A stretch of 43,498 bases of DNA, taken from Methylophilaceae bacterium (GTDB lineage Bacteria; Pseudomonadota; Gammaproteobacteria; Burkholderiales; Methylophilaceae). Shown one piece after another: positions 1-43,498 of this stretch (position 1 is its first letter; each line of letters opens with the position of its first letter). The stretch covers positions 1 to 43,498 of the forward strand of contig JAFMCB010000008.1 of NCBI GenBank assembly GCA_017858095.1. Reading direction: 5' to 3'. The notes below the pieces were generated by a model. It was not told where the DNA came from, made no database searches, and saw only the letters and a program-made list of their open reading frames with translations. Made by a program: the position numbers and the translations under genes.

Positions 1-442
1 GCTCTTGCGCCACCAACACTTCATAAAAGGCATTGACCGTATTTGCATGAATCGTAGCTTTCAGAGCATCTAACTCTGCCGTCGCTTTTGTGTGCAAGAT
101 ATCTGCAAGGGCTAACCGTGATTCACGTTTATTACCTAATTCAATTTCTTGATTAAACTGAAGTGTTATTTGTTGGGTATCGCTACGTGTATCTTGGATT
201 TCAGAGGAAATATAAGGATTGTGTCGCACACCAGCCTGTATTCTTGCTCCTTCAGTCGCTTCTTGCTCTCGCAAAGCGACTGAAATTTCTGGATTAGCAC
301 CCATCGCTAATCCTAGGGCAACCTCTAACCTTAATAGTTTGGGTGGTTCAGTTAACTCCGCACTTCTTGAAGAATGACTGAATATAATCAGCAATAGTAC
401 GGCACTAAATTGCTTTAAAAAACACTTAAATATGAATGGCAC
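1..442 (-). CDS. CzcC/TolC-family outer-membrane efflux protein, N-terminal part (runs off the left edge)
   Basis: The reverse strand from a GTG at 442 gives an open frame to the window edge (147 codons). It opens with a hydrophobic export signal (about residues 5-26, VPFIFKCFLKQFSAVLLLII), followed by LEVALGLAMGANPEISVALREQE and a long helical stretch with NKRESRLALADI. This is the pattern of the periplasmic helices of CzcC-like members of the TolC family, the outer-membrane channels of tripartite RND metal exporters. An AGGAG Shine-Dalgarno lies 6 nt before the GTG, and no ATG fits the signal peptide. The CzcI-like gene lies just upstream on the same strand, as in czc operons; czcB and czcA would be expected beyond the left edge. 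The substrate (Co/Zn/Cd, Cu/Ag or other) cannot be told from this fragment. Confidence 0.8.
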   Translation of the reverse strand, partial: MPFIFKCFLKQFSAVLLLIIFSHSSRSAELTEPPKLLRLEVALGLAMGANPEISVALREQEATEGARIQAGVRHNPYISSEIQDTRSDTQQITLQFNQEIELGNKRESRLALADILHTKATAELDALKATIHANTVNAFYEVLVAQE

Positions 443-509
443 GATACTCTCCTAAATCTTAAATAAACTCGCTAACTGTCAGGTAGCACAAGCTACAGAC
501 AAATTTAAT

Positions 510-917
510 CTAAAATGTTGGAGGTGCGCGTGAGGCTGGTAGTCTTTGTTTGAGAGATTTTTTAGGCGTTAAGAGAAATGCATATTTGAGTCTGTGGTTC
601 GACTGTAATGCTAGGACAAAAAGTGAAATTAATAAAGCAGTAAGAAAGGGGCCACTAAATAACAGAGCATCAATACCTTCCCGAACGCTTAAATCGACTG
701 AGATAATGTGTGAGGCATGTGGCGTATTAGATAAGAGAATGCTCGAAGAATTCTCTGTACTGAAAACCTCCTCGTGCTCATTCACAAAATGGAATCCATT
801 GCCATGTATAGCATAGCCATCATCAATATGGGCATGAAGGAATGGCTGGAGTACTAACAAAATTGCTAAGAAAAAAGCTAAGCGTGTTGTAAACCATTTT
901 ATGATATATAAATACAT
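510..917 (-). CDS. CzcI-like small exported/membrane protein, histidine-containing
   Basis: A 135-residue protein with an N-terminal hydrophobic segment ending in LQPFLHAH (residues about 12-30). A His/Asp/Glu-rich region follows (HIDDGYAIHGNGFHFVNEHEE). A second hydrophobic stretch (about residues 89-107, GPFLTALLISLFVLAL) and a basic, proline-containing tail complete it. Position and layout match the small CzcI-type proteins that precede czcC in proteobacterial heavy-metal efflux operons; the family assignment is an inference from context and composition. It reads in the same direction as the CzcC-like gene, which starts 67 nt downstream. The histidine cluster suggests metal contact in the periplasm. 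Alternatively it is an unrelated two-helix membrane protein. Confidence 0.55.
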   Translation of the reverse strand: MYLYIIKWFTTRLAFFLAILLVLQPFLHAHIDDGYAIHGNGFHFVNEHEEVFSTENSSSILLSNTPHASHIISVDLSVREGIDALLFSGPFLTALLISLFVLALQSNHRLKYAFLLTPKKSLKQRLPASRAPPTF

Positions 918-1130
918 TTTTTTATAGTATCAAATTTAAAGATTGTAGTCGTGTATTTATTTTCGTAAAGCGCATTAAATCCCCAAAAATTTGAGCGTCC
1001 TACCTCTATATATAGCGCAGGGGGTAAGATAGTGAAATATATATTTTTAATATCGCGAACCCATTTGATGTTTTAGCCCCTCTTAGTAAGTAAGAGCAAA
1101 ACTAATAGTCAATTAACCAAGGAGATCAGT

Positions 1131-1343
1131 ATGTTTTATATCAAAAATCTTCCCGCCTGGGAGCGAGTTTTACGGATACTAGTTAGCATATTCGCACTAT
1201 ATTACGTATATCAAAACTGGGGGCAATCCAATCTGGACATTGCCATGGGTGTTATTGGCGCAATGTTGGCGATGACCGGCATGATGGGTTTTTGTCCAAT
1301 GTGTGCAATGGTTGGTAGAAAGCTCGACAAGGCTAAGCAGTAA
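1131..1343 (+). CDS. DUF2892 (YgaP-like) inner-membrane protein
   Basis: A 70-residue protein with the DUF2892 pattern: an N-terminal amphipathic start (MFYIKNLPAWERVLRI), one transmembrane helix at about residues 14-30, a second at about 35-54, and the motif GFCPMCAMVGR. The two cysteines at its end (CPMC) are typical of this family, whose members occur alone or as the membrane anchor of rhodaneses such as YgaP. A good Shine-Dalgarno (AAGGAG, 7 nt spacing) precedes the ATG. Its stop shares bases with the start of the sigma-factor gene (TAATG), so the two are almost certainly co-translated. The CPMC pair may sense thiols or metals, but that is inference. Confidence 0.85.
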   Translation: MFYIKNLPAWERVLRILVSIFALYYVYQNWGQSNLDIAMGVIGAMLAMTGMMGFCPMCAMVGRKLDKAKQ

Positions 1344-1867
1344 TGCGTGTCAATATTGATCGTAATAACTTGATCTGTGCCGCCCAAACAGGGGATGCAA
1401 AAGCCATTAATAGCCTTTTAGTGGTGTGTCAGGCAGATGTCCGCCGTTACGCCCGTAAGCATTGTCACATCAGCGACATTGACGATGCCGTTCAAGAGTC
1501 TTTATTGATTGTCTCAAAAAAAATCCAACATCTTAAAACCATCGCTGCATTTAGTTCATGGCTCTTTACGGTCATCAAACGCGAATGTCACAGACTCTCA
1601 AGAGCAATGTTTAAGCATGAGGCACTTGAAGAGGATGCGGTTAATGAGGAGTTAGCAAAGCGGCCCACAGATGAATTACGGATTGACTTAGCGGCTGCCT
1701 TGGAAAGTTTGCCAGCACATTATTTGGAAGTCTTGTTGTTGAGAGATTTCGAAGAATTAACCATCACAGAAATCGCGCAGCGGCTTGATGAACAAAAAGG
1801 GGCCATTAAAAGTAGGTTGCACCGTGCAAGAGAGTTAGTTCGGGAATATTTAATGGGTTCCGAATGA
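1343..1867 (+). CDS. ECF-type sigma-70 family RNA polymerase sigma factor
   Basis: A 174-residue protein with sigma region 2 at about residues 28-75 (DIDDAVQESLLIVSKKI, then a WLFTVIKRECHR segment). Region 4 lies at about 113-170 (LPAHYLEVLLLRDFEELTI, then TEIAQRLDEQKGAIKSRLHRAR), the standard helix-turn-helix that reads the -35 element. It lacks regions 1 and 3, as expected for an ECF factor. Its ATG overlaps the stop of the DUF2892 gene by one base. No recognisable zinc-finger anti-sigma gene follows; the partner may be the overlapping membrane protein or may be absent. The CGAK-repeat gene starts 68 nt downstream on the same strand and is a likely member of its regulon. Function call is firm; targets are inferred. 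Confidence 0.9.
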   Translation: MRVNIDRNNLICAAQTGDAKAINSLLVVCQADVRRYARKHCHISDIDDAVQESLLIVSKKIQHLKTIAAFSSWLFTVIKRECHRLSRAMFKHEALEEDAVNEELAKRPTDELRIDLAAALESLPAHYLEVLLLRDFEELTITEIAQRLDEQKGAIKSRLHRARELVREYLMGSE

Positions 1868-1935
1868 GGTAGGAGTGAGTAGCTGGTAGTCGGGAATTGC
1901 TGATATTTTATTAATTTAATGAAGGAGTTTTAAAA

Positions 1936-2202
1936 ATGAAGAATCGTTCAATTTTATGTGCAATGGCTGTAACTTCAGTATTAGCAATGTCTAGCCTCTC
2001 AGTGCTTGCCGCCGCATGTGGAGCTAAATGTGGTGCAAAGTGTAGGCCATCGGCTTCAACTTCTAAATGTGGGGCTAAATGTGGGGCAAAATGTGGGGCA
2101 AAATGTGGGGCAAAATGTGGGGCTAAATGTGGGGCTAAATGTGGGGCAAAATGTGGGGCTAAATTAATTCAAAGACCAGCGGTGCGTTATCCCGCCCAGT
2201 AA
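1936..2202 (+). CDS. Secreted CGAK-repeat cysteine-rich peptide
   Basis: An 88-residue protein with a clear Sec signal peptide (MKNRSILCAMAVTSVLAMSS, cleavage likely after SVLA-A). The mature part is two CGAK units, a spacer (CRPSASTSK), eight further perfect CGAK units and a short tail (LIQRPAVRYPAQ). The mature chain therefore carries eleven cysteines, one about every fourth residue, alternating with lysine. A strong Shine-Dalgarno (GAAGGAG, spacing 8) precedes the ATG, which suggests high expression. Short exported Cys/Lys-repeat proteins are known in proteobacteria, including copper-buffering bufferin/HvfA-like precursors, but no MNIO (DUF692) maturase or DUF2063 partner is visible nearby. 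A role in periplasmic metal or thiol chemistry is inferred from the ECF sigma and Czc-like neighbours. The function is unknown. Confidence 0.8.
   Translation: MKNRSILCAMAVTSVLAMSSLSVLAAACGAKCGAKCRPSASTSKCGAKCGAKCGAKCGAKCGAKCGAKCGAKCGAKLIQRPAVRYPAQ
2017..2040 (+). repeat. Two diverged 12-bp CGAK units upstream of the main array
   Basis: Units TGTGGAGCTAAA and TGTGGTGCAAAG encode CGAK twice. They differ from the main array at synonymous positions, so they look like the older part of the repeat region. Confidence 0.85.
2068..2163 (+). repeat. Tandem array of eight 12-bp units encoding CGAK
   Basis: Eight head-to-tail 12-bp units, either TGTGGGGCTAAA or TGTGGGGCAAAA; only one position varies between units and it is synonymous. 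Such uniform codon use indicates recent expansion by slippage or unequal crossing over. Copy number is expected to vary between strains. Confidence 0.95.
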
Positions 2203-2219
2203 AAATAGTATGACTAGTA

Positions 2220-2245
2220 GGGTCGGATATAAAGCAATCCAACCC
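2220..2245 (+). terminator. Possible weak stem-loop after the CGAK gene
   Basis: GGGTCGGAT and ATCCAACCC can pair (8 of 9 positions) around an 8-nt loop, 17 bases after the CGAK stop codon. No T-tract follows directly, so Rho-independent termination is uncertain; it could instead protect the 3' end of the transcript. Confidence 0.35.
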
Positions 2246-2295
2246 ACAAGCAGTCGCTTCATGAGATTTTTATTAGAAATACTCATCATTTATAT

Positions 2296-2661
2296 TCAAA
2301 CAACAAATTGTGCAACACCGTCACGAAATGACCAGTCGATATCGTGGTTTTCAGTGATGGTAATCAACACATTGGCAGCAGAAATACCGGGGTTAGCTGA
2401 CAGGTTTTCAGTTACCTTCTTGTAAAAAGCCTGCTTGGATTTGTTTGAGCGACCAGCTCTCATAACAAGATGCATCATCACGCGGTCTTCTTTACACATC
2501 TGTAACTGTAGGCATTCTGGATCAAGCTGATGGATAACTTGATAGCGGTCATCGTCAGGAAATCCCATGGTTTCAATCACTGCTGCGTTGATTCCATCGG
2601 CAACTGCTTTAATGTATTCGGGTGACTTGCCCTTAAGTATCGATATGTTCACGAGAGGCAT
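2296..2661 (-). CDS. Tautomerase-superfamily protein (4-oxalocrotonate tautomerase-like)
   Basis: The protein from the ATG at 2661 is 121 residues and begins MPLVNISILKGKSPEYIKAV. This gives a proline at position 2 that becomes Pro1 after Met removal, the catalytic base of the tautomerase/MIF superfamily. A frame extending upstream to 2712 is rejected because it would bury this proline. An AGGAG sits 8 nt before the chosen ATG. The remainder (DDDRYQVIHQLDPECL, then VMRAGRSNKSKQAFYKKVTE) fits the longer single-chain tautomerases related to cis-CaaD and MSAD. The gene follows the SnoaL-like lipoprotein by 11 nt and is probably the last gene of the MarR-controlled block. The substrate is unknown. 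Confidence 0.8.
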   Translation of the reverse strand: MPLVNISILKGKSPEYIKAVADGINAAVIETMGFPDDDRYQVIHQLDPECLQLQMCKEDRVMMHLVMRAGRSNKSKQAFYKKVTENLSANPGISAANVLITITENHDIDWSFRDGVAQFVV

Positions 2662-3035
2662 GATTTTTTCTCCTATTGGTTTACATTCCATATATGTGTG
2701 CGCGTGAGCCAATTGCCATCTGAACTTTGCTCAAGTACGCTTGTGGTGATGCCCCCAAATGATGGCGTTTCACCATTGGTTTCTGCACCTTGAGCGTTCC
2801 ATCTGGCAACCTGATAGATCATTTTATCTGTACCACCCACTTCGATAATTTCTAGTGTGTGGTTATGGACACCACCATCAACGAAGCCTTTAAATAGATT
2901 TTCGATTTCAGAACGACCTACTAGAGTCTTCCCATTTCCTGGTGAGAGAGTGGCATTCTCTGTATAAAGTGCAGCCAGCTCCTTAACGTTGCCGCTATTG
3001 AGTGCCTTGTTCCATTTAGCATTGGCTGCTTCAAT
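2659..3035. repeat. Direct repeat, copy A (SnoaL-like domain plus start of tautomerase)
   Basis: Repeats 3191-3565 at an offset of about 530 bp. From 2739 to 3035 I see no mismatch to 3269-3565 (297 bases). The part beyond the gene end (2659-2710), which includes the tautomerase start codon, is also recognisable in copy B but has several substitutions and a 2-base indel. Confidence 0.9.
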
Positions 3036-3140
3036 CGTGATAGCAGGATTAACTTTTATTTCTTCAGTTTTTTGGCTACAAGCAACAATTAATGTCGATG
3101 CAACTAATCCAACTAATAACGCACGTAATAATGTATTCAT
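2673..3140 (-). CDS. SnoaL/DUF4440-like lipoprotein
   Basis: A 155-residue protein with a lipoprotein signal peptide: MNTLLRALLVGLVASTLIVA then Cys21, a good lipobox (LIVAC). The mature part is a single NTF2-like domain of the SnoaL/DUF4440 type (IEAANAKWNKALNSGNVKEL, ALYTENATLSPGNG, HIWNVNQ at the end). Members of this fold bind small hydrophobic molecules or act as ketosteroid-isomerase-like enzymes; no catalytic assignment is possible here. Almost the whole domain is duplicated in the gene 63 nt upstream, with only two residue differences over the shared part (V/L and T/A). Co-oriented with the upstream copy and with the tautomerase, whose ribosome binding site overlaps the end of this gene. 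Confidence 0.8.
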   Translation of the reverse strand: MNTLLRALLVGLVASTLIVACSQKTEEIKVNPAITIEAANAKWNKALNSGNVKELAALYTENATLSPGNGKTLVGRSEIENLFKGFVDGGVHNHTLEIIEVGGTDKMIYQVARWNAQGAETNGETPSFGGITTSVLEQSSDGNWLTRTHIWNVNQ

Positions 3141-3190
3141 TTAGCTTACTCCTTTAATATTTTTGCTCGCGGCTTTCTTTACACGAGAAA

Positions 3191-3565
3191 CATGATTTTT
3201 TGCTATTGGTTTACGTTCCATATATGTGTACGTGCTAACCAATTGCCATCTGAACTTTGCTCAAGTAAGCTTGTGGTGATGCCCCCAAATGATGGCGTTT
3301 CACCATTGGTTTCTGCACCTTGAGCGTTCCATCTGGCAACCTGATAGATCATTTTATCTGTACCACCCACTTCGATAATTTCTAGTGTGTGGTTATGGAC
3401 ACCACCATCAACGAAGCCTTTAAATAGATTTTCGATTTCAGAACGACCTACTAGAGTCTTCCCATTTCCTGGTGAGAGAGTGGCATTCTCTGTATAAAGT
3501 GCAGCCAGCTCCTTAACGTTGCCGCTATTGAGTGCCTTGTTCCATTTAGCATTGGCTGCTTCAAT
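3191..3565. repeat. Direct repeat, copy B
   Basis: Partner of 2659-3035. Beyond the end of the 126-residue gene it keeps a relic of the tautomerase start: on the reverse strand ATG TTT CTC GTG TAA, matching ATG CCT CTC GTG of the intact gene but closed by a stop after four codons. Confidence 0.9.
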
Positions 3566-3583
3566 GATTGATCTGTTATTCAT
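3203..3583 (-). CDS. SnoaL/DUF4440-like protein without signal peptide (duplicate of the lipoprotein)
   Basis: A 126-residue protein, MNNRSIIEAANAKW..., with the same NTF2-like domain as the neighbouring lipoprotein. The first six residues replace the lipoprotein signal, so this copy should stay in the cytoplasm. A clear AGGAGA ribosome binding site lies 6 nt before the ATG. The promoter region 50-80 nt upstream carries a palindrome like that in front of marR. It is the first gene of the block 3583-2296 (this gene, lipoprotein, tautomerase). Family assignment is by motif recognition; the ligand or reaction is unknown. The sequence may represent gene amplification followed by relocation of one product. 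Confidence 0.8.
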   Translation of the reverse strand: MNNRSIIEAANAKWNKALNSGNVKELAALYTENATLSPGNGKTLVGRSEIENLFKGFVDGGVHNHTLEIIEVGGTDKMIYQVARWNAQGAETNGETPSFGGITTSLLEQSSDGNWLARTHIWNVNQ

Positions 3584-3634
3584 TTGTATCTCCTAAAGGG
3601 TTAAAAATTTAAATAATACCGTTCAATTTATAAT

Positions 3635-3661
3635 TAATTAGCCGCCTAACTATATGGCCAA
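3635..3661 (-). promoter_or_regulatory. Promoter with MarR-type operator in front of the SnoaL/tautomerase block
   Basis: On the reverse strand a -35-like TTGGCC (3661-3656) is followed by an 18-bp imperfect palindrome TAGTTAGGCGGCTAATTA (3652-3635; arms match at 6 of 8 positions). An AT-rich -10 region (ATTAAT or the nearby TATAAA) lies beside it. The palindrome closely resembles the one upstream of marR and holds the same place relative to the -35, so the MarR protein probably represses both promoters. Confidence 0.6.
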
Positions 3662-3666
3662 AAAAA

Positions 3667-4170
3667 TCAATCAAATACTTTGCTTTGCTCTTTCAAGAGT
3701 ATTAGCTGCTTTAGCAAATCTTCTCTCTGTTGCACTGGAATAGCGTTCATCATCTTTTTGACTCGCGGGTAATAATCAGGCATTACTTCATCTAGTTTGT
3801 CTTGCCCTGCAGCAGTAAGCCGGATTGAGTAGCTTCTGCGGTCTTCGTTATCTTCCTTACGAGCAACTAAGCCATCTCGCAATAAGCCGTTAATCAGCCC
3901 ACTCATCGTGGCTCTACTAACCCCTGCCTTCTCAGCTAACTCAGAAGGAGTAGAAGTCAAATCATCTTCACGCATTAGCAAAATAAGCACCCACCATCTG
4001 CCTTGGAGCAATCCATGTTTGGCAAGAAAACGATCTAAAGATTCAGCAAGTTCAGTACCGATACGAAGAATGTTCAAAAAGTGAGTCACTGAGCGTGAGT
4101 CCATATCTTCATATCGTTCGGCGAATTTTCTGAGGACTTTTGCGTCCGGAAGGTCTTTTAGTTGAAGCAT
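3667..4170 (-). CDS. MarR-family transcriptional regulator
   Basis: A 167-residue protein. Helical dimerisation segments flank a winged helix-turn-helix: LTSTPSELAEKAGVSRATMS (about residues 73-92), then NGLLRDGLVARKEDNEDRRSYSIRLT, where DRRS is the typical wing of MarR proteins. Members usually bind an 18-20 bp palindrome and release it on binding phenolic or other small ligands, or on oxidation. Such a palindrome overlaps its own promoter and is repeated before the SnoaL/tautomerase genes downstream, which indicates autoregulation and control of that block. The ATG lies 7 nt after the -10 hexamer, so the message may be leaderless; there is no Shine-Dalgarno. Confidence 0.9.
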   Translation of the reverse strand: MLQLKDLPDAKVLRKFAERYEDMDSRSVTHFLNILRIGTELAESLDRFLAKHGLLQGRWWVLILLMREDDLTSTPSELAEKAGVSRATMSGLINGLLRDGLVARKEDNEDRRSYSIRLTAAGQDKLDEVMPDYYPRVKKMMNAIPVQQREDLLKQLILLKEQSKVFD

Positions 4171-4176
4171 AAAGTC

Positions 4177-4205
4177 ATTGTAGTTAGCTGGCTAACTATT
4201 GTCAA
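4177..4205 (-). promoter_or_regulatory. marR promoter with perfect palindromic operator in the spacer
   Basis: Reverse strand: consensus -35 TTGACA (4205-4200), 17-bp spacer, -10 TACAAT (4182-4177). The spacer is almost filled by the palindrome TAGTTAGC-CA-GCTAACTA (4198-4181), whose 8-bp arms are perfect. This is a textbook repressor-occluded promoter. The predicted transcription start coincides with the marR ATG at 4170. Confidence 0.75.
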
Positions 4206-4277
4206 CATCTATTAGATATTCTTCTGTTCTCTGTAGTTAGTACAAGTTGAGCAATAATATTTGTTGACCGCTTTGTC

Positions 4278-4304
4278 CCAATTGATGACGATTATCTCAA
4301 TTGG
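4278..4304. repeat. Inverted repeat CCAATTGA/TCAATTGG
   Basis: Perfect 8-bp arms around an 11-nt centre, in the roughly 170-bp gap between marR and the left end of the integrated element. No gene is visible in this gap. It could be a regulatory site or mark the element end; nothing more can be said. Confidence 0.4.
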
Positions 4305-4370
4305 CGACTGACGGCTTATGGCCCTTAGTACTCAGTCGACCTGCTAATTAGATTGCTTCAAAGCTGCCAT

Positions 4371-4721
4371 TCACTTAATAACTTTTTTAATCTCGTCCAC
4401 CGACTTAATTTTGCAGTACCCATTCGCTTTGCGGCCTCGTGAAAGTTTAGCGGCTGTCATGTTTAACAAGTGCATAGCGTCTTCTAATTGCTGTAATCTG
4501 CATGCGGCGGCACTTTGTTCTGCCTGAGCTTCTAGTGTGCGTCTACCGTGCACGTAGTTGGGGTGCTGTTCACCTCGTTTGATGGATTCGGCTTTGCGTG
4601 CGCCGTGCATGCGGCAAGTTCTACAACCATAGGCTGCTGGGTTATTGCAAGGGAGACCAGTTCTTTTGCTCTTAGCGGTACATTGCTTCGCGCCATACAG
4701 TCTCATACTAGGCAAGGGCAT
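4371..4721 (-). CDS. HGGXSTG-type small protein of integrated elements
   Basis: From the ATG at 4721 the protein is 116 residues. Its core CTAKSKRTGLPCNNPAAYGC, followed by RTCRMHGARK, is the cysteine/histidine motif of HGGXSTG-domain proteins, common near primases in prophages and satellites; their function is unknown, and four cysteines plus a histidine could bind zinc. A longer frame to 4739 exists, but GAGG sits 6 nt before the ATG at 4721. That start overlaps the stop of the preceding small ORF by 14 nt. It is the last recognisable gene of the element on this side. Confidence 0.7.
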   Translation of the reverse strand: MPLPSMRLYGAKQCTAKSKRTGLPCNNPAAYGCRTCRMHGARKAESIKRGEQHPNYVHGRRTLEAQAEQSAAACRLQQLEDAMHLLNMTAAKLSRGRKANGYCKIKSVDEIKKVIK

Positions 4722-4986
4722 TGATAACCTCGTTAACATCGTTGATTACACTTGCTGAGCGGGGTGAGCGAAGGCGTGATTTTTTATTTAAACGCACACC
4801 TATGTAAAGAACGTTACCTTCGTTGCCAGAGTTGCCGGACGAAATGAAAAAGTTTTTTCTAAAACCCTTCTTTTTATTTAAATTAATAAAAGTACTGGCA
4901 ACAATGGCAACACCCCTCAGACCCTTATCCCGCATGACTTTCAAGTTGCCAGAGCTTCGGCTACGCTTCGGCAACAGTGGCATCAT
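4708..4986 (-). CDS. Uncertain small ORF between helicase and HGGXSTG gene
   Basis: A 92-codon frame from the ATG at 4986, preceded by GGAGG with 9 nt spacing inside the helicase's last codons. It overlaps the helicase end and the next gene's start, as translationally coupled genes do. Against it: the sequence is basic and low in recognisable pattern (SGNLKVMRDKGLRG, SGNSGNEGN), and most of it lies across a cluster of repeated GTTGCC/GGCAAC motifs that may be a replication origin. I do not recognise a family; it may not be a gene. Confidence 0.25.
   Translation of the reverse strand: MMPLLPKRSRSSGNLKVMRDKGLRGVAIVASTFINLNKKKGFRKNFFISSGNSGNEGNVLYIGVRLNKKSRLRSPRSASVINDVNEVINALA
4813..4984. repeat. 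Iteron-like cluster of GTTGCC/GGCAAC motifs, candidate element origin
   Basis: Forward-oriented GTTGCC (or GTTACC) occurs at 4813, 4822, 4831 and 4945; reverse-oriented GGCAAC (or GGCATC) at 4897, 4906, 4970 and 4979. Within groups the spacing is exactly 9 bp. The groups at 4829-4845 and 4894-4910 are near-complementary over 17 bases and could form a stem. Position immediately after a primase-helicase pair suggests the site where this replicon initiates. Part of the 9-bp period could be a coding effect in the overlapping small ORF. Confidence 0.5.
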
Positions 4987-6313
4987 CCCCAAGTTCCTCC
5001 CACTCGACACTCGTTCCAAACACTACTTCAAACTCTTTCCTTGCCACGTTAATGTGAGGCAAGTCATATCCTCGTTCTTGAGTATTAAGTATTTTCTTTC
5101 TTGCAGGAACTGCACTGGGGCATATTGTTTTCAACGCTGATGAAATTTGTTGTTGCTGGATAGGGCTGTACCTGCCAGCGTTCTTATCGTATTCTTTGTA
5201 TTTCTCAATCAGGCTCTTAGTAGATCTGAAATTAGGCTTATCCCACTCGTAATACCCATCAAACATCCCCGACTGTAGCACCTCATACCAGTAACGTTCA
5301 AAACCACTAAGCGACTGCAATCTTTGACTCAAATGCTCTTCGGTTAACGGGCGCTTTCTAATATTAAATTCTGTTAAGTCGAGATTGATTAAGTCGTACA
5401 TCATCGCTGCAATAACATCATCATTTTCAAGCGCATCATTTACCGCATCGAAGTAAATCTGGTCCTGCTTATGCACTGATGACAAACGAATAAACAAAAA
5501 GCGCCGGTCATCCTTATCTACATGTGCGAAGTGGTCGTGGTTACTTGCTGCAAAAAGCCTGTGGTATGAGTCAATCGTCCTTGAGGGTTGATGTTTTTGT
5601 TCGATACGGCAGGTGGGTTCGGTCACTAAGGACTTAAGTTTATCCAGTGACTTCTTATCCCCAGCAAATAGCGCCTCATCCATACAAACAACGTAATTGC
5701 GCTCTAGCGAGGCATTAAACTGGCCAATCGCTTCACCAATATCAGAAACCTGTAGTGTAGTGCGCTGCCAAACTCTGCCAAGTAGCTTATAAAACGTTCC
5801 CTTACCAGTTCCCTGGCCAGATAAGAACACAACCATAATTCCAGGTTTGTCTTCAGGACGCTGCAGCATGTGCGCTAGGTAGCGAATTAAATAGTCAAAC
5901 AAAGCCACGTTGTTATTGCAAATGACCGTATGTATGAACTCCTGGATAACAAACCAATCGCCTTGTTTTGGCTTTATTGATGGCTCAATCCAGTAATTCA
6001 ATGTGCTAGGTGGTGTCGCCAAAGGACTGAATGCAACAGCATCATACATAAAGGTATTGGGATTATTTACAAAGTTGTTATATTCCACCTTGCTATTTGA
6101 TGGGTATGGAAGGTTTTCTAATTCTCGAGTAATTAAGATTTGTCCTTCGGTGCGCCTATAAAAGCTTATCTCCTTTGCAATCCCAGCTAATACATCAGCA
6201 ATTTGGTCTTTATCAACAATACGTATTTCTCCAGATAGATTAAGTAAAGCAAATCTGTTTTGTATCGTGGCAAGAGCTGTTAAATGTTTTTGTATGTTCA
6301 AAACGCTAGCCAT
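4961..6313 (-). CDS. SF3-type replicative helicase (DUF5906/virulence-associated-E-like) of the integrated element
   Basis: 450 residues from the ATG at 6313, which overlaps the primase stop (ATGGCTAG); AGGAAGG upstream supports this start over the longer frame to 6352. Walker A is LSGQGTGKGT (about residues 168-177), Walker B is VVCMDE, and LFAASNHDHF is the sensor motif, the set seen in DUF5906/NrS-1-like and P4 alpha-type helicases. The C-terminal part (YSPIQQQQISSALKTICP, ending DDATVAEA) resembles the winged-helix tails of such proteins. It would unwind the element's origin together with the primase encoded just upstream. The coupled gene order primase-helicase is usual for satellites and integrative elements. 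Confidence 0.85.
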   Translation of the reverse strand: MASVLNIQKHLTALATIQNRFALLNLSGEIRIVDKDQIADVLAGIAKEISFYRRTEGQILITRELENLPYPSNSKVEYNNFVNNPNTFMYDAVAFSPLATPPSTLNYWIEPSIKPKQGDWFVIQEFIHTVICNNNVALFDYLIRYLAHMLQRPEDKPGIMVVFLSGQGTGKGTFYKLLGRVWQRTTLQVSDIGEAIGQFNASLERNYVVCMDEALFAGDKKSLDKLKSLVTEPTCRIEQKHQPSRTIDSYHRLFAASNHDHFAHVDKDDRRFLFIRLSSVHKQDQIYFDAVNDALENDDVIAAMMYDLINLDLTEFNIRKRPLTEEHLSQRLQSLSGFERYWYEVLQSGMFDGYYEWDKPNFRSTKSLIEKYKEYDKNAGRYSPIQQQQISSALKTICPSAVPARKKILNTQERGYDLPHINVARKEFEVVFGTSVEWEELGDDATVAEA

Positions 6314-7346
6314 TAAAACCACCCTTCCTTGCGAAAAAGGTAAGTGTGCCAAGCGTTATTGGGTTCGCTTTGTTAGGTTCGTAGCTATTAACGACATTGA
6401 TAAAATTCGCATCATCAAACCTGTGGGGCGCTGTTCGACACCAGTTCTCAGCAAGCTGCTCTGCACAAGCCCACCCAGTACTCAATAATGACCACACTAC
6501 ATCACGGTATGTCTTGTAATTACAATCAGCTGAGATGTGATTTAACATCTCCTGCACTCTGGCTTTCTCCCGGGGTGTTTCATGTGTAGTGGATATATAA
6601 GATTTAGCTGATTTTTGAGGAGTTATCAGTGCATTACCTGCAACAATCAAAGGTTCTGGATTGACCATAGGCCAAAGTCCAGATTGATTAGCACTAAACC
6701 AAGATGCAATACTTAGTTTCTCAGCCGGACAAGATGGTAAATAGTGCATGCGTGAAATATCTTTAGTTGCTGGGTCAAGAATTCCGCCTAGAACCGCATT
6801 AAATCCTAACCAAAGGGCTTCATACTCACTTGGTGCTACCGCTCTAGCTAATGGAAAAATAAGCCTGTAACGCGGGTTCTGTAATGAATGGCTATAGGTG
6901 GTATAACCCAAGACTTTACAACCGTATATCCCAGATAATTGAGACTGGAATCTAGCTTTCATCTCCTCTAGAGTTGGTGGTTGAGGTTCACCAGGCTTGC
7001 CATCAATATCACAGATAAATAAAAATACTTCTTCCACATTGATATTAGAGCGTGTTGCATTTTCTTTTAACCAATATCCGCCGATTAACTTGCCAGCTTT
7101 GGTAGGCATGACTGTATGGCCAGAACCAATTACATAATTGATAAAGTCAAGCCAGCACATCTGAATCTCCAGCCCCTTATTGCTGGTTAGATTGGCAAAT
7201 TCTAGAAAAGCTACCCCAACACCTTTCTCACTATCTTGCCAATTATCATAAAAGTCTAGACCTTCAATCAAACCCAAATCATATTTTGATAGGGTGGCAC
7301 GATATGCTACGTCAGGTGGGTAAATGTAATCATCTTGATAATGCAT
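6306..7346 (-). CDS. AEP-superfamily primase with PriCT-like C-terminus
   Basis: 346 residues. The archaeo-eukaryotic primase core shows VFLFICDIDGKPG (metal-binding DID, about residues 107-119), LGYTTYSHSLQNPRYRLIFP and SRMHYLPSCP. The C-terminal part from about residue 257 (REKARVQEMLNHISADCNYK, TYRDVVWSLLSTGWACAE) resembles PriCT-type domains. It probably primes replication of the integrated element in partnership with the helicase. It starts 2 nt after the AlpA-like gene, with an AGGGGG ribosome binding site. Confidence 0.8.
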   Translation of the reverse strand: MHYQDDYIYPPDVAYRATLSKYDLGLIEGLDFYDNWQDSEKGVGVAFLEFANLTSNKGLEIQMCWLDFINYVIGSGHTVMPTKAGKLIGGYWLKENATRSNINVEEVFLFICDIDGKPGEPQPPTLEEMKARFQSQLSGIYGCKVLGYTTYSHSLQNPRYRLIFPLARAVAPSEYEALWLGFNAVLGGILDPATKDISRMHYLPSCPAEKLSIASWFSANQSGLWPMVNPEPLIVAGNALITPQKSAKSYISTTHETPREKARVQEMLNHISADCNYKTYRDVVWSLLSTGWACAEQLAENWCRTAPHRFDDANFINVVNSYEPNKANPITLGTLTFFARKGGFNG

Positions 7347-7348
7347 AA

Positions 7349-7558
7349 TTATTTACCCCCTTGTTTAAGGCGAGCACATAAATCTTCAATATCTGACTGC
7401 AGCCAAGCGGTCGTTCGGGGTGCAATCTTTATACCTGCAGGGTAACGACCATCTTTAATACCTTGCCACCAGGCTGAACGGCTTACTGGGATTTTAGTTA
7501 GTACGGTTGGTAATCTGTAAAACCCAATTGATTGGGTAGGTTGTGTATCTGTTTGCAT
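7349..7558 (-). CDS. AlpA-family excisionase/regulator
   Basis: A 69-residue protein. FYRLPTVLTKIPVSRSAWWQ (about residues 13-32), then GIKDGRYPAGIKIAPRTTAW and a C-terminal DIEDLCARL helix match the MerR-like AlpA winged helix found in P4-type satellites and CP4-57-like prophages. There AlpA activates the integrase gene or acts as an excision factor. It sits between the hypothetical gene after int and the replication genes, the usual place. A perfect palindrome lies in its first codons. Confidence 0.85.
   Translation of the reverse strand: MQTDTQPTQSIGFYRLPTVLTKIPVSRSAWWQGIKDGRYPAGIKIAPRTTAWLQSDIEDLCARLKQGGK
7522..7537. repeat. Palindrome ACCCAAT-TG-ATTGGGT inside the alpA start region
   Basis: Perfect 7-bp arms with a 2-bp centre, lying in codons about 8-12 of the AlpA-like gene. 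A position just inside the gene start would suit an autoregulatory or early-promoter operator, but it may be coincidental. Confidence 0.35.
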
Positions 7559-7642
7559 CGCATTTCATCCTATAAAGTATTTAACACGATATGAATAATA
7601 TGCTCCTAAAAAACAGATTTTGGGGGGAGGATGTACCTTGGA

Positions 7643-8020
7643 TTATTTTTTTGCTTTAATAGCGTTCTCGAAGATTTGGACTTCTCTAACAACCTTTGGG
7701 TAGTAATCTTTACGAAGCGAGGTTAGATCACCAGAGAAATGAACGCCCCATTTCATGACTTGATTAGCGAATTTAGTCGGGCTACTAAGATAATCTTTAC
7801 TTAGGGGAACATTTTTTCTGCCATTAACATCCAAATAATCTGCCACAACTTTTGGCATAATTGAATTCCATAAGCGGTCTGAGCATAATTCACGATTGGC
7901 ATAACCTGCGCTCTTAATAACGCATGTCTCATCTCTTACTTCACACTCAATCTTTTCGCCATTAACTTCTATTTCAAAGCTTTCTAATGGCGGGGGGTCT
8001 ACTCGGGTCTTACGTGGCAT
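7643..8020 (-). CDS. Hypothetical protein of the integrated element
   Basis: A 125-residue protein I do not recognise. It starts 2 nt after the integrase stop and is therefore translated with it. It begins MPRKTRVDPPPLESFEIEVN, a basic and proline-rich lead, followed by a mixed region (EKIECEVRDETCVIKS) and a helical C-terminal half rich in Lys and Asp (DYYPKVVREVQIFENAIKAK). There is no signal peptide or membrane segment. The position between int and alpA suggests an accessory DNA-binding or regulatory role, but that is only context. Confidence 0.6.
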   Translation of the reverse strand: MPRKTRVDPPPLESFEIEVNGEKIECEVRDETCVIKSAGYANRELCSDRLWNSIMPKVVADYLDVNGRKNVPLSKDYLSSPTKFANQVMKWGVHFSGDLTSLRKDYYPKVVREVQIFENAIKAKK

Positions 8021-8022
8021 GC

Positions 8023-9240
8023 TTAAGCAACCTTTCCCTTGATTGCAACTACATTTGAACCAACCCTTAATGCGTCAAGATAGTCAGCCCAATGTTGCAT
8101 CATTAATTTTCTTTGAGCTAAGAACTTTGTTCGATTATAGGCAGAGCCCAATGCATCAGGTACTTTATGAGCTAACTGTTGCTCAATAATCAAGGGGTCA
8201 TAGTTTAAACGCTCATGCAGAATTGTTCGAGCCATTGCTCTGAAGCCATGTCCCGTTATGTCTTTCTGAGTGTCGTACCCAAGTCGTTTTAGAGCTGCAT
8301 TAATAGCAGCATCACTCATAGGCTTTTTAGGGTCATGTGAACCAGGAAAAACAAATTCTCTATTGCCTGAAATAGGATGTAATGCATTAAAGATATCTAA
8401 AGCTTGTTTTGATAAAGGAACAATATGTTCTGTTTTAGTTTTGCTAACCTGATACTTCCATTCAGCAGTCTTCAAGTCGATATCCGCCCATCTAGCACGG
8501 CGAAGCTCGCCAGGCCTTACAAAGACTAAAGGTGCCAACTTCAAGGCATGCTGAACAATCAAGCCGCCTGTGAAGCCCTCTATCGCTTTTAGCAAATCAG
8601 CAACTTGGTCCGGCTCTGTGAGTGATGCCATGTGTTTTACGGTCGGAGATGGGATAGCGCCTCGCAAATCCGCAGTAATGTCTCTAATAGCTAATCCTTG
8701 CTGCACTGCATATCTAAAAACCTGTCCTGTCGCTTGCAGCGTTCTATGCGCGGTTTCTAATTTATTAAGTTTTTGTATTCTTCTTAAGCAGTCCAACAAG
8801 TCTGGAGCTTTTATTGATTTAATAGGCTGATTTCCTATCCAGGGAAACAAATAATGCTCAAAACGCTTTAATGTTCTATCGCGATGCGACTGAGTTAATG
8901 ATTTTAACTGCGTTGTCACCCAATCTCTTGCTAAGAACTCAAAGCTGTTTTTGCCGTCCTCAATCCGTGCAGCCTTTTCAAGCTTCCTATCAGCCGATGG
9001 GTTAATGCCTTGGGCTAACGTTTTCCTTGCTTCAGAGTGCTTAGCTCTTGCATCTTTCAAACTTATGTCAGGGTAGACGCCCAAAGAGATTGTTTTTTGC
9101 TTACCATCAAACCGATAAGAGTATCTCCACCATCTAGAGCCATTGGTATTTACGAGAAGGAACAACCCACCGCCGTCAGATAGCTTGTAGGGAGTTGCCT
9201 TTGGTTTAGAATTTCTGATTGCTGTGTCATTAAGTGCCAT
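8023..9240 (-). CDS. Tyrosine integrase (DUF4102/P4-CP4 type)
   Basis: 405 residues from the ATG at 9240, which has AGGTG just upstream; a GTG two codons earlier is possible. The N-terminus (ALNDTAIRNSKPKATPYKLS DGGGL) is the DUF4102 arm-binding domain of P4/CP4-57-like integrases. The catalytic domain shows Arg in VRPGELRRARW, Lys in SKTKTEHIVP, HGFRA, then IEQQLAHK and the tyrosine in GSAYNR, so all key residues are present. It is adjacent to the 3' end of ssrA, a classic target for this integrase family, and reads away from it. It appears intact. Confidence 0.95.
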   Translation of the reverse strand: MALNDTAIRNSKPKATPYKLSDGGGLFLLVNTNGSRWWRYSYRFDGKQKTISLGVYPDISLKDARAKHSEARKTLAQGINPSADRKLEKAARIEDGKNSFEFLARDWVTTQLKSLTQSHRDRTLKRFEHYLFPWIGNQPIKSIKAPDLLDCLRRIQKLNKLETAHRTLQATGQVFRYAVQQGLAIRDITADLRGAIPSPTVKHMASLTEPDQVADLLKAIEGFTGGLIVQHALKLAPLVFVRPGELRRARWADIDLKTAEWKYQVSKTKTEHIVPLSKQALDIFNALHPISGNREFVFPGSHDPKKPMSDAAINAALKRLGYDTQKDITGHGFRAMARTILHERLNYDPLIIEQQLAHKVPDALGSAYNRTKFLAQRKLMMQHWADYLDALRVGSNVVAIKGKVA

Positions 9241-9255
9241 AATCACCTCGCTGCT

Positions 9256-9313
9256 GTTGGTAACAATCTTAAATATATTCAGTAAAATTCAAGTTACCAA
9301 CATATTTACCAAC
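9256..9313. promoter_or_regulatory. Three GTTGGTAA boxes upstream of int, candidate integrase or AlpA sites
   Basis: GTTGGTAAC at 9256-9264 and its exact inverse GTTACCAAC at 9293-9301 form a 9-bp inverted pair; a third copy, TTACCAAC, follows at 9306-9313. They lie in the roughly 185-bp gap between the int start and ssrA, where attachment-site arm-binding sequences and the int promoter belong. No gene is seen in this gap. Confidence 0.55.
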
Positions 9314-9361
9314 AAATATTTAGGATTTCATTGCATTATTATACACAAAATTGGACGATAT

Positions 9362-9392
9362 AAAAAGCAAAACCCGCATGGTTAGCGGGTTT
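9362..9392 (-). terminator. Rho-independent terminator of ssrA
   Basis: On the reverse strand AAACCCGC and GCGGGTTT pair perfectly (8 bp) around a 7-nt loop, followed by TTTTGCTTTTTA. It lies 36 nt downstream of the mature tmRNA end and would end the ssrA transcript before the integrase gene. Confidence 0.85.
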
Positions 9393-9427
9393 CACAGTAT
9401 CCCATTGGACCGGGATGGACAACGTAT

Positions 9428-9782
9428 TGGTGGAGCTGGGGGGAATCGAACCCCCGTCCGCAAGCCCTCTACAGGCAGTTCTACATACTTAGCTATGTTG
9501 TTTATATTTAACTTTTACTTCACCAACAAGCAAGCAAATGTAAAAGCGAGTTACCTTAAGTTTAAGAGATTGTTAAGTAACCCAATAATCCCCGAGTCTC
9601 TCTTTATGACGCTGTAACCTGAGCGAGTGACGTATCAGGACAGCGTTTAGCTGGAATTAAGCAGCTAAAGCGTAGTTATCGTCATTTGCGATTACTGTTT
9701 TTCTAGTTTATTAACGAGGTACCTAGAAGCCTCGGTATGCACTGATCTGCTTTGTAACCCACGTCGAAACCGGGTCAGCCCC
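9428..9782 (-). ncRNA. ssrA: Transfer-messenger RNA (tmRNA)
   Basis: On the reverse strand the RNA starts GGGGCTGACCCGG and ends GGTTCGATTCCCCCCAGCTCC followed by ACCA. Its 5' GGGGCU pairs with AGCUCC as a tRNA-like acceptor stem (one G-U), and the T-arm is canonical. The resume codon opens the tag frame at 9689-9657: ANDDNYALAA then TAA, a standard proteobacterial degradation tag. Length is about 355 nt, normal for a one-piece tmRNA. It rescues stalled ribosomes with SmpB, whose gene is immediately upstream on the same strand. The 3' end is the probable integration site of the neighbouring element. Confidence 0.97.
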
Positions 9783-9795
9783 AAAACAAGCAATC

Positions 9796-9801
9796 ATTAT
9801 A
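9796..9801 (-). promoter_or_regulatory. ssrA -10 element
   Basis: TATAAT on the reverse strand immediately follows the smpB stop and lies 13 nt before the mature tmRNA 5' end, leaving a short leader for RNase P to remove. No good -35 is visible. Confidence 0.55.
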
Positions 9802-10257
9802 CTACTTTCCTTTGTTTGCTGACCGCAGGATACGACTTTTCTCTCGATTCCAATCTTTTTCCTTCTCAACCGCACGCTTATCATATTGTTTCTTACCCTT
9901 TGCCAAGCCAATCTCGCACTTAATTAATCCCTTTTTAAAATGCAGATCAAGCGGCACTAAGGTATACCCCGCACGCTCTACTTTGCCAATTAATTTGACA
10001 ATTTCTTCACCTTTTAATAATAATTTTCTAGTCCTCACATTGTCAGGACTGACGTGGGTTGAGGAGCTACCTAATGGGGATATATGGCAGCCAAGCAAAT
10101 AAATCTCACCGCGTTGGATGATGACGTAAGCCTCTTTTATTTGTGCACGATTATCTCGAATGGCTTTAACTTCCCAGCCCTCAAGGACAATCCCTGCCTC
10201 AAATTTATCCTCGATGAAATAATCGTGGAATGCTTTTTTATTTTGCACAATGCTCAT
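9802..10257 (-). CDS. smpB: SsrA-binding protein
   Basis: 151 residues, the usual length. The beta-barrel and conserved motifs are clear: [76 protein letters not shown], and the basic C-terminal tail ([19 protein letters not shown]) that enters the decoding centre as a helix. It binds the tRNA-like domain of tmRNA and delivers it to stalled ribosomes. The gene directly precedes ssrA on the same strand. It is divergent from ratA, with overlapping promoters in the 54-bp gap. Confidence 0.97.
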
Positions 10258-10274
10258 TAATCGTTTTACCAGAT

Positions 10275-10282
10275 AGTATAAT
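10275..10282. promoter_or_regulatory. Back-to-back -10 elements for smpB and ratA
   Basis: TATAAT at 10277-10282 faces ratA and TATACT at 10280-10275 faces smpB, so the two hexamers share four bases. The arrangement suggests mutually exclusive use of one AT-rich melting region by the divergent genes. Confidence 0.4.
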
Positions 10283-10311
10283 TAAATAATATTTAGAATC
10301 TTATCACCTCA

Positions 10312-10749
10312 ATGTATACAATAAAAAAAAACGCGATCGTCTTTCATAGTCCGGAAAAAATGTTCAAGCTTGTCGATGCCGTTGAGAATTATCCTAACTT
10401 TCTTCCTTGGTGTGGCGGTGCAGAAATCATCAAGCGCAATGATGCCGTAACAGAAGCGCAAATTGAGATCAATTATCATGGGATTAAACAATCTTTTACA
10501 ACAAAAAATAGCAAGTATTTTCCTGAAAAAATGATTATCGGTCTCGTCGATGGTCCTTTTAAGAAGCTTGAAGGAGAATGGCGCTTTATTTCAATAAATG
10601 CGAGCTGCTGTAGAATAGAATTAGATTTAAACTATGAATTTAAAAATATATTATTAGAAAAACTGATAGCACCTGCCTTTAATATGATTGCAAATACCTT
10701 TATTGATAGTTTTGTCAAACAAGCAGAGGAGGATAAACATGCCAGATAA
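10312..10749 (+). CDS. ratA: RatA/Coq10-family START-domain protein
   Basis: 145 residues. The pattern VFHSPEKMFKLVDAVENYPN, FLPWCGGAEII, GLVDGPFKKLEGEWRFI and the C-terminal helix NMIANTFIDSFVKQAEE matches the ubiquinone-binding Coq10/RatA family. E. coli RatA (YfjG) was reported as a ribosome-association toxin, while homologues in other bacteria and mitochondria assist ubiquinone function; which role applies here is open. Location between smpB and rnfH is the usual proteobacterial one. It starts ATG without a clear Shine-Dalgarno and has a nine-A run in its early codons. Confidence 0.9.
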   Translation: MYTIKKNAIVFHSPEKMFKLVDAVENYPNFLPWCGGAEIIKRNDAVTEAQIEINYHGIKQSFTTKNSKYFPEKMIIGLVDGPFKKLEGEWRFISINASCCRIELDLNYEFKNILLEKLIAPAFNMIANTFIDSFVKQAEEDKHAR

Positions 10750-11041
10750 GATAATGGTTGAAGTTGCTTTTGCTTTGCCCAGTAAACAAATTATCATCCC
10801 TGTGCTGGTGCACAAAGACTGCACTGTCAAAGAAGCCATTGAACTGTCGGGCATTCAACTAAAATTTGATGAGATTGACCTAAACGTTAATGATGTCGGT
10901 ATTTTTGGCAAACTAACCACACTGGATGGCGCATTACGCGAACGCGATCGAATAGAAATTTACCGTCCATTAATTGCCGATCCCAAAGAAATACGTCGAC
11001 AACGGGCGGCTGAAGGCAAAGATATGAAAAAAGGCGGATAA
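10739..11041 (+). CDS. rnfH: RnfH family protein
   Basis: From the ATG at 10739 the protein is 100 residues, starting MPDKIMVEVAFALPSKQII. GAGGAGG lies 6 nt before this ATG; an upstream in-frame ATG at 10688 is rejected because it would add a tail inside ratA. The ubiquitin-like RnfH fold is shown by VHKDCTVKEAIELSGI, VGIFGKLTTLDGALRERDRIEIYRPL and IADPKEIRRQRA. RnfH proteins are small beta-grasp proteins of unclear function, conserved next to ratA. The gene overlaps ratA by 11 nt. Confidence 0.93.
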   Translation: MPDKIMVEVAFALPSKQIIIPVLVHKDCTVKEAIELSGIQLKFDEIDLNVNDVGIFGKLTTLDGALRERDRIEIYRPLIADPKEIRRQRAAEGKDMKKGG

Positions 11042-11078
11042 AATAACATTTAGACTCGATTCCTCACACTGTTTTCTG

Positions 11079-11084
11079 TATAAT
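11079..11084 (+). promoter_or_regulatory. guaBA -10 element
   Basis: A consensus TATAAT lies 27 nt before the guaB ATG. The -35 region is poor, so an activator or UP element may help. I see no purine riboswitch in the short gap. Confidence 0.45.
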
Positions 11085-11101
11085 CTCGTTTTGCGCGATA
11101 A

Positions 11102-12571
<1,470 letters not shown>

Positions 12572-12588
12572 TTTTCGTAAAGCGCCCT

Positions 12589-14148
12589 ATGGATAAAGTT
12601 TTAATTCTTGATTTTGGTTCTCAATACACGCAGCTTATTGCGCGTCGTATTCGAGAAATGCATGTTTATTGTGAAATTCATCCTTTTGACATTGCTGATG
12701 AAATAATTTTAGACTTTAAACCAAAAGCCATTATTTTATCTGGCGGGCCGAATTCTGTATACGCAGCTGACACCCCCAAAGCACCAGAAATTATTTTTAC
12801 TTTAAACTGCCCCATCTTAGGGATTTGTTATGGTATGCAAACACTTGTCAGCCAGTTAGGCGGTAAAGTTGAAAATAGCAATAAACGCGAATTTGGTTAT
12901 GCCGAAATTCGTGCCCAAGGGCATTCGAAACTGTTAAAAGATATTCAAGATAAAACCAACCAAAATAACCATGGGTTATTGGATGTGTGGATGAGCCATG
13001 GTGACAAAGTAATTGAGCTACCTAACGAATTTAAAGTAATTTCAAGTAATGATTCCACACCAATTGCTGCCATAGCAGACGAAAAGAGAAATTATTATGG
13101 GGTACAGTTTCATCCAGAGGTAACGCATACCAAGCAAGGAAAAAAGATACTCTCGCGCTTTATTGTTGATATTTGTCAGTGCCAACAATCTTGGAATATG
13201 CCCGACTATGTAAAGACTGCGATTGATCATATTAAAGCGCAAGTAGGCAATGATAAGGTCATTCTTGGCCTGTCCGGTGGTGTCGATTCATCGGTTGCCG
13301 CTGCCCTGCTGCATAAAGCCATTGGTGATCAATTGACTTGTATTTTTGTCGACCATGGGCTTTTAAGATTAAATGAAGCAACAATCGTCATGGAGGCGTT
13401 TCAAAAAAATCTTGGGGTCAAGGTCATTCATGTTGATGCGACAGAAAAATTTATGACGGATTTAAAAGGCATTATTGATCCAGAACAAAAAAGAAAAATA
13501 ATTGGAAAAGACTTTATTGACGTCTTTCAAGAGCAAGCACAAAAAATTCAGGGGGTAAAATGGTTAGCCCAGGGTACAATTTATCCAGATGTGATTGAAT
13601 CTGCAGGTGGTAAAACAAAAAAAGCACACAATATAAAAAGTCATCACAATGTGGGAGGTTTACCAGAAACATTAAATTTAAAATTACTCGAGCCATTAAG
13701 AGAACTTTTTAAAGATGAAGTGCGGGAGTTGGGCGTTGCTCTCGGTTTAGCCAAAGCAATGGTCTACCGACATCCTTTTCCAGGACCGGGACTTGGTGTC
13801 AGAATTCTTGGTGAGGTCAAGCTAGAATTTGCAAATCTACTTCGACAAGCTGATGCAATCTTTATTGAAGAATTAAAAAATAGTGGGTGGTATGAAAAAA
13901 CCGCACAAGCTTTTACTGTTTTTTTACCGGTAAAATCTGTTGGCGTAATGGGCGATGGAAGAACCTATGAATATGTTGTTTCGTTAAGAGCGGTTGAGAC
14001 ATCGGATTTTATGACAGCCCATTGGGCAGAACTTCCCTATGAACTTCTGGGCAAGGTTTCTAATCGAATTATTAACGAAGTTAATGGTATCAATCGTGTT
14101 GTTTATGATATTTCCGGTAAACCACCCGCGACTATTGAGTGGGAATAA
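12589..14148 (+). CDS. guaA: GMP synthase, glutamine-hydrolysing
   Basis: 519 residues. The N-terminal class I amidotransferase has the triad Cys80 (LGICYGMQ) and His175/Glu177 (GVQFHPEV). The ATP-pyrophosphatase domain has the P-loop [13 protein letters not shown] at about residues 227-239. The C-terminal dimerisation domain ends [19 protein letters not shown], as in the family. It converts XMP to GMP using glutamine nitrogen. Second gene of guaBA; thrH follows after 19 nt and may be co-transcribed. Confidence 0.98.
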
Positions 14149-14167
14149 TTATTTTTAAAGGAAAAAA

Positions 14168-14782
14168 ATGCTTGCTTGTTTAGATCTTGAAGGGGTTCTT
14201 TTGCCAGAAATTTGGGTTAAATTCGCTGAAAAAACTGGCATCGAAGAATTAAAATTAACTACTCGAGACATACCCGATTATGATGAACTAATGCAGGCTA
14301 GACTCAAAATACTTGCAGACCATAATTTAAAAATACATGATATTCAAAAAGTAATAGCAACCCTTTCACCACTTGAAGGGGCTGTAGACTTCTTACAGTG
14401 GTTAAAATCTGAATTTCAAGTAATTATTTTGTCCGACACTTATTATGAATTTATTGGCCCATTAATGAAGCAGCTTGACTACCCAACCGTCTTTTGTCAT
14501 AGCCTGGTGATCGATGAAAATGGCATAATAGCCGATTACAAACTAAGGCAAACCGATCAAAAAACGAAAGCAGTTAAGGCATTACAAAGTTTAAATTTTC
14601 AAGTGATCTCTGCCGGTGACTCTTATAATGATACTGGTATGTTGCAGCAAGCAGATGGTGGAATTCTTTTTTGTCCTCCCGAAAATGTAATTAAAGACTT
14701 CCCCCAGTTTCCAGTGGCAAAAAATTATGCTGAATTTAAAAGTCTGCTAATTTCAACTAAAGAAAAAATATTGAATCGCTAA
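14168..14782 (+). CDS. thrH: ThrH-like phosphoserine phosphatase/homoserine phosphotransferase (HAD family)
   Basis: 204 residues. HAD motif I is CLDLEGVLLPE (nucleophile Asp in DLEG, characteristic of ThrH rather than SerB), motif II SDTYYEF, and motif IV ISAGDSYNDTGML. The helical cap begins around WVKFAEKTGIEELKLTTRDI. Pseudomonas ThrH dephosphorylates phosphoserine and can transfer the phosphate to homoserine, linking serine and threonine synthesis. The ATG follows an AAAGGAAAA box. It is immediately followed by the DUF457 gene (1 nt gap). Confidence 0.88.
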   Translation: MLACLDLEGVLLPEIWVKFAEKTGIEELKLTTRDIPDYDELMQARLKILADHNLKIHDIQKVIATLSPLEGAVDFLQWLKSEFQVIILSDTYYEFIGPLMKQLDYPTVFCHSLVIDENGIIADYKLRQTDQKTKAVKALQSLNFQVISAGDSYNDTGMLQQADGGILFCPPENVIKDFPQFPVAKNYAEFKSLLISTKEKILNR

Positions 14783-14783
14783 A

Positions 14784-15785
14784 ATGGATCCACTTAGCCA
14801 AGGCGTTGTAGGCGCTGTTGTTCCGCAATCATTTGCTCAAAAAAATACCCTCTTTTGGGCTGCAGTCATCGGCTTCCTTAGTGGGCTCGCACCGGATTTA
14901 GATATTTTTATTCGATCTGATATAGACCCATTACTTTTTCTTGAATACCATCGGCAATTTACCCATTCCTTGATTTTTATACCCATTGGTGGCTTTATCT
15001 GTGCCAGTTTCTTTTTTATTCTATTAAGAAACAAGATTAAACTTTCATTCAAACAAATTTGGCTTTTCGCAACTTTAGGATATGGTACGCACGGATTATT
15101 GGATGCTTGCACGAGCTATGGAACCTTACTTTTTTGGCCTTTTAGTGATTATCGTTTTGCTTGGAATAATATCTCAATTATTGATCCACTATTTACTATT
15201 CCAATACTTATTCTAATTTTAATTGCCGCAATTAGAAAAAATTATTTCTATAGCAGAATCGCTTTACTATGGGCAATTTTATATTTACTTTGTGGCGTGA
15301 TTATCAATAATAAAGTTTTGAGTATGGGCAAAGAATTAGCATTAACACGCGGGCACCATATCGAAAAAATAAGTGCTAAACCGACTTTTGGGAATCTTTT
15401 GCTTTGGAAAGTTATCTATGAAAGTAATGACGAATTTTATACTGATGGAATCAGAATTTTTCCAAATAAAAAAATTTACGAGGGGGTGAAAATAAAAAAA
15501 CTCAAAGAAGATATCGATTTTCGCTGGTTGCAAAAAACCTCACAACAATACCGAGATGTTCAACGTTTTAAATGGTTTAGTAATGACCACTTAGCTATCT
15601 CCCCTCATAATGCAAATCTTATTATAGATGCGCGCTATTCAATGTTACCGAATGAAATATCAGGTTTATGGGGAATTGAGCTTAAACAAGAACGCAACGA
15701 AAATGAACATATTAAATTTATCACCAATCGAAGTCTGTCAAAAGAGAGGTTGTTAAAACTGTGGTCACTCATTTCGATTGAATAA
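14784..15785 (+). CDS. DUF457/YdjM-family membrane-bound metal-dependent hydrolase
   Basis: 333 residues. The N-terminal half has MDPLSQGVVGAVVPQSFA, GFLSGLAPDLDIFIRSDIDP and EYHRQFTHSLIFIP (conserved His/Asp set), then GTHGLLDACTSYG. These are the metal-coordinating motifs of YdjM/YbcI (DUF457) proteins. About four transmembrane helices follow in the first 180 residues. The C-terminal part, from about residue 190, is soluble and less conserved. The reaction is not established for the family. It is translated directly after thrH and ends convergent with a small exported protein gene. Confidence 0.85.
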   Translation: MDPLSQGVVGAVVPQSFAQKNTLFWAAVIGFLSGLAPDLDIFIRSDIDPLLFLEYHRQFTHSLIFIPIGGFICASFFFILLRNKIKLSFKQIWLFATLGYGTHGLLDACTSYGTLLFWPFSDYRFAWNNISIIDPLFTIPILILILIAAIRKNYFYSRIALLWAILYLLCGVIINNKVLSMGKELALTRGHHIEKISAKPTFGNLLLWKVIYESNDEFYTDGIRIFPNKKIYEGVKIKKLKEDIDFRWLQKTSQQYRDVQRFKWFSNDHLAISPHNANLIIDARYSMLPNEISGLWGIELKQERNENEHIKFITNRSLSKERLLKLWSLISIE

Positions 15786-15786
15786 C

Positions 15787-16035
15787 TTAGCGCCACCCAC
15801 CAGACTGAATACACGCATCTAATGAATTGTATTTTTTATAATCTTTTATACTATTAAAGCTTTTATCACTACTGATCAAACATTGTTTGTTCAAATCTTT
15901 TTTCACCAAAAGATTTTGCTTGGATCGAAATATTTTTTTGGTGTAATGTAAATCATTATCGATTTTTTTATTTTCAGCTTCTGCGTATATAGTCACCGTG
16001 ATGAAAATAAATAATATTGTAAGAACTTTAACCAT
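15787..16035 (-). CDS. Small exported hypothetical protein
   Basis: An 82-residue protein with a signal peptide (MVKVLTILFIFITVTIYAEA, cleavage near residues 18-20). A lysine-rich mature part with two cysteines (KQCLISS and DACIQSGGWR) could form one disulfide. I do not recognise a family. It ends one base after the convergent DUF457 gene and is divergent from the greB-like gene across an 83-bp AT-rich gap. It is probably periplasmic. Confidence 0.6.
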   Translation of the reverse strand: MVKVLTILFIFITVTIYAEAENKKIDNDLHYTKKIFRSKQNLLVKKDLNKQCLISSDKSFNSIKDYKKYNSLDACIQSGGWR

Positions 16036-16080
16036 TAGCGCAGTGTACAGAAAAAATAAAATAAATAAAGTTTTATAAAG

Positions 16081-16111
16081 TTGTTTTTTTTCAATAAGTT
16101 ATTGTTATAAT
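16081..16111 (+). promoter_or_regulatory. Promoter of the greB-like gene, possibly leaderless
   Basis: TATAAT at 16106-16111 ends 7 nt before the ATG at 16119, so transcription should start at or next to the start codon. A T-rich -35 region (TTGTTT at 16081, 19-bp spacer) is weak. No Shine-Dalgarno exists between the -10 and the ATG. Confidence 0.5.
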
Positions 16112-16118
16112 TTAAACT

Positions 16119-16619
16119 ATGAGTCGAGCATTTGTAAAAGAAAATGATTTAGAGCACGCGGGAATTGATATCCCTGAAAAACCTATAAGCACGCACCCGA
16201 ATTATGTAACCCCCAATGGTTTGCACGAGATCAATCAATCAATAAAAATCCTTGAGACTGAACTAGAGGGAATCAAAAAAAATGATGACGCTACAGCAAA
16301 ACAAAAGAAATTTAGAATTGAAAGAGACTTACGTTATTTTTTTGCACGATTAAAATCTGCTATCTTGGTTGACCCGCAAACCCAACCTAATAAGCAAGTC
16401 CTTTTTGCTGCCCATGTTGAGGTCGAGAATACAGAAGGCAAAGTGTTTTACTTTAAAATTGTTGGTGAAGATGAGGCCAATATTAGTCTTGGTAAAATAA
16501 GTTATATCTCCCCCCTGGCAAAAGCGTTAATTGGAGCAAAAATTGGTGATGAAGTGATCTGGAATAAACCTTCTGGAGATGAAATTTTAATAATTAACAA
16601 GATAAGTTATTTCGAATAA
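16119..16619 (+). CDS. greB: GreA/GreB-family transcription elongation factor (GreB-like)
   Basis: 166 residues. The N-terminal coiled coil spans about residues 30-85 (NYVTPNGLHEINQSIKIL, RIERDLRYFFARLKSAILVD). The C-terminal FKBP-like domain has VEVENTEGKVFYFKIVGEDE, ISYISPLAKALIGAKIGDEV and a closing IINKISYF strand. The N-terminal extension (SRAFVKENDLEHAG) is typical of GreB-type proteins in beta- and gammaproteobacteria. It would stimulate transcript cleavage in backtracked RNA polymerase. It is first of a rightward run with the nitroreductase and the ABC-F gene. Confidence 0.88.
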   Translation: MSRAFVKENDLEHAGIDIPEKPISTHPNYVTPNGLHEINQSIKILETELEGIKKNDDATAKQKKFRIERDLRYFFARLKSAILVDPQTQPNKQVLFAAHVEVENTEGKVFYFKIVGEDEANISLGKISYISPLAKALIGAKIGDEVIWNKPSGDEILIINKISYFE

Positions 16620-16631
16620 TTTAAGGAAGCT

Positions 16632-17234
16632 ATGGAACTCATTGATGCAATCCAATCCCGTCGATCACATAAGGTGTTTGATGAATCTCACAAATTGACA
16701 CCGAGTGAAATTGATAAACTCATGAAGCTGGCAATACTTTCACCAACTGCCTTTAATATTCAACATTGGCGATTTGTTATCATTACGGATCAAAAATTGC
16801 GGCAACAAATACGTAAAGTTAGCTGGGATCAATCGCAAGTAACCGATGCTTCCCTATTAATTGTATTAACAGGTGATCTGATGGCGTGGAACAAGAACCC
16901 TAAACGTTATTGGAAAAATGCACCCGAAAAGGTGCAAGATTACCTTATACCGGCCATCTTTGATTATTATCATGGTAAACCTCAAGTTCAAAGGGATGAG
17001 GTAATGCGGTCCTGTGGTATGGCAGCGATGAACTTGATGTTAGCAGCCAAAGATTTAGGGTATGATAGCTGCCCTATGGATGGTTTTGATTTTGAGCAGG
17101 TTTCTAAACTTTTAGAGTTGCCAGAAGATCATATCCCTGCCATGTTTGTCGCTATCGGAAAATCAATGCAGGAACCTTGGCCAAGACCGGGTCAGCTCAC
17201 GCTTGAAGAAATAGTCAAATACAATCATTTTTAA
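16632..17234 (+). CDS. Nitroreductase-family flavoprotein
   Basis: 200 residues. IQSRRSHKVFDESHKLTPSE (FMN phosphate contact by RRS), LAILSPTAFNIQHWRFVII, MRSCGMAAMNLMLAAKDLGY and IGKSMQEPWPRPG follow the nitroreductase pattern. Members reduce nitro groups, quinones or flavins with NAD(P)H; the physiological substrate is not shown. AAGGAAG precedes the ATG. It lies between the greB-like gene (12-nt gap) and the ABC-F gene (20 nt), so it is likely in the same transcript. Confidence 0.88.
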   Translation: MELIDAIQSRRSHKVFDESHKLTPSEIDKLMKLAILSPTAFNIQHWRFVIITDQKLRQQIRKVSWDQSQVTDASLLIVLTGDLMAWNKNPKRYWKNAPEKVQDYLIPAIFDYYHGKPQVQRDEVMRSCGMAAMNLMLAAKDLGYDSCPMDGFDFEQVSKLLELPEDHIPAMFVAIGKSMQEPWPRPGQLTLEEIVKYNHF

Positions 17235-17254
17235 ATTATTAGGGATTCTAATTA

Positions 17255-18847
17255 GTGCTAATAGCTAACAGCATTACCATGCAATTTGGTTCTAAGCCAC
17301 TTTTTGAAGATGTAAGTGTCAAATTTGGTGACGGCAATCATTACGGTCTAATTGGGGCAAATGGTTGTGGTAAATCTACCTTTATGAAAATTCTTGCAGG
17401 TGAATTAGAGCCCTCATCAGGCAATATAAGCCTTGATAACAAAGAACGGATGACGTGGCTTCGTCAAGATCAATTTGCCTACGAAGAGCTTCGGGTACTA
17501 GACGTTGTGATGATGGGTCATCGAGAAATGTGGGCCGCAAATGAAGAAAAAAATCGCCTGTATGCTGACCCTGCCTCAACCGATGAAGATTACATTAAGG
17601 CGGCTGAATTAGAAGCGGTCTTTGCTGAATACGACGGTTACAGTGCTGAGGCCAGGGCAGGAGAATTATTAGCCGGTGTTGGTATCGAAAATAATCTACA
17701 CGATGGTCTAATGAGTGCTGTTGCGCCAGGCTGGAAATTTAGAGTTTTATTAGCACAAGCGCTGTTCGCTGATCCAGATATCTTATTGCTTGATGAGCCA
17801 ACCAATAATCTTGATATAAACACCATACGTTGGCTGGAAAATACCCTTAATAGTAGAAAATCTACCATGATTATCATTTCCCATGATCGTCATTTTTTAA
17901 ATCAAATTTGCACACATATTGCTGACATGGATTATGGTAAATTATCGGTCTATCCTGGAAATTATGATGATTTTATGGAGGCCAGCACATTGGTCAAGGC
18001 GCAGCAGTTAAAAGCTAATGATAAAGCCAAGCAACAAATTGCTGAGCTTCAAGATTTCGTTAGGCGGTTTTCAGCAAATGCATCAAAAGCAAAACAAGCA
18101 ACCTCTCGTGCAAGACAAATTGACAAAATAAAGGTGGAGGATATGCGACCCTCCAGCCGTCAATATCCATACATAAGATTTGAATACGACGATAAGGATA
18201 AGCTTTACCGACAAGCTGTCCTGATTAGTAAAATGAGCCATTCCTTTGACCAACCCATTTTTAATAATATTAACTTATTGATTGAGGCGGGTGAAAAAAT
18301 CGCAATTATTGGTGAGAACGGTATTGGCAAGACAACATTATTGAAAATAATAGGCAATATTCTTACGCCAAATTCTGGTTTAATGAAGTGGGCCGAAAAG
18401 GCAAACCTTGGCTATTTTGCGCAAGATCATGCAAAAGATTTTGAAAAAGATATTAACGTATTTGAATGGATGTCGCTTTGGGCAGGTCCTCAGGATGATG
18501 ATCAGGTGATACGAAGTACTCTGGGCCGACTATTGTTTTCTGGGGAAGATTTTAAGAAAAAGGTATCCGTACTTTCGGGTGGCGAACGAGGAAGAATGTT
18601 ATTTGGAAAACTCATGCTGCTCAGGACAAATATTCTACTTATGGATGAGCCAACTAATCATATGGATATGGAGTCAATAGAGTCTTTAAATACTGCGCTT
18701 GATAAATTTAAAGGGACACTGTTTTTTGTAACCCATGATCGTGAGTTTGTTAGTTCCATTGCAACAAGAATATTTGAAATTAAAAAAGATAGGATTATTG
18801 ATTTTAAAGGGAATTATGAAGATTATTTAACTTCTATGGCGGTCTAA
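17255..18847 (+). CDS. ybiT: ABC-F family ATPase, YbiT type
   Basis: 530 residues, matching E. coli YbiT in length and close in sequence ([24 protein letters not shown]-less linker [21 protein letters not shown]). Two ABC cassettes: Walker [10 protein letters not shown] and GENGIGKTT, Walker [12 protein letters not shown] and [11 protein letters not shown], signature degenerate in the first half ([11 protein letters not shown]) and LSGGERGRM in the second. There are no membrane segments. ABC-F proteins act on the ribosome rather than in transport. The start is GTG at 17255, with a weak AGGG box. It ends convergent with the UDP-sugar dehydrogenase gene. Confidence 0.93.
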
Positions 18848-18860
18848 AAAAAATTTTATA

Positions 18861-20177
18861 TTAAAGGCGCCCACTGACTTCGTCGAAATCAAAAAGATAT
18901 TTCACATCATAAATGATACCATTGGATTTAATCATGCTCTGCGCTTCTTTAATTTTACCTCTTTTAAATTGGTCATGGGCTACAGCATAAATAACGGCGT
19001 CATAATGACCTTTTTTTGGTTTATCAATTAATTTAATTTGATAGGCGTTAACAACTTCATTTTTATTTGCCCATGGATCATAAACGCTGACATCGCAGCC
19101 AGCTTTTTTAAAATTATTCACTAAATCTATAACGCGACTATTTCTTACATCCGGACAATTTTCTTTAAAAGTAATACCCATAATTAAAATCTTTGCCTTG
19201 CGGCACGGTAATTCATTTTGCTTCATTAAATTCAAAACTTGATCACTAACATACTTGCCCATACCATCATTAATCTTTCTTGCAGCGTGGATTAGGTCTG
19301 GACGATATCCAACCGTCTCTGATTTATGAATTAAATAATATGGATCAACACCAATACAGTGGCCCCCGACCAAACCAGGTTTGAAAGGTAAAAAATTCCA
19401 CTTAGTGCCCGCAGCATTGAGGACTTCTTCTGTATTGATATCTAATTTGTTAAAGATTATGCTTAGTTCGTTCATAAGTGCAATATTTAAGTCTCTTTGC
19501 GTATTTTCAATTACTTTTGAGGCTTCAGCAACTTTTATAGATGAAGCTTTAAAGGTGCCAGCAATGATTATTTCTTGGTAGAGTAAATCAATCTCGTTAG
19601 CGACCTGCCTAGTCGAACCCGATGTTACTTTAACAATTTTTTCTACAGGTCGTGTTTTGTCGCCAGGATTTATTCGTTCAGGTGAATAACCACAATAAAA
19701 ATCAATATTATATTTTAGACCTGAGCTTTTCTCTAAAATAGGTACGCATTCTTCTTCAGTCGCACCTGGATAGACAGTCGATTCATAAATCACAATATCG
19801 CCTTTTTTTAAGATCTTACCAACCATCTGGCTTGCTTTTTTTAGAGGTCTTAAGTCGGGGCCTTTATTAATATCGACCGGTGTTGGTACTGTAATGATAA
19901 ATATTTCGCATTCACGTAAATCATTGCTTTCTGAGCTAAAAATTAGACGATTTAATCTTTTTAACGTTTTTGACTCAATCTCACGAGTAATATCAACATG
20001 CTGTTTTAATTCGTTGATTCGTTCATGATTGATATCAAAACCAACCACATTTCTTTTTTTTGCAAATGCAGCAGCTAGAGGAAGTCCAACATAACCAAGC
20101 CCTATAATAGCTAATTTCTTGAGCTTATTATTAGCATGAAGCTTATTCGACTTTTTTGTTTGCTCTTTTTCTTTCAT
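18861..20177 (-). CDS. Nucleotide-sugar dehydrogenase, TviB/WbpO type (UDP-GlcNAc/GalNAc)
   Basis: 438 residues. The Rossmann NAD site is [17 protein letters not shown] at about residues 23-39. The catalytic centre is [15 protein letters not shown] (Cys nucleophile), and the C-terminal UDP-binding domain contains [19 protein letters not shown]. Fingerprints [18 protein letters not shown] and [11 protein letters not shown] match the TviB/WbpO/WbpA branch that oxidises UDP-HexNAc to the uronic acid for surface polysaccharide. The ATG at 20177 overlaps typA by 35 nt and has no Shine-Dalgarno, so translation probably depends on typA. No other polysaccharide gene is adjacent, which is unusual. Confidence 0.9.
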
Positions 20178-21957
20178 GTTCTAATAAAAACCGTTTTCTT
20201 ATTCGCATTGATTTTGGAGTAATTTCTACCAACTCATCATCATCAATAAATTCTACCGCATATTCTAATGATAATCTGATTGGCGGAACAAGTCTTACAG
20301 CTTCATCCGTTCCTGAAGAGCGAACGTTGGTAAGCTGTTTTCCTTTAATTGGGTTAACAATCAGATCATTATCACGGCTGTGAATTCCAATGACCATACC
20401 TTCATACAGAATGTCTCCTGGATGAACAAACATTCTGCCTCGATCTTGCAGTTTCCATAAGGCATAGGCAACAGCATCCCCCTTCTCAGACGAAATTAAA
20501 ACTCCATTTCTTCTTCCGGGTATTTCTGCTTTAACTGACGCATATTCTTCAAACACGTGCGACATAATTCCGGTGCCTTTTGTCAGTGTTAGAAATTCTC
20601 CTTGGAAACCAATTAACCCTCTGGCTGGGATTTTATAATCTAGGCGTGTTCTTCCAAACCCATCTGATTGCATATCCGCAAGCTCACCTTTTCTCCTACC
20701 TAATTCTTCCATGATGGCGCCTTGCGATGCATCTTCAATATCTACTGTTAGATTTTCATACGGCTCACATTTAATACCGTCAATTTCTTTATAAACAACC
20801 TGTGGTTTTCCTACAGCGATCTCAAAACCCTCACGACGCATATTTTCAAGCAAAATAGTTAAATGTAACTCTCCCCTTCCTGATACCCGAAAAATATCAG
20901 CATCGTCGGTATCTTCAACTCTTAACGCAACATTGGTCATTAGTTCGCGAGTTAAGCGATCTCTAATTTGGCGACTGGTGACAAACTTTCCTTCTTTTCC
21001 TGCTAGTGGTGATGTGTTCACCATAAAATCCATGGTAAGTGTTGGCTCGTCAACGGGAATAACGGGCAACCCTATTTTAAGGCTGGGGTCGGCGAGAGTT
21101 ACTCCAATACCAATATCATCTATACCTGTCACAATAACAATATCACCTGCTTTTGCTTCACTTACAGCAACCTTATCAAGTCCTTTGTAACCGAAAACCT
21201 CATTAATCTTGCCAACACCTTGTTTCTTGTCGCCTAAAAGAACAGAAACGTTCATGCCAGGTTTTAATACACCATCTTTAATTCGTCCGATACCCATTCG
21301 TCCTGTGTAAGAGGAATAATCAAGCGCTGAAATTTGAAACTGCAGCGGTGCATGAATATCACCAGATGGGGCTTCAACATGTTGTAGAATAGTTTCAAAT
21401 AACGGGTTCATGTCAATTGACTCATCGGACTCGTTCAGCTTTGCGTAGCCCTCGATGGCAGAGGCGTAAATAATTGGAAAGTCGAGCTGTTCATCGCTGG
21501 CGCCAAGATTTACAAATAAATCAAAAGTATGATTAATTACCCAATCTGGTCGCGCTCCTGAACGATCAATTTTATTTACTACAACGATTGGCTTTAAGCC
21601 TAGCGCTAGGGCTTTTTTTGTAACAAAACGTGTTTGTGGCATCGGTCCTTCAACGGCATCAACAAGCAAAAGAACACCATCAACCATACCAAGAACCCTT
21701 TCTACCTCTCCACCAAAATCAGCATGGCCGGGGGTATCAACGATATTGATATGGCAATCTTTATAATCAATTGCTGTATTTTTTGCAAGGATAGTTATGC
21801 CGCGCTCTTTTTCAAGATCGTTTGAATCCATTACCCTTTCATCAATATGCTGATGTTTTTCAAACGTACCGGACTGCTGTAATAATTTATCAACTAGCGT
21901 TGTTTTTCCATGATCTACGTGAGCAATAATAGCGATATTTCTGATTTGTCTTGACAT
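20143..21957 (-). CDS. typA: Ribosome-associated GTPase TypA/BipA
   Basis: 604 residues from the ATG at 21957 ([20 protein letters not shown]), with AGGT upstream; the longer frame to 22008 is rejected on homology and length. G1 [10 protein letters not shown]2 RGITI, G3 DTPGHADF, G4 NKID. EF-G-like domains II, III and V follow, and the BipA-specific C-terminal domain is seen in [20 protein letters not shown]. TypA binds the 70S ribosome under stress and in the cold and supports 50S assembly. It sits between purT and the UDP-sugar dehydrogenase gene, all leftward. Confidence 0.97.
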
Positions 21958-22022
21958 GAATTTACCTAATTGATTTGAGGCGCGATTGTAGCATACCTCC
22001 TTACGCATATTTGATGATTTAA

Positions 22023-23219
22023 TTAATTTTTTATTGGCTTAACACGCTTGGCAGCGTTAGTTGCTTTTTCTCTAGCTACTTCGATATTAAGGGCACTTGC
22101 AATCACTACGCCCATTCTTCTTTTCTTGAAAGAAGTTGGTTTACCAAATAGGCGGATATCGACACCTTTCTCAGCGAGGGCATCATTGATGCCTGCAAAT
22201 ACAATACCATCTGAATCATGTTGTCCGTATATAACTGCACTTGCGCCAGGGGTTAACATCTCTGTGTCAACAGATAGTCCTAAAATAGCTTTCGCATGCA
22301 ATTCAAATTCAGATTGACGTTGTGTTGCCATCGTTACCATGCCAGTATCATGGGGCCTTGGACTTACCTCAGAGAACCAAACCTGATCACCTTTGATAAA
22401 AAGCTCGACGCCAAACAAGCCTAATCCACTCAGCGCTTCAGTAATTTTCTTGGCTATTTGTTGAGATTTTTCTAGCGCTTTTTTATTCATGGGCTGCGGC
22501 TGCCAGCTTTCAACATAGTCTCCATTTTCCTGCCGATGGCCAATGGGTTCGCAAAATAATGTTTCAATCGTATTGTTTTTATTCTTAGCTCTTACAGTGA
22601 GCAAAGTGATCTCATAATCAAAATCGATCATACCTTCCACGATAACATTTCCCTTATTCACCCTTCCTGCAGTTGCAGCATGTGTCCATGCAGCATCAAT
22701 TTCTTCTGCTGAATTTATTTTAGATTGGCCTTTCCCTGAAGATGACATGGTAGGTTTAATGAAACAGGGAAAACCTACTTTTTTCGCAATCGCTTTAAGC
22801 TCTTCAATGTTGCTAGCAAACCCATAGGGTGAGGTTGGAATTTTTAAATCCTCTGCTGCCAGACGACGAATACCCTCCCGGTTCATGGTAAGTTGGACTG
22901 CTTTAACGCTGGGGACTATTACAATAGACTGAGTTTCTTCAACCTCCTTAAGATAGGCCGTATTGATTGCTTCAATTTCTGGAACAATATAGTGAGGTTT
23001 TTCTTGCATGATGATTTCTTCTAATTGCTCTTTATTAGTCATGTCTATAACATGCGAGCGGTGTGCCACTTGATGTGCCGGTGCATTTTCATAACGATCC
23101 ACTGCTATCACTTCAATACCGAGCCGCTGCAGAGAAATTACTACTTCTTTACCCAATTCACCACTACCTAATAACATTACTTTTGTTGCAGAGGGGGATA
23201 AGGGGGTGCCAATTTTCAT
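22023..23219 (-). CDS. purT: Formate-dependent phosphoribosylglycinamide formyltransferase
   Basis: 398 residues, the PurT length. The N-terminus [20 protein letters not shown] is the pre-ATP-grasp domain. ATP-grasp elements follow: [56 protein letters not shown] and [13 protein letters not shown]. It uses formate and ATP to formylate GAR in purine synthesis, an alternative to the folate-dependent PurN. A TATAAT on the reverse strand (23249-23244) lies 25 nt before the ATG in the gap to the response regulator. Confidence 0.97.
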
Positions 23220-23261
23220 AGAACTCTCATAAGTTTTTGTATCATTATAACCATCTGTTTG

Positions 23262-23879
23262 CTATTCAATTAGATTATTATCTTTTGCAATCTGAAATAA
23301 ATCTATTGAAGATTTGATCTTTAACTTTTGTCTTATTGAGGTTTGATAATTCGCTGCTGTTTTATAGCTAATATTAATCGCGTCTGCAATATTTTTCAGC
23401 TCCTCACCTTGCGCTAAGGATTTTAAGATTGCTAATTCTTTATCATTTAATTTGCTAAGAGAATTATGTTGATCAGATAATAATGCCGCTTGAATTGATT
23501 TAGAAAACACAGCTTTAGAGTCTGCAACAGAAAAAATAGCGTTAATTAAGTCATCCGCAATATCATTCTTTAAAATGTATCCCGTAGCGCCCGCATCCAT
23601 AACTTTTTTAGCCATGGTTGGATTATCATGCATAGATAAGACTAAAATATTGATTTTCGGGAATTGTTTTTTTATCTGTCTTGTCGATTCAATACCACCC
23701 TTACCCGGCATAGAAAGATCCATAACAACCACGTCAGCACTATTTTTTCTTAAGAACTGATAGGCTTCCTCGCCACTGCCAAAATCGCCTATGACATTAA
23801 TACTCATTTGATTCTCAAGCAGCCTTCGAATGCCAGCCCTTACAATATCGTGATCATCAACAAGAATTAAATTAATCAT
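23262..23879 (-). CDS. NarL/LuxR-family response regulator paired with the MoxY-like kinase
   Basis: 205 residues. The receiver domain has LILVDDHDIVRAGI, phospho-acceptor Asp54 in VVVMDLSMPGKGG, a Ser in LVLSMHD and Lys in YILKND. The LuxR-type helix-turn-helix is LNDKELAILKSLAQGEELKN followed by IADAINISYKTAANYQTSIR. Its ATG overlaps the kinase stop (ATGA), so the pair is translationally coupled. Regulators of this class bind short inverted repeats; the TonB receptor promoter just upstream in the same run carries such a palindrome. The target assignment is inference. Confidence 0.93.
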   Translation of the reverse strand: MINLILVDDHDIVRAGIRRLLENQMSINVIGDFGSGEEAYQFLRKNSADVVVMDLSMPGKGGIESTRQIKKQFPKINILVLSMHDNPTMAKKVMDAGATGYILKNDIADDLINAIFSVADSKAVFSKSIQAALLSDQHNSLSKLNDKELAILKSLAQGEELKNIADAINISYKTAANYQTSIRQKLKIKSSIDLFQIAKDNNLIE

Positions 23880-25201
23880 ATTGCTATGTTCAAGGTAATA
23901 AAAATTTCAAAATTATGATTTTTCTTAAATTCGATAGTACCACCCATTTGGTTGACTCGCTCTTTCATACCGAGTAAACCTATTCCATTGTTAGCATTGG
24001 ATTGTTTTTTTAAACCATCATTTGAAATACTTATCTCAAAAAGATTCTTTTTCTTTTGCAGTGATAAGGAGATATTAGTTTTTTTAGCATTTGCATGTTT
24101 TGTTATATTGGTTAAAGCCTCTTGAATAATTCGATAAATATGGCCTTCAAATGGTCGAGGTATCAATCCAATTAACTGTTTATCAAAAACATAAGTCATG
24201 TTTACTTTTGGATTTCTTTTTGCCCAACTATTTACTAAATCACCAATGGCAATCTCAAAACCCATTTCTTCAAGAATACCTAAACTTAATTTTTTTATCA
24301 GCTCTCGTGTTGATAGCATCATTGTTTTAGATATTGCAATAATACTATCTACTGCAGAATTTCTTGATTCCTCATTTTTACTTTTCTTAATAGAGGCTGC
24401 TTCTGCTTGAATTGCTGTTAGAGACTGGCCTAATTCATCATGTAAATTTCTAGCCAAATCTTTTTTTTCTTGTTCTTGAATATTAATGAGATCCTGACTG
24501 AGCTTATGAATTTTAATGTTACTTTCCTTTAATTTCTTTACTGTGCCATTAAATTTTTGCCCGATGATATCCAGTTCACGAATGTTAGTTTTGCTAATTC
24601 GGGCTTGGTAATCTTCATCCTCTAATCGTTGGAATCCATCAATGATTGCATTAATCGGTTTTAGTGTGTGATAAAAAACAACCAAAATCATAGTATTTAC
24701 CAACCCAAAAAAAAGCAAAATCACTAAAAACCCACTTTTAATTTGCTGCCAAATTTCTGAATATTCATACATGGGTTCTGGATTGATTAATATGTAACCA
24801 AAATCTTGTCCACGAAGCTTAATATCTATTCGCTTTTCTGCCATGACTGAGGAAAAATTTTCCATTAAGGAAATAAACCAACCAGGCGGAAGGTTAGTTT
24901 TTGATAAATACGAACTTGTTTGGTCTCTTAGTTGATTTTCTTGATCGTAAAACTGAATATTTAAATGACGTAATTCATTTAGATTAGATAGTCCAAAGGT
25001 TTCACCCTGCTCCTGAAAAAGATAAATTTCTGGATTTTTTTTAATGCCATTTTCTATCGCGAAAATTGCTAATGATTGCGTTGATAAAATTTCTTGCCTG
25101 ACATTTTTTTGTGTTGAAGTGATAATTGCTGCAAGGCCAATAAGGACAGCAATTAAAAGCAATGAATTGATATAAATAAGTAATCTGTACTTAAGGCTCA
25201 T
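23876..25201 (-). CDS. MoxY-like membrane sensor histidine kinase (HisKA_3 type)
   Basis: 441 residues. TM1 is at about residues 8-28 and TM2 at about 158-178. The periplasmic sensor between them (LRHLNIQFYDQENQL, LPPGWFISLMENF, FGYILINPEPMYEYSEIW) has the layout of the LapD/MoxY N-terminal domain. A HAMP region follows, then HisKA_3 with phospho-accepting His254 in KKDLARNLHDELGQSLTAIQ, and an HATPase domain with NNGIGLLGMKERV. MoxY controls methanol oxidation genes in Paracoccus; the same signal is not shown here. It is 72 nt downstream of a TonB-dependent receptor, which suggests that uptake and sensing are linked. Confidence 0.88.
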   Translation of the reverse strand: MSLKYRLLIYINSLLLIAVLIGLAAIITSTQKNVRQEILSTQSLAIFAIENGIKKNPEIYLFQEQGETFGLSNLNELRHLNIQFYDQENQLRDQTSSYLSKTNLPPGWFISLMENFSSVMAEKRIDIKLRGQDFGYILINPEPMYEYSEIWQQIKSGFLVILLFFGLVNTMILVVFYHTLKPINAIIDGFQRLEDEDYQARISKTNIRELDIIGQKFNGTVKKLKESNIKIHKLSQDLINIQEQEKKDLARNLHDELGQSLTAIQAEAASIKKSKNEESRNSAVDSIIAISKTMMLSTRELIKKLSLGILEEMGFEIAIGDLVNSWAKRNPKVNMTYVFDKQLIGLIPRPFEGHIYRIIQEALTNITKHANAKKTNISLSLQKKKNLFEISISNDGLKKQSNANNGIGLLGMKERVNQMGGTIEFKKNHNFEIFITLNIAI

Positions 25202-25273
25202 GGCTTTAAACTACTCTTTATAAGATAGGTTCATTATGAAGATAATTTTGAAAAAGACAAAAGGGCTTTATAT

Positions 25274-27820
25274 TTAGAATACGTAATTTAAGGTGATCCA
25301 ACCGGCTTGAGGTGATCCTGGTGCTAAGCCCTCGCCTCGAAATAGACTTGAACGTGCAGTCTTTCCATCTCCAGTAAACCCATTAATTAAAAGACGCCCA
25401 CCCGTGTAATAAGTTTTGTCAAAAACATTAATGGCTTTGAAATCCAAAGACCATTCTGGATTGAATTGATATTTTGCATCTAAATTCACAATTGCGTAGC
25501 CAGGAACTTTACCATCGCCCCCCGTATTGCCATGCTCATTATTCTCGTTGCCCATCATGTAGGTGTCAGAATATGCCACAATATTAGTACCAACTCTAAA
25601 CGCTGAATTGAATGCATATGCAAGTCTAAGCTTTAAACTATGATCTGGGATTGAGGGCATTTTATCCCCTTTTTTGACGTTAATAACACTATTTTGAGTT
25701 CCCACAGTTTTGTTAGCAGCTTCTAAAGTTTCTAAAGCATCCTCCACATTACTTTCAGAACCGGCCGAACTTAATGCGCTGCTAAAGCTAGCTAAATCAG
25801 TATCAGCGTTTCCACTTAAAAGATCTCTTACCTCCTCCCCTAACTCACTTAAGGCGCCATCCTCCCAAAGTGATTCCTCATCTAAACCAGAATAACTATT
25901 TGTAACTGTTGATCTTGAATCGTTTCCATCAGACACCAAATCAAAATCAGATTCGTATTCCGCTTTTAAATAGCCATAAGAGGCGGACCAAGAAAATCCT
26001 TCCGTACCAGATAAACCAAATAAAGTTCTTCCTCCAACAGTCATATCCAGTCCCTTACGTGAGGTTTTACCGACATTATCAAAGTAACCTAATCCATTCT
26101 GTGCGTTGGTATTAATAAACTGCAGGTCATCATGATTAATTGATGTATAAACCGCACCCGAATAACTCAATAATTTGGTCTGTCCTCGATAGCCCCACTC
26201 ATACGTTTTAGCAACCACATCATCTAATGGTGGATCATCTGCCATTTGCGTTGGTAGTTGGCAGGCGATTGCTGGGTTAGAACATCCTAATTCAATTGAA
26301 GTAGGAGCGCGATTTGCTTCTCCATAAGAAGCGTATGTTGAAAAATTATTTGAATATTTATAAGTTAAACCAATGGTTGGATTAATCCTTGACCAACTGG
26401 CCTTCTCAGTTAATGAGCCTTCTGACTGATCCGCCCTTTTATCGGTATTATCGACTTCCTGATAGTTATAACGCGCACCAGCAGTTACATGCCAATTTTC
26501 ATTAAACGAGAGTGTATCAACAGCATAAATACCAAAGGTTTGGGTTCTACCTGATAGATTTGTATTGTTTTCATATGTTCCAGAGTCTTTTACTAATGTT
26601 CTGTTGTCGGTCATTGTTGCATCCTCATACTCATCTTGTACAAAACTAATGAGTGAGGTTTCAAGACTTATTCCGGTTACAAAATTATTATCCAAATCGA
26701 ATAAAGGTTGTGTAAAAGTCATTTGTGTTGAAAGTCCGTAAAGGTCTTGTTTTGTGCCGGTCTTTCTATTTTCGCCGCTAATTTCATCAATTAAATCTGG
26801 GTTATCATAGCTAAAGAGCGTTACAGCATCATCACCAATTGAAAAAGGGCCCCCTGAAACAATAGAAATATTATTTTCCGCAGTTAATTCAATTTCCCCA
26901 TCACCATTCCAAGTTTTTCTATCTGAACGTTTCCAGTAAATATTTGATGAAAGCATGGTGTCGTCATCAAAGAAATGGGATAAAGCTAAATTTAATTGGC
27001 CATAAAGATTTTTGGTCTCATCTGGCACGGTATTAATACCCTCGTTATCATTACCGAGTAAATATTTCGGTGCCAATCCATTCCCTATAAGCTTATTGTC
27101 AGCACCAGTATAAGAAAGTTCTAGCCTTGAGGCCTCATCTTCCCAGCCGACTTTAGCAAAATATTGATTTAGATGTGAGGGTGAAAAATCTCGCCATCCG
27201 TCCTCTTTGGTATATTGATACCCAGCGTAATAATCAAAACTGCCAGATGTGCCACCATGTTCAATTAACGATATTTGACGATCCCAGGAGCCACCGGTAA
27301 AAGATAATTTTGTTTTATCAAATGAATGGCCAGATTTTGTTTGAAAAGCCATTGCGCCACCCAGCGTATTTAATCCATAAATTGGATTAGTTCCTGGAAC
27401 AACTTGTGCGCCAGAAAAAGCAAACTGTGGTAACGTATCCCAAAGAACAACATCACTGAAAGGTTGATTTTGCCTTACACCATCCACATAGATTGACAAA
27501 CCTTGTTCATTCCCCAGTATTGAACCGGCGGTATAGCCACGAAAGCGAATTTCGGGTTGCCATGGATTTCCTCCAACCTCATTTAATGTAACGCTTGGGG
27601 CATTATTTACTAAATAATCAGCAAATGAAATTCCAGGTTGGTCACTCACGTCATCCATTTGAATAACCTGAACATTGCTTGGCAGGATATTCTTATCAAC
27701 ACCAATACCAGGCAGCGGTGCAACCGTTGTTACATCAATTGTTCCTGTTGTAAGTGTGTCTTCAGCAAAAACTGGATTAGACACTAAAACTAAACTTACT
27801 AATGGGATTAGATACTTCAT
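25274..27820 (-). CDS. TonB-dependent outer-membrane receptor
   Basis: 848 residues with a signal peptide (MKYLIPLVSLVLVSNPVFA-ED). The plug domain contains ISFADYLVNNAPSVTLNEVG, PEIRFRGYTAGSILGNEQGL, SIYVDGVRQNQPF and GLNTLGGAMAFQTKSG. A 22-strand-type barrel follows, ending in an aromatic residue (TLNYVF). An unusual acidic, Ser/Gly/Ala-rich insertion of roughly 90 residues lies at about 628-718, before a barrel strand near the C-terminus. The cargo is unknown; the neighbouring MoxY-like two-component system makes a C1-related metal or cofactor (lanthanide or PQQ, for example) worth considering, but this is speculative. It is read ahead of the kinase and regulator genes on the same strand. 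Confidence 0.93.
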   Translation of the reverse strand: MKYLIPLVSLVLVSNPVFAEDTLTTGTIDVTTVAPLPGIGVDKNILPSNVQVIQMDDVSDQPGISFADYLVNNAPSVTLNEVGGNPWQPEIRFRGYTAGSILGNEQGLSIYVDGVRQNQPFSDVVLWDTLPQFAFSGAQVVPGTNPIYGLNTLGGAMAFQTKSGHSFDKTKLSFTGGSWDRQISLIEHGGTSGSFDYYAGYQYTKEDGWRDFSPSHLNQYFAKVGWEDEASRLELSYTGADNKLIGNGLAPKYLLGNDNEGINTVPDETKNLYGQLNLALSHFFDDDTMLSSNIYWKRSDRKTWNGDGEIELTAENNISIVSGGPFSIGDDAVTLFSYDNPDLIDEISGENRKTGTKQDLYGLSTQMTFTQPLFDLDNNFVTGISLETSLISFVQDEYEDATMTDNRTLVKDSGTYENNTNLSGRTQTFGIYAVDTLSFNENWHVTAGARYNYQEVDNTDKRADQSEGSLTEKASWSRINPTIGLTYKYSNNFSTYASYGEANRAPTSIELGCSNPAIACQLPTQMADDPPLDDVVAKTYEWGYRGQTKLLSYSGAVYTSINHDDLQFINTNAQNGLGYFDNVGKTSRKGLDMTVGGRTLFGLSGTEGFSWSASYGYLKAEYESDFDLVSDGNDSRSTVTNSYSGLDEESLWEDGALSELGEEVRDLLSGNADTDLASFSSALSSAGSESNVEDALETLEAANKTVGTQNSVINVKKGDKMPSIPDHSLKLRLAYAFNSAFRVGTNIVAYSDTYMMGNENNEHGNTGGDGKVPGYAIVNLDAKYQFNPEWSLDFKAINVFDKTYYTGGRLLINGFTGDGKTARSSLFRGEGLAPGSPQAGWITLNYVF

Positions 27821-27855
27821 ACTTTTTAAAATTCAAATACAATAACGAAGCGGCT

Positions 27856-27898
27856 ATTTTACAGGGAAGTGCTTGAATTTATATAGGAATTTTTCCTA
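27856..27898 (-). promoter_or_regulatory. TonB-receptor promoter with activator-type palindrome
   Basis: TAGGAA-TTT-TTCCTA (27884-27898) is a perfect 6-bp inverted repeat overlapping the tilS stop. A -10-like TAAAAT lies at 27861-27856 and no good -35 exists. If transcription starts near 27849, the palindrome is centred at about -42, the place for a class II activator such as a NarL-type regulator. Confidence 0.5.
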
Positions 27899-29233
27899 AG
27901 ATGGTTGTTTATTCCAGCTGACTGAATAGCCAATTTCGTCAGAAAGAACTTGGTATTGGCTATCCGTTCCAAATTCAGGAATGGCAACAACATTTTCTCC
28001 ATCGACAAGGAGTGGAATAAAAGAGCGCTCCCAAGGTGGGATTCTCGAGGACTGCAATAATGATTTTACTGTACGGGTAGGCTGATTCTGTATGGGTTTA
28101 AATTTTTCCCCACCCTGACGATTACGTATCACCAACTGGCCTGATGTAATTTTATCTAAATTAAAACCTTTGCCCTTAGTCTTGGTAAAAAAAATTTTCG
28201 TATTGTCTGGCAAAGAAATAGATTTCTGTCCTTTCCATACATACTGAAAATCAGTTTGTATCAAAGAATCAACGAGATAAAGCTTATCCTCATAGGTTCT
28301 TATTGAGAATAAATCAGATATTTTAATGTTGATTAAAGCGTCATCTTTTTTATTTTTAACTTGCTTGATAATTTCATTTATTAATTTTTGACTGGGCATT
28401 TGTAAATCATTCAAACTTAACCACCACCGAATTAGATTAACTAGCCGCCCTTTGTCTAACTCCGCAAAAGCAGATAACGCTAATAATTTATGATCCTCTA
28501 ACAAATAATGATGAAAATCTTTTTCAGCAATTATTTGATTTAAGTGAAAACCTTCTGCAATTAAATTAATAGAGCGATTAATCGTTTTTAATGCCTGTGG
28601 AAATCGCTCTATGATTAAAGGTAAAATATTATTACGAAGAAAGTTACGATCAAATTTGTCATTGAAATTACTTTCGTCTTGGGCAAATTCAATTTTATTG
28701 TTAATTAAATAGTCTTTTATTAGAGCTTGATCAACATTTAAAAAGGGTCGCCATAACATTCTTTTTTCGTCTAATTCTTGCATGGAAGATAGGCCTCTTA
28801 AGCCACTACCTCTAAGTAATTGAAGTAAAAAAGTTTCAATCTGATCTTGTTGATGATGGGCGGTAACCAAAACCCCTGCTCTTAAATTATTTAATGCGGA
28901 ATAACGTAATTCCCTGGCCTGCCCTTCGATGCCGAGGGGATGATTTTTTTTCATATCTACCTTGGAAGAAATAAATTCAACGTTAAGGGCATTGCAGAAT
29001 TTTTGACACAACTCTACCCATCCGTCTGCAAAGGGACTTAAGCCATGATGCACGTGGATAGCACGTAGTTTAAAACTATTTTTTTTTGCTAGTTGGCTTA
29101 AGATATGGAGTAACGCCATGGAATCCTGGCCGCCACTTAACGCTAAATCAAGCGTGATTTTTTTTCTTTTTTGGAGAATAAACCTTTCATAAGATTTATC
29201 AACAATATCAATTAGAGAAACCCCTGCGTTCAC
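27896..29233 (-). CDS. tilS: tRNA(Ile)-lysidine synthetase
   Basis: 445 residues from a GTG at 29233, 2 nt after the accA stop. The PP-loop is LALSGGQDSMALLH (SGGxDS), followed by IHVHHGLSPFADGW and VTAHHQQDQIETFLLQLLRG, which are TilS hallmarks. The C-terminal tRNA-binding domains contain VIRNRQGGEKFKPI and SSRIPPWERSFIPLLVDGEN. It modifies C34 of the AUA-reading tRNA(Ile) to lysidine and is essential. The order dnaE-accA-tilS is common in betaproteobacteria. Confidence 0.97.
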   Translation of the reverse strand: MNAGVSLIDIVDKSYERFILQKRKKITLDLALSGGQDSMALLHILSQLAKKNSFKLRAIHVHHGLSPFADGWVELCQKFCNALNVEFISSKVDMKKNHPLGIEGQARELRYSALNNLRAGVLVTAHHQQDQIETFLLQLLRGSGLRGLSSMQELDEKRMLWRPFLNVDQALIKDYLINNKIEFAQDESNFNDKFDRNFLRNNILPLIIERFPQALKTINRSINLIAEGFHLNQIIAEKDFHHYLLEDHKLLALSAFAELDKGRLVNLIRWWLSLNDLQMPSQKLINEIIKQVKNKKDDALINIKISDLFSIRTYEDKLYLVDSLIQTDFQYVWKGQKSISLPDNTKIFFTKTKGKGFNLDKITSGQLVIRNRQGGEKFKPIQNQPTRTVKSLLQSSRIPPWERSFIPLLVDGENVVAIPEFGTDSQYQVLSDEIGYSVSWNKQPS

Positions 29234-29235
29234 GA

Positions 29236-30195
29236 TTATTGAGTAAATTCACCAAAGCTCATAAGTTTCTGATATCGGCTGGCTAACAATGAATCAATCG
29301 GTTGTTTTTTTAATTTTTCTAACTCGCGACTAAGTGCTGCTCTTACTGAATCCATTGCCATCACGATATCTCGATGCGCACCGCCAAGCGGCTCTTTAAC
29401 GATAGAATCGGCAAGCCCAAGTTTTTTTAAACGGTGAGCAGTAATACCTAATGTCTCAGCAGCTGTTTCTGCCATCTCCGCTTTTTTCCATAAAATGGAT
29501 GCACAACCCTCGGGTGAGATAACAGAATAAATCGAAAATTCTAACATCATTAAATGATCGGCAACGCCCAGTGCGAGGGCTCCACCTGACCCACCTTCGC
29601 CGATGACAACACTTAAAATCGGGGTTTTTAATTCACTCATCACGTATAAATTTCTTGCAATAGCTTCTGACTGGCCGCGCTCTTCCGCCCCAATGCCCGG
29701 GTAGGCTCCTGGGGTATCTATCAAAGTAATAATTGGAATATTAAATTTTTCTGCCAAGCGATAGAGTCTCAGTGCTTTACGGTAACCTTCAGGTCTTGGC
29801 ATACCAAAATTTCGGTACTGACGCTCTTTTACATCACGCCCTTTTTGCTGACCAATAACCATGACCGATTGTTTTTCAAACAGCGCTAAGCCACCAATAA
29901 TTGCTGGATCGTCTGCATAAGCTCGATCACCATGTAATTCTCTGAAATCAGAAAAAATAGAATTTATATAATCCAAGGTATACGGTCGTTGGGGATGGCG
30001 TGCCACCTGCGAGATTTGCCAGGCAGTCAAATTATCATATATTTCATGTAAAGACTTGTCTGCTTTTTCCGTTAGCTGCGTTAACTCTGAAGAAATATTC
30101 AGGGTCGGATGTTCTTCATGCGCATTTTTTAAGCTATCAATTTTTGTTTCAAGTGATTCAATTGATTTTTCAAAATCAAGATAAGTTTTTTTCAT
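29236..30195 (-). CDS. accA: Acetyl-CoA carboxylase carboxyltransferase subunit alpha
   Basis: 319 residues, the normal AccA length. Features are the N-terminal helical region ([20 protein letters not shown]), [74 protein letters not shown] and [15 protein letters not shown]. With AccD it transfers carboxyl from biotin to acetyl-CoA, the first step of fatty-acid synthesis. It lies between dnaE (24-nt gap) and tilS (2-nt gap) on the same strand, so it is probably one transcript. Confidence 0.98.
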
Positions 30196-30219
30196 GAATT
30201 GTTAATGTGCAATAAAAAG

Positions 30220-33200
30220 TTAATTATAAAGGATTTTTACATTCTCTTCTTTAAAGGTTTGATGTAACTGCGTTATTAAATCTTCATTCAAGGTCACTGC
30301 CCATTGACTTCCCAACATAATATCTGCCAAACCTGCAGGGCTTTCATATTCTATTTTTACGTTACATTTTTTATGTTTAGGATTTGTAGATCCACTAGCA
30401 TAAGATTTTAGTAATTGCTTAATAACGGGGGCCTGATTTTGATCTTTAATGGCAATGCTTAAAAGTGTTGCTTTTGAATTTTGAATGCTGACTAAATCAT
30501 ACAGGGCAAATGCACGAACGCGATTTCCTCCAGTAAAGTCATCGGGGCTTACTTGGCCATCAACAAACAACAGCTGATCCTCTTTAATCAAATGATAATT
30601 ATCAGACAGTAAATTATTGCCCACCACTACATCAATTCTTCCATAGCTATCATCCAATGTCACAATTGCGATTTTGCCTCGCGAAGTCACGCGAAAACGA
30701 ATAGCTGCAATAATACCAGCCATTAAATAATTCCCATCCCTTGGCTTAAGGTCACTTAATTTATTTGCCACAAAAGGTCTGATCATGGATTCATAAAATT
30801 TAAAAGGGTGGCCACTATAGAAAAAACCGAGTGCTGATTTTTCTTCGATCAAGAATTTTTTTTCCGGCCATGGCGCTGAATCAATTAATGGAATTGTCTG
30901 CGTATCAGCTTCATCAAATAAACTATTTTGCCCAACATGCGCATTTGACTGTTCGGCTTTGGTGATCGCTAAATTAACACTGGCCAATAACGAGGCACGA
31001 TTTTTTTCTAATGTATCAAAAGCCCCTGCCTTAATCAAAGATTCGAATGCTTTTCTGTTAACTTTTCTTAAATCTAATCGTGCTGCAAAATCAAATAAAG
31101 AGGTAAACGGGCCATTTATTTTTCTATCCTCTAAAATTACTTCAATGGCTGATAATCCCGTGCCTTTAATAGCCCCCAAACCATATAAAATATGGCTCTC
31201 ATCGATAGGCAAAAATTTATATTCGCTGCTATTAATATCTGGGGGCATCAAGGTAATTTGATTGAGTTGACAGTCATCAAAAAGTAAATGGATGTTATCC
31301 GTATTATTCATGTCTGCAGACATGGAAGCGGCTATAAATGCTGATGTATGATGCGCTTTTAAAAATGCGGTTTGGTAAGCAATCATGGCATAAGCAGCCG
31401 CATGTGATTTATTAAATCCATAGCCAGCAAACTTTTCTAATAAATCAAATAATTCAGTCGCTTGGCGTTGATTTAGCTCATGCTTTAAGGCGCCGTCAAC
31501 AAAGGTTTGTCGCTGCGCATCCATTTCTTCAACTTTCTTTTTCCCCATCGCCCTTCGAAGCAAATCAGCACCGCCAAGACTATAGCCTGCAACTACCTGA
31601 GCAATTTGCATGACTTGCTCCTGATAAACTGCAATGCCATAAGTTTCTTTAAGAATAGATTCGGTGGCGGGATGCGGGTATGTCACCTGTTGCTGACCAT
31701 GCTTTCTTCGACAAAAATCTGGGATCAGGTCCATCGGCCCAGGTCGATATAATGCCACCAAAGCAATAATATCCTCAAAACAATCTGGACGAGCTTGTTT
31801 GAGCATATCTTTCATGCCCCTTGATTCTAATTGGAACACACCCGTCGTATTTGAGGTTTTTAATAGATCAAAAGTGTGTTTATCTTGGATTGGTAGCTTT
31901 TCGAGGATGAGGGGATCAAGCCCCTTTTCAAGCCGAATTTTATTTGCATTTTCAAGTGCCATAGCAAGAATAGTCAATGTCCTGAGCCCTAAAAAATCAA
32001 ATTTGACCAGGCCAATGGATTCAACATCATCTTTGTCAAATTGACTGATGATACCTGCTGCATCAGGCTGGCAATAGATGGGAGAAAAATTAGATATTTT
32101 ACTTGGAGCAATAAGCACACCACCGGCATGCATACCAACATTTCTTACCAGGCCTTCAAGTTTTAGCGCCAATTCAAAAAGCTCTTTAACCTCCTCTTCT
32201 TTTTTAATACGGTCTTTTAGCTGAGGTTCTTTCTCAATGGCATCTTTTAAATTAATGCCAAGTTCATTGGGTACTAATTTGGCGATGCTATCAACAAAGT
32301 TATAAGGCAGATCAAGAACACGCCCAACATCCCGTATAACGGCTTTTGCCGCCATGGTGCCAAAGGTTGCGATTTGAGAAACCGAATCAGAACCATATTT
32401 TTGTTTTACATATTCAATAACACGATCACGTCCCTCTTGGCAAAAATCAATATCAAAATCTGGCATAGAAACGCGATCAGGATTTAAAAACCGCTCAAAT
32501 AGCAAGTTATATTTGAGTGGATCAAGATCAGTAATTCCTAAACTAAAAGCAACGACTGAGCCTGCTCCGGAACCTCGTCCTGGACCAACCGGTATTTTAT
32601 TTTCTTTCGACCAATTAATAAAATCTGCCACGATGAGGAAATAACCTGCATAACCCATTTCATTAATTACGTTAACCTCAAAATTTAAGCGCTCAAGGTA
32701 TTTTGGGATATGTTGTTCCCTTATCTTTTCTTCAGGGTATAAATCTTCAAGCCTTCTATCTAATCCATTTTTTGCCTCGAGTAACAAAAAGTCTTCAATG
32801 GTTTTTCCTTTTGGAATAGGAAAATCGGGTAAAAAGAGTTGGCCTAATTCAAATTCATGATTACATAACTTTGCTATTTGTAAGGTATTTTCAATGGCAG
32901 CTGGGATATCTTCAAATAATGCAATCATCTCATCCGGTGACTTAAAATATTGATCCGGTGAAAAATTCTTTGGTCGTCTCTGATCACCCAAAATATAACC
33001 ATCCGAAATACATGTTTTTGCTTCATGCGCCCGATAATCCTCTTCAGCCATAAATTGAATGGGGTGGGTAGCAACTACCGGCAGGTCATATTCATGCGCC
33101 AAAAATAATGCTTTCTCTATGTACCGCTCTTGTAATTCTTTTAATTTATCTCGGCCATGCCTTTGAATTTCAATAAAGAATCGATCCTTAAAATGAGTTT

Positions 33201-33681
33201 TCCAACGTTTTACATAGGAAGGAATCTCTTCTAACTTGTTTTGCTGCAGCAGAAAAGCCAACATGCCACTTGTTGCGCCAGACAACACAATTAATCCCTC
33301 ATTCTTCTCAAATAACCATTCTTCTTTGATAAGCGGCCGATTTCGCTGTTGGTTTTCAAGATAAGCATGCGATATTAGTTCGGATAAATTTAAAAAACCT
33401 TTTTGATTTTTTACAATAACTTGCAATCGTGTGGGTTCATCTGGACTGCTTTTATTTTCAATCCAAAGATCGGCACCAAAAATAGGTTTTACTTTGGCTT
33501 CTAAGGCTTTTTTATAAAATTTTACCGCGGCAAAGCAGTTACTCAGATCTGCAATAGCAATTGCAGGCATACCATATTCAGATGCTTTTTTTACATAATC
33601 GGCAATTCTTACAATGCCGTCAGAGATTGAAAATTCGCTATGACAGCGCAGGTGAATAAATTGAGACTTCTTTTTTTGCAT
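30220..33681 (-). CDS. dnaE: DNA polymerase III alpha subunit
   Basis: 1153 residues. The N-terminal PHP domain starts FIHLRCHSEFSISDGIVRI. The polymerase core shows VGPGRGSGAGSVVAFSLGIT and the catalytic aspartates in MPDFDIDFCQEGRDRV. Helix-hairpin-helix LYGLGAIKGTG and an OB fold near residues 990-1060 follow. The length and lack of a proofreading domain fit DnaE1, the main replicative polymerase. First gene of the dnaE-accA-tilS run; divergent from tpx across 67 bp. Confidence 0.98.
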   Translation of the reverse strand: MQKKKSQFIHLRCHSEFSISDGIVRIADYVKKASEYGMPAIAIADLSNCFAAVKFYKKALEAKVKPIFGADLWIENKSSPDEPTRLQVIVKNQKGFLNLSELISHAYLENQQRNRPLIKEEWLFEKNEGLIVLSGATSGMLAFLLQQNKLEEIPSYVKRWKTHFKDRFFIEIQRHGRDKLKELQERYIEKALFLAHEYDLPVVATHPIQFMAEEDYRAHEAKTCISDGYILGDQRRPKNFSPDQYFKSPDEMIALFEDIPAAIENTLQIAKLCNHEFELGQLFLPDFPIPKGKTIEDFLLLEAKNGLDRRLEDLYPEEKIREQHIPKYLERLNFEVNVINEMGYAGYFLIVADFINWSKENKIPVGPGRGSGAGSVVAFSLGITDLDPLKYNLLFERFLNPDRVSMPDFDIDFCQEGRDRVIEYVKQKYGSDSVSQIATFGTMAAKAVIRDVGRVLDLPYNFVDSIAKLVPNELGINLKDAIEKEPQLKDRIKKEEEVKELFELALKLEGLVRNVGMHAGGVLIAPSKISNFSPIYCQPDAAGIISQFDKDDVESIGLVKFDFLGLRTLTILAMALENANKIRLEKGLDPLILEKLPIQDKHTFDLLKTSNTTGVFQLESRGMKDMLKQARPDCFEDIIALVALYRPGPMDLIPDFCRRKHGQQQVTYPHPATESILKETYGIAVYQEQVMQIAQVVAGYSLGGADLLRRAMGKKKVEEMDAQRQTFVDGALKHELNQRQATELFDLLEKFAGYGFNKSHAAAYAMIAYQTAFLKAHHTSAFIAASMSADMNNTDNIHLLFDDCQLNQITLMPPDINSSEYKFLPIDESHILYGLGAIKGTGLSAIEVILEDRKINGPFTSLFDFAARLDLRKVNRKAFESLIKAGAFDTLEKNRASLLASVNLAITKAEQSNAHVGQNSLFDEADTQTIPLIDSAPWPEKKFLIEEKSALGFFYSGHPFKFYESMIRPFVANKLSDLKPRDGNYLMAGIIAAIRFRVTSRGKIAIVTLDDSYGRIDVVVGNNLLSDNYHLIKEDQLLFVDGQVSPDDFTGGNRVRAFALYDLVSIQNSKATLLSIAIKDQNQAPVIKQLLKSYASGSTNPKHKKCNVKIEYESPAGLADIMLGSQWAVTLNEDLITQLHQTFKEENVKILYN

Positions 33682-33748
33682 AAAAATTATTTTACCTGAG
33701 ATGTTTTGTTAAAATGATACAAATGTTATTTTTTTTAGGAGAACAGCA

Positions 33749-34252
33749 ATGGGTAATGTAACGGTAAAAGGTGGTGCAGTAACGTTGGGTGGATCATTTC
33801 CTAATGTTGGTGAGCAAGCCAAAGATTTTAGTTTGGCGAACGACAAGCGGGAAGATGTAAATCTAGCGACTTATGGAAATCAAAGAAAGATTTTAAATAT
33901 TTTTCCAAGCGTTGATACCCCTACTTGTGCCTTGTCAGTAAAACGCTTTAATGACGAAGCAAGCAAACTTGATAATACGGTTGTGCTATGTATCTCAGCT
34001 GATTTACCTTTTGCACAAAAACGTTTTTGTGGTGCTGAAGGCACAGATAATGTTGTTACTCTATCAGCCTTTCGTGATATTTCAGGATTTGCTCATGACT
34101 ATGGCGTGGCAATTCTCGATACCTCATTGAAAGGATTAACTTCACGTGCAGTGGTTGTTCTTGATGAAAATAATAAAGTCATCCACAGTGAATTAGTAGC
34201 AGAAATTACTGAAGAGCCTAATTATGATGCAGCGCTAAACGCACTTAAGTAA
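33749..34252 (+). CDS. tpx: Thiol peroxidase (atypical 2-Cys peroxiredoxin)
   Basis: 167 residues. It begins GNVTVKGGAVTLGGSFPNVG, with peroxidatic Cys in PSVDTPTCALSVKRF and resolving Cys in FAQKRFCGAEGTDNV, the Tpx arrangement. It reduces organic and hydrogen peroxides using thioredoxin. TTAGGAGAA precedes the ATG. Its 3' end overlaps convergent rlmL by 8 nt, and its terminator lies inside the rlmL coding region. Confidence 0.97.
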   Translation: MGNVTVKGGAVTLGGSFPNVGEQAKDFSLANDKREDVNLATYGNQRKILNIFPSVDTPTCALSVKRFNDEASKLDNTVVLCISADLPFAQKRFCGAEGTDNVVTLSAFRDISGFAHDYGVAILDTSLKGLTSRAVVVLDENNKVIHSELVAEITEEPNYDAALNALK

Positions 34253-35396
34253 TTTTTTTTCGGTTACTGCCAGCGACGATAGTAATTTCAAATAATCGAC
34301 AATCTAAAGCGCCGTTATATAGCGGCGTTTTTTTTGAAGGTGATAAACGCATGAGTTTTGGCATTTTAAAGTCATTCGTTAAAAAATATGTTCGCCATCC
34401 TGTAAAAGCAGTTTTCAACTGTCGTGCCCACTCAGGATATTCTAAATTTAAACTTTCGTTTTCACCAATACGTTCACCGTAAGGGGGGTTCGTAATCATA
34501 ACGCCCATTTTTTCGGGTGCTTTTATCTCAGCAAATTCAGCGCAACTCAGTTTAATGCAATCATCCAAATCTGCTAATGCCAAATTCTTTTTACTTATCC
34601 TCACTGCACTCATGTCCCGATCTGAACCATAAATGTTCATAAAGCGAGATACTTTTACCTGTGTTAAGTATTCAGTCTTAATGTTGTTAAAAAGTTGTGC
34701 ATCAAAATTTTTCCAAGCCATGAAACTAAAATTACGGTCCAAGCCAGGTGCTTTATTTTTAGCGATTAATGCTGCTTCAATTAAAAAGGTGCCACTCCCG
34801 CACATTGGATCCAGCAGAGCCTCGCCTGGTTGCCATCCTGACAAAGCAATAATACCGGCGGCCAAATTCTCTCGGATGGGGGCTTGCACACTATTGGCAC
34901 GGTATCCACGTTGATACAAGGGGGCGCCTGAAGCATCTAAATAGAGTGAATACTGATTTTTATTTAAAAAAAGGTGGATTTTTATATCGGGATCTCTAAT
35001 AGCTACATTAGGCCGCTTATTGGTCTTCTTCCTAAAAAAATCACAGACTGCATCTTTAATTCTTAACGTTATGAAATCTAGACTTTTTAAGGGTGCGTAA
35101 ATAGCACTGGTACTGACTTTAATTGATTGGTTTTCAGTAAACCAATGGTCCCAATCTGAAAATAATGCCGCCTTGTAGAGGTCGTCCTCTTTTTTATAGA
35201 AACCCTCTTTTATCAAAACTAAAATACGTGTCGCAATCCGACTCGATAAATTTACACGGTACAAAAGCTCATTTGTTCCAGTAAAACTCACTCCCCCATC
35301 AGTCTGCATGATATCTTTGGCTTTTAACTGCGTTAATTCATCCACTAAAACTTCTTCAAGTCCTCTAGGGCAGGTTGCAAAAAAACGTAAACTCAA
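34245..35396 (-). CDS. rlmL: 23S rRNA (guanine-N2)-methyltransferase, RlmL-type
   Basis: 383 residues. The N-terminal THUMP region (SLRFFATCPRGLEEVLVDEL, DGGVSFTG, YRVNLSSRIATRILV) is followed by the methyltransferase with SAM motif LLDPMCGSGTFLIEAALIA and catalytic TNPPYGERIG. It lacks the second methyltransferase half (RlmK) of E. coli RlmKL, as in many betaproteobacteria. It should methylate G2445 of 23S rRNA. It is convergent with tpx (8-nt overlap), and downstream of the spermidine-synthase-like gene by 10 nt. Confidence 0.92.
   Translation of the reverse strand: MSLRFFATCPRGLEEVLVDELTQLKAKDIMQTDGGVSFTGTNELLYRVNLSSRIATRILVLIKEGFYKKEDDLYKAALFSDWDHWFTENQSIKVSTSAIYAPLKSLDFITLRIKDAVCDFFRKKTNKRPNVAIRDPDIKIHLFLNKNQYSLYLDASGAPLYQRGYRANSVQAPIRENLAAGIIALSGWQPGEALLDPMCGSGTFLIEAALIAKNKAPGLDRNFSFMAWKNFDAQLFNNIKTEYLTQVKVSRFMNIYGSDRDMSAVRISKKNLALADLDDCIKLSCAEFAEIKAPEKMGVMITNPPYGERIGENESLNLEYPEWARQLKTAFTGWRTYFLTNDFKMPKLMRLSPSKKTPLYNGALDCRLFEITIVAGSNRKKIT
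34306..34335 (+). terminator. tpx Rho-independent terminator embedded in rlmL
   Basis: AAAGCGCCG (34306-34314) pairs with CGGCG plus the first T residues (34323-34331) around an 8-nt loop, followed by a run of eight T (34328-34335). It lies about 55 nt after the tpx stop and within the last codons of convergent rlmL. On the reverse strand there is no comparable T-run, so it acts in one direction only. Confidence 0.85.
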
Positions 35397-35406
35397 AATA
35401 AATCCT

Positions 35407-36213
35407 TTAAAAATTTAATCGATGGCCATTAATGGATGGTGCACTTTCTATTAAGCGATTATAAAAAATCATTAGGGCAGCACTGGTTTTGTTCTCCAGA
35501 CTTTTTACTTGCTCTTTTAGTTGCTCCACACGAAGCTCTTTGGGTAAAGTTTTAAATGCAAAAACAATTACATTCCCAGGATTATCAGCTGCTGCGAATA
35601 ATACCTGATTATTAAAAATCATTTTTATTTTTTTTATGTAGAGCTTTGATTTAGGATCAGATCCCCACAGATTGATAACAAAGATACCATTTTTTGTGAG
35701 TCGAGAATGGCACAGCTCATAATACTTTTCTTCTTTAAAAATATCTGGAAGGCCTTCATCGTCAAAGGCGTCTGAAACAATAAGATCATACGTGTCTTTA
35801 TGATTATTCAAATAATCCACCCCATCATCATGAATAATTTCCAAGCGATCCGAGTCGGGAATAAAAAAATAGCTTTTTGCAACCTGAATGACTTGTGGAT
35901 TAATCTCGATGGTTTTGGTAAATGATTTTTCACAATATTTAAAAAAAAATTTTTGTAATGAACCCCCACCTAATCCTAAAAATAAAATTTTTGCCGGATT
36001 GGGGTTAAAAATTAAGCTGAGTGCAATCACTTTGGTGTAATTTAAAACTAATTGATTATGATTTTTTAGATGCATTGCGCTTTGAATCGTATCATTACCA
36101 ATGTGCATAGAACGCAAGTTATCTTTCTCACTTACTTCAACTGAAATCTTAGCAAAATCATAGAAAGATGGGTCAGCCCGATAATTAAAAAATTTTCCGA
36201 TAATATTTTTCAT
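35407..36213 (-). CDS. Spermidine-synthase-like methyltransferase-fold protein
   Basis: 268 residues. ILFLGLGGGSLQKFFFKYCE is the nucleotide-binding loop of the SpeE fold. TKTIEINPQVIQVAKSYF, LEIIHDDGVDYLNN and DLIVSDAFDDEGLPDIF supply the acidic binding residues. Overall it resembles the distant SpeE-like proteins often annotated as spermidine synthases; the canonical N-terminal ERDEF/YHE motif of true SpeE is missing, so polyamine activity is doubtful. It lies 3 nt after hrpA and 10 nt before rlmL and is probably co-transcribed with them. Confidence 0.75.
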   Translation of the reverse strand: MKNIIGKFFNYRADPSFYDFAKISVEVSEKDNLRSMHIGNDTIQSAMHLKNHNQLVLNYTKVIALSLIFNPNPAKILFLGLGGGSLQKFFFKYCEKSFTKTIEINPQVIQVAKSYFFIPDSDRLEIIHDDGVDYLNNHKDTYDLIVSDAFDDEGLPDIFKEEKYYELCHSRLTKNGIFVINLWGSDPKSKLYIKKIKMIFNNQVLFAAADNPGNVIVFAFKTLPKELRVEQLKEQVKSLENKTSAALMIFYNRLIESAPSINGHRLNF

Positions 36214-36216
36214 TTT

Positions 36217-39200
36217 TTATAGATCCATCATTTTTGACCATCGCTCGTTCATTCTTTTGATTGATATGGGATGAGCCGTTTTAAGTTCTTGAGCAAATAA
36301 CGATACCCTTAATTCTTGCAAATCCCACTGGAAATCTATAAAAGCGCTTGGTATAGGTAAATCTCTTTCGACATACTGAATGACTTTTTCAATCCATTTA
36401 TCTTTTAAGCGACTAATTTGTGTTATCGATTCATGATCTTTTTGCTGCCTTTGCAGATACTTTTCAAATCTTATTCGCATCGTCGTTAAGTATTTGTCAA
36501 TCAGATTAATGCGGCTCCATTGAAAAAGTGGCAACTCATAGGGCGGCAATAAAATTTCTAACTGCTCCTCATAATCAATTTGCATCGCTTTCGACATGAA
36601 TTGAAAATTATCTTTTGCAAGAGACAGTTGATAATAGCTTTCTGCTATTTTTTTTAATGCAGCTGTTAATTCATTTAATAGTGGAACAAGGCTCTTATTG
36701 GCTTCAATTAAAAGCTTAGAAAACTCAACTGTAGTTCTGACACTTTCTTGATATCGAAAAATAATTTCATCTATAGTGATATCAACTGTATTTTCAATTA
36801 ATGTCTCGGGTGAAATAATTTTTGTCAACTTGATCGTGGTCAATCCTGATTGTAGAAAATTTTTTTTATAAACTTTAATCTTATCTTTGAGCTGGAGCCT
36901 AAGGAGTCGTTTTATCCCTTTTGCGTGCTCTTTTAAAGCATCTTCTTTTGCATCGAGTACAATCAGATCAACATGCGTATGCCGATCAATAAGTGCAGGA
37001 TAACCGGTTATCATTTGGTTTTCCCATTCTTTTTCTATAGTTTCGGGTATATCATAATCGGGCCAAAAAATAAGTTGCGTTTTTTCAATACCAAAATCAA
37101 TATCTTCAATTACCTCGGTCACCATCTCTTTATTGTTTGCTTTGAGTAAGTTTAAATTTCTACTTTCATCGATCACTCGGTCATTTTGATCAATCAAAAT
37201 AAAATTAACTTTCAAATGTTCGGGTAGGTTTGCTAATTCCTCTTCTGACAATTTATATGCGGAGTTTGATTTTTCTCGAATGAAATGTGTAAATGCCTCA
37301 TTAAAATTTGTCGTATTATTTTTCTTTTGTAAAAATTCAGTCACGGCATTTTGTAAATGGCCGCATTGACCACGCAAATTTTTGGGTAAATTTTTAATTA
37401 AAAAAGTTACTTTTTCTCGGATCATGCCAGGCACCAACCAAGAAAATTTATTCTCCTGAATCTGGCTCATAAGCGAAAAAGGTAAAGTTACTGAGATACC
37501 ATCACGAGGATGATTGGGATCAAAATGATAACTTACATTAACGTCTATGCTGCCAATTTTTATGTGTTCAGGAAACTGCACTAAATCAATTTTTTCCGCG
37601 TCATGTTGCATTAAAAATTCTTTAGTTAAGAATAGAAACTTTGTATTTTCTTGTTCAATTTTTTTTCGCCAAGATTCGAATGCCTGTAAATTTATAATAT
37701 CTTTTTCAATTTTTTCATCATAGAACTGGTACAAAATATCATCATTAATTAAAATATCTTGCCGACGCGCTTTGTGCTCGAGCTTTTCCACTTCCTTGAT
37801 AAGCTCAAGATTGTGTTGCCAAAAAGGCGCTTGCGACTCAAAGTTACCCTCAACCAGAGCCTGCCGTATAAAAATTTCCCTCGACACAATGGGGTCTATG
37901 GGTCCATAGTGAATGGTTTTTGCCGGGTTAATAATCAAGCCATAAAGCAATGTTTTTTGTGTTGCATCAACCCGACCAAGCTTGCTATTCCATCTTGGAT
38001 TTGCGTATTCATACTCAACCAAATGCGTTGCCATTTGCTCGACCCATGCAACATCAATTTTTGCTACACATTGCGCATACCTTTTGCCGGTATCAATAAT
38101 TTCTGCCGCCATAAGCCATTTAAAATTCTTATTTCTAAATAATCGTGGACCAATGAGAAACTTCACCCCTCTTCCCCCAAGATACATAGGGCCATCAATC
38201 TCCTTTTGCCCAATATTACTGAGATGCCCAGCCAATAATGCTCGGTGTACTTGGTCATGAGTTGCCTCTTTTTGATTAATATTAAAGCTCATTTCTTCGA
38301 CAATATTTGTCAGTTGTTTATGCAATTCTCGCCACTCACGCATGCGGTTATAGGACACAAAATATTTTTGACAAAATTGCCGCAGCTGTTTGCTCTGATT
38401 TTTATTTACCTCGAGCTGAAATCGACTCCATAATCTTAAAAGAATCATAAAGCCTGAATCTGGATCATGAAATTGTTGGTGTGCTTGATCAGCCTGTTCT
38501 GCCTTATCTAACGGCCGCTCCCTAGGGTCGGAAACACTCAGTGCACTTATGATGATTAAAATTTCATGCAAACAATTTTCTTTTTTAGCCTCTAAAAGTA
38601 CCCTGGCATGTGCTGGGTCAATTGGTAGCATTGCAATTTGTTTACCTAGCGGTAATATTTTGTTTTGCTTGTCAACCGCACCCAATTCTTGCAGAAGTTG
38701 GTAGCCATCTTGTATCAATCGATTCGAGGGTGGGTGAATAAAAGGAAATTTATCAACTTGGCCCAAATTTAAGTCAGCCATTCGTAAAATAACTGAGGCT
38801 AAGGATGTGCGAATTATTTCAGGGTCGGTAAAGTCGGGTCTTAGATTAAAATCTTCTTCATCATAGAGGCGAATACAAATACCAGGCGCTATGCGTCCAC
38901 ATCGCCCTGCGCGTTGATTTGCTGATGCTTTAGATATTTTTTCAATTAACAGCTGATCAATTTTAAGGTTTGGACTATAACGTACCACTCTTGCCAATCC
39001 CGCATCAATAACGTATTTGATACCAGGGACTGTCAATGATGTTTCAGCAATATTGGTAGCTAAAATTATTCGATGTTGCGTTGAAACTTGAAAAATCTTT
39101 TGTTGATCTTTAAACGGTAACCGAGAAAATAATGGGAGCACATCAAATCGATCACGAAATTGATCGGATAAGTATTTTTTTGTGTCATGGATATCGCGCT

Positions 39201-39906
39201 CCCCAGGTAAAAATACAAGAATATCCCCATCTACTTTACCGAGCTCATTAATAACTCCAACGATGCCATCCTCAATGCTCTCAATTAAAGCCTCTGATAT
39301 TTTTTTAAGCGGACGGTAAATAACATCAACCGGATAGGTTCGGCCAGACACCTGAATAATCGGTGCGTTATTAAAGTGCGCTGAAAATTTATCTACATCA
39401 ATCGTGGCGCTGGTAATAATAATTTTTAAATCTTGTCGTTGCGTGATGAGGTTTTTTAAATAACCTAAAAGAAAATCAATATTAAGACTTCGTTCATGAG
39501 CCTCATCAATAATGATTGCATCATAGTTTTTTAACAGGGGATCACTCTGGGTTTCAGCGAGCAAAATACCATCTGTCATGACTTTTACTGCTGTTTTTTT
39601 TGATATTTTTTCAGCAAAACGTACTTTGAATCCTACCAGTTCACCTAAATTTGAATTCATTTCTTCTGCAATTCTGGTGGCAACGGAACGGGCAGCAATG
39701 CGCCTTGGCTGTGTATGCCCAATAAGCTTCTTACTGCCTAGTCCTAGCTCAAGACAGATTTTTGGTAACTGTGTTGTTTTACCAGAGCCTGTTTCGCCGC
39801 AGATGATACTGACTTGATTTTCATGAATGATTCTAAGAATTTCGTCATGTTTTTCCGTTACCGGAAGATTTTCAGGAAAATAAATTTTTTGTGGTAATTC
39901 TCTGAT
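36217..39906 (-). CDS. hrpA: ATP-dependent DEAH-box RNA helicase HrpA, with a non-canonical or damaged start
   Basis: The HrpA frame is open from codon GAG at 39915 to the stop at 36217. Walker A ICGETGSGKTTQLPK, then HTQPRRIAARSV, DEAH (IIIDEAHERS), SAT, and QRAGRCGRIAPG are all present, followed by the long C-terminal DUF3418 region. But no ATG, GTG or TTG occurs between the in-frame TAA at 39918-39916 and the ATG at 39660, which lies after Walker A and would give an inactive protein. I place the start at ATC (39906), which has GAGG 5 nt upstream; ATT at 39885 is another option. About 1229 residues, near family size. The helicase is linked to rescue of collided ribosomes in E. coli. Confidence 0.85.
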   Translation of the reverse strand: MRELPQKIYFPENLPVTEKHDEILRIIHENQVSIICGETGSGKTTQLPKICLELGLGSKKLIGHTQPRRIAARSVATRIAEEMNSNLGELVGFKVRFAEKISKKTAVKVMTDGILLAETQSDPLLKNYDAIIIDEAHERSLNIDFLLGYLKNLITQRQDLKIIITSATIDVDKFSAHFNNAPIIQVSGRTYPVDVIYRPLKKISEALIESIEDGIVGVINELGKVDGDILVFLPGERDIHDTKKYLSDQFRDRFDVLPLFSRLPFKDQQKIFQVSTQHRIILATNIAETSLTVPGIKYVIDAGLARVVRYSPNLKIDQLLIEKISKASANQRAGRCGRIAPGICIRLYDEEDFNLRPDFTDPEIIRTSLASVILRMADLNLGQVDKFPFIHPPSNRLIQDGYQLLQELGAVDKQNKILPLGKQIAMLPIDPAHARVLLEAKKENCLHEILIIISALSVSDPRERPLDKAEQADQAHQQFHDPDSGFMILLRLWSRFQLEVNKNQSKQLRQFCQKYFVSYNRMREWRELHKQLTNIVEEMSFNINQKEATHDQVHRALLAGHLSNIGQKEIDGPMYLGGRGVKFLIGPRLFRNKNFKWLMAAEIIDTGKRYAQCVAKIDVAWVEQMATHLVEYEYANPRWNSKLGRVDATQKTLLYGLIINPAKTIHYGPIDPIVSREIFIRQALVEGNFESQAPFWQHNLELIKEVEKLEHKARRQDILINDDILYQFYDEKIEKDIINLQAFESWRKKIEQENTKFLFLTKEFLMQHDAEKIDLVQFPEHIKIGSIDVNVSYHFDPNHPRDGISVTLPFSLMSQIQENKFSWLVPGMIREKVTFLIKNLPKNLRGQCGHLQNAVTEFLQKKNNTTNFNEAFTHFIREKSNSAYKLSEEELANLPEHLKVNFILIDQNDRVIDESRNLNLLKANNKEMVTEVIEDIDFGIEKTQLIFWPDYDIPETIEKEWENQMITGYPALIDRHTHVDLIVLDAKEDALKEHAKGIKRLLRLQLKDKIKVYKKNFLQSGLTTIKLTKIISPETLIENTVDITIDEIIFRYQESVRTTVEFSKLLIEANKSLVPLLNELTAALKKIAESYYQLSLAKDNFQFMSKAMQIDYEEQLEILLPPYELPLFQWSRINLIDKYLTTMRIRFEKYLQRQQKDHESITQISRLKDKWIEKVIQYVERDLPIPSAFIDFQWDLQELRVSLFAQELKTAHPISIKRMNERWSKMMDL

Positions 39907-39941
39907 AGTTGCCTCTTATTTTTTTAAAGCCATTTATTTAG

Positions 39942-40358
39942 TTATTTTTGAAACCTTACACACTCTTCAGTTCCAGTATTGCCACCTTTGTAATTAGGCT
40001 CATAATAAAATTTTTTAAATGCCATATTTCCGTCTTCATTAATAAAGAATTTGGCTGTCGCCACACCATAATCTTCATTGGCTTTAGCCTCCAGTGCAAA
40101 GTAAATGCCAACATCCATGCCTTCCCCAGCAGCAAAACCGCGATAAACTCCAAAATCAGGCACGCTCAACTCAAATGAATAACTTTGATATTGTTGATTA
40201 CTGTAATCTGGTTGGATTTGTATTGTCACGCTACCCTTAAATTCGCCTTCATGCAGATCTTGTCCGACACAATCGTATTGGCCACTCAAGTCTTGCGCAA
40301 AAATAGAGCTAGAAAAAAAAACAAATGACGCGAAAAAAAACCGACGAATTAATTGCAT
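39942..40358 (-). CDS. Periplasmic hypothetical protein
   Basis: 138 residues with a signal peptide (MQLIRRFFFASFVFFSSSIF, cleavage before QDLSG). The mature part is beta-rich, with two cysteines at its ends (YDCVGQ and EECVRF) that could form a single disulfide. The pattern LSGQYDCVGQDLHEGEFKGS resembles small extracytoplasmic barrel-like proteins, but I cannot name the family. It reads leftward into hrpA (about 35 nt gap) and follows the methyltransferase gene by 17 nt. Confidence 0.65.
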   Translation of the reverse strand: MQLIRRFFFASFVFFSSSIFAQDLSGQYDCVGQDLHEGEFKGSVTIQIQPDYSNQQYQSYSFELSVPDFGVYRGFAAGEGMDVGIYFALEAKANEDYGVATAKFFINEDGNMAFKKFYYEPNYKGGNTGTEECVRFQK

Positions 40359-40375
40359 AACACCTTCCTCAAAGC

Positions 40376-41185
40376 TTAAATAATAAACTTCGATTTTAAC
40401 TCGGGGAGATTAAACTCGCCTAATATTTTTTCAATTCGCGCCTTTGCATTGCCTTTAATTTGTTGGGTTTTTTTTGCTATGATCAATTCATTTTTCATTG
40501 AGTGTTCCCAACCGACCAATTCAGTTACGGTGACTTGGTAACCCTGCGATTCTAACAGGAGGCATCTGAGCACATTCGTTAAATGGCTTCCTAATTCACG
40601 TGTATGAATAGCATGGCGCCATAATTCTGCAAGTGGATTTTGTAGCGACTGAGCTTTATGTGTTTTGAGAAGTTTAGCTACCTCTGCCTGGCAGCATGGA
40701 ATTAAAATTATCCATGCCGCTTCTTTCTTTAACCCAAAATGGAGTGCGTCATCAGTCGCAGTATCACATGCATGAAGTGCCGTCACAATATCCACATTTT
40801 CTTTAACAAATGCATTCGCTTGATTTGTGTCAGCAGCAACAAATTGCATTCGCTCAAAATTAAATTTTTTTGCCAACTGCTCAGAAGAAAAGACGAGTTC
40901 CTTGTTGCGTTCAATGCTAAGAATTTTGCCTTGCGTTAATTTAATAAATAAATCGTAGAGAATAAAACCAAGGTAAGATTTACCCGCACCATGATCGACA
41001 ACAAAATAATTTGAATTAATTAAATTAATTTCCTTCAGAATAGGCTCAATGAACTGGTACAAATGATAAACTTGCTTCAACTTACGCCGAGAATCCTGAT
41101 TAATTTTTCCATCGCGCGTTAAAATATGCAGGTGTTTTAATAATTCAATGGATTGCTGGGGTTTAATTTCTTCAATGAGCGTCAT
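40376..41185 (-). CDS. SAM-dependent methyltransferase (Methyltransf_32-like)
   Basis: 269 residues. VVDHGAGKSYLGFILYDLF is the SAM-binding loop, ILSIERNKELVFSSEQLAKK the acidic strand end, VTALHACDTATDDALHFGL and LIPCCQAEVAKL the later motifs. This set (GAGKSYLGF, HACDTATD, PCCQ) marks the Methyltransf_32 family, proposed to act on RNA; the substrate is unknown. The PCCQ cysteines are conserved in the family. It is divergent from rbgA across 51 bp. Confidence 0.85.
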   Translation of the reverse strand: MTLIEEIKPQQSIELLKHLHILTRDGKINQDSRRKLKQVYHLYQFIEPILKEINLINSNYFVVDHGAGKSYLGFILYDLFIKLTQGKILSIERNKELVFSSEQLAKKFNFERMQFVAADTNQANAFVKENVDIVTALHACDTATDDALHFGLKKEAAWIILIPCCQAEVAKLLKTHKAQSLQNPLAELWRHAIHTRELGSHLTNVLRCLLLESQGYQVTVTELVGWEHSMKNELIIAKKTQQIKGNAKARIEKILGEFNLPELKSKFII

Positions 41186-41236
41186 AAGAATAAGTTTACC
41201 TCAATACAGAATAAGGTTAATTTTTAAAGGGCAAAG

Positions 41237-42103
41237 ATGAGCATCCAATGGTTTCCAGGGCACATGACCGCTGCCAAAAAGAAAATAGAAGAAGCGTTAG
41301 AAATCAATGATCTTGTCATTGAAATTTTAGATGCGCGTATTCCTGGTGCATCAACAAATCCCATGATTGAGTCCATACGCAATCAACGGCAACGCCCGCA
41401 TCTTAAAGTATTAAATAAAGCAGATTTGGCAGATGACAAAATTACACAAGAGTGGATAAGTTTTTATAACCAACAACCAAAAACATTATGTATTGCCATC
41501 TCAGCAAAACACGCCTCCGAAGTTAAAAAAATACTACCGGCATGTGCAAAAATTGCGCCCCATCGAGGCACCGCAATAAAACCTCTGAGAATGTTAATCA
41601 TGGGGGTACCCAATGTAGGTAAGTCAACCATCGTGAATTCGCTGAAGAATAAAAAAATCGCAAAAACTGGGAATGAGCCCGCCATAACAAAATCGTTACA
41701 AAGAATTGAATTGAATAATCAGATGATCCTCACCGATTCCCCCGGAATGATGTGGCCAAAAATTGATAATGCATTAGATGGTTTTTTATTGGCTGCTTCC
41801 CATACCATTGGTATTAACGCCTATGATGAGATTGATACAGCATTGGTGCTATACGACATCCTTAAAATGTCCTACGCAGAGCTATTAATTAAAAAATATA
41901 AGCTTGCCTTGCCCCTGCCTAATGATGAGTCATTTCTTTGCGCAATTGCCGAATACCGTGGCTTTAAGATCAAAGGTGGTGAATTGGATATTCACAAAGC
42001 TGCTGTCACATTTTTGGGGGATTACCGTCAAGGCGTTCTCGGCAAAGTATCACTGGAATCGCCTTCATCAAGACGGCAAAGTAACTTGAAAAATAAAAGT
42101 TAA
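41237..42103 (+). CDS. ylqF: Ribosome biogenesis GTPase, RbgA/YlqF type
   Basis: 288 residues. The circularly permuted GTPase order is seen: G4 LNKADL (about residue 58), then G5, then G1 GVPNVGKST and G3 DSPGMMWP. The N-terminus SIQWFPGHMTAAKKKIEEAL is the YlqF hallmark. In Bacillus the protein assists late 50S assembly; the proteobacterial role is less studied. AAAGGGC precedes the ATG. The end overlaps the convergent MEKHLA gene by 4 nt. Confidence 0.93.
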   Translation: MSIQWFPGHMTAAKKKIEEALEINDLVIEILDARIPGASTNPMIESIRNQRQRPHLKVLNKADLADDKITQEWISFYNQQPKTLCIAISAKHASEVKKILPACAKIAPHRGTAIKPLRMLIMGVPNVGKSTIVNSLKNKKIAKTGNEPAITKSLQRIELNNQMILTDSPGMMWPKIDNALDGFLLAASHTIGINAYDEIDTALVLYDILKMSYAELLIKKYKLALPLPNDESFLCAIAEYRGFKIKGGELDIHKAAVTFLGDYRQGVLGKVSLESPSSRRQSNLKNKS

Positions 42104-42543
42104 TCTGACCATTCATAAATAATGACTGCCTGCCCATCAAATTCATCTTCTGCATTATATACATTCCAAATGGTAGCTTTCTTGATAAAAAATTCTGTGC
42201 CATCTTTTCTCACACGATAGCCTTGGTAATTTTCAATAAATCCATGCTGATGCACTTCATCGAGTAATTTTTGCCGCTCAACTTGATTTGATCGGGTCGC
42301 AGAAAGTCTAGAATCTAACCCAATAAATTCCGACTCATGCATACCAAATAGGCGCAACATTGCATCATTGGCGTAATTAAATGTTGGTACGGTATTATTT
42401 GTATGGCTCGCGATAGGAAAAGGTAATTTTTTTATTACAGAACTTAAATGCTCGTTACTTGCAATATCACATAATTTCTTTCCGATAAGATTTTCATAAC
42501 TCATGTAAAGTTTTACACAATGGTTTGTATGGTCACTATTCAA
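42100..42543 (-). CDS. MEKHLA/PAS-domain protein
   Basis: 147 residues from a TTG at 42543, 2 nt after the stop of the preceding gene. An ATG at 42504 would cut into the domain. KLPFPIASHTNNTVPTFNYA, LRLFGMHESEFIGLDSRLSA, LDEVHQHGFIENYQGYRVRK and IKKATIWNVYNAEDEFDGQA match the MEKHLA domain, a PAS relative known from plant HD-ZIP III proteins and many bacteria as a single-domain protein. It probably senses a small molecule or redox state; no output domain is present. Confidence 0.85.
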   Translation of the reverse strand: MNSDHTNHCVKLYMSYENLIGKKLCDIASNEHLSSVIKKLPFPIASHTNNTVPTFNYANDAMLRLFGMHESEFIGLDSRLSATRSNQVERQKLLDEVHQHGFIENYQGYRVRKDGTEFFIKKATIWNVYNAEDEFDGQAVIIYEWSD

Positions 42544-42545
42544 AA

Positions 42546-42935
42546 TTACTCACAAGTATAAAAATCTTGCATTTTTGTCTTAATGATTTGCGTTTGATCG
42601 TAGACAAATTCACCAGAGTCATAACGCTCCCAATGATGCTCTAAAGTTAATTGATCCTGGTTAAAACTAATTCGACCCGTTTCGTAATTTTCAACAAGTA
42701 AAATACACGTTAAGGATTCATTGTAGAGGCAGGATTGTGCTGGATAAATCTGACTTTTAAATATCACCTCATACGAACGTGGCAGATATACATTAACGAC
42801 TAATTTTTGCTTAACTGCGATATTACTTTTCTCACATTCATATTCGTGATGCAAATAAGGGTTAGTTGCAAAGTAATAAATAAAAATTAGCAAAAAAATA
42901 CTTAAAACAAAATAGACTTTTTTGCTTTTAATCAT
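42546..42935 (-). CDS. Hypothetical membrane-anchored protein
   Basis: 129 residues with one N-terminal transmembrane segment (about residues 7-24, VYFVLSIFLLIFIYYFA) and a presumably periplasmic domain with four cysteines. The rest is beta-rich and ends DFYTCE. I do not recognise the family. It overlaps the preceding small secreted gene by 8 nt and lies directly before the MEKHLA gene, so all three are probably one transcript starting at the TonB receptor. Confidence 0.6.
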   Translation of the reverse strand: MIKSKKVYFVLSIFLLIFIYYFATNPYLHHEYECEKSNIAVKQKLVVNVYLPRSYEVIFKSQIYPAQSCLYNESLTCILLVENYETGRISFNQDQLTLEHHWERYDSGEFVYDQTQIIKTKMQDFYTCE

Positions 42936-43191
42936 TTAAAACATATTTATCAATAACCAAACAGCCATCGATATCCAAACAAGGCCAATCGGATCTTTTT
43001 CCACATGAATTAAGGGTAATACGACTTTTTTTGACACAAAATAATTTCTTATCGATTAATGCAGTTTGGTCACATGCCGCATTGTCAGTGGCTAATTTTG
43101 TTTCAGTAATAAATTCTTTTAATGACCCATTTGTTTCCGCTAAAACATAGGGGCTGTATATAAACATTACTATAAAAATAAATTTATTCAT
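42928..43191 (-). CDS. Small secreted cysteine-containing hypothetical protein
   Basis: 87 residues with a signal peptide (MNKFIFIVMFIYSPYVLA, cleavage before ETNGS). The mature part has five cysteines (NAACDQ, LFCVKK, NSCGKR, WPCLDI, DGCLVI). I do not recognise a family. It lies 38 nt after the end of the TonB-dependent receptor and overlaps the next gene by 8 nt; an accessory role to the receptor is possible but unproven. Confidence 0.6.
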   Translation of the reverse strand: MNKFIFIVMFIYSPYVLAETNGSLKEFITETKLATDNAACDQTALIDKKLFCVKKSRITLNSCGKRSDWPCLDIDGCLVIDKYVLND

Positions 43192-43229
43192 GACTTCATG
43201 ATAAACCTATAGACTTTGATACTCAAATA

Positions 43230-43498
43230 CTAGAACGTGTAAGTGAGTGAAATATTAAATGTTCGTCCCATGGCAGGAACTTGTGAGCCAGCTGATTTTG
43301 TTAATCCTGATCCATCAAACGCCATCGTTTTGCCTTGGCCGAGGTATTCTCCACCTAAAGGATCATCGTAATTTTTATCAAACAAGTTATCGATGCCAAC
43401 ATTAAATCGCAATGCACTCCAAAGGTAGGATGATTTAAGATCGACCACCATATAACCTGCCGTTTGTCTTTCTAGCCGCTCAGCATCAACTTTATTTT
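43230..43498 (-). CDS. TonB-dependent receptor, C-terminal fragment (runs off the right edge)
   Basis: The frame is open to the window edge. The visible end reads KSSYLWSALRFNVGIDNLFD, KNYDDPLGGEYLGQG, then a last strand GRTFNISLTYTF with terminal Phe. The N-x-DNLFDKxYxDPLGG motif and final aromatic residue are characteristic of the last barrel strands of TonB-dependent receptors. An ATG at 43451 is internal, not the start. The ligand is unknown. The two small exported proteins downstream may belong to the same operon. Confidence 0.85.
   Translation of the reverse strand, partial: NKVDAERLERQTAGYMVVDLKSSYLWSALRFNVGIDNLFDKNYDDPLGGEYLGQGKTMAFDGSGLTKSAGSQVPAMGRTFNISLTYTF

Follow-up and report, generated by a model that had tools for sequence, protein, structure and literature searches.

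An apparently truncated CGAK-repeat gene on probably transferred DNA points to a possible undescribed bacterial system of cysteine-rich exported peptides paired with DUF6969

The window analyzed here, 43,498 nt, is a whole contig of a Methylophilaceae draft genome (44 contigs, 88.9% complete) and hence starts at a contig end. It carries a short open reading frame (ORF) encoding a CGAK-repeat protein (Table 1), which starts 68 nt downstream of an ECF sigma factor gene, itself preceded by a gene for a YgaP-like membrane protein. The predicted product has a signal-like N terminus, two CGAK units, a CRPSASTSK spacer, eight further CGAK units and a short tail, in which VRYPAQ and the stop codon come straight after the residues LIQRPA. 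A motif count gives 10 CGAK units and 12 cysteines, 11 of them beyond residue 26, and TRF reports a single tandem array in the window, of period 12, which encodes the eight consecutive units. A sequence-only reading of this DNA had described a signal peptide, ten CGAK units, eleven mature cysteines, eight units nearly identical at the DNA level and a strong ribosome-binding site, all of which we find again; the even cysteine spacing that it also described is broken by the spacer between units 2 and 3. Most related Cys-repeat proteins carry an [NS]PC motif, which is missing from the CGAK unit. Because any in-frame repeat of 12 bp is bound to keep its frame open, the open frame is weak evidence by itself; the ORF is supported beyond chance because it has an in-frame, array-bearing homologue within the genus and because distant Cys-repeat proteins adjoin the same partner gene, DUF6969.

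Elsewhere in the window we note an outer-membrane efflux gene (2-442), two near-identical tandem DUF4440/SnoaL-like ORFs (2673-3140 and 3203-3583, minus strand), one with and one without a lipoprotein-like N terminus, and a 42-bp stretch (2266-2307) resembling three genus members (G005, G026 and G027) at 83-86%. Between 4371 and 9246, integrase, DUF5906/VapE-like and PriCT-2 genes lie beside ssrA (tmRNA, 9428-9782) and have the look of an integrative element. Plasmid records searched with window positions 1131-2202 gave no match.

Table 1. Features of the CGAK-repeat locus and its surroundings, in window coordinates
Feature	Position	Strand	Basis or remark
Block 98% identical to G022:C105:8681-9845	1018..2182	+	homology ends on both sides
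YgaP-like transmembrane protein (PF11127)	1131..1343	+	Pfam E 5.8e-15
ECF sigma factor, probable operon regulator	1343..1867	+	profile match; gene order same in G022
Ribosome-binding site AAGGAG	1922..1927	+	8 nt 5' of ATG; from sequence
CGAK-repeat ORF	1936..2202	+	88 aa; very probably the N-terminal remnant of a Cys-array/cytochrome fusion (sequence and 190-aa G022 homologue)
Probable Sec signal peptide, residues 1-26	1936..2013	+	by-eye call from sequence
12-bp tandem array, eight consecutive CGAK units	2063..2164	+	TRF: 8.5 copies, 95% match
LIQRPA, probable leftover of linker to lost cytochrome domain	2164..2181	+	comparison with G022 protein
Tyrosine integrase	8023..9246	-	adjoins tmRNA (9428-9782)

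A homologue search of 120 genomes returned eight with a match at E ≤ 0.01, the window's own genome included. Among the other seven, only G022, of the same genus, has a strong match (95% identity over residues 1-84, E 1.8e-44), in frame and with the array kept; the sequence-only reading had taken an absent or out-of-frame array in relatives as evidence against the gene, and G022, the sole close homologue, shows neither. There the frame continues past KADAKLIQRPA into a domain with a CATCH heme motif and a match to SoxA/TsdA-type cytochromes c (PF21342, SoxA-TsdA, E 6.7e-9), for a total of 190 aa, and 5 bp after this fusion gene comes a gene for a 213-aa DUF6969 protein (PF22308, E 4.5e-36). G112, with a weaker match (E 7.6e-5), encodes an 82-aa peptide with scattered CGAK-like units, followed by DUF6969 and then by an ECF sigma factor gene. 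The matches in G109, G032, G102, G117 and G084 (seven loci) were rejected as homologues: their translations show internal stops, repeats in doubtful frame or a glycine-zipper-like protein.

This comparison makes it very probable that the window gene is a truncated fusion. The window ORF contains no heme motif and gives no SoxA/TsdA match in Pfam, whereas the G022 homologue has both, and the window copy breaks at position 2182, inside a linker whose Arg-Pro is shared by all 38 aligned cytochromes. DUF6969, adjacent in G022, was found neither beside the window ORF nor elsewhere in the window genome, and a G022-type cytochrome domain was likewise not found there (genome 88.9% complete). With the array, signal, sigma factor and YgaP-like gene retained and the cytochrome and DUF6969 gone, the window copy would be a decaying remnant unless it serves as a minimal thiol peptide. 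The earlier picture of a complete, free-standing peptide thus gives way to that of a gene cut in its linker, since in the intact homologue the Cys array continues into a cytochrome, with DUF6969 next in line. Taken literally, no maturation enzyme lies nearby; this copy, however, lacks the downstream half of the locus.

Over window positions 1018-2182 the identity to the G022 contig is 98%; beyond that, the whole window shows no detectable similarity to this contig, and the flanks of the shared block are unrelated in the two genomes. The tautomerase region just 3' of the block matches 11 other genus members, ten of them at 66-68% (203-385 bp) and the eleventh at 79% over 76 bp. The block has the look of a recent transfer, because it stands at 98% to G022 while the adjacent tautomerase region reaches only 66-68% to genus members. 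Near it lie an integrase and tmRNA in the window and a tRNA cluster in G022. The integrase beside the tmRNA suggests a genomic island, to which we infer that the CGAK block belongs, and the shared block appears to have been moved horizontally and then truncated. All in all, the window gene has the appearance of a truncated orphan within transferred DNA.

We then turn from this copy to the partner gene. DUF6969 is present in 14 of 249 relatives, in 29 of 369 genomes drawn evenly from the class and in 19 of 398 drawn evenly from the phylum; each search also covered 14 control genomes, none of which had it. Scanning contigs gave at least 553 DUF6969-related stretches, of which the best 80 loci were retained. 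A Cys-array ORF lies within 2.5 kb of DUF6969 at 61 of these best 80 loci and at 47 of the 57 with full flanks; as a control, 81 arrays fall in 419,550 bp near DUF6969 against 7 in 633,864 bp of the outer parts of the same loci. Those of the best 80 without a counted array are partly below the script's threshold and partly at contig ends; others, such as L086, L089, L099, L110 and L112, show none. In an independent class set of 29 DUF6969 loci, whose sampling took no account of arrays, a by-eye count finds a short Cys-repeat ORF immediately 5' of DUF6969 at 25 (L150 and L152 with two repeats each only) and, at L134, an array cytochrome some 1 kb off; L140, L141 (3.6-kb contig) and L160 have DUF6969 but no array. 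At L160 a YgaP-like transmembrane gene lies directly upstream of DUF6969, with no Cys-repeat peptide; YgaP-like genes are also near DUF6969 in G022 and L040. Eight alphaproteobacterial loci (L096-L098, L103, L107, L113, L116, L119) carry, some 1.4-1.6 kb from DUF6969 on the opposite strand, open frames of about 390-430 aa that contain long CAACDPC/NPCAA arrays.

The repeat units near DUF6969 vary widely (NPCAAK, NPCAPSARGG, SPCGL, NPCSLDED, GGGYGGGNPCAPG); with units so different, shared ancestry of the arrays alone becomes a less likely cause of the pairing. Proline precedes 552 of the 683 cysteines in array ORFs, a partly circular count, the ORFs having been picked with a PC-containing pattern. 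Among the 249 relatives, DUF6969 occurs in 10 of 11 with a G022-type cytochrome domain against 4 of 238 without (Fisher 5e-14), and among the 369 class genomes an NPCAAK peptide occurs in 14 (E ≤ 0.001), seven of them with DUF6969 (Fisher 2e-5); our Fisher and binomial values assume independent genomes or loci, which relatives are not. The eleventh cytochrome-domain genome, G231, outside the DUF6969 set, has a partial match (E 3e-6). The four best NPCAAK matches (G433, G422, G537 and G312; E < 1e-12) are each no more than about 1.5 kb from DUF6969; the peptide also adjoins DUF6969 in G349 and G559 and is on a different contig from it in G443. Because the seven NPCAAK genomes without DUF6969 have scores of 4e-8 to 1e-3, the pairing is strong, though not exclusive at this sensitivity.

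The window ORF is an exported-type Cys-repeat region homologous to this DUF6969-linked group, as defined here (95% to G022). NCBIfam holds no family for the six Cys-repeat peptides and one DUF6969 protein searched, and in the library searched we found no paper under the DUF6969 name or accession and none naming the DUF6969/Cys-repeat pairing or NPCAAK or CGAK repeats; a search for RiPPs (ribosomally synthesized and post-translationally modified peptides) was likewise empty, and searches around YeeE, sulfur carriers and cysteine-rich/SoxA proteins turned up general background. We consider it likely that DUF6969 is a functional partner of the Cys-repeat family, and the pairing suggests a bacterial system, so far undescribed, with exported peptides rich in cysteine at its core.

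Across 13 diverse DUF6969 sequences, residues E33, H36, D41, D44, H54, H56, H65, H67 and H99 are invariant, six of them histidines. An AlphaFold2 model of the protein from a Methylotenera assembly (mean pLDDT 93) places H77/H79, H88/H90, H59 and H122 (own numbering) on or beside neighbouring strands, where they may form one metal site. Compared with the PDB, the model has no convincing relative among the matches listed (best Foldseek E 0.49; best VIA-align 2 Z 4.8 over 46 residues), and the one PDB sequence match of the profile (E 0.59) was taken as chance. By-eye inspection revealed no obvious signal sequence. This, together with the invariant His/Asp/Glu set, is why we propose DUF6969 as a cytoplasmic, metal-dependent enzyme or chaperone; it would work on the unexported peptide, as a modifying enzyme or as a dedicated chaperone. 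That it modifies the peptide cysteines is a possibility somewhat short of an even chance.

The cytochrome domain divides almost evenly in Pfam between SoxA-TsdA and CCP_MauG (12 and 11 of 105 proteins from 25 type-A loci, with Sigma70 at 7 and Sulf_transp at 3). In structure, its model comes closest to TsdA and SoxAX, which supply all 11 best matches, several of them for the same protein (Foldseek E 0.02-0.11), while its profile finds diheme peroxidases (1.8e-4) ahead of SoxA (7.5e-4) among PDB sequences; NCBIfam gives one array cytochrome a sub-threshold SoxA match (4.7e-8). An invariant Cys103 could presumably serve as heme ligand, as in SoxA/TsdA. At L043, L045, L053 and others, the SoxA/TsdA-like cytochrome has NPCAAK arrays at both ends, with the heme domain between them. 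Heme-motif-free array ORFs lie near DUF6969 at 37 of the best 80 loci, so an array can exist without a cytochrome.

Within 5 kb of 117 distinct DUF6969 loci we find a SoxA-type cytochrome at 53, YeeE at 35, an ECF sigma factor at 29, a periplasmic-type rhodanese at 15, and CusA and a P-type ATPase at one each; the search seeds were themselves locus neighbours with few metal genes among them, and these counts may miss other metal genes. By locus set (six loci being in two sets), YeeE is found at 16 of 80, 15 of 29 and 5 of 14, and rhodanese at 0 of 80, 14 of 29 and 1 of 14, which makes the seed-type rhodanese a feature of a divergent branch. A Pfam tally at 18 divergent loci gives Sulf_transp 15 and rhodanese 12 of 75 proteins. 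At one locus (L040, in G223, which is perhaps Polynucleobacter-like), a single row runs from YeeE-type genes and a Cys peptide through DUF6969 and a rhodanese to an ArsR regulator and a YgaP-like protein. YeeE was found in none of the three genomes with CGAK-type peptides (the window genome, G022 and G112); for this reason, and with no seed-type rhodanese within 5 kb of the best 80 loci, the CGAK and NPCAAK branches are tied to sulfur indirectly. L039 adjoins a CusB/CusF-like gene and L012 a cation P-type ATPase. Given these metal transporters and the CGAK genomes without YeeE, we put a sulfur role for the Cys arrays at even odds, and a metal role at about half that weight.

The best overall explanation, to which we assign a probability of roughly 0.55, is that the repeats are exported thiol polymers bearing sulfane sulfur, with DUF6969 as their putative pre-export partner or maturase. 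The Cys repeats would be Sec-exported and would carry or buffer sulfane sulfur, as Cys persulfide or thiosulfonate, outside the cytoplasmic membrane. A SoxA/TsdA-like cytochrome could load them in one branch and a rhodanese in another, and YeeE-type transporters, where present, could unload them. More tentative, and rather unlikely in its full form, is the idea that DUF6969 is a His-rich metalloenzyme of a PDB-unmatched fold that would modify (for example persulfidate, oxidise or metallate) the cysteines of Sec-exported repeats or cytochrome-tethered arrays, which would act as swinging-arm sulfur carriers in a widespread undescribed proteobacterial system; such a system would parallel bufferins without MNIO, and SoxYZ with peptides.

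A periplasmic Cu/Zn buffer is an unlikely but serious competitor: the arrays would bind metal, the ECF sigma factor would induce them, and DUF6969 would be a metallochaperone or a maturase installing metal-binding groups. The dense exported-type Cys arrays, the invariant histidines of DUF6969, the metal-transporter neighbours at L039 and L012 and the ECF sigma genes, reminiscent of Buf1 clusters (PMC12452194), are consistent with it. Against it stand the single CusA and P-type ATPase loci next to 35 with YeeE, though the few metal seeds may have missed other metal genes, and the fusion of arrays to a cytochrome that in structure comes closest to thiosulfate enzymes. Far less probable, indeed very improbable, is the sequence-only suggestion of a bufferin- or oxazolin-type precursor whose MNIO (DUF692) maturase is encoded elsewhere in the genome. 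The exported-looking, Cys-rich character of the peptide and its lack of a neighbouring DUF692 gene, as that reading had it, hold up, and MNIO genes do lie within 5 kb of DUF6969 at 7 of the 117 loci. However, the search that it called for found neither DUF692 (PF05114) nor DUF2063 (PF09836) in the window genome (0 of 1 each; 88.9% complete), PF05114 was not found in G022 (84% complete), which carries the intact version, and Pfam and NCBIfam searches up to E 1 gave the window ORF no match to DUF2282/BufA or any other bufferin family; the usual partner among relatives is DUF6969, not MNIO. MNIO is found in 20 of 50 genomes with DUF6969 loci (covering 50 of the best 80 loci) and in 9 of 14 in a further set, counts that leave many genomes, G022 among them, with DUF6969 and arrays but no detected MNIO. 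The two kinds of peptide system can be neighbours: MNIO lies about 0.6-8 kb from DUF6969 at L053, L066, L087 and L136 (G433), beginning in G433 636 bp past the DUF6969 match. MNIO may act on some DUF6969-linked peptides (L053, L066, G433), since it neighbours DUF6969 there.

Two further alternatives concern the window copy alone. Recombination may have left a dead remnant, a passenger ORF without present function; this has a real chance, about one in three by our reckoning, given the break in a conserved linker, the partner genes not found and the mobile setting, yet the ORF, ribosome-binding site, sigma factor and YgaP-like gene are all intact, the first 43 codons are identical to G022, and heme-motif-free array ORFs are common near DUF6969. 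It is improbable that the junction at 2182 is an assembly artifact. A 44-contig draft, a window starting at a contig end and the sharp ends of the similarity to G022 at 1018 and 2182 would suit a chimera, but the left part preserves the G022 operon order, and no second cytochrome or DUF6969 copy is found in the window genome, of which about 11% may be missing.

If sulfur carriage is the correct reading, a functional analogy is the SoxYZ sulfur carrier, in which a thiol served by a SoxA-type cytochrome carries sulfur outside the cytoplasm; the peptides here have many cysteines in low-complexity repeats, and the likeness is one of function, with no homology to SoxY claimed. Relative to SoxA/TsdA, whose PF21342 family and structures the intact cytochromes match, the array cytochromes have a single CxxCH, about 100 aa, Cys arrays at one or both ends and a CCP_MauG match as well, and the domain is lost in the window copy. 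Bufferins (Buf1/DUF2282 and Buf2), with MNIO (DUF692) and DUF2063, share with our group the Sec-exported Cys-rich peptide, a gene for an enzyme (in our group a putative one) directly 3' and, for Buf1 clusters, sigma factors (PMC12452194), but the group here has DUF6969, a separate Pfam family, as partner, no DUF2282 match, tandemly repeated cysteines and cytochrome and YeeE neighbours. The Buf_EGKCG/oxazolin (HvfA-type) peptides have tandem Cys repeats behind a signal peptide in common with the window peptide, in which the EGKCG motif is absent and ten CGAK units stand instead, with MNIO not found in its own genome or in G022.

The window gene itself is most probably no more than an ordinary casualty that preserves one end of a larger, broken gene; this striking orphan nevertheless leads to the DUF6969/Cys-repeat pairing, through which DUF6969 gains a specific, testable partner in exported Cys-repeat peptides. 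The route by which the second sulfur atom of thiosulfate enters the cytoplasm is given as unknown in one account (PMC11582611). If our reading is true, the peptides would be candidate carriers for holding sulfane sulfur outside the membrane and passing it to YeeE-type transporters, and modified Sec-exported peptides would extend beyond MNIO chemistry.
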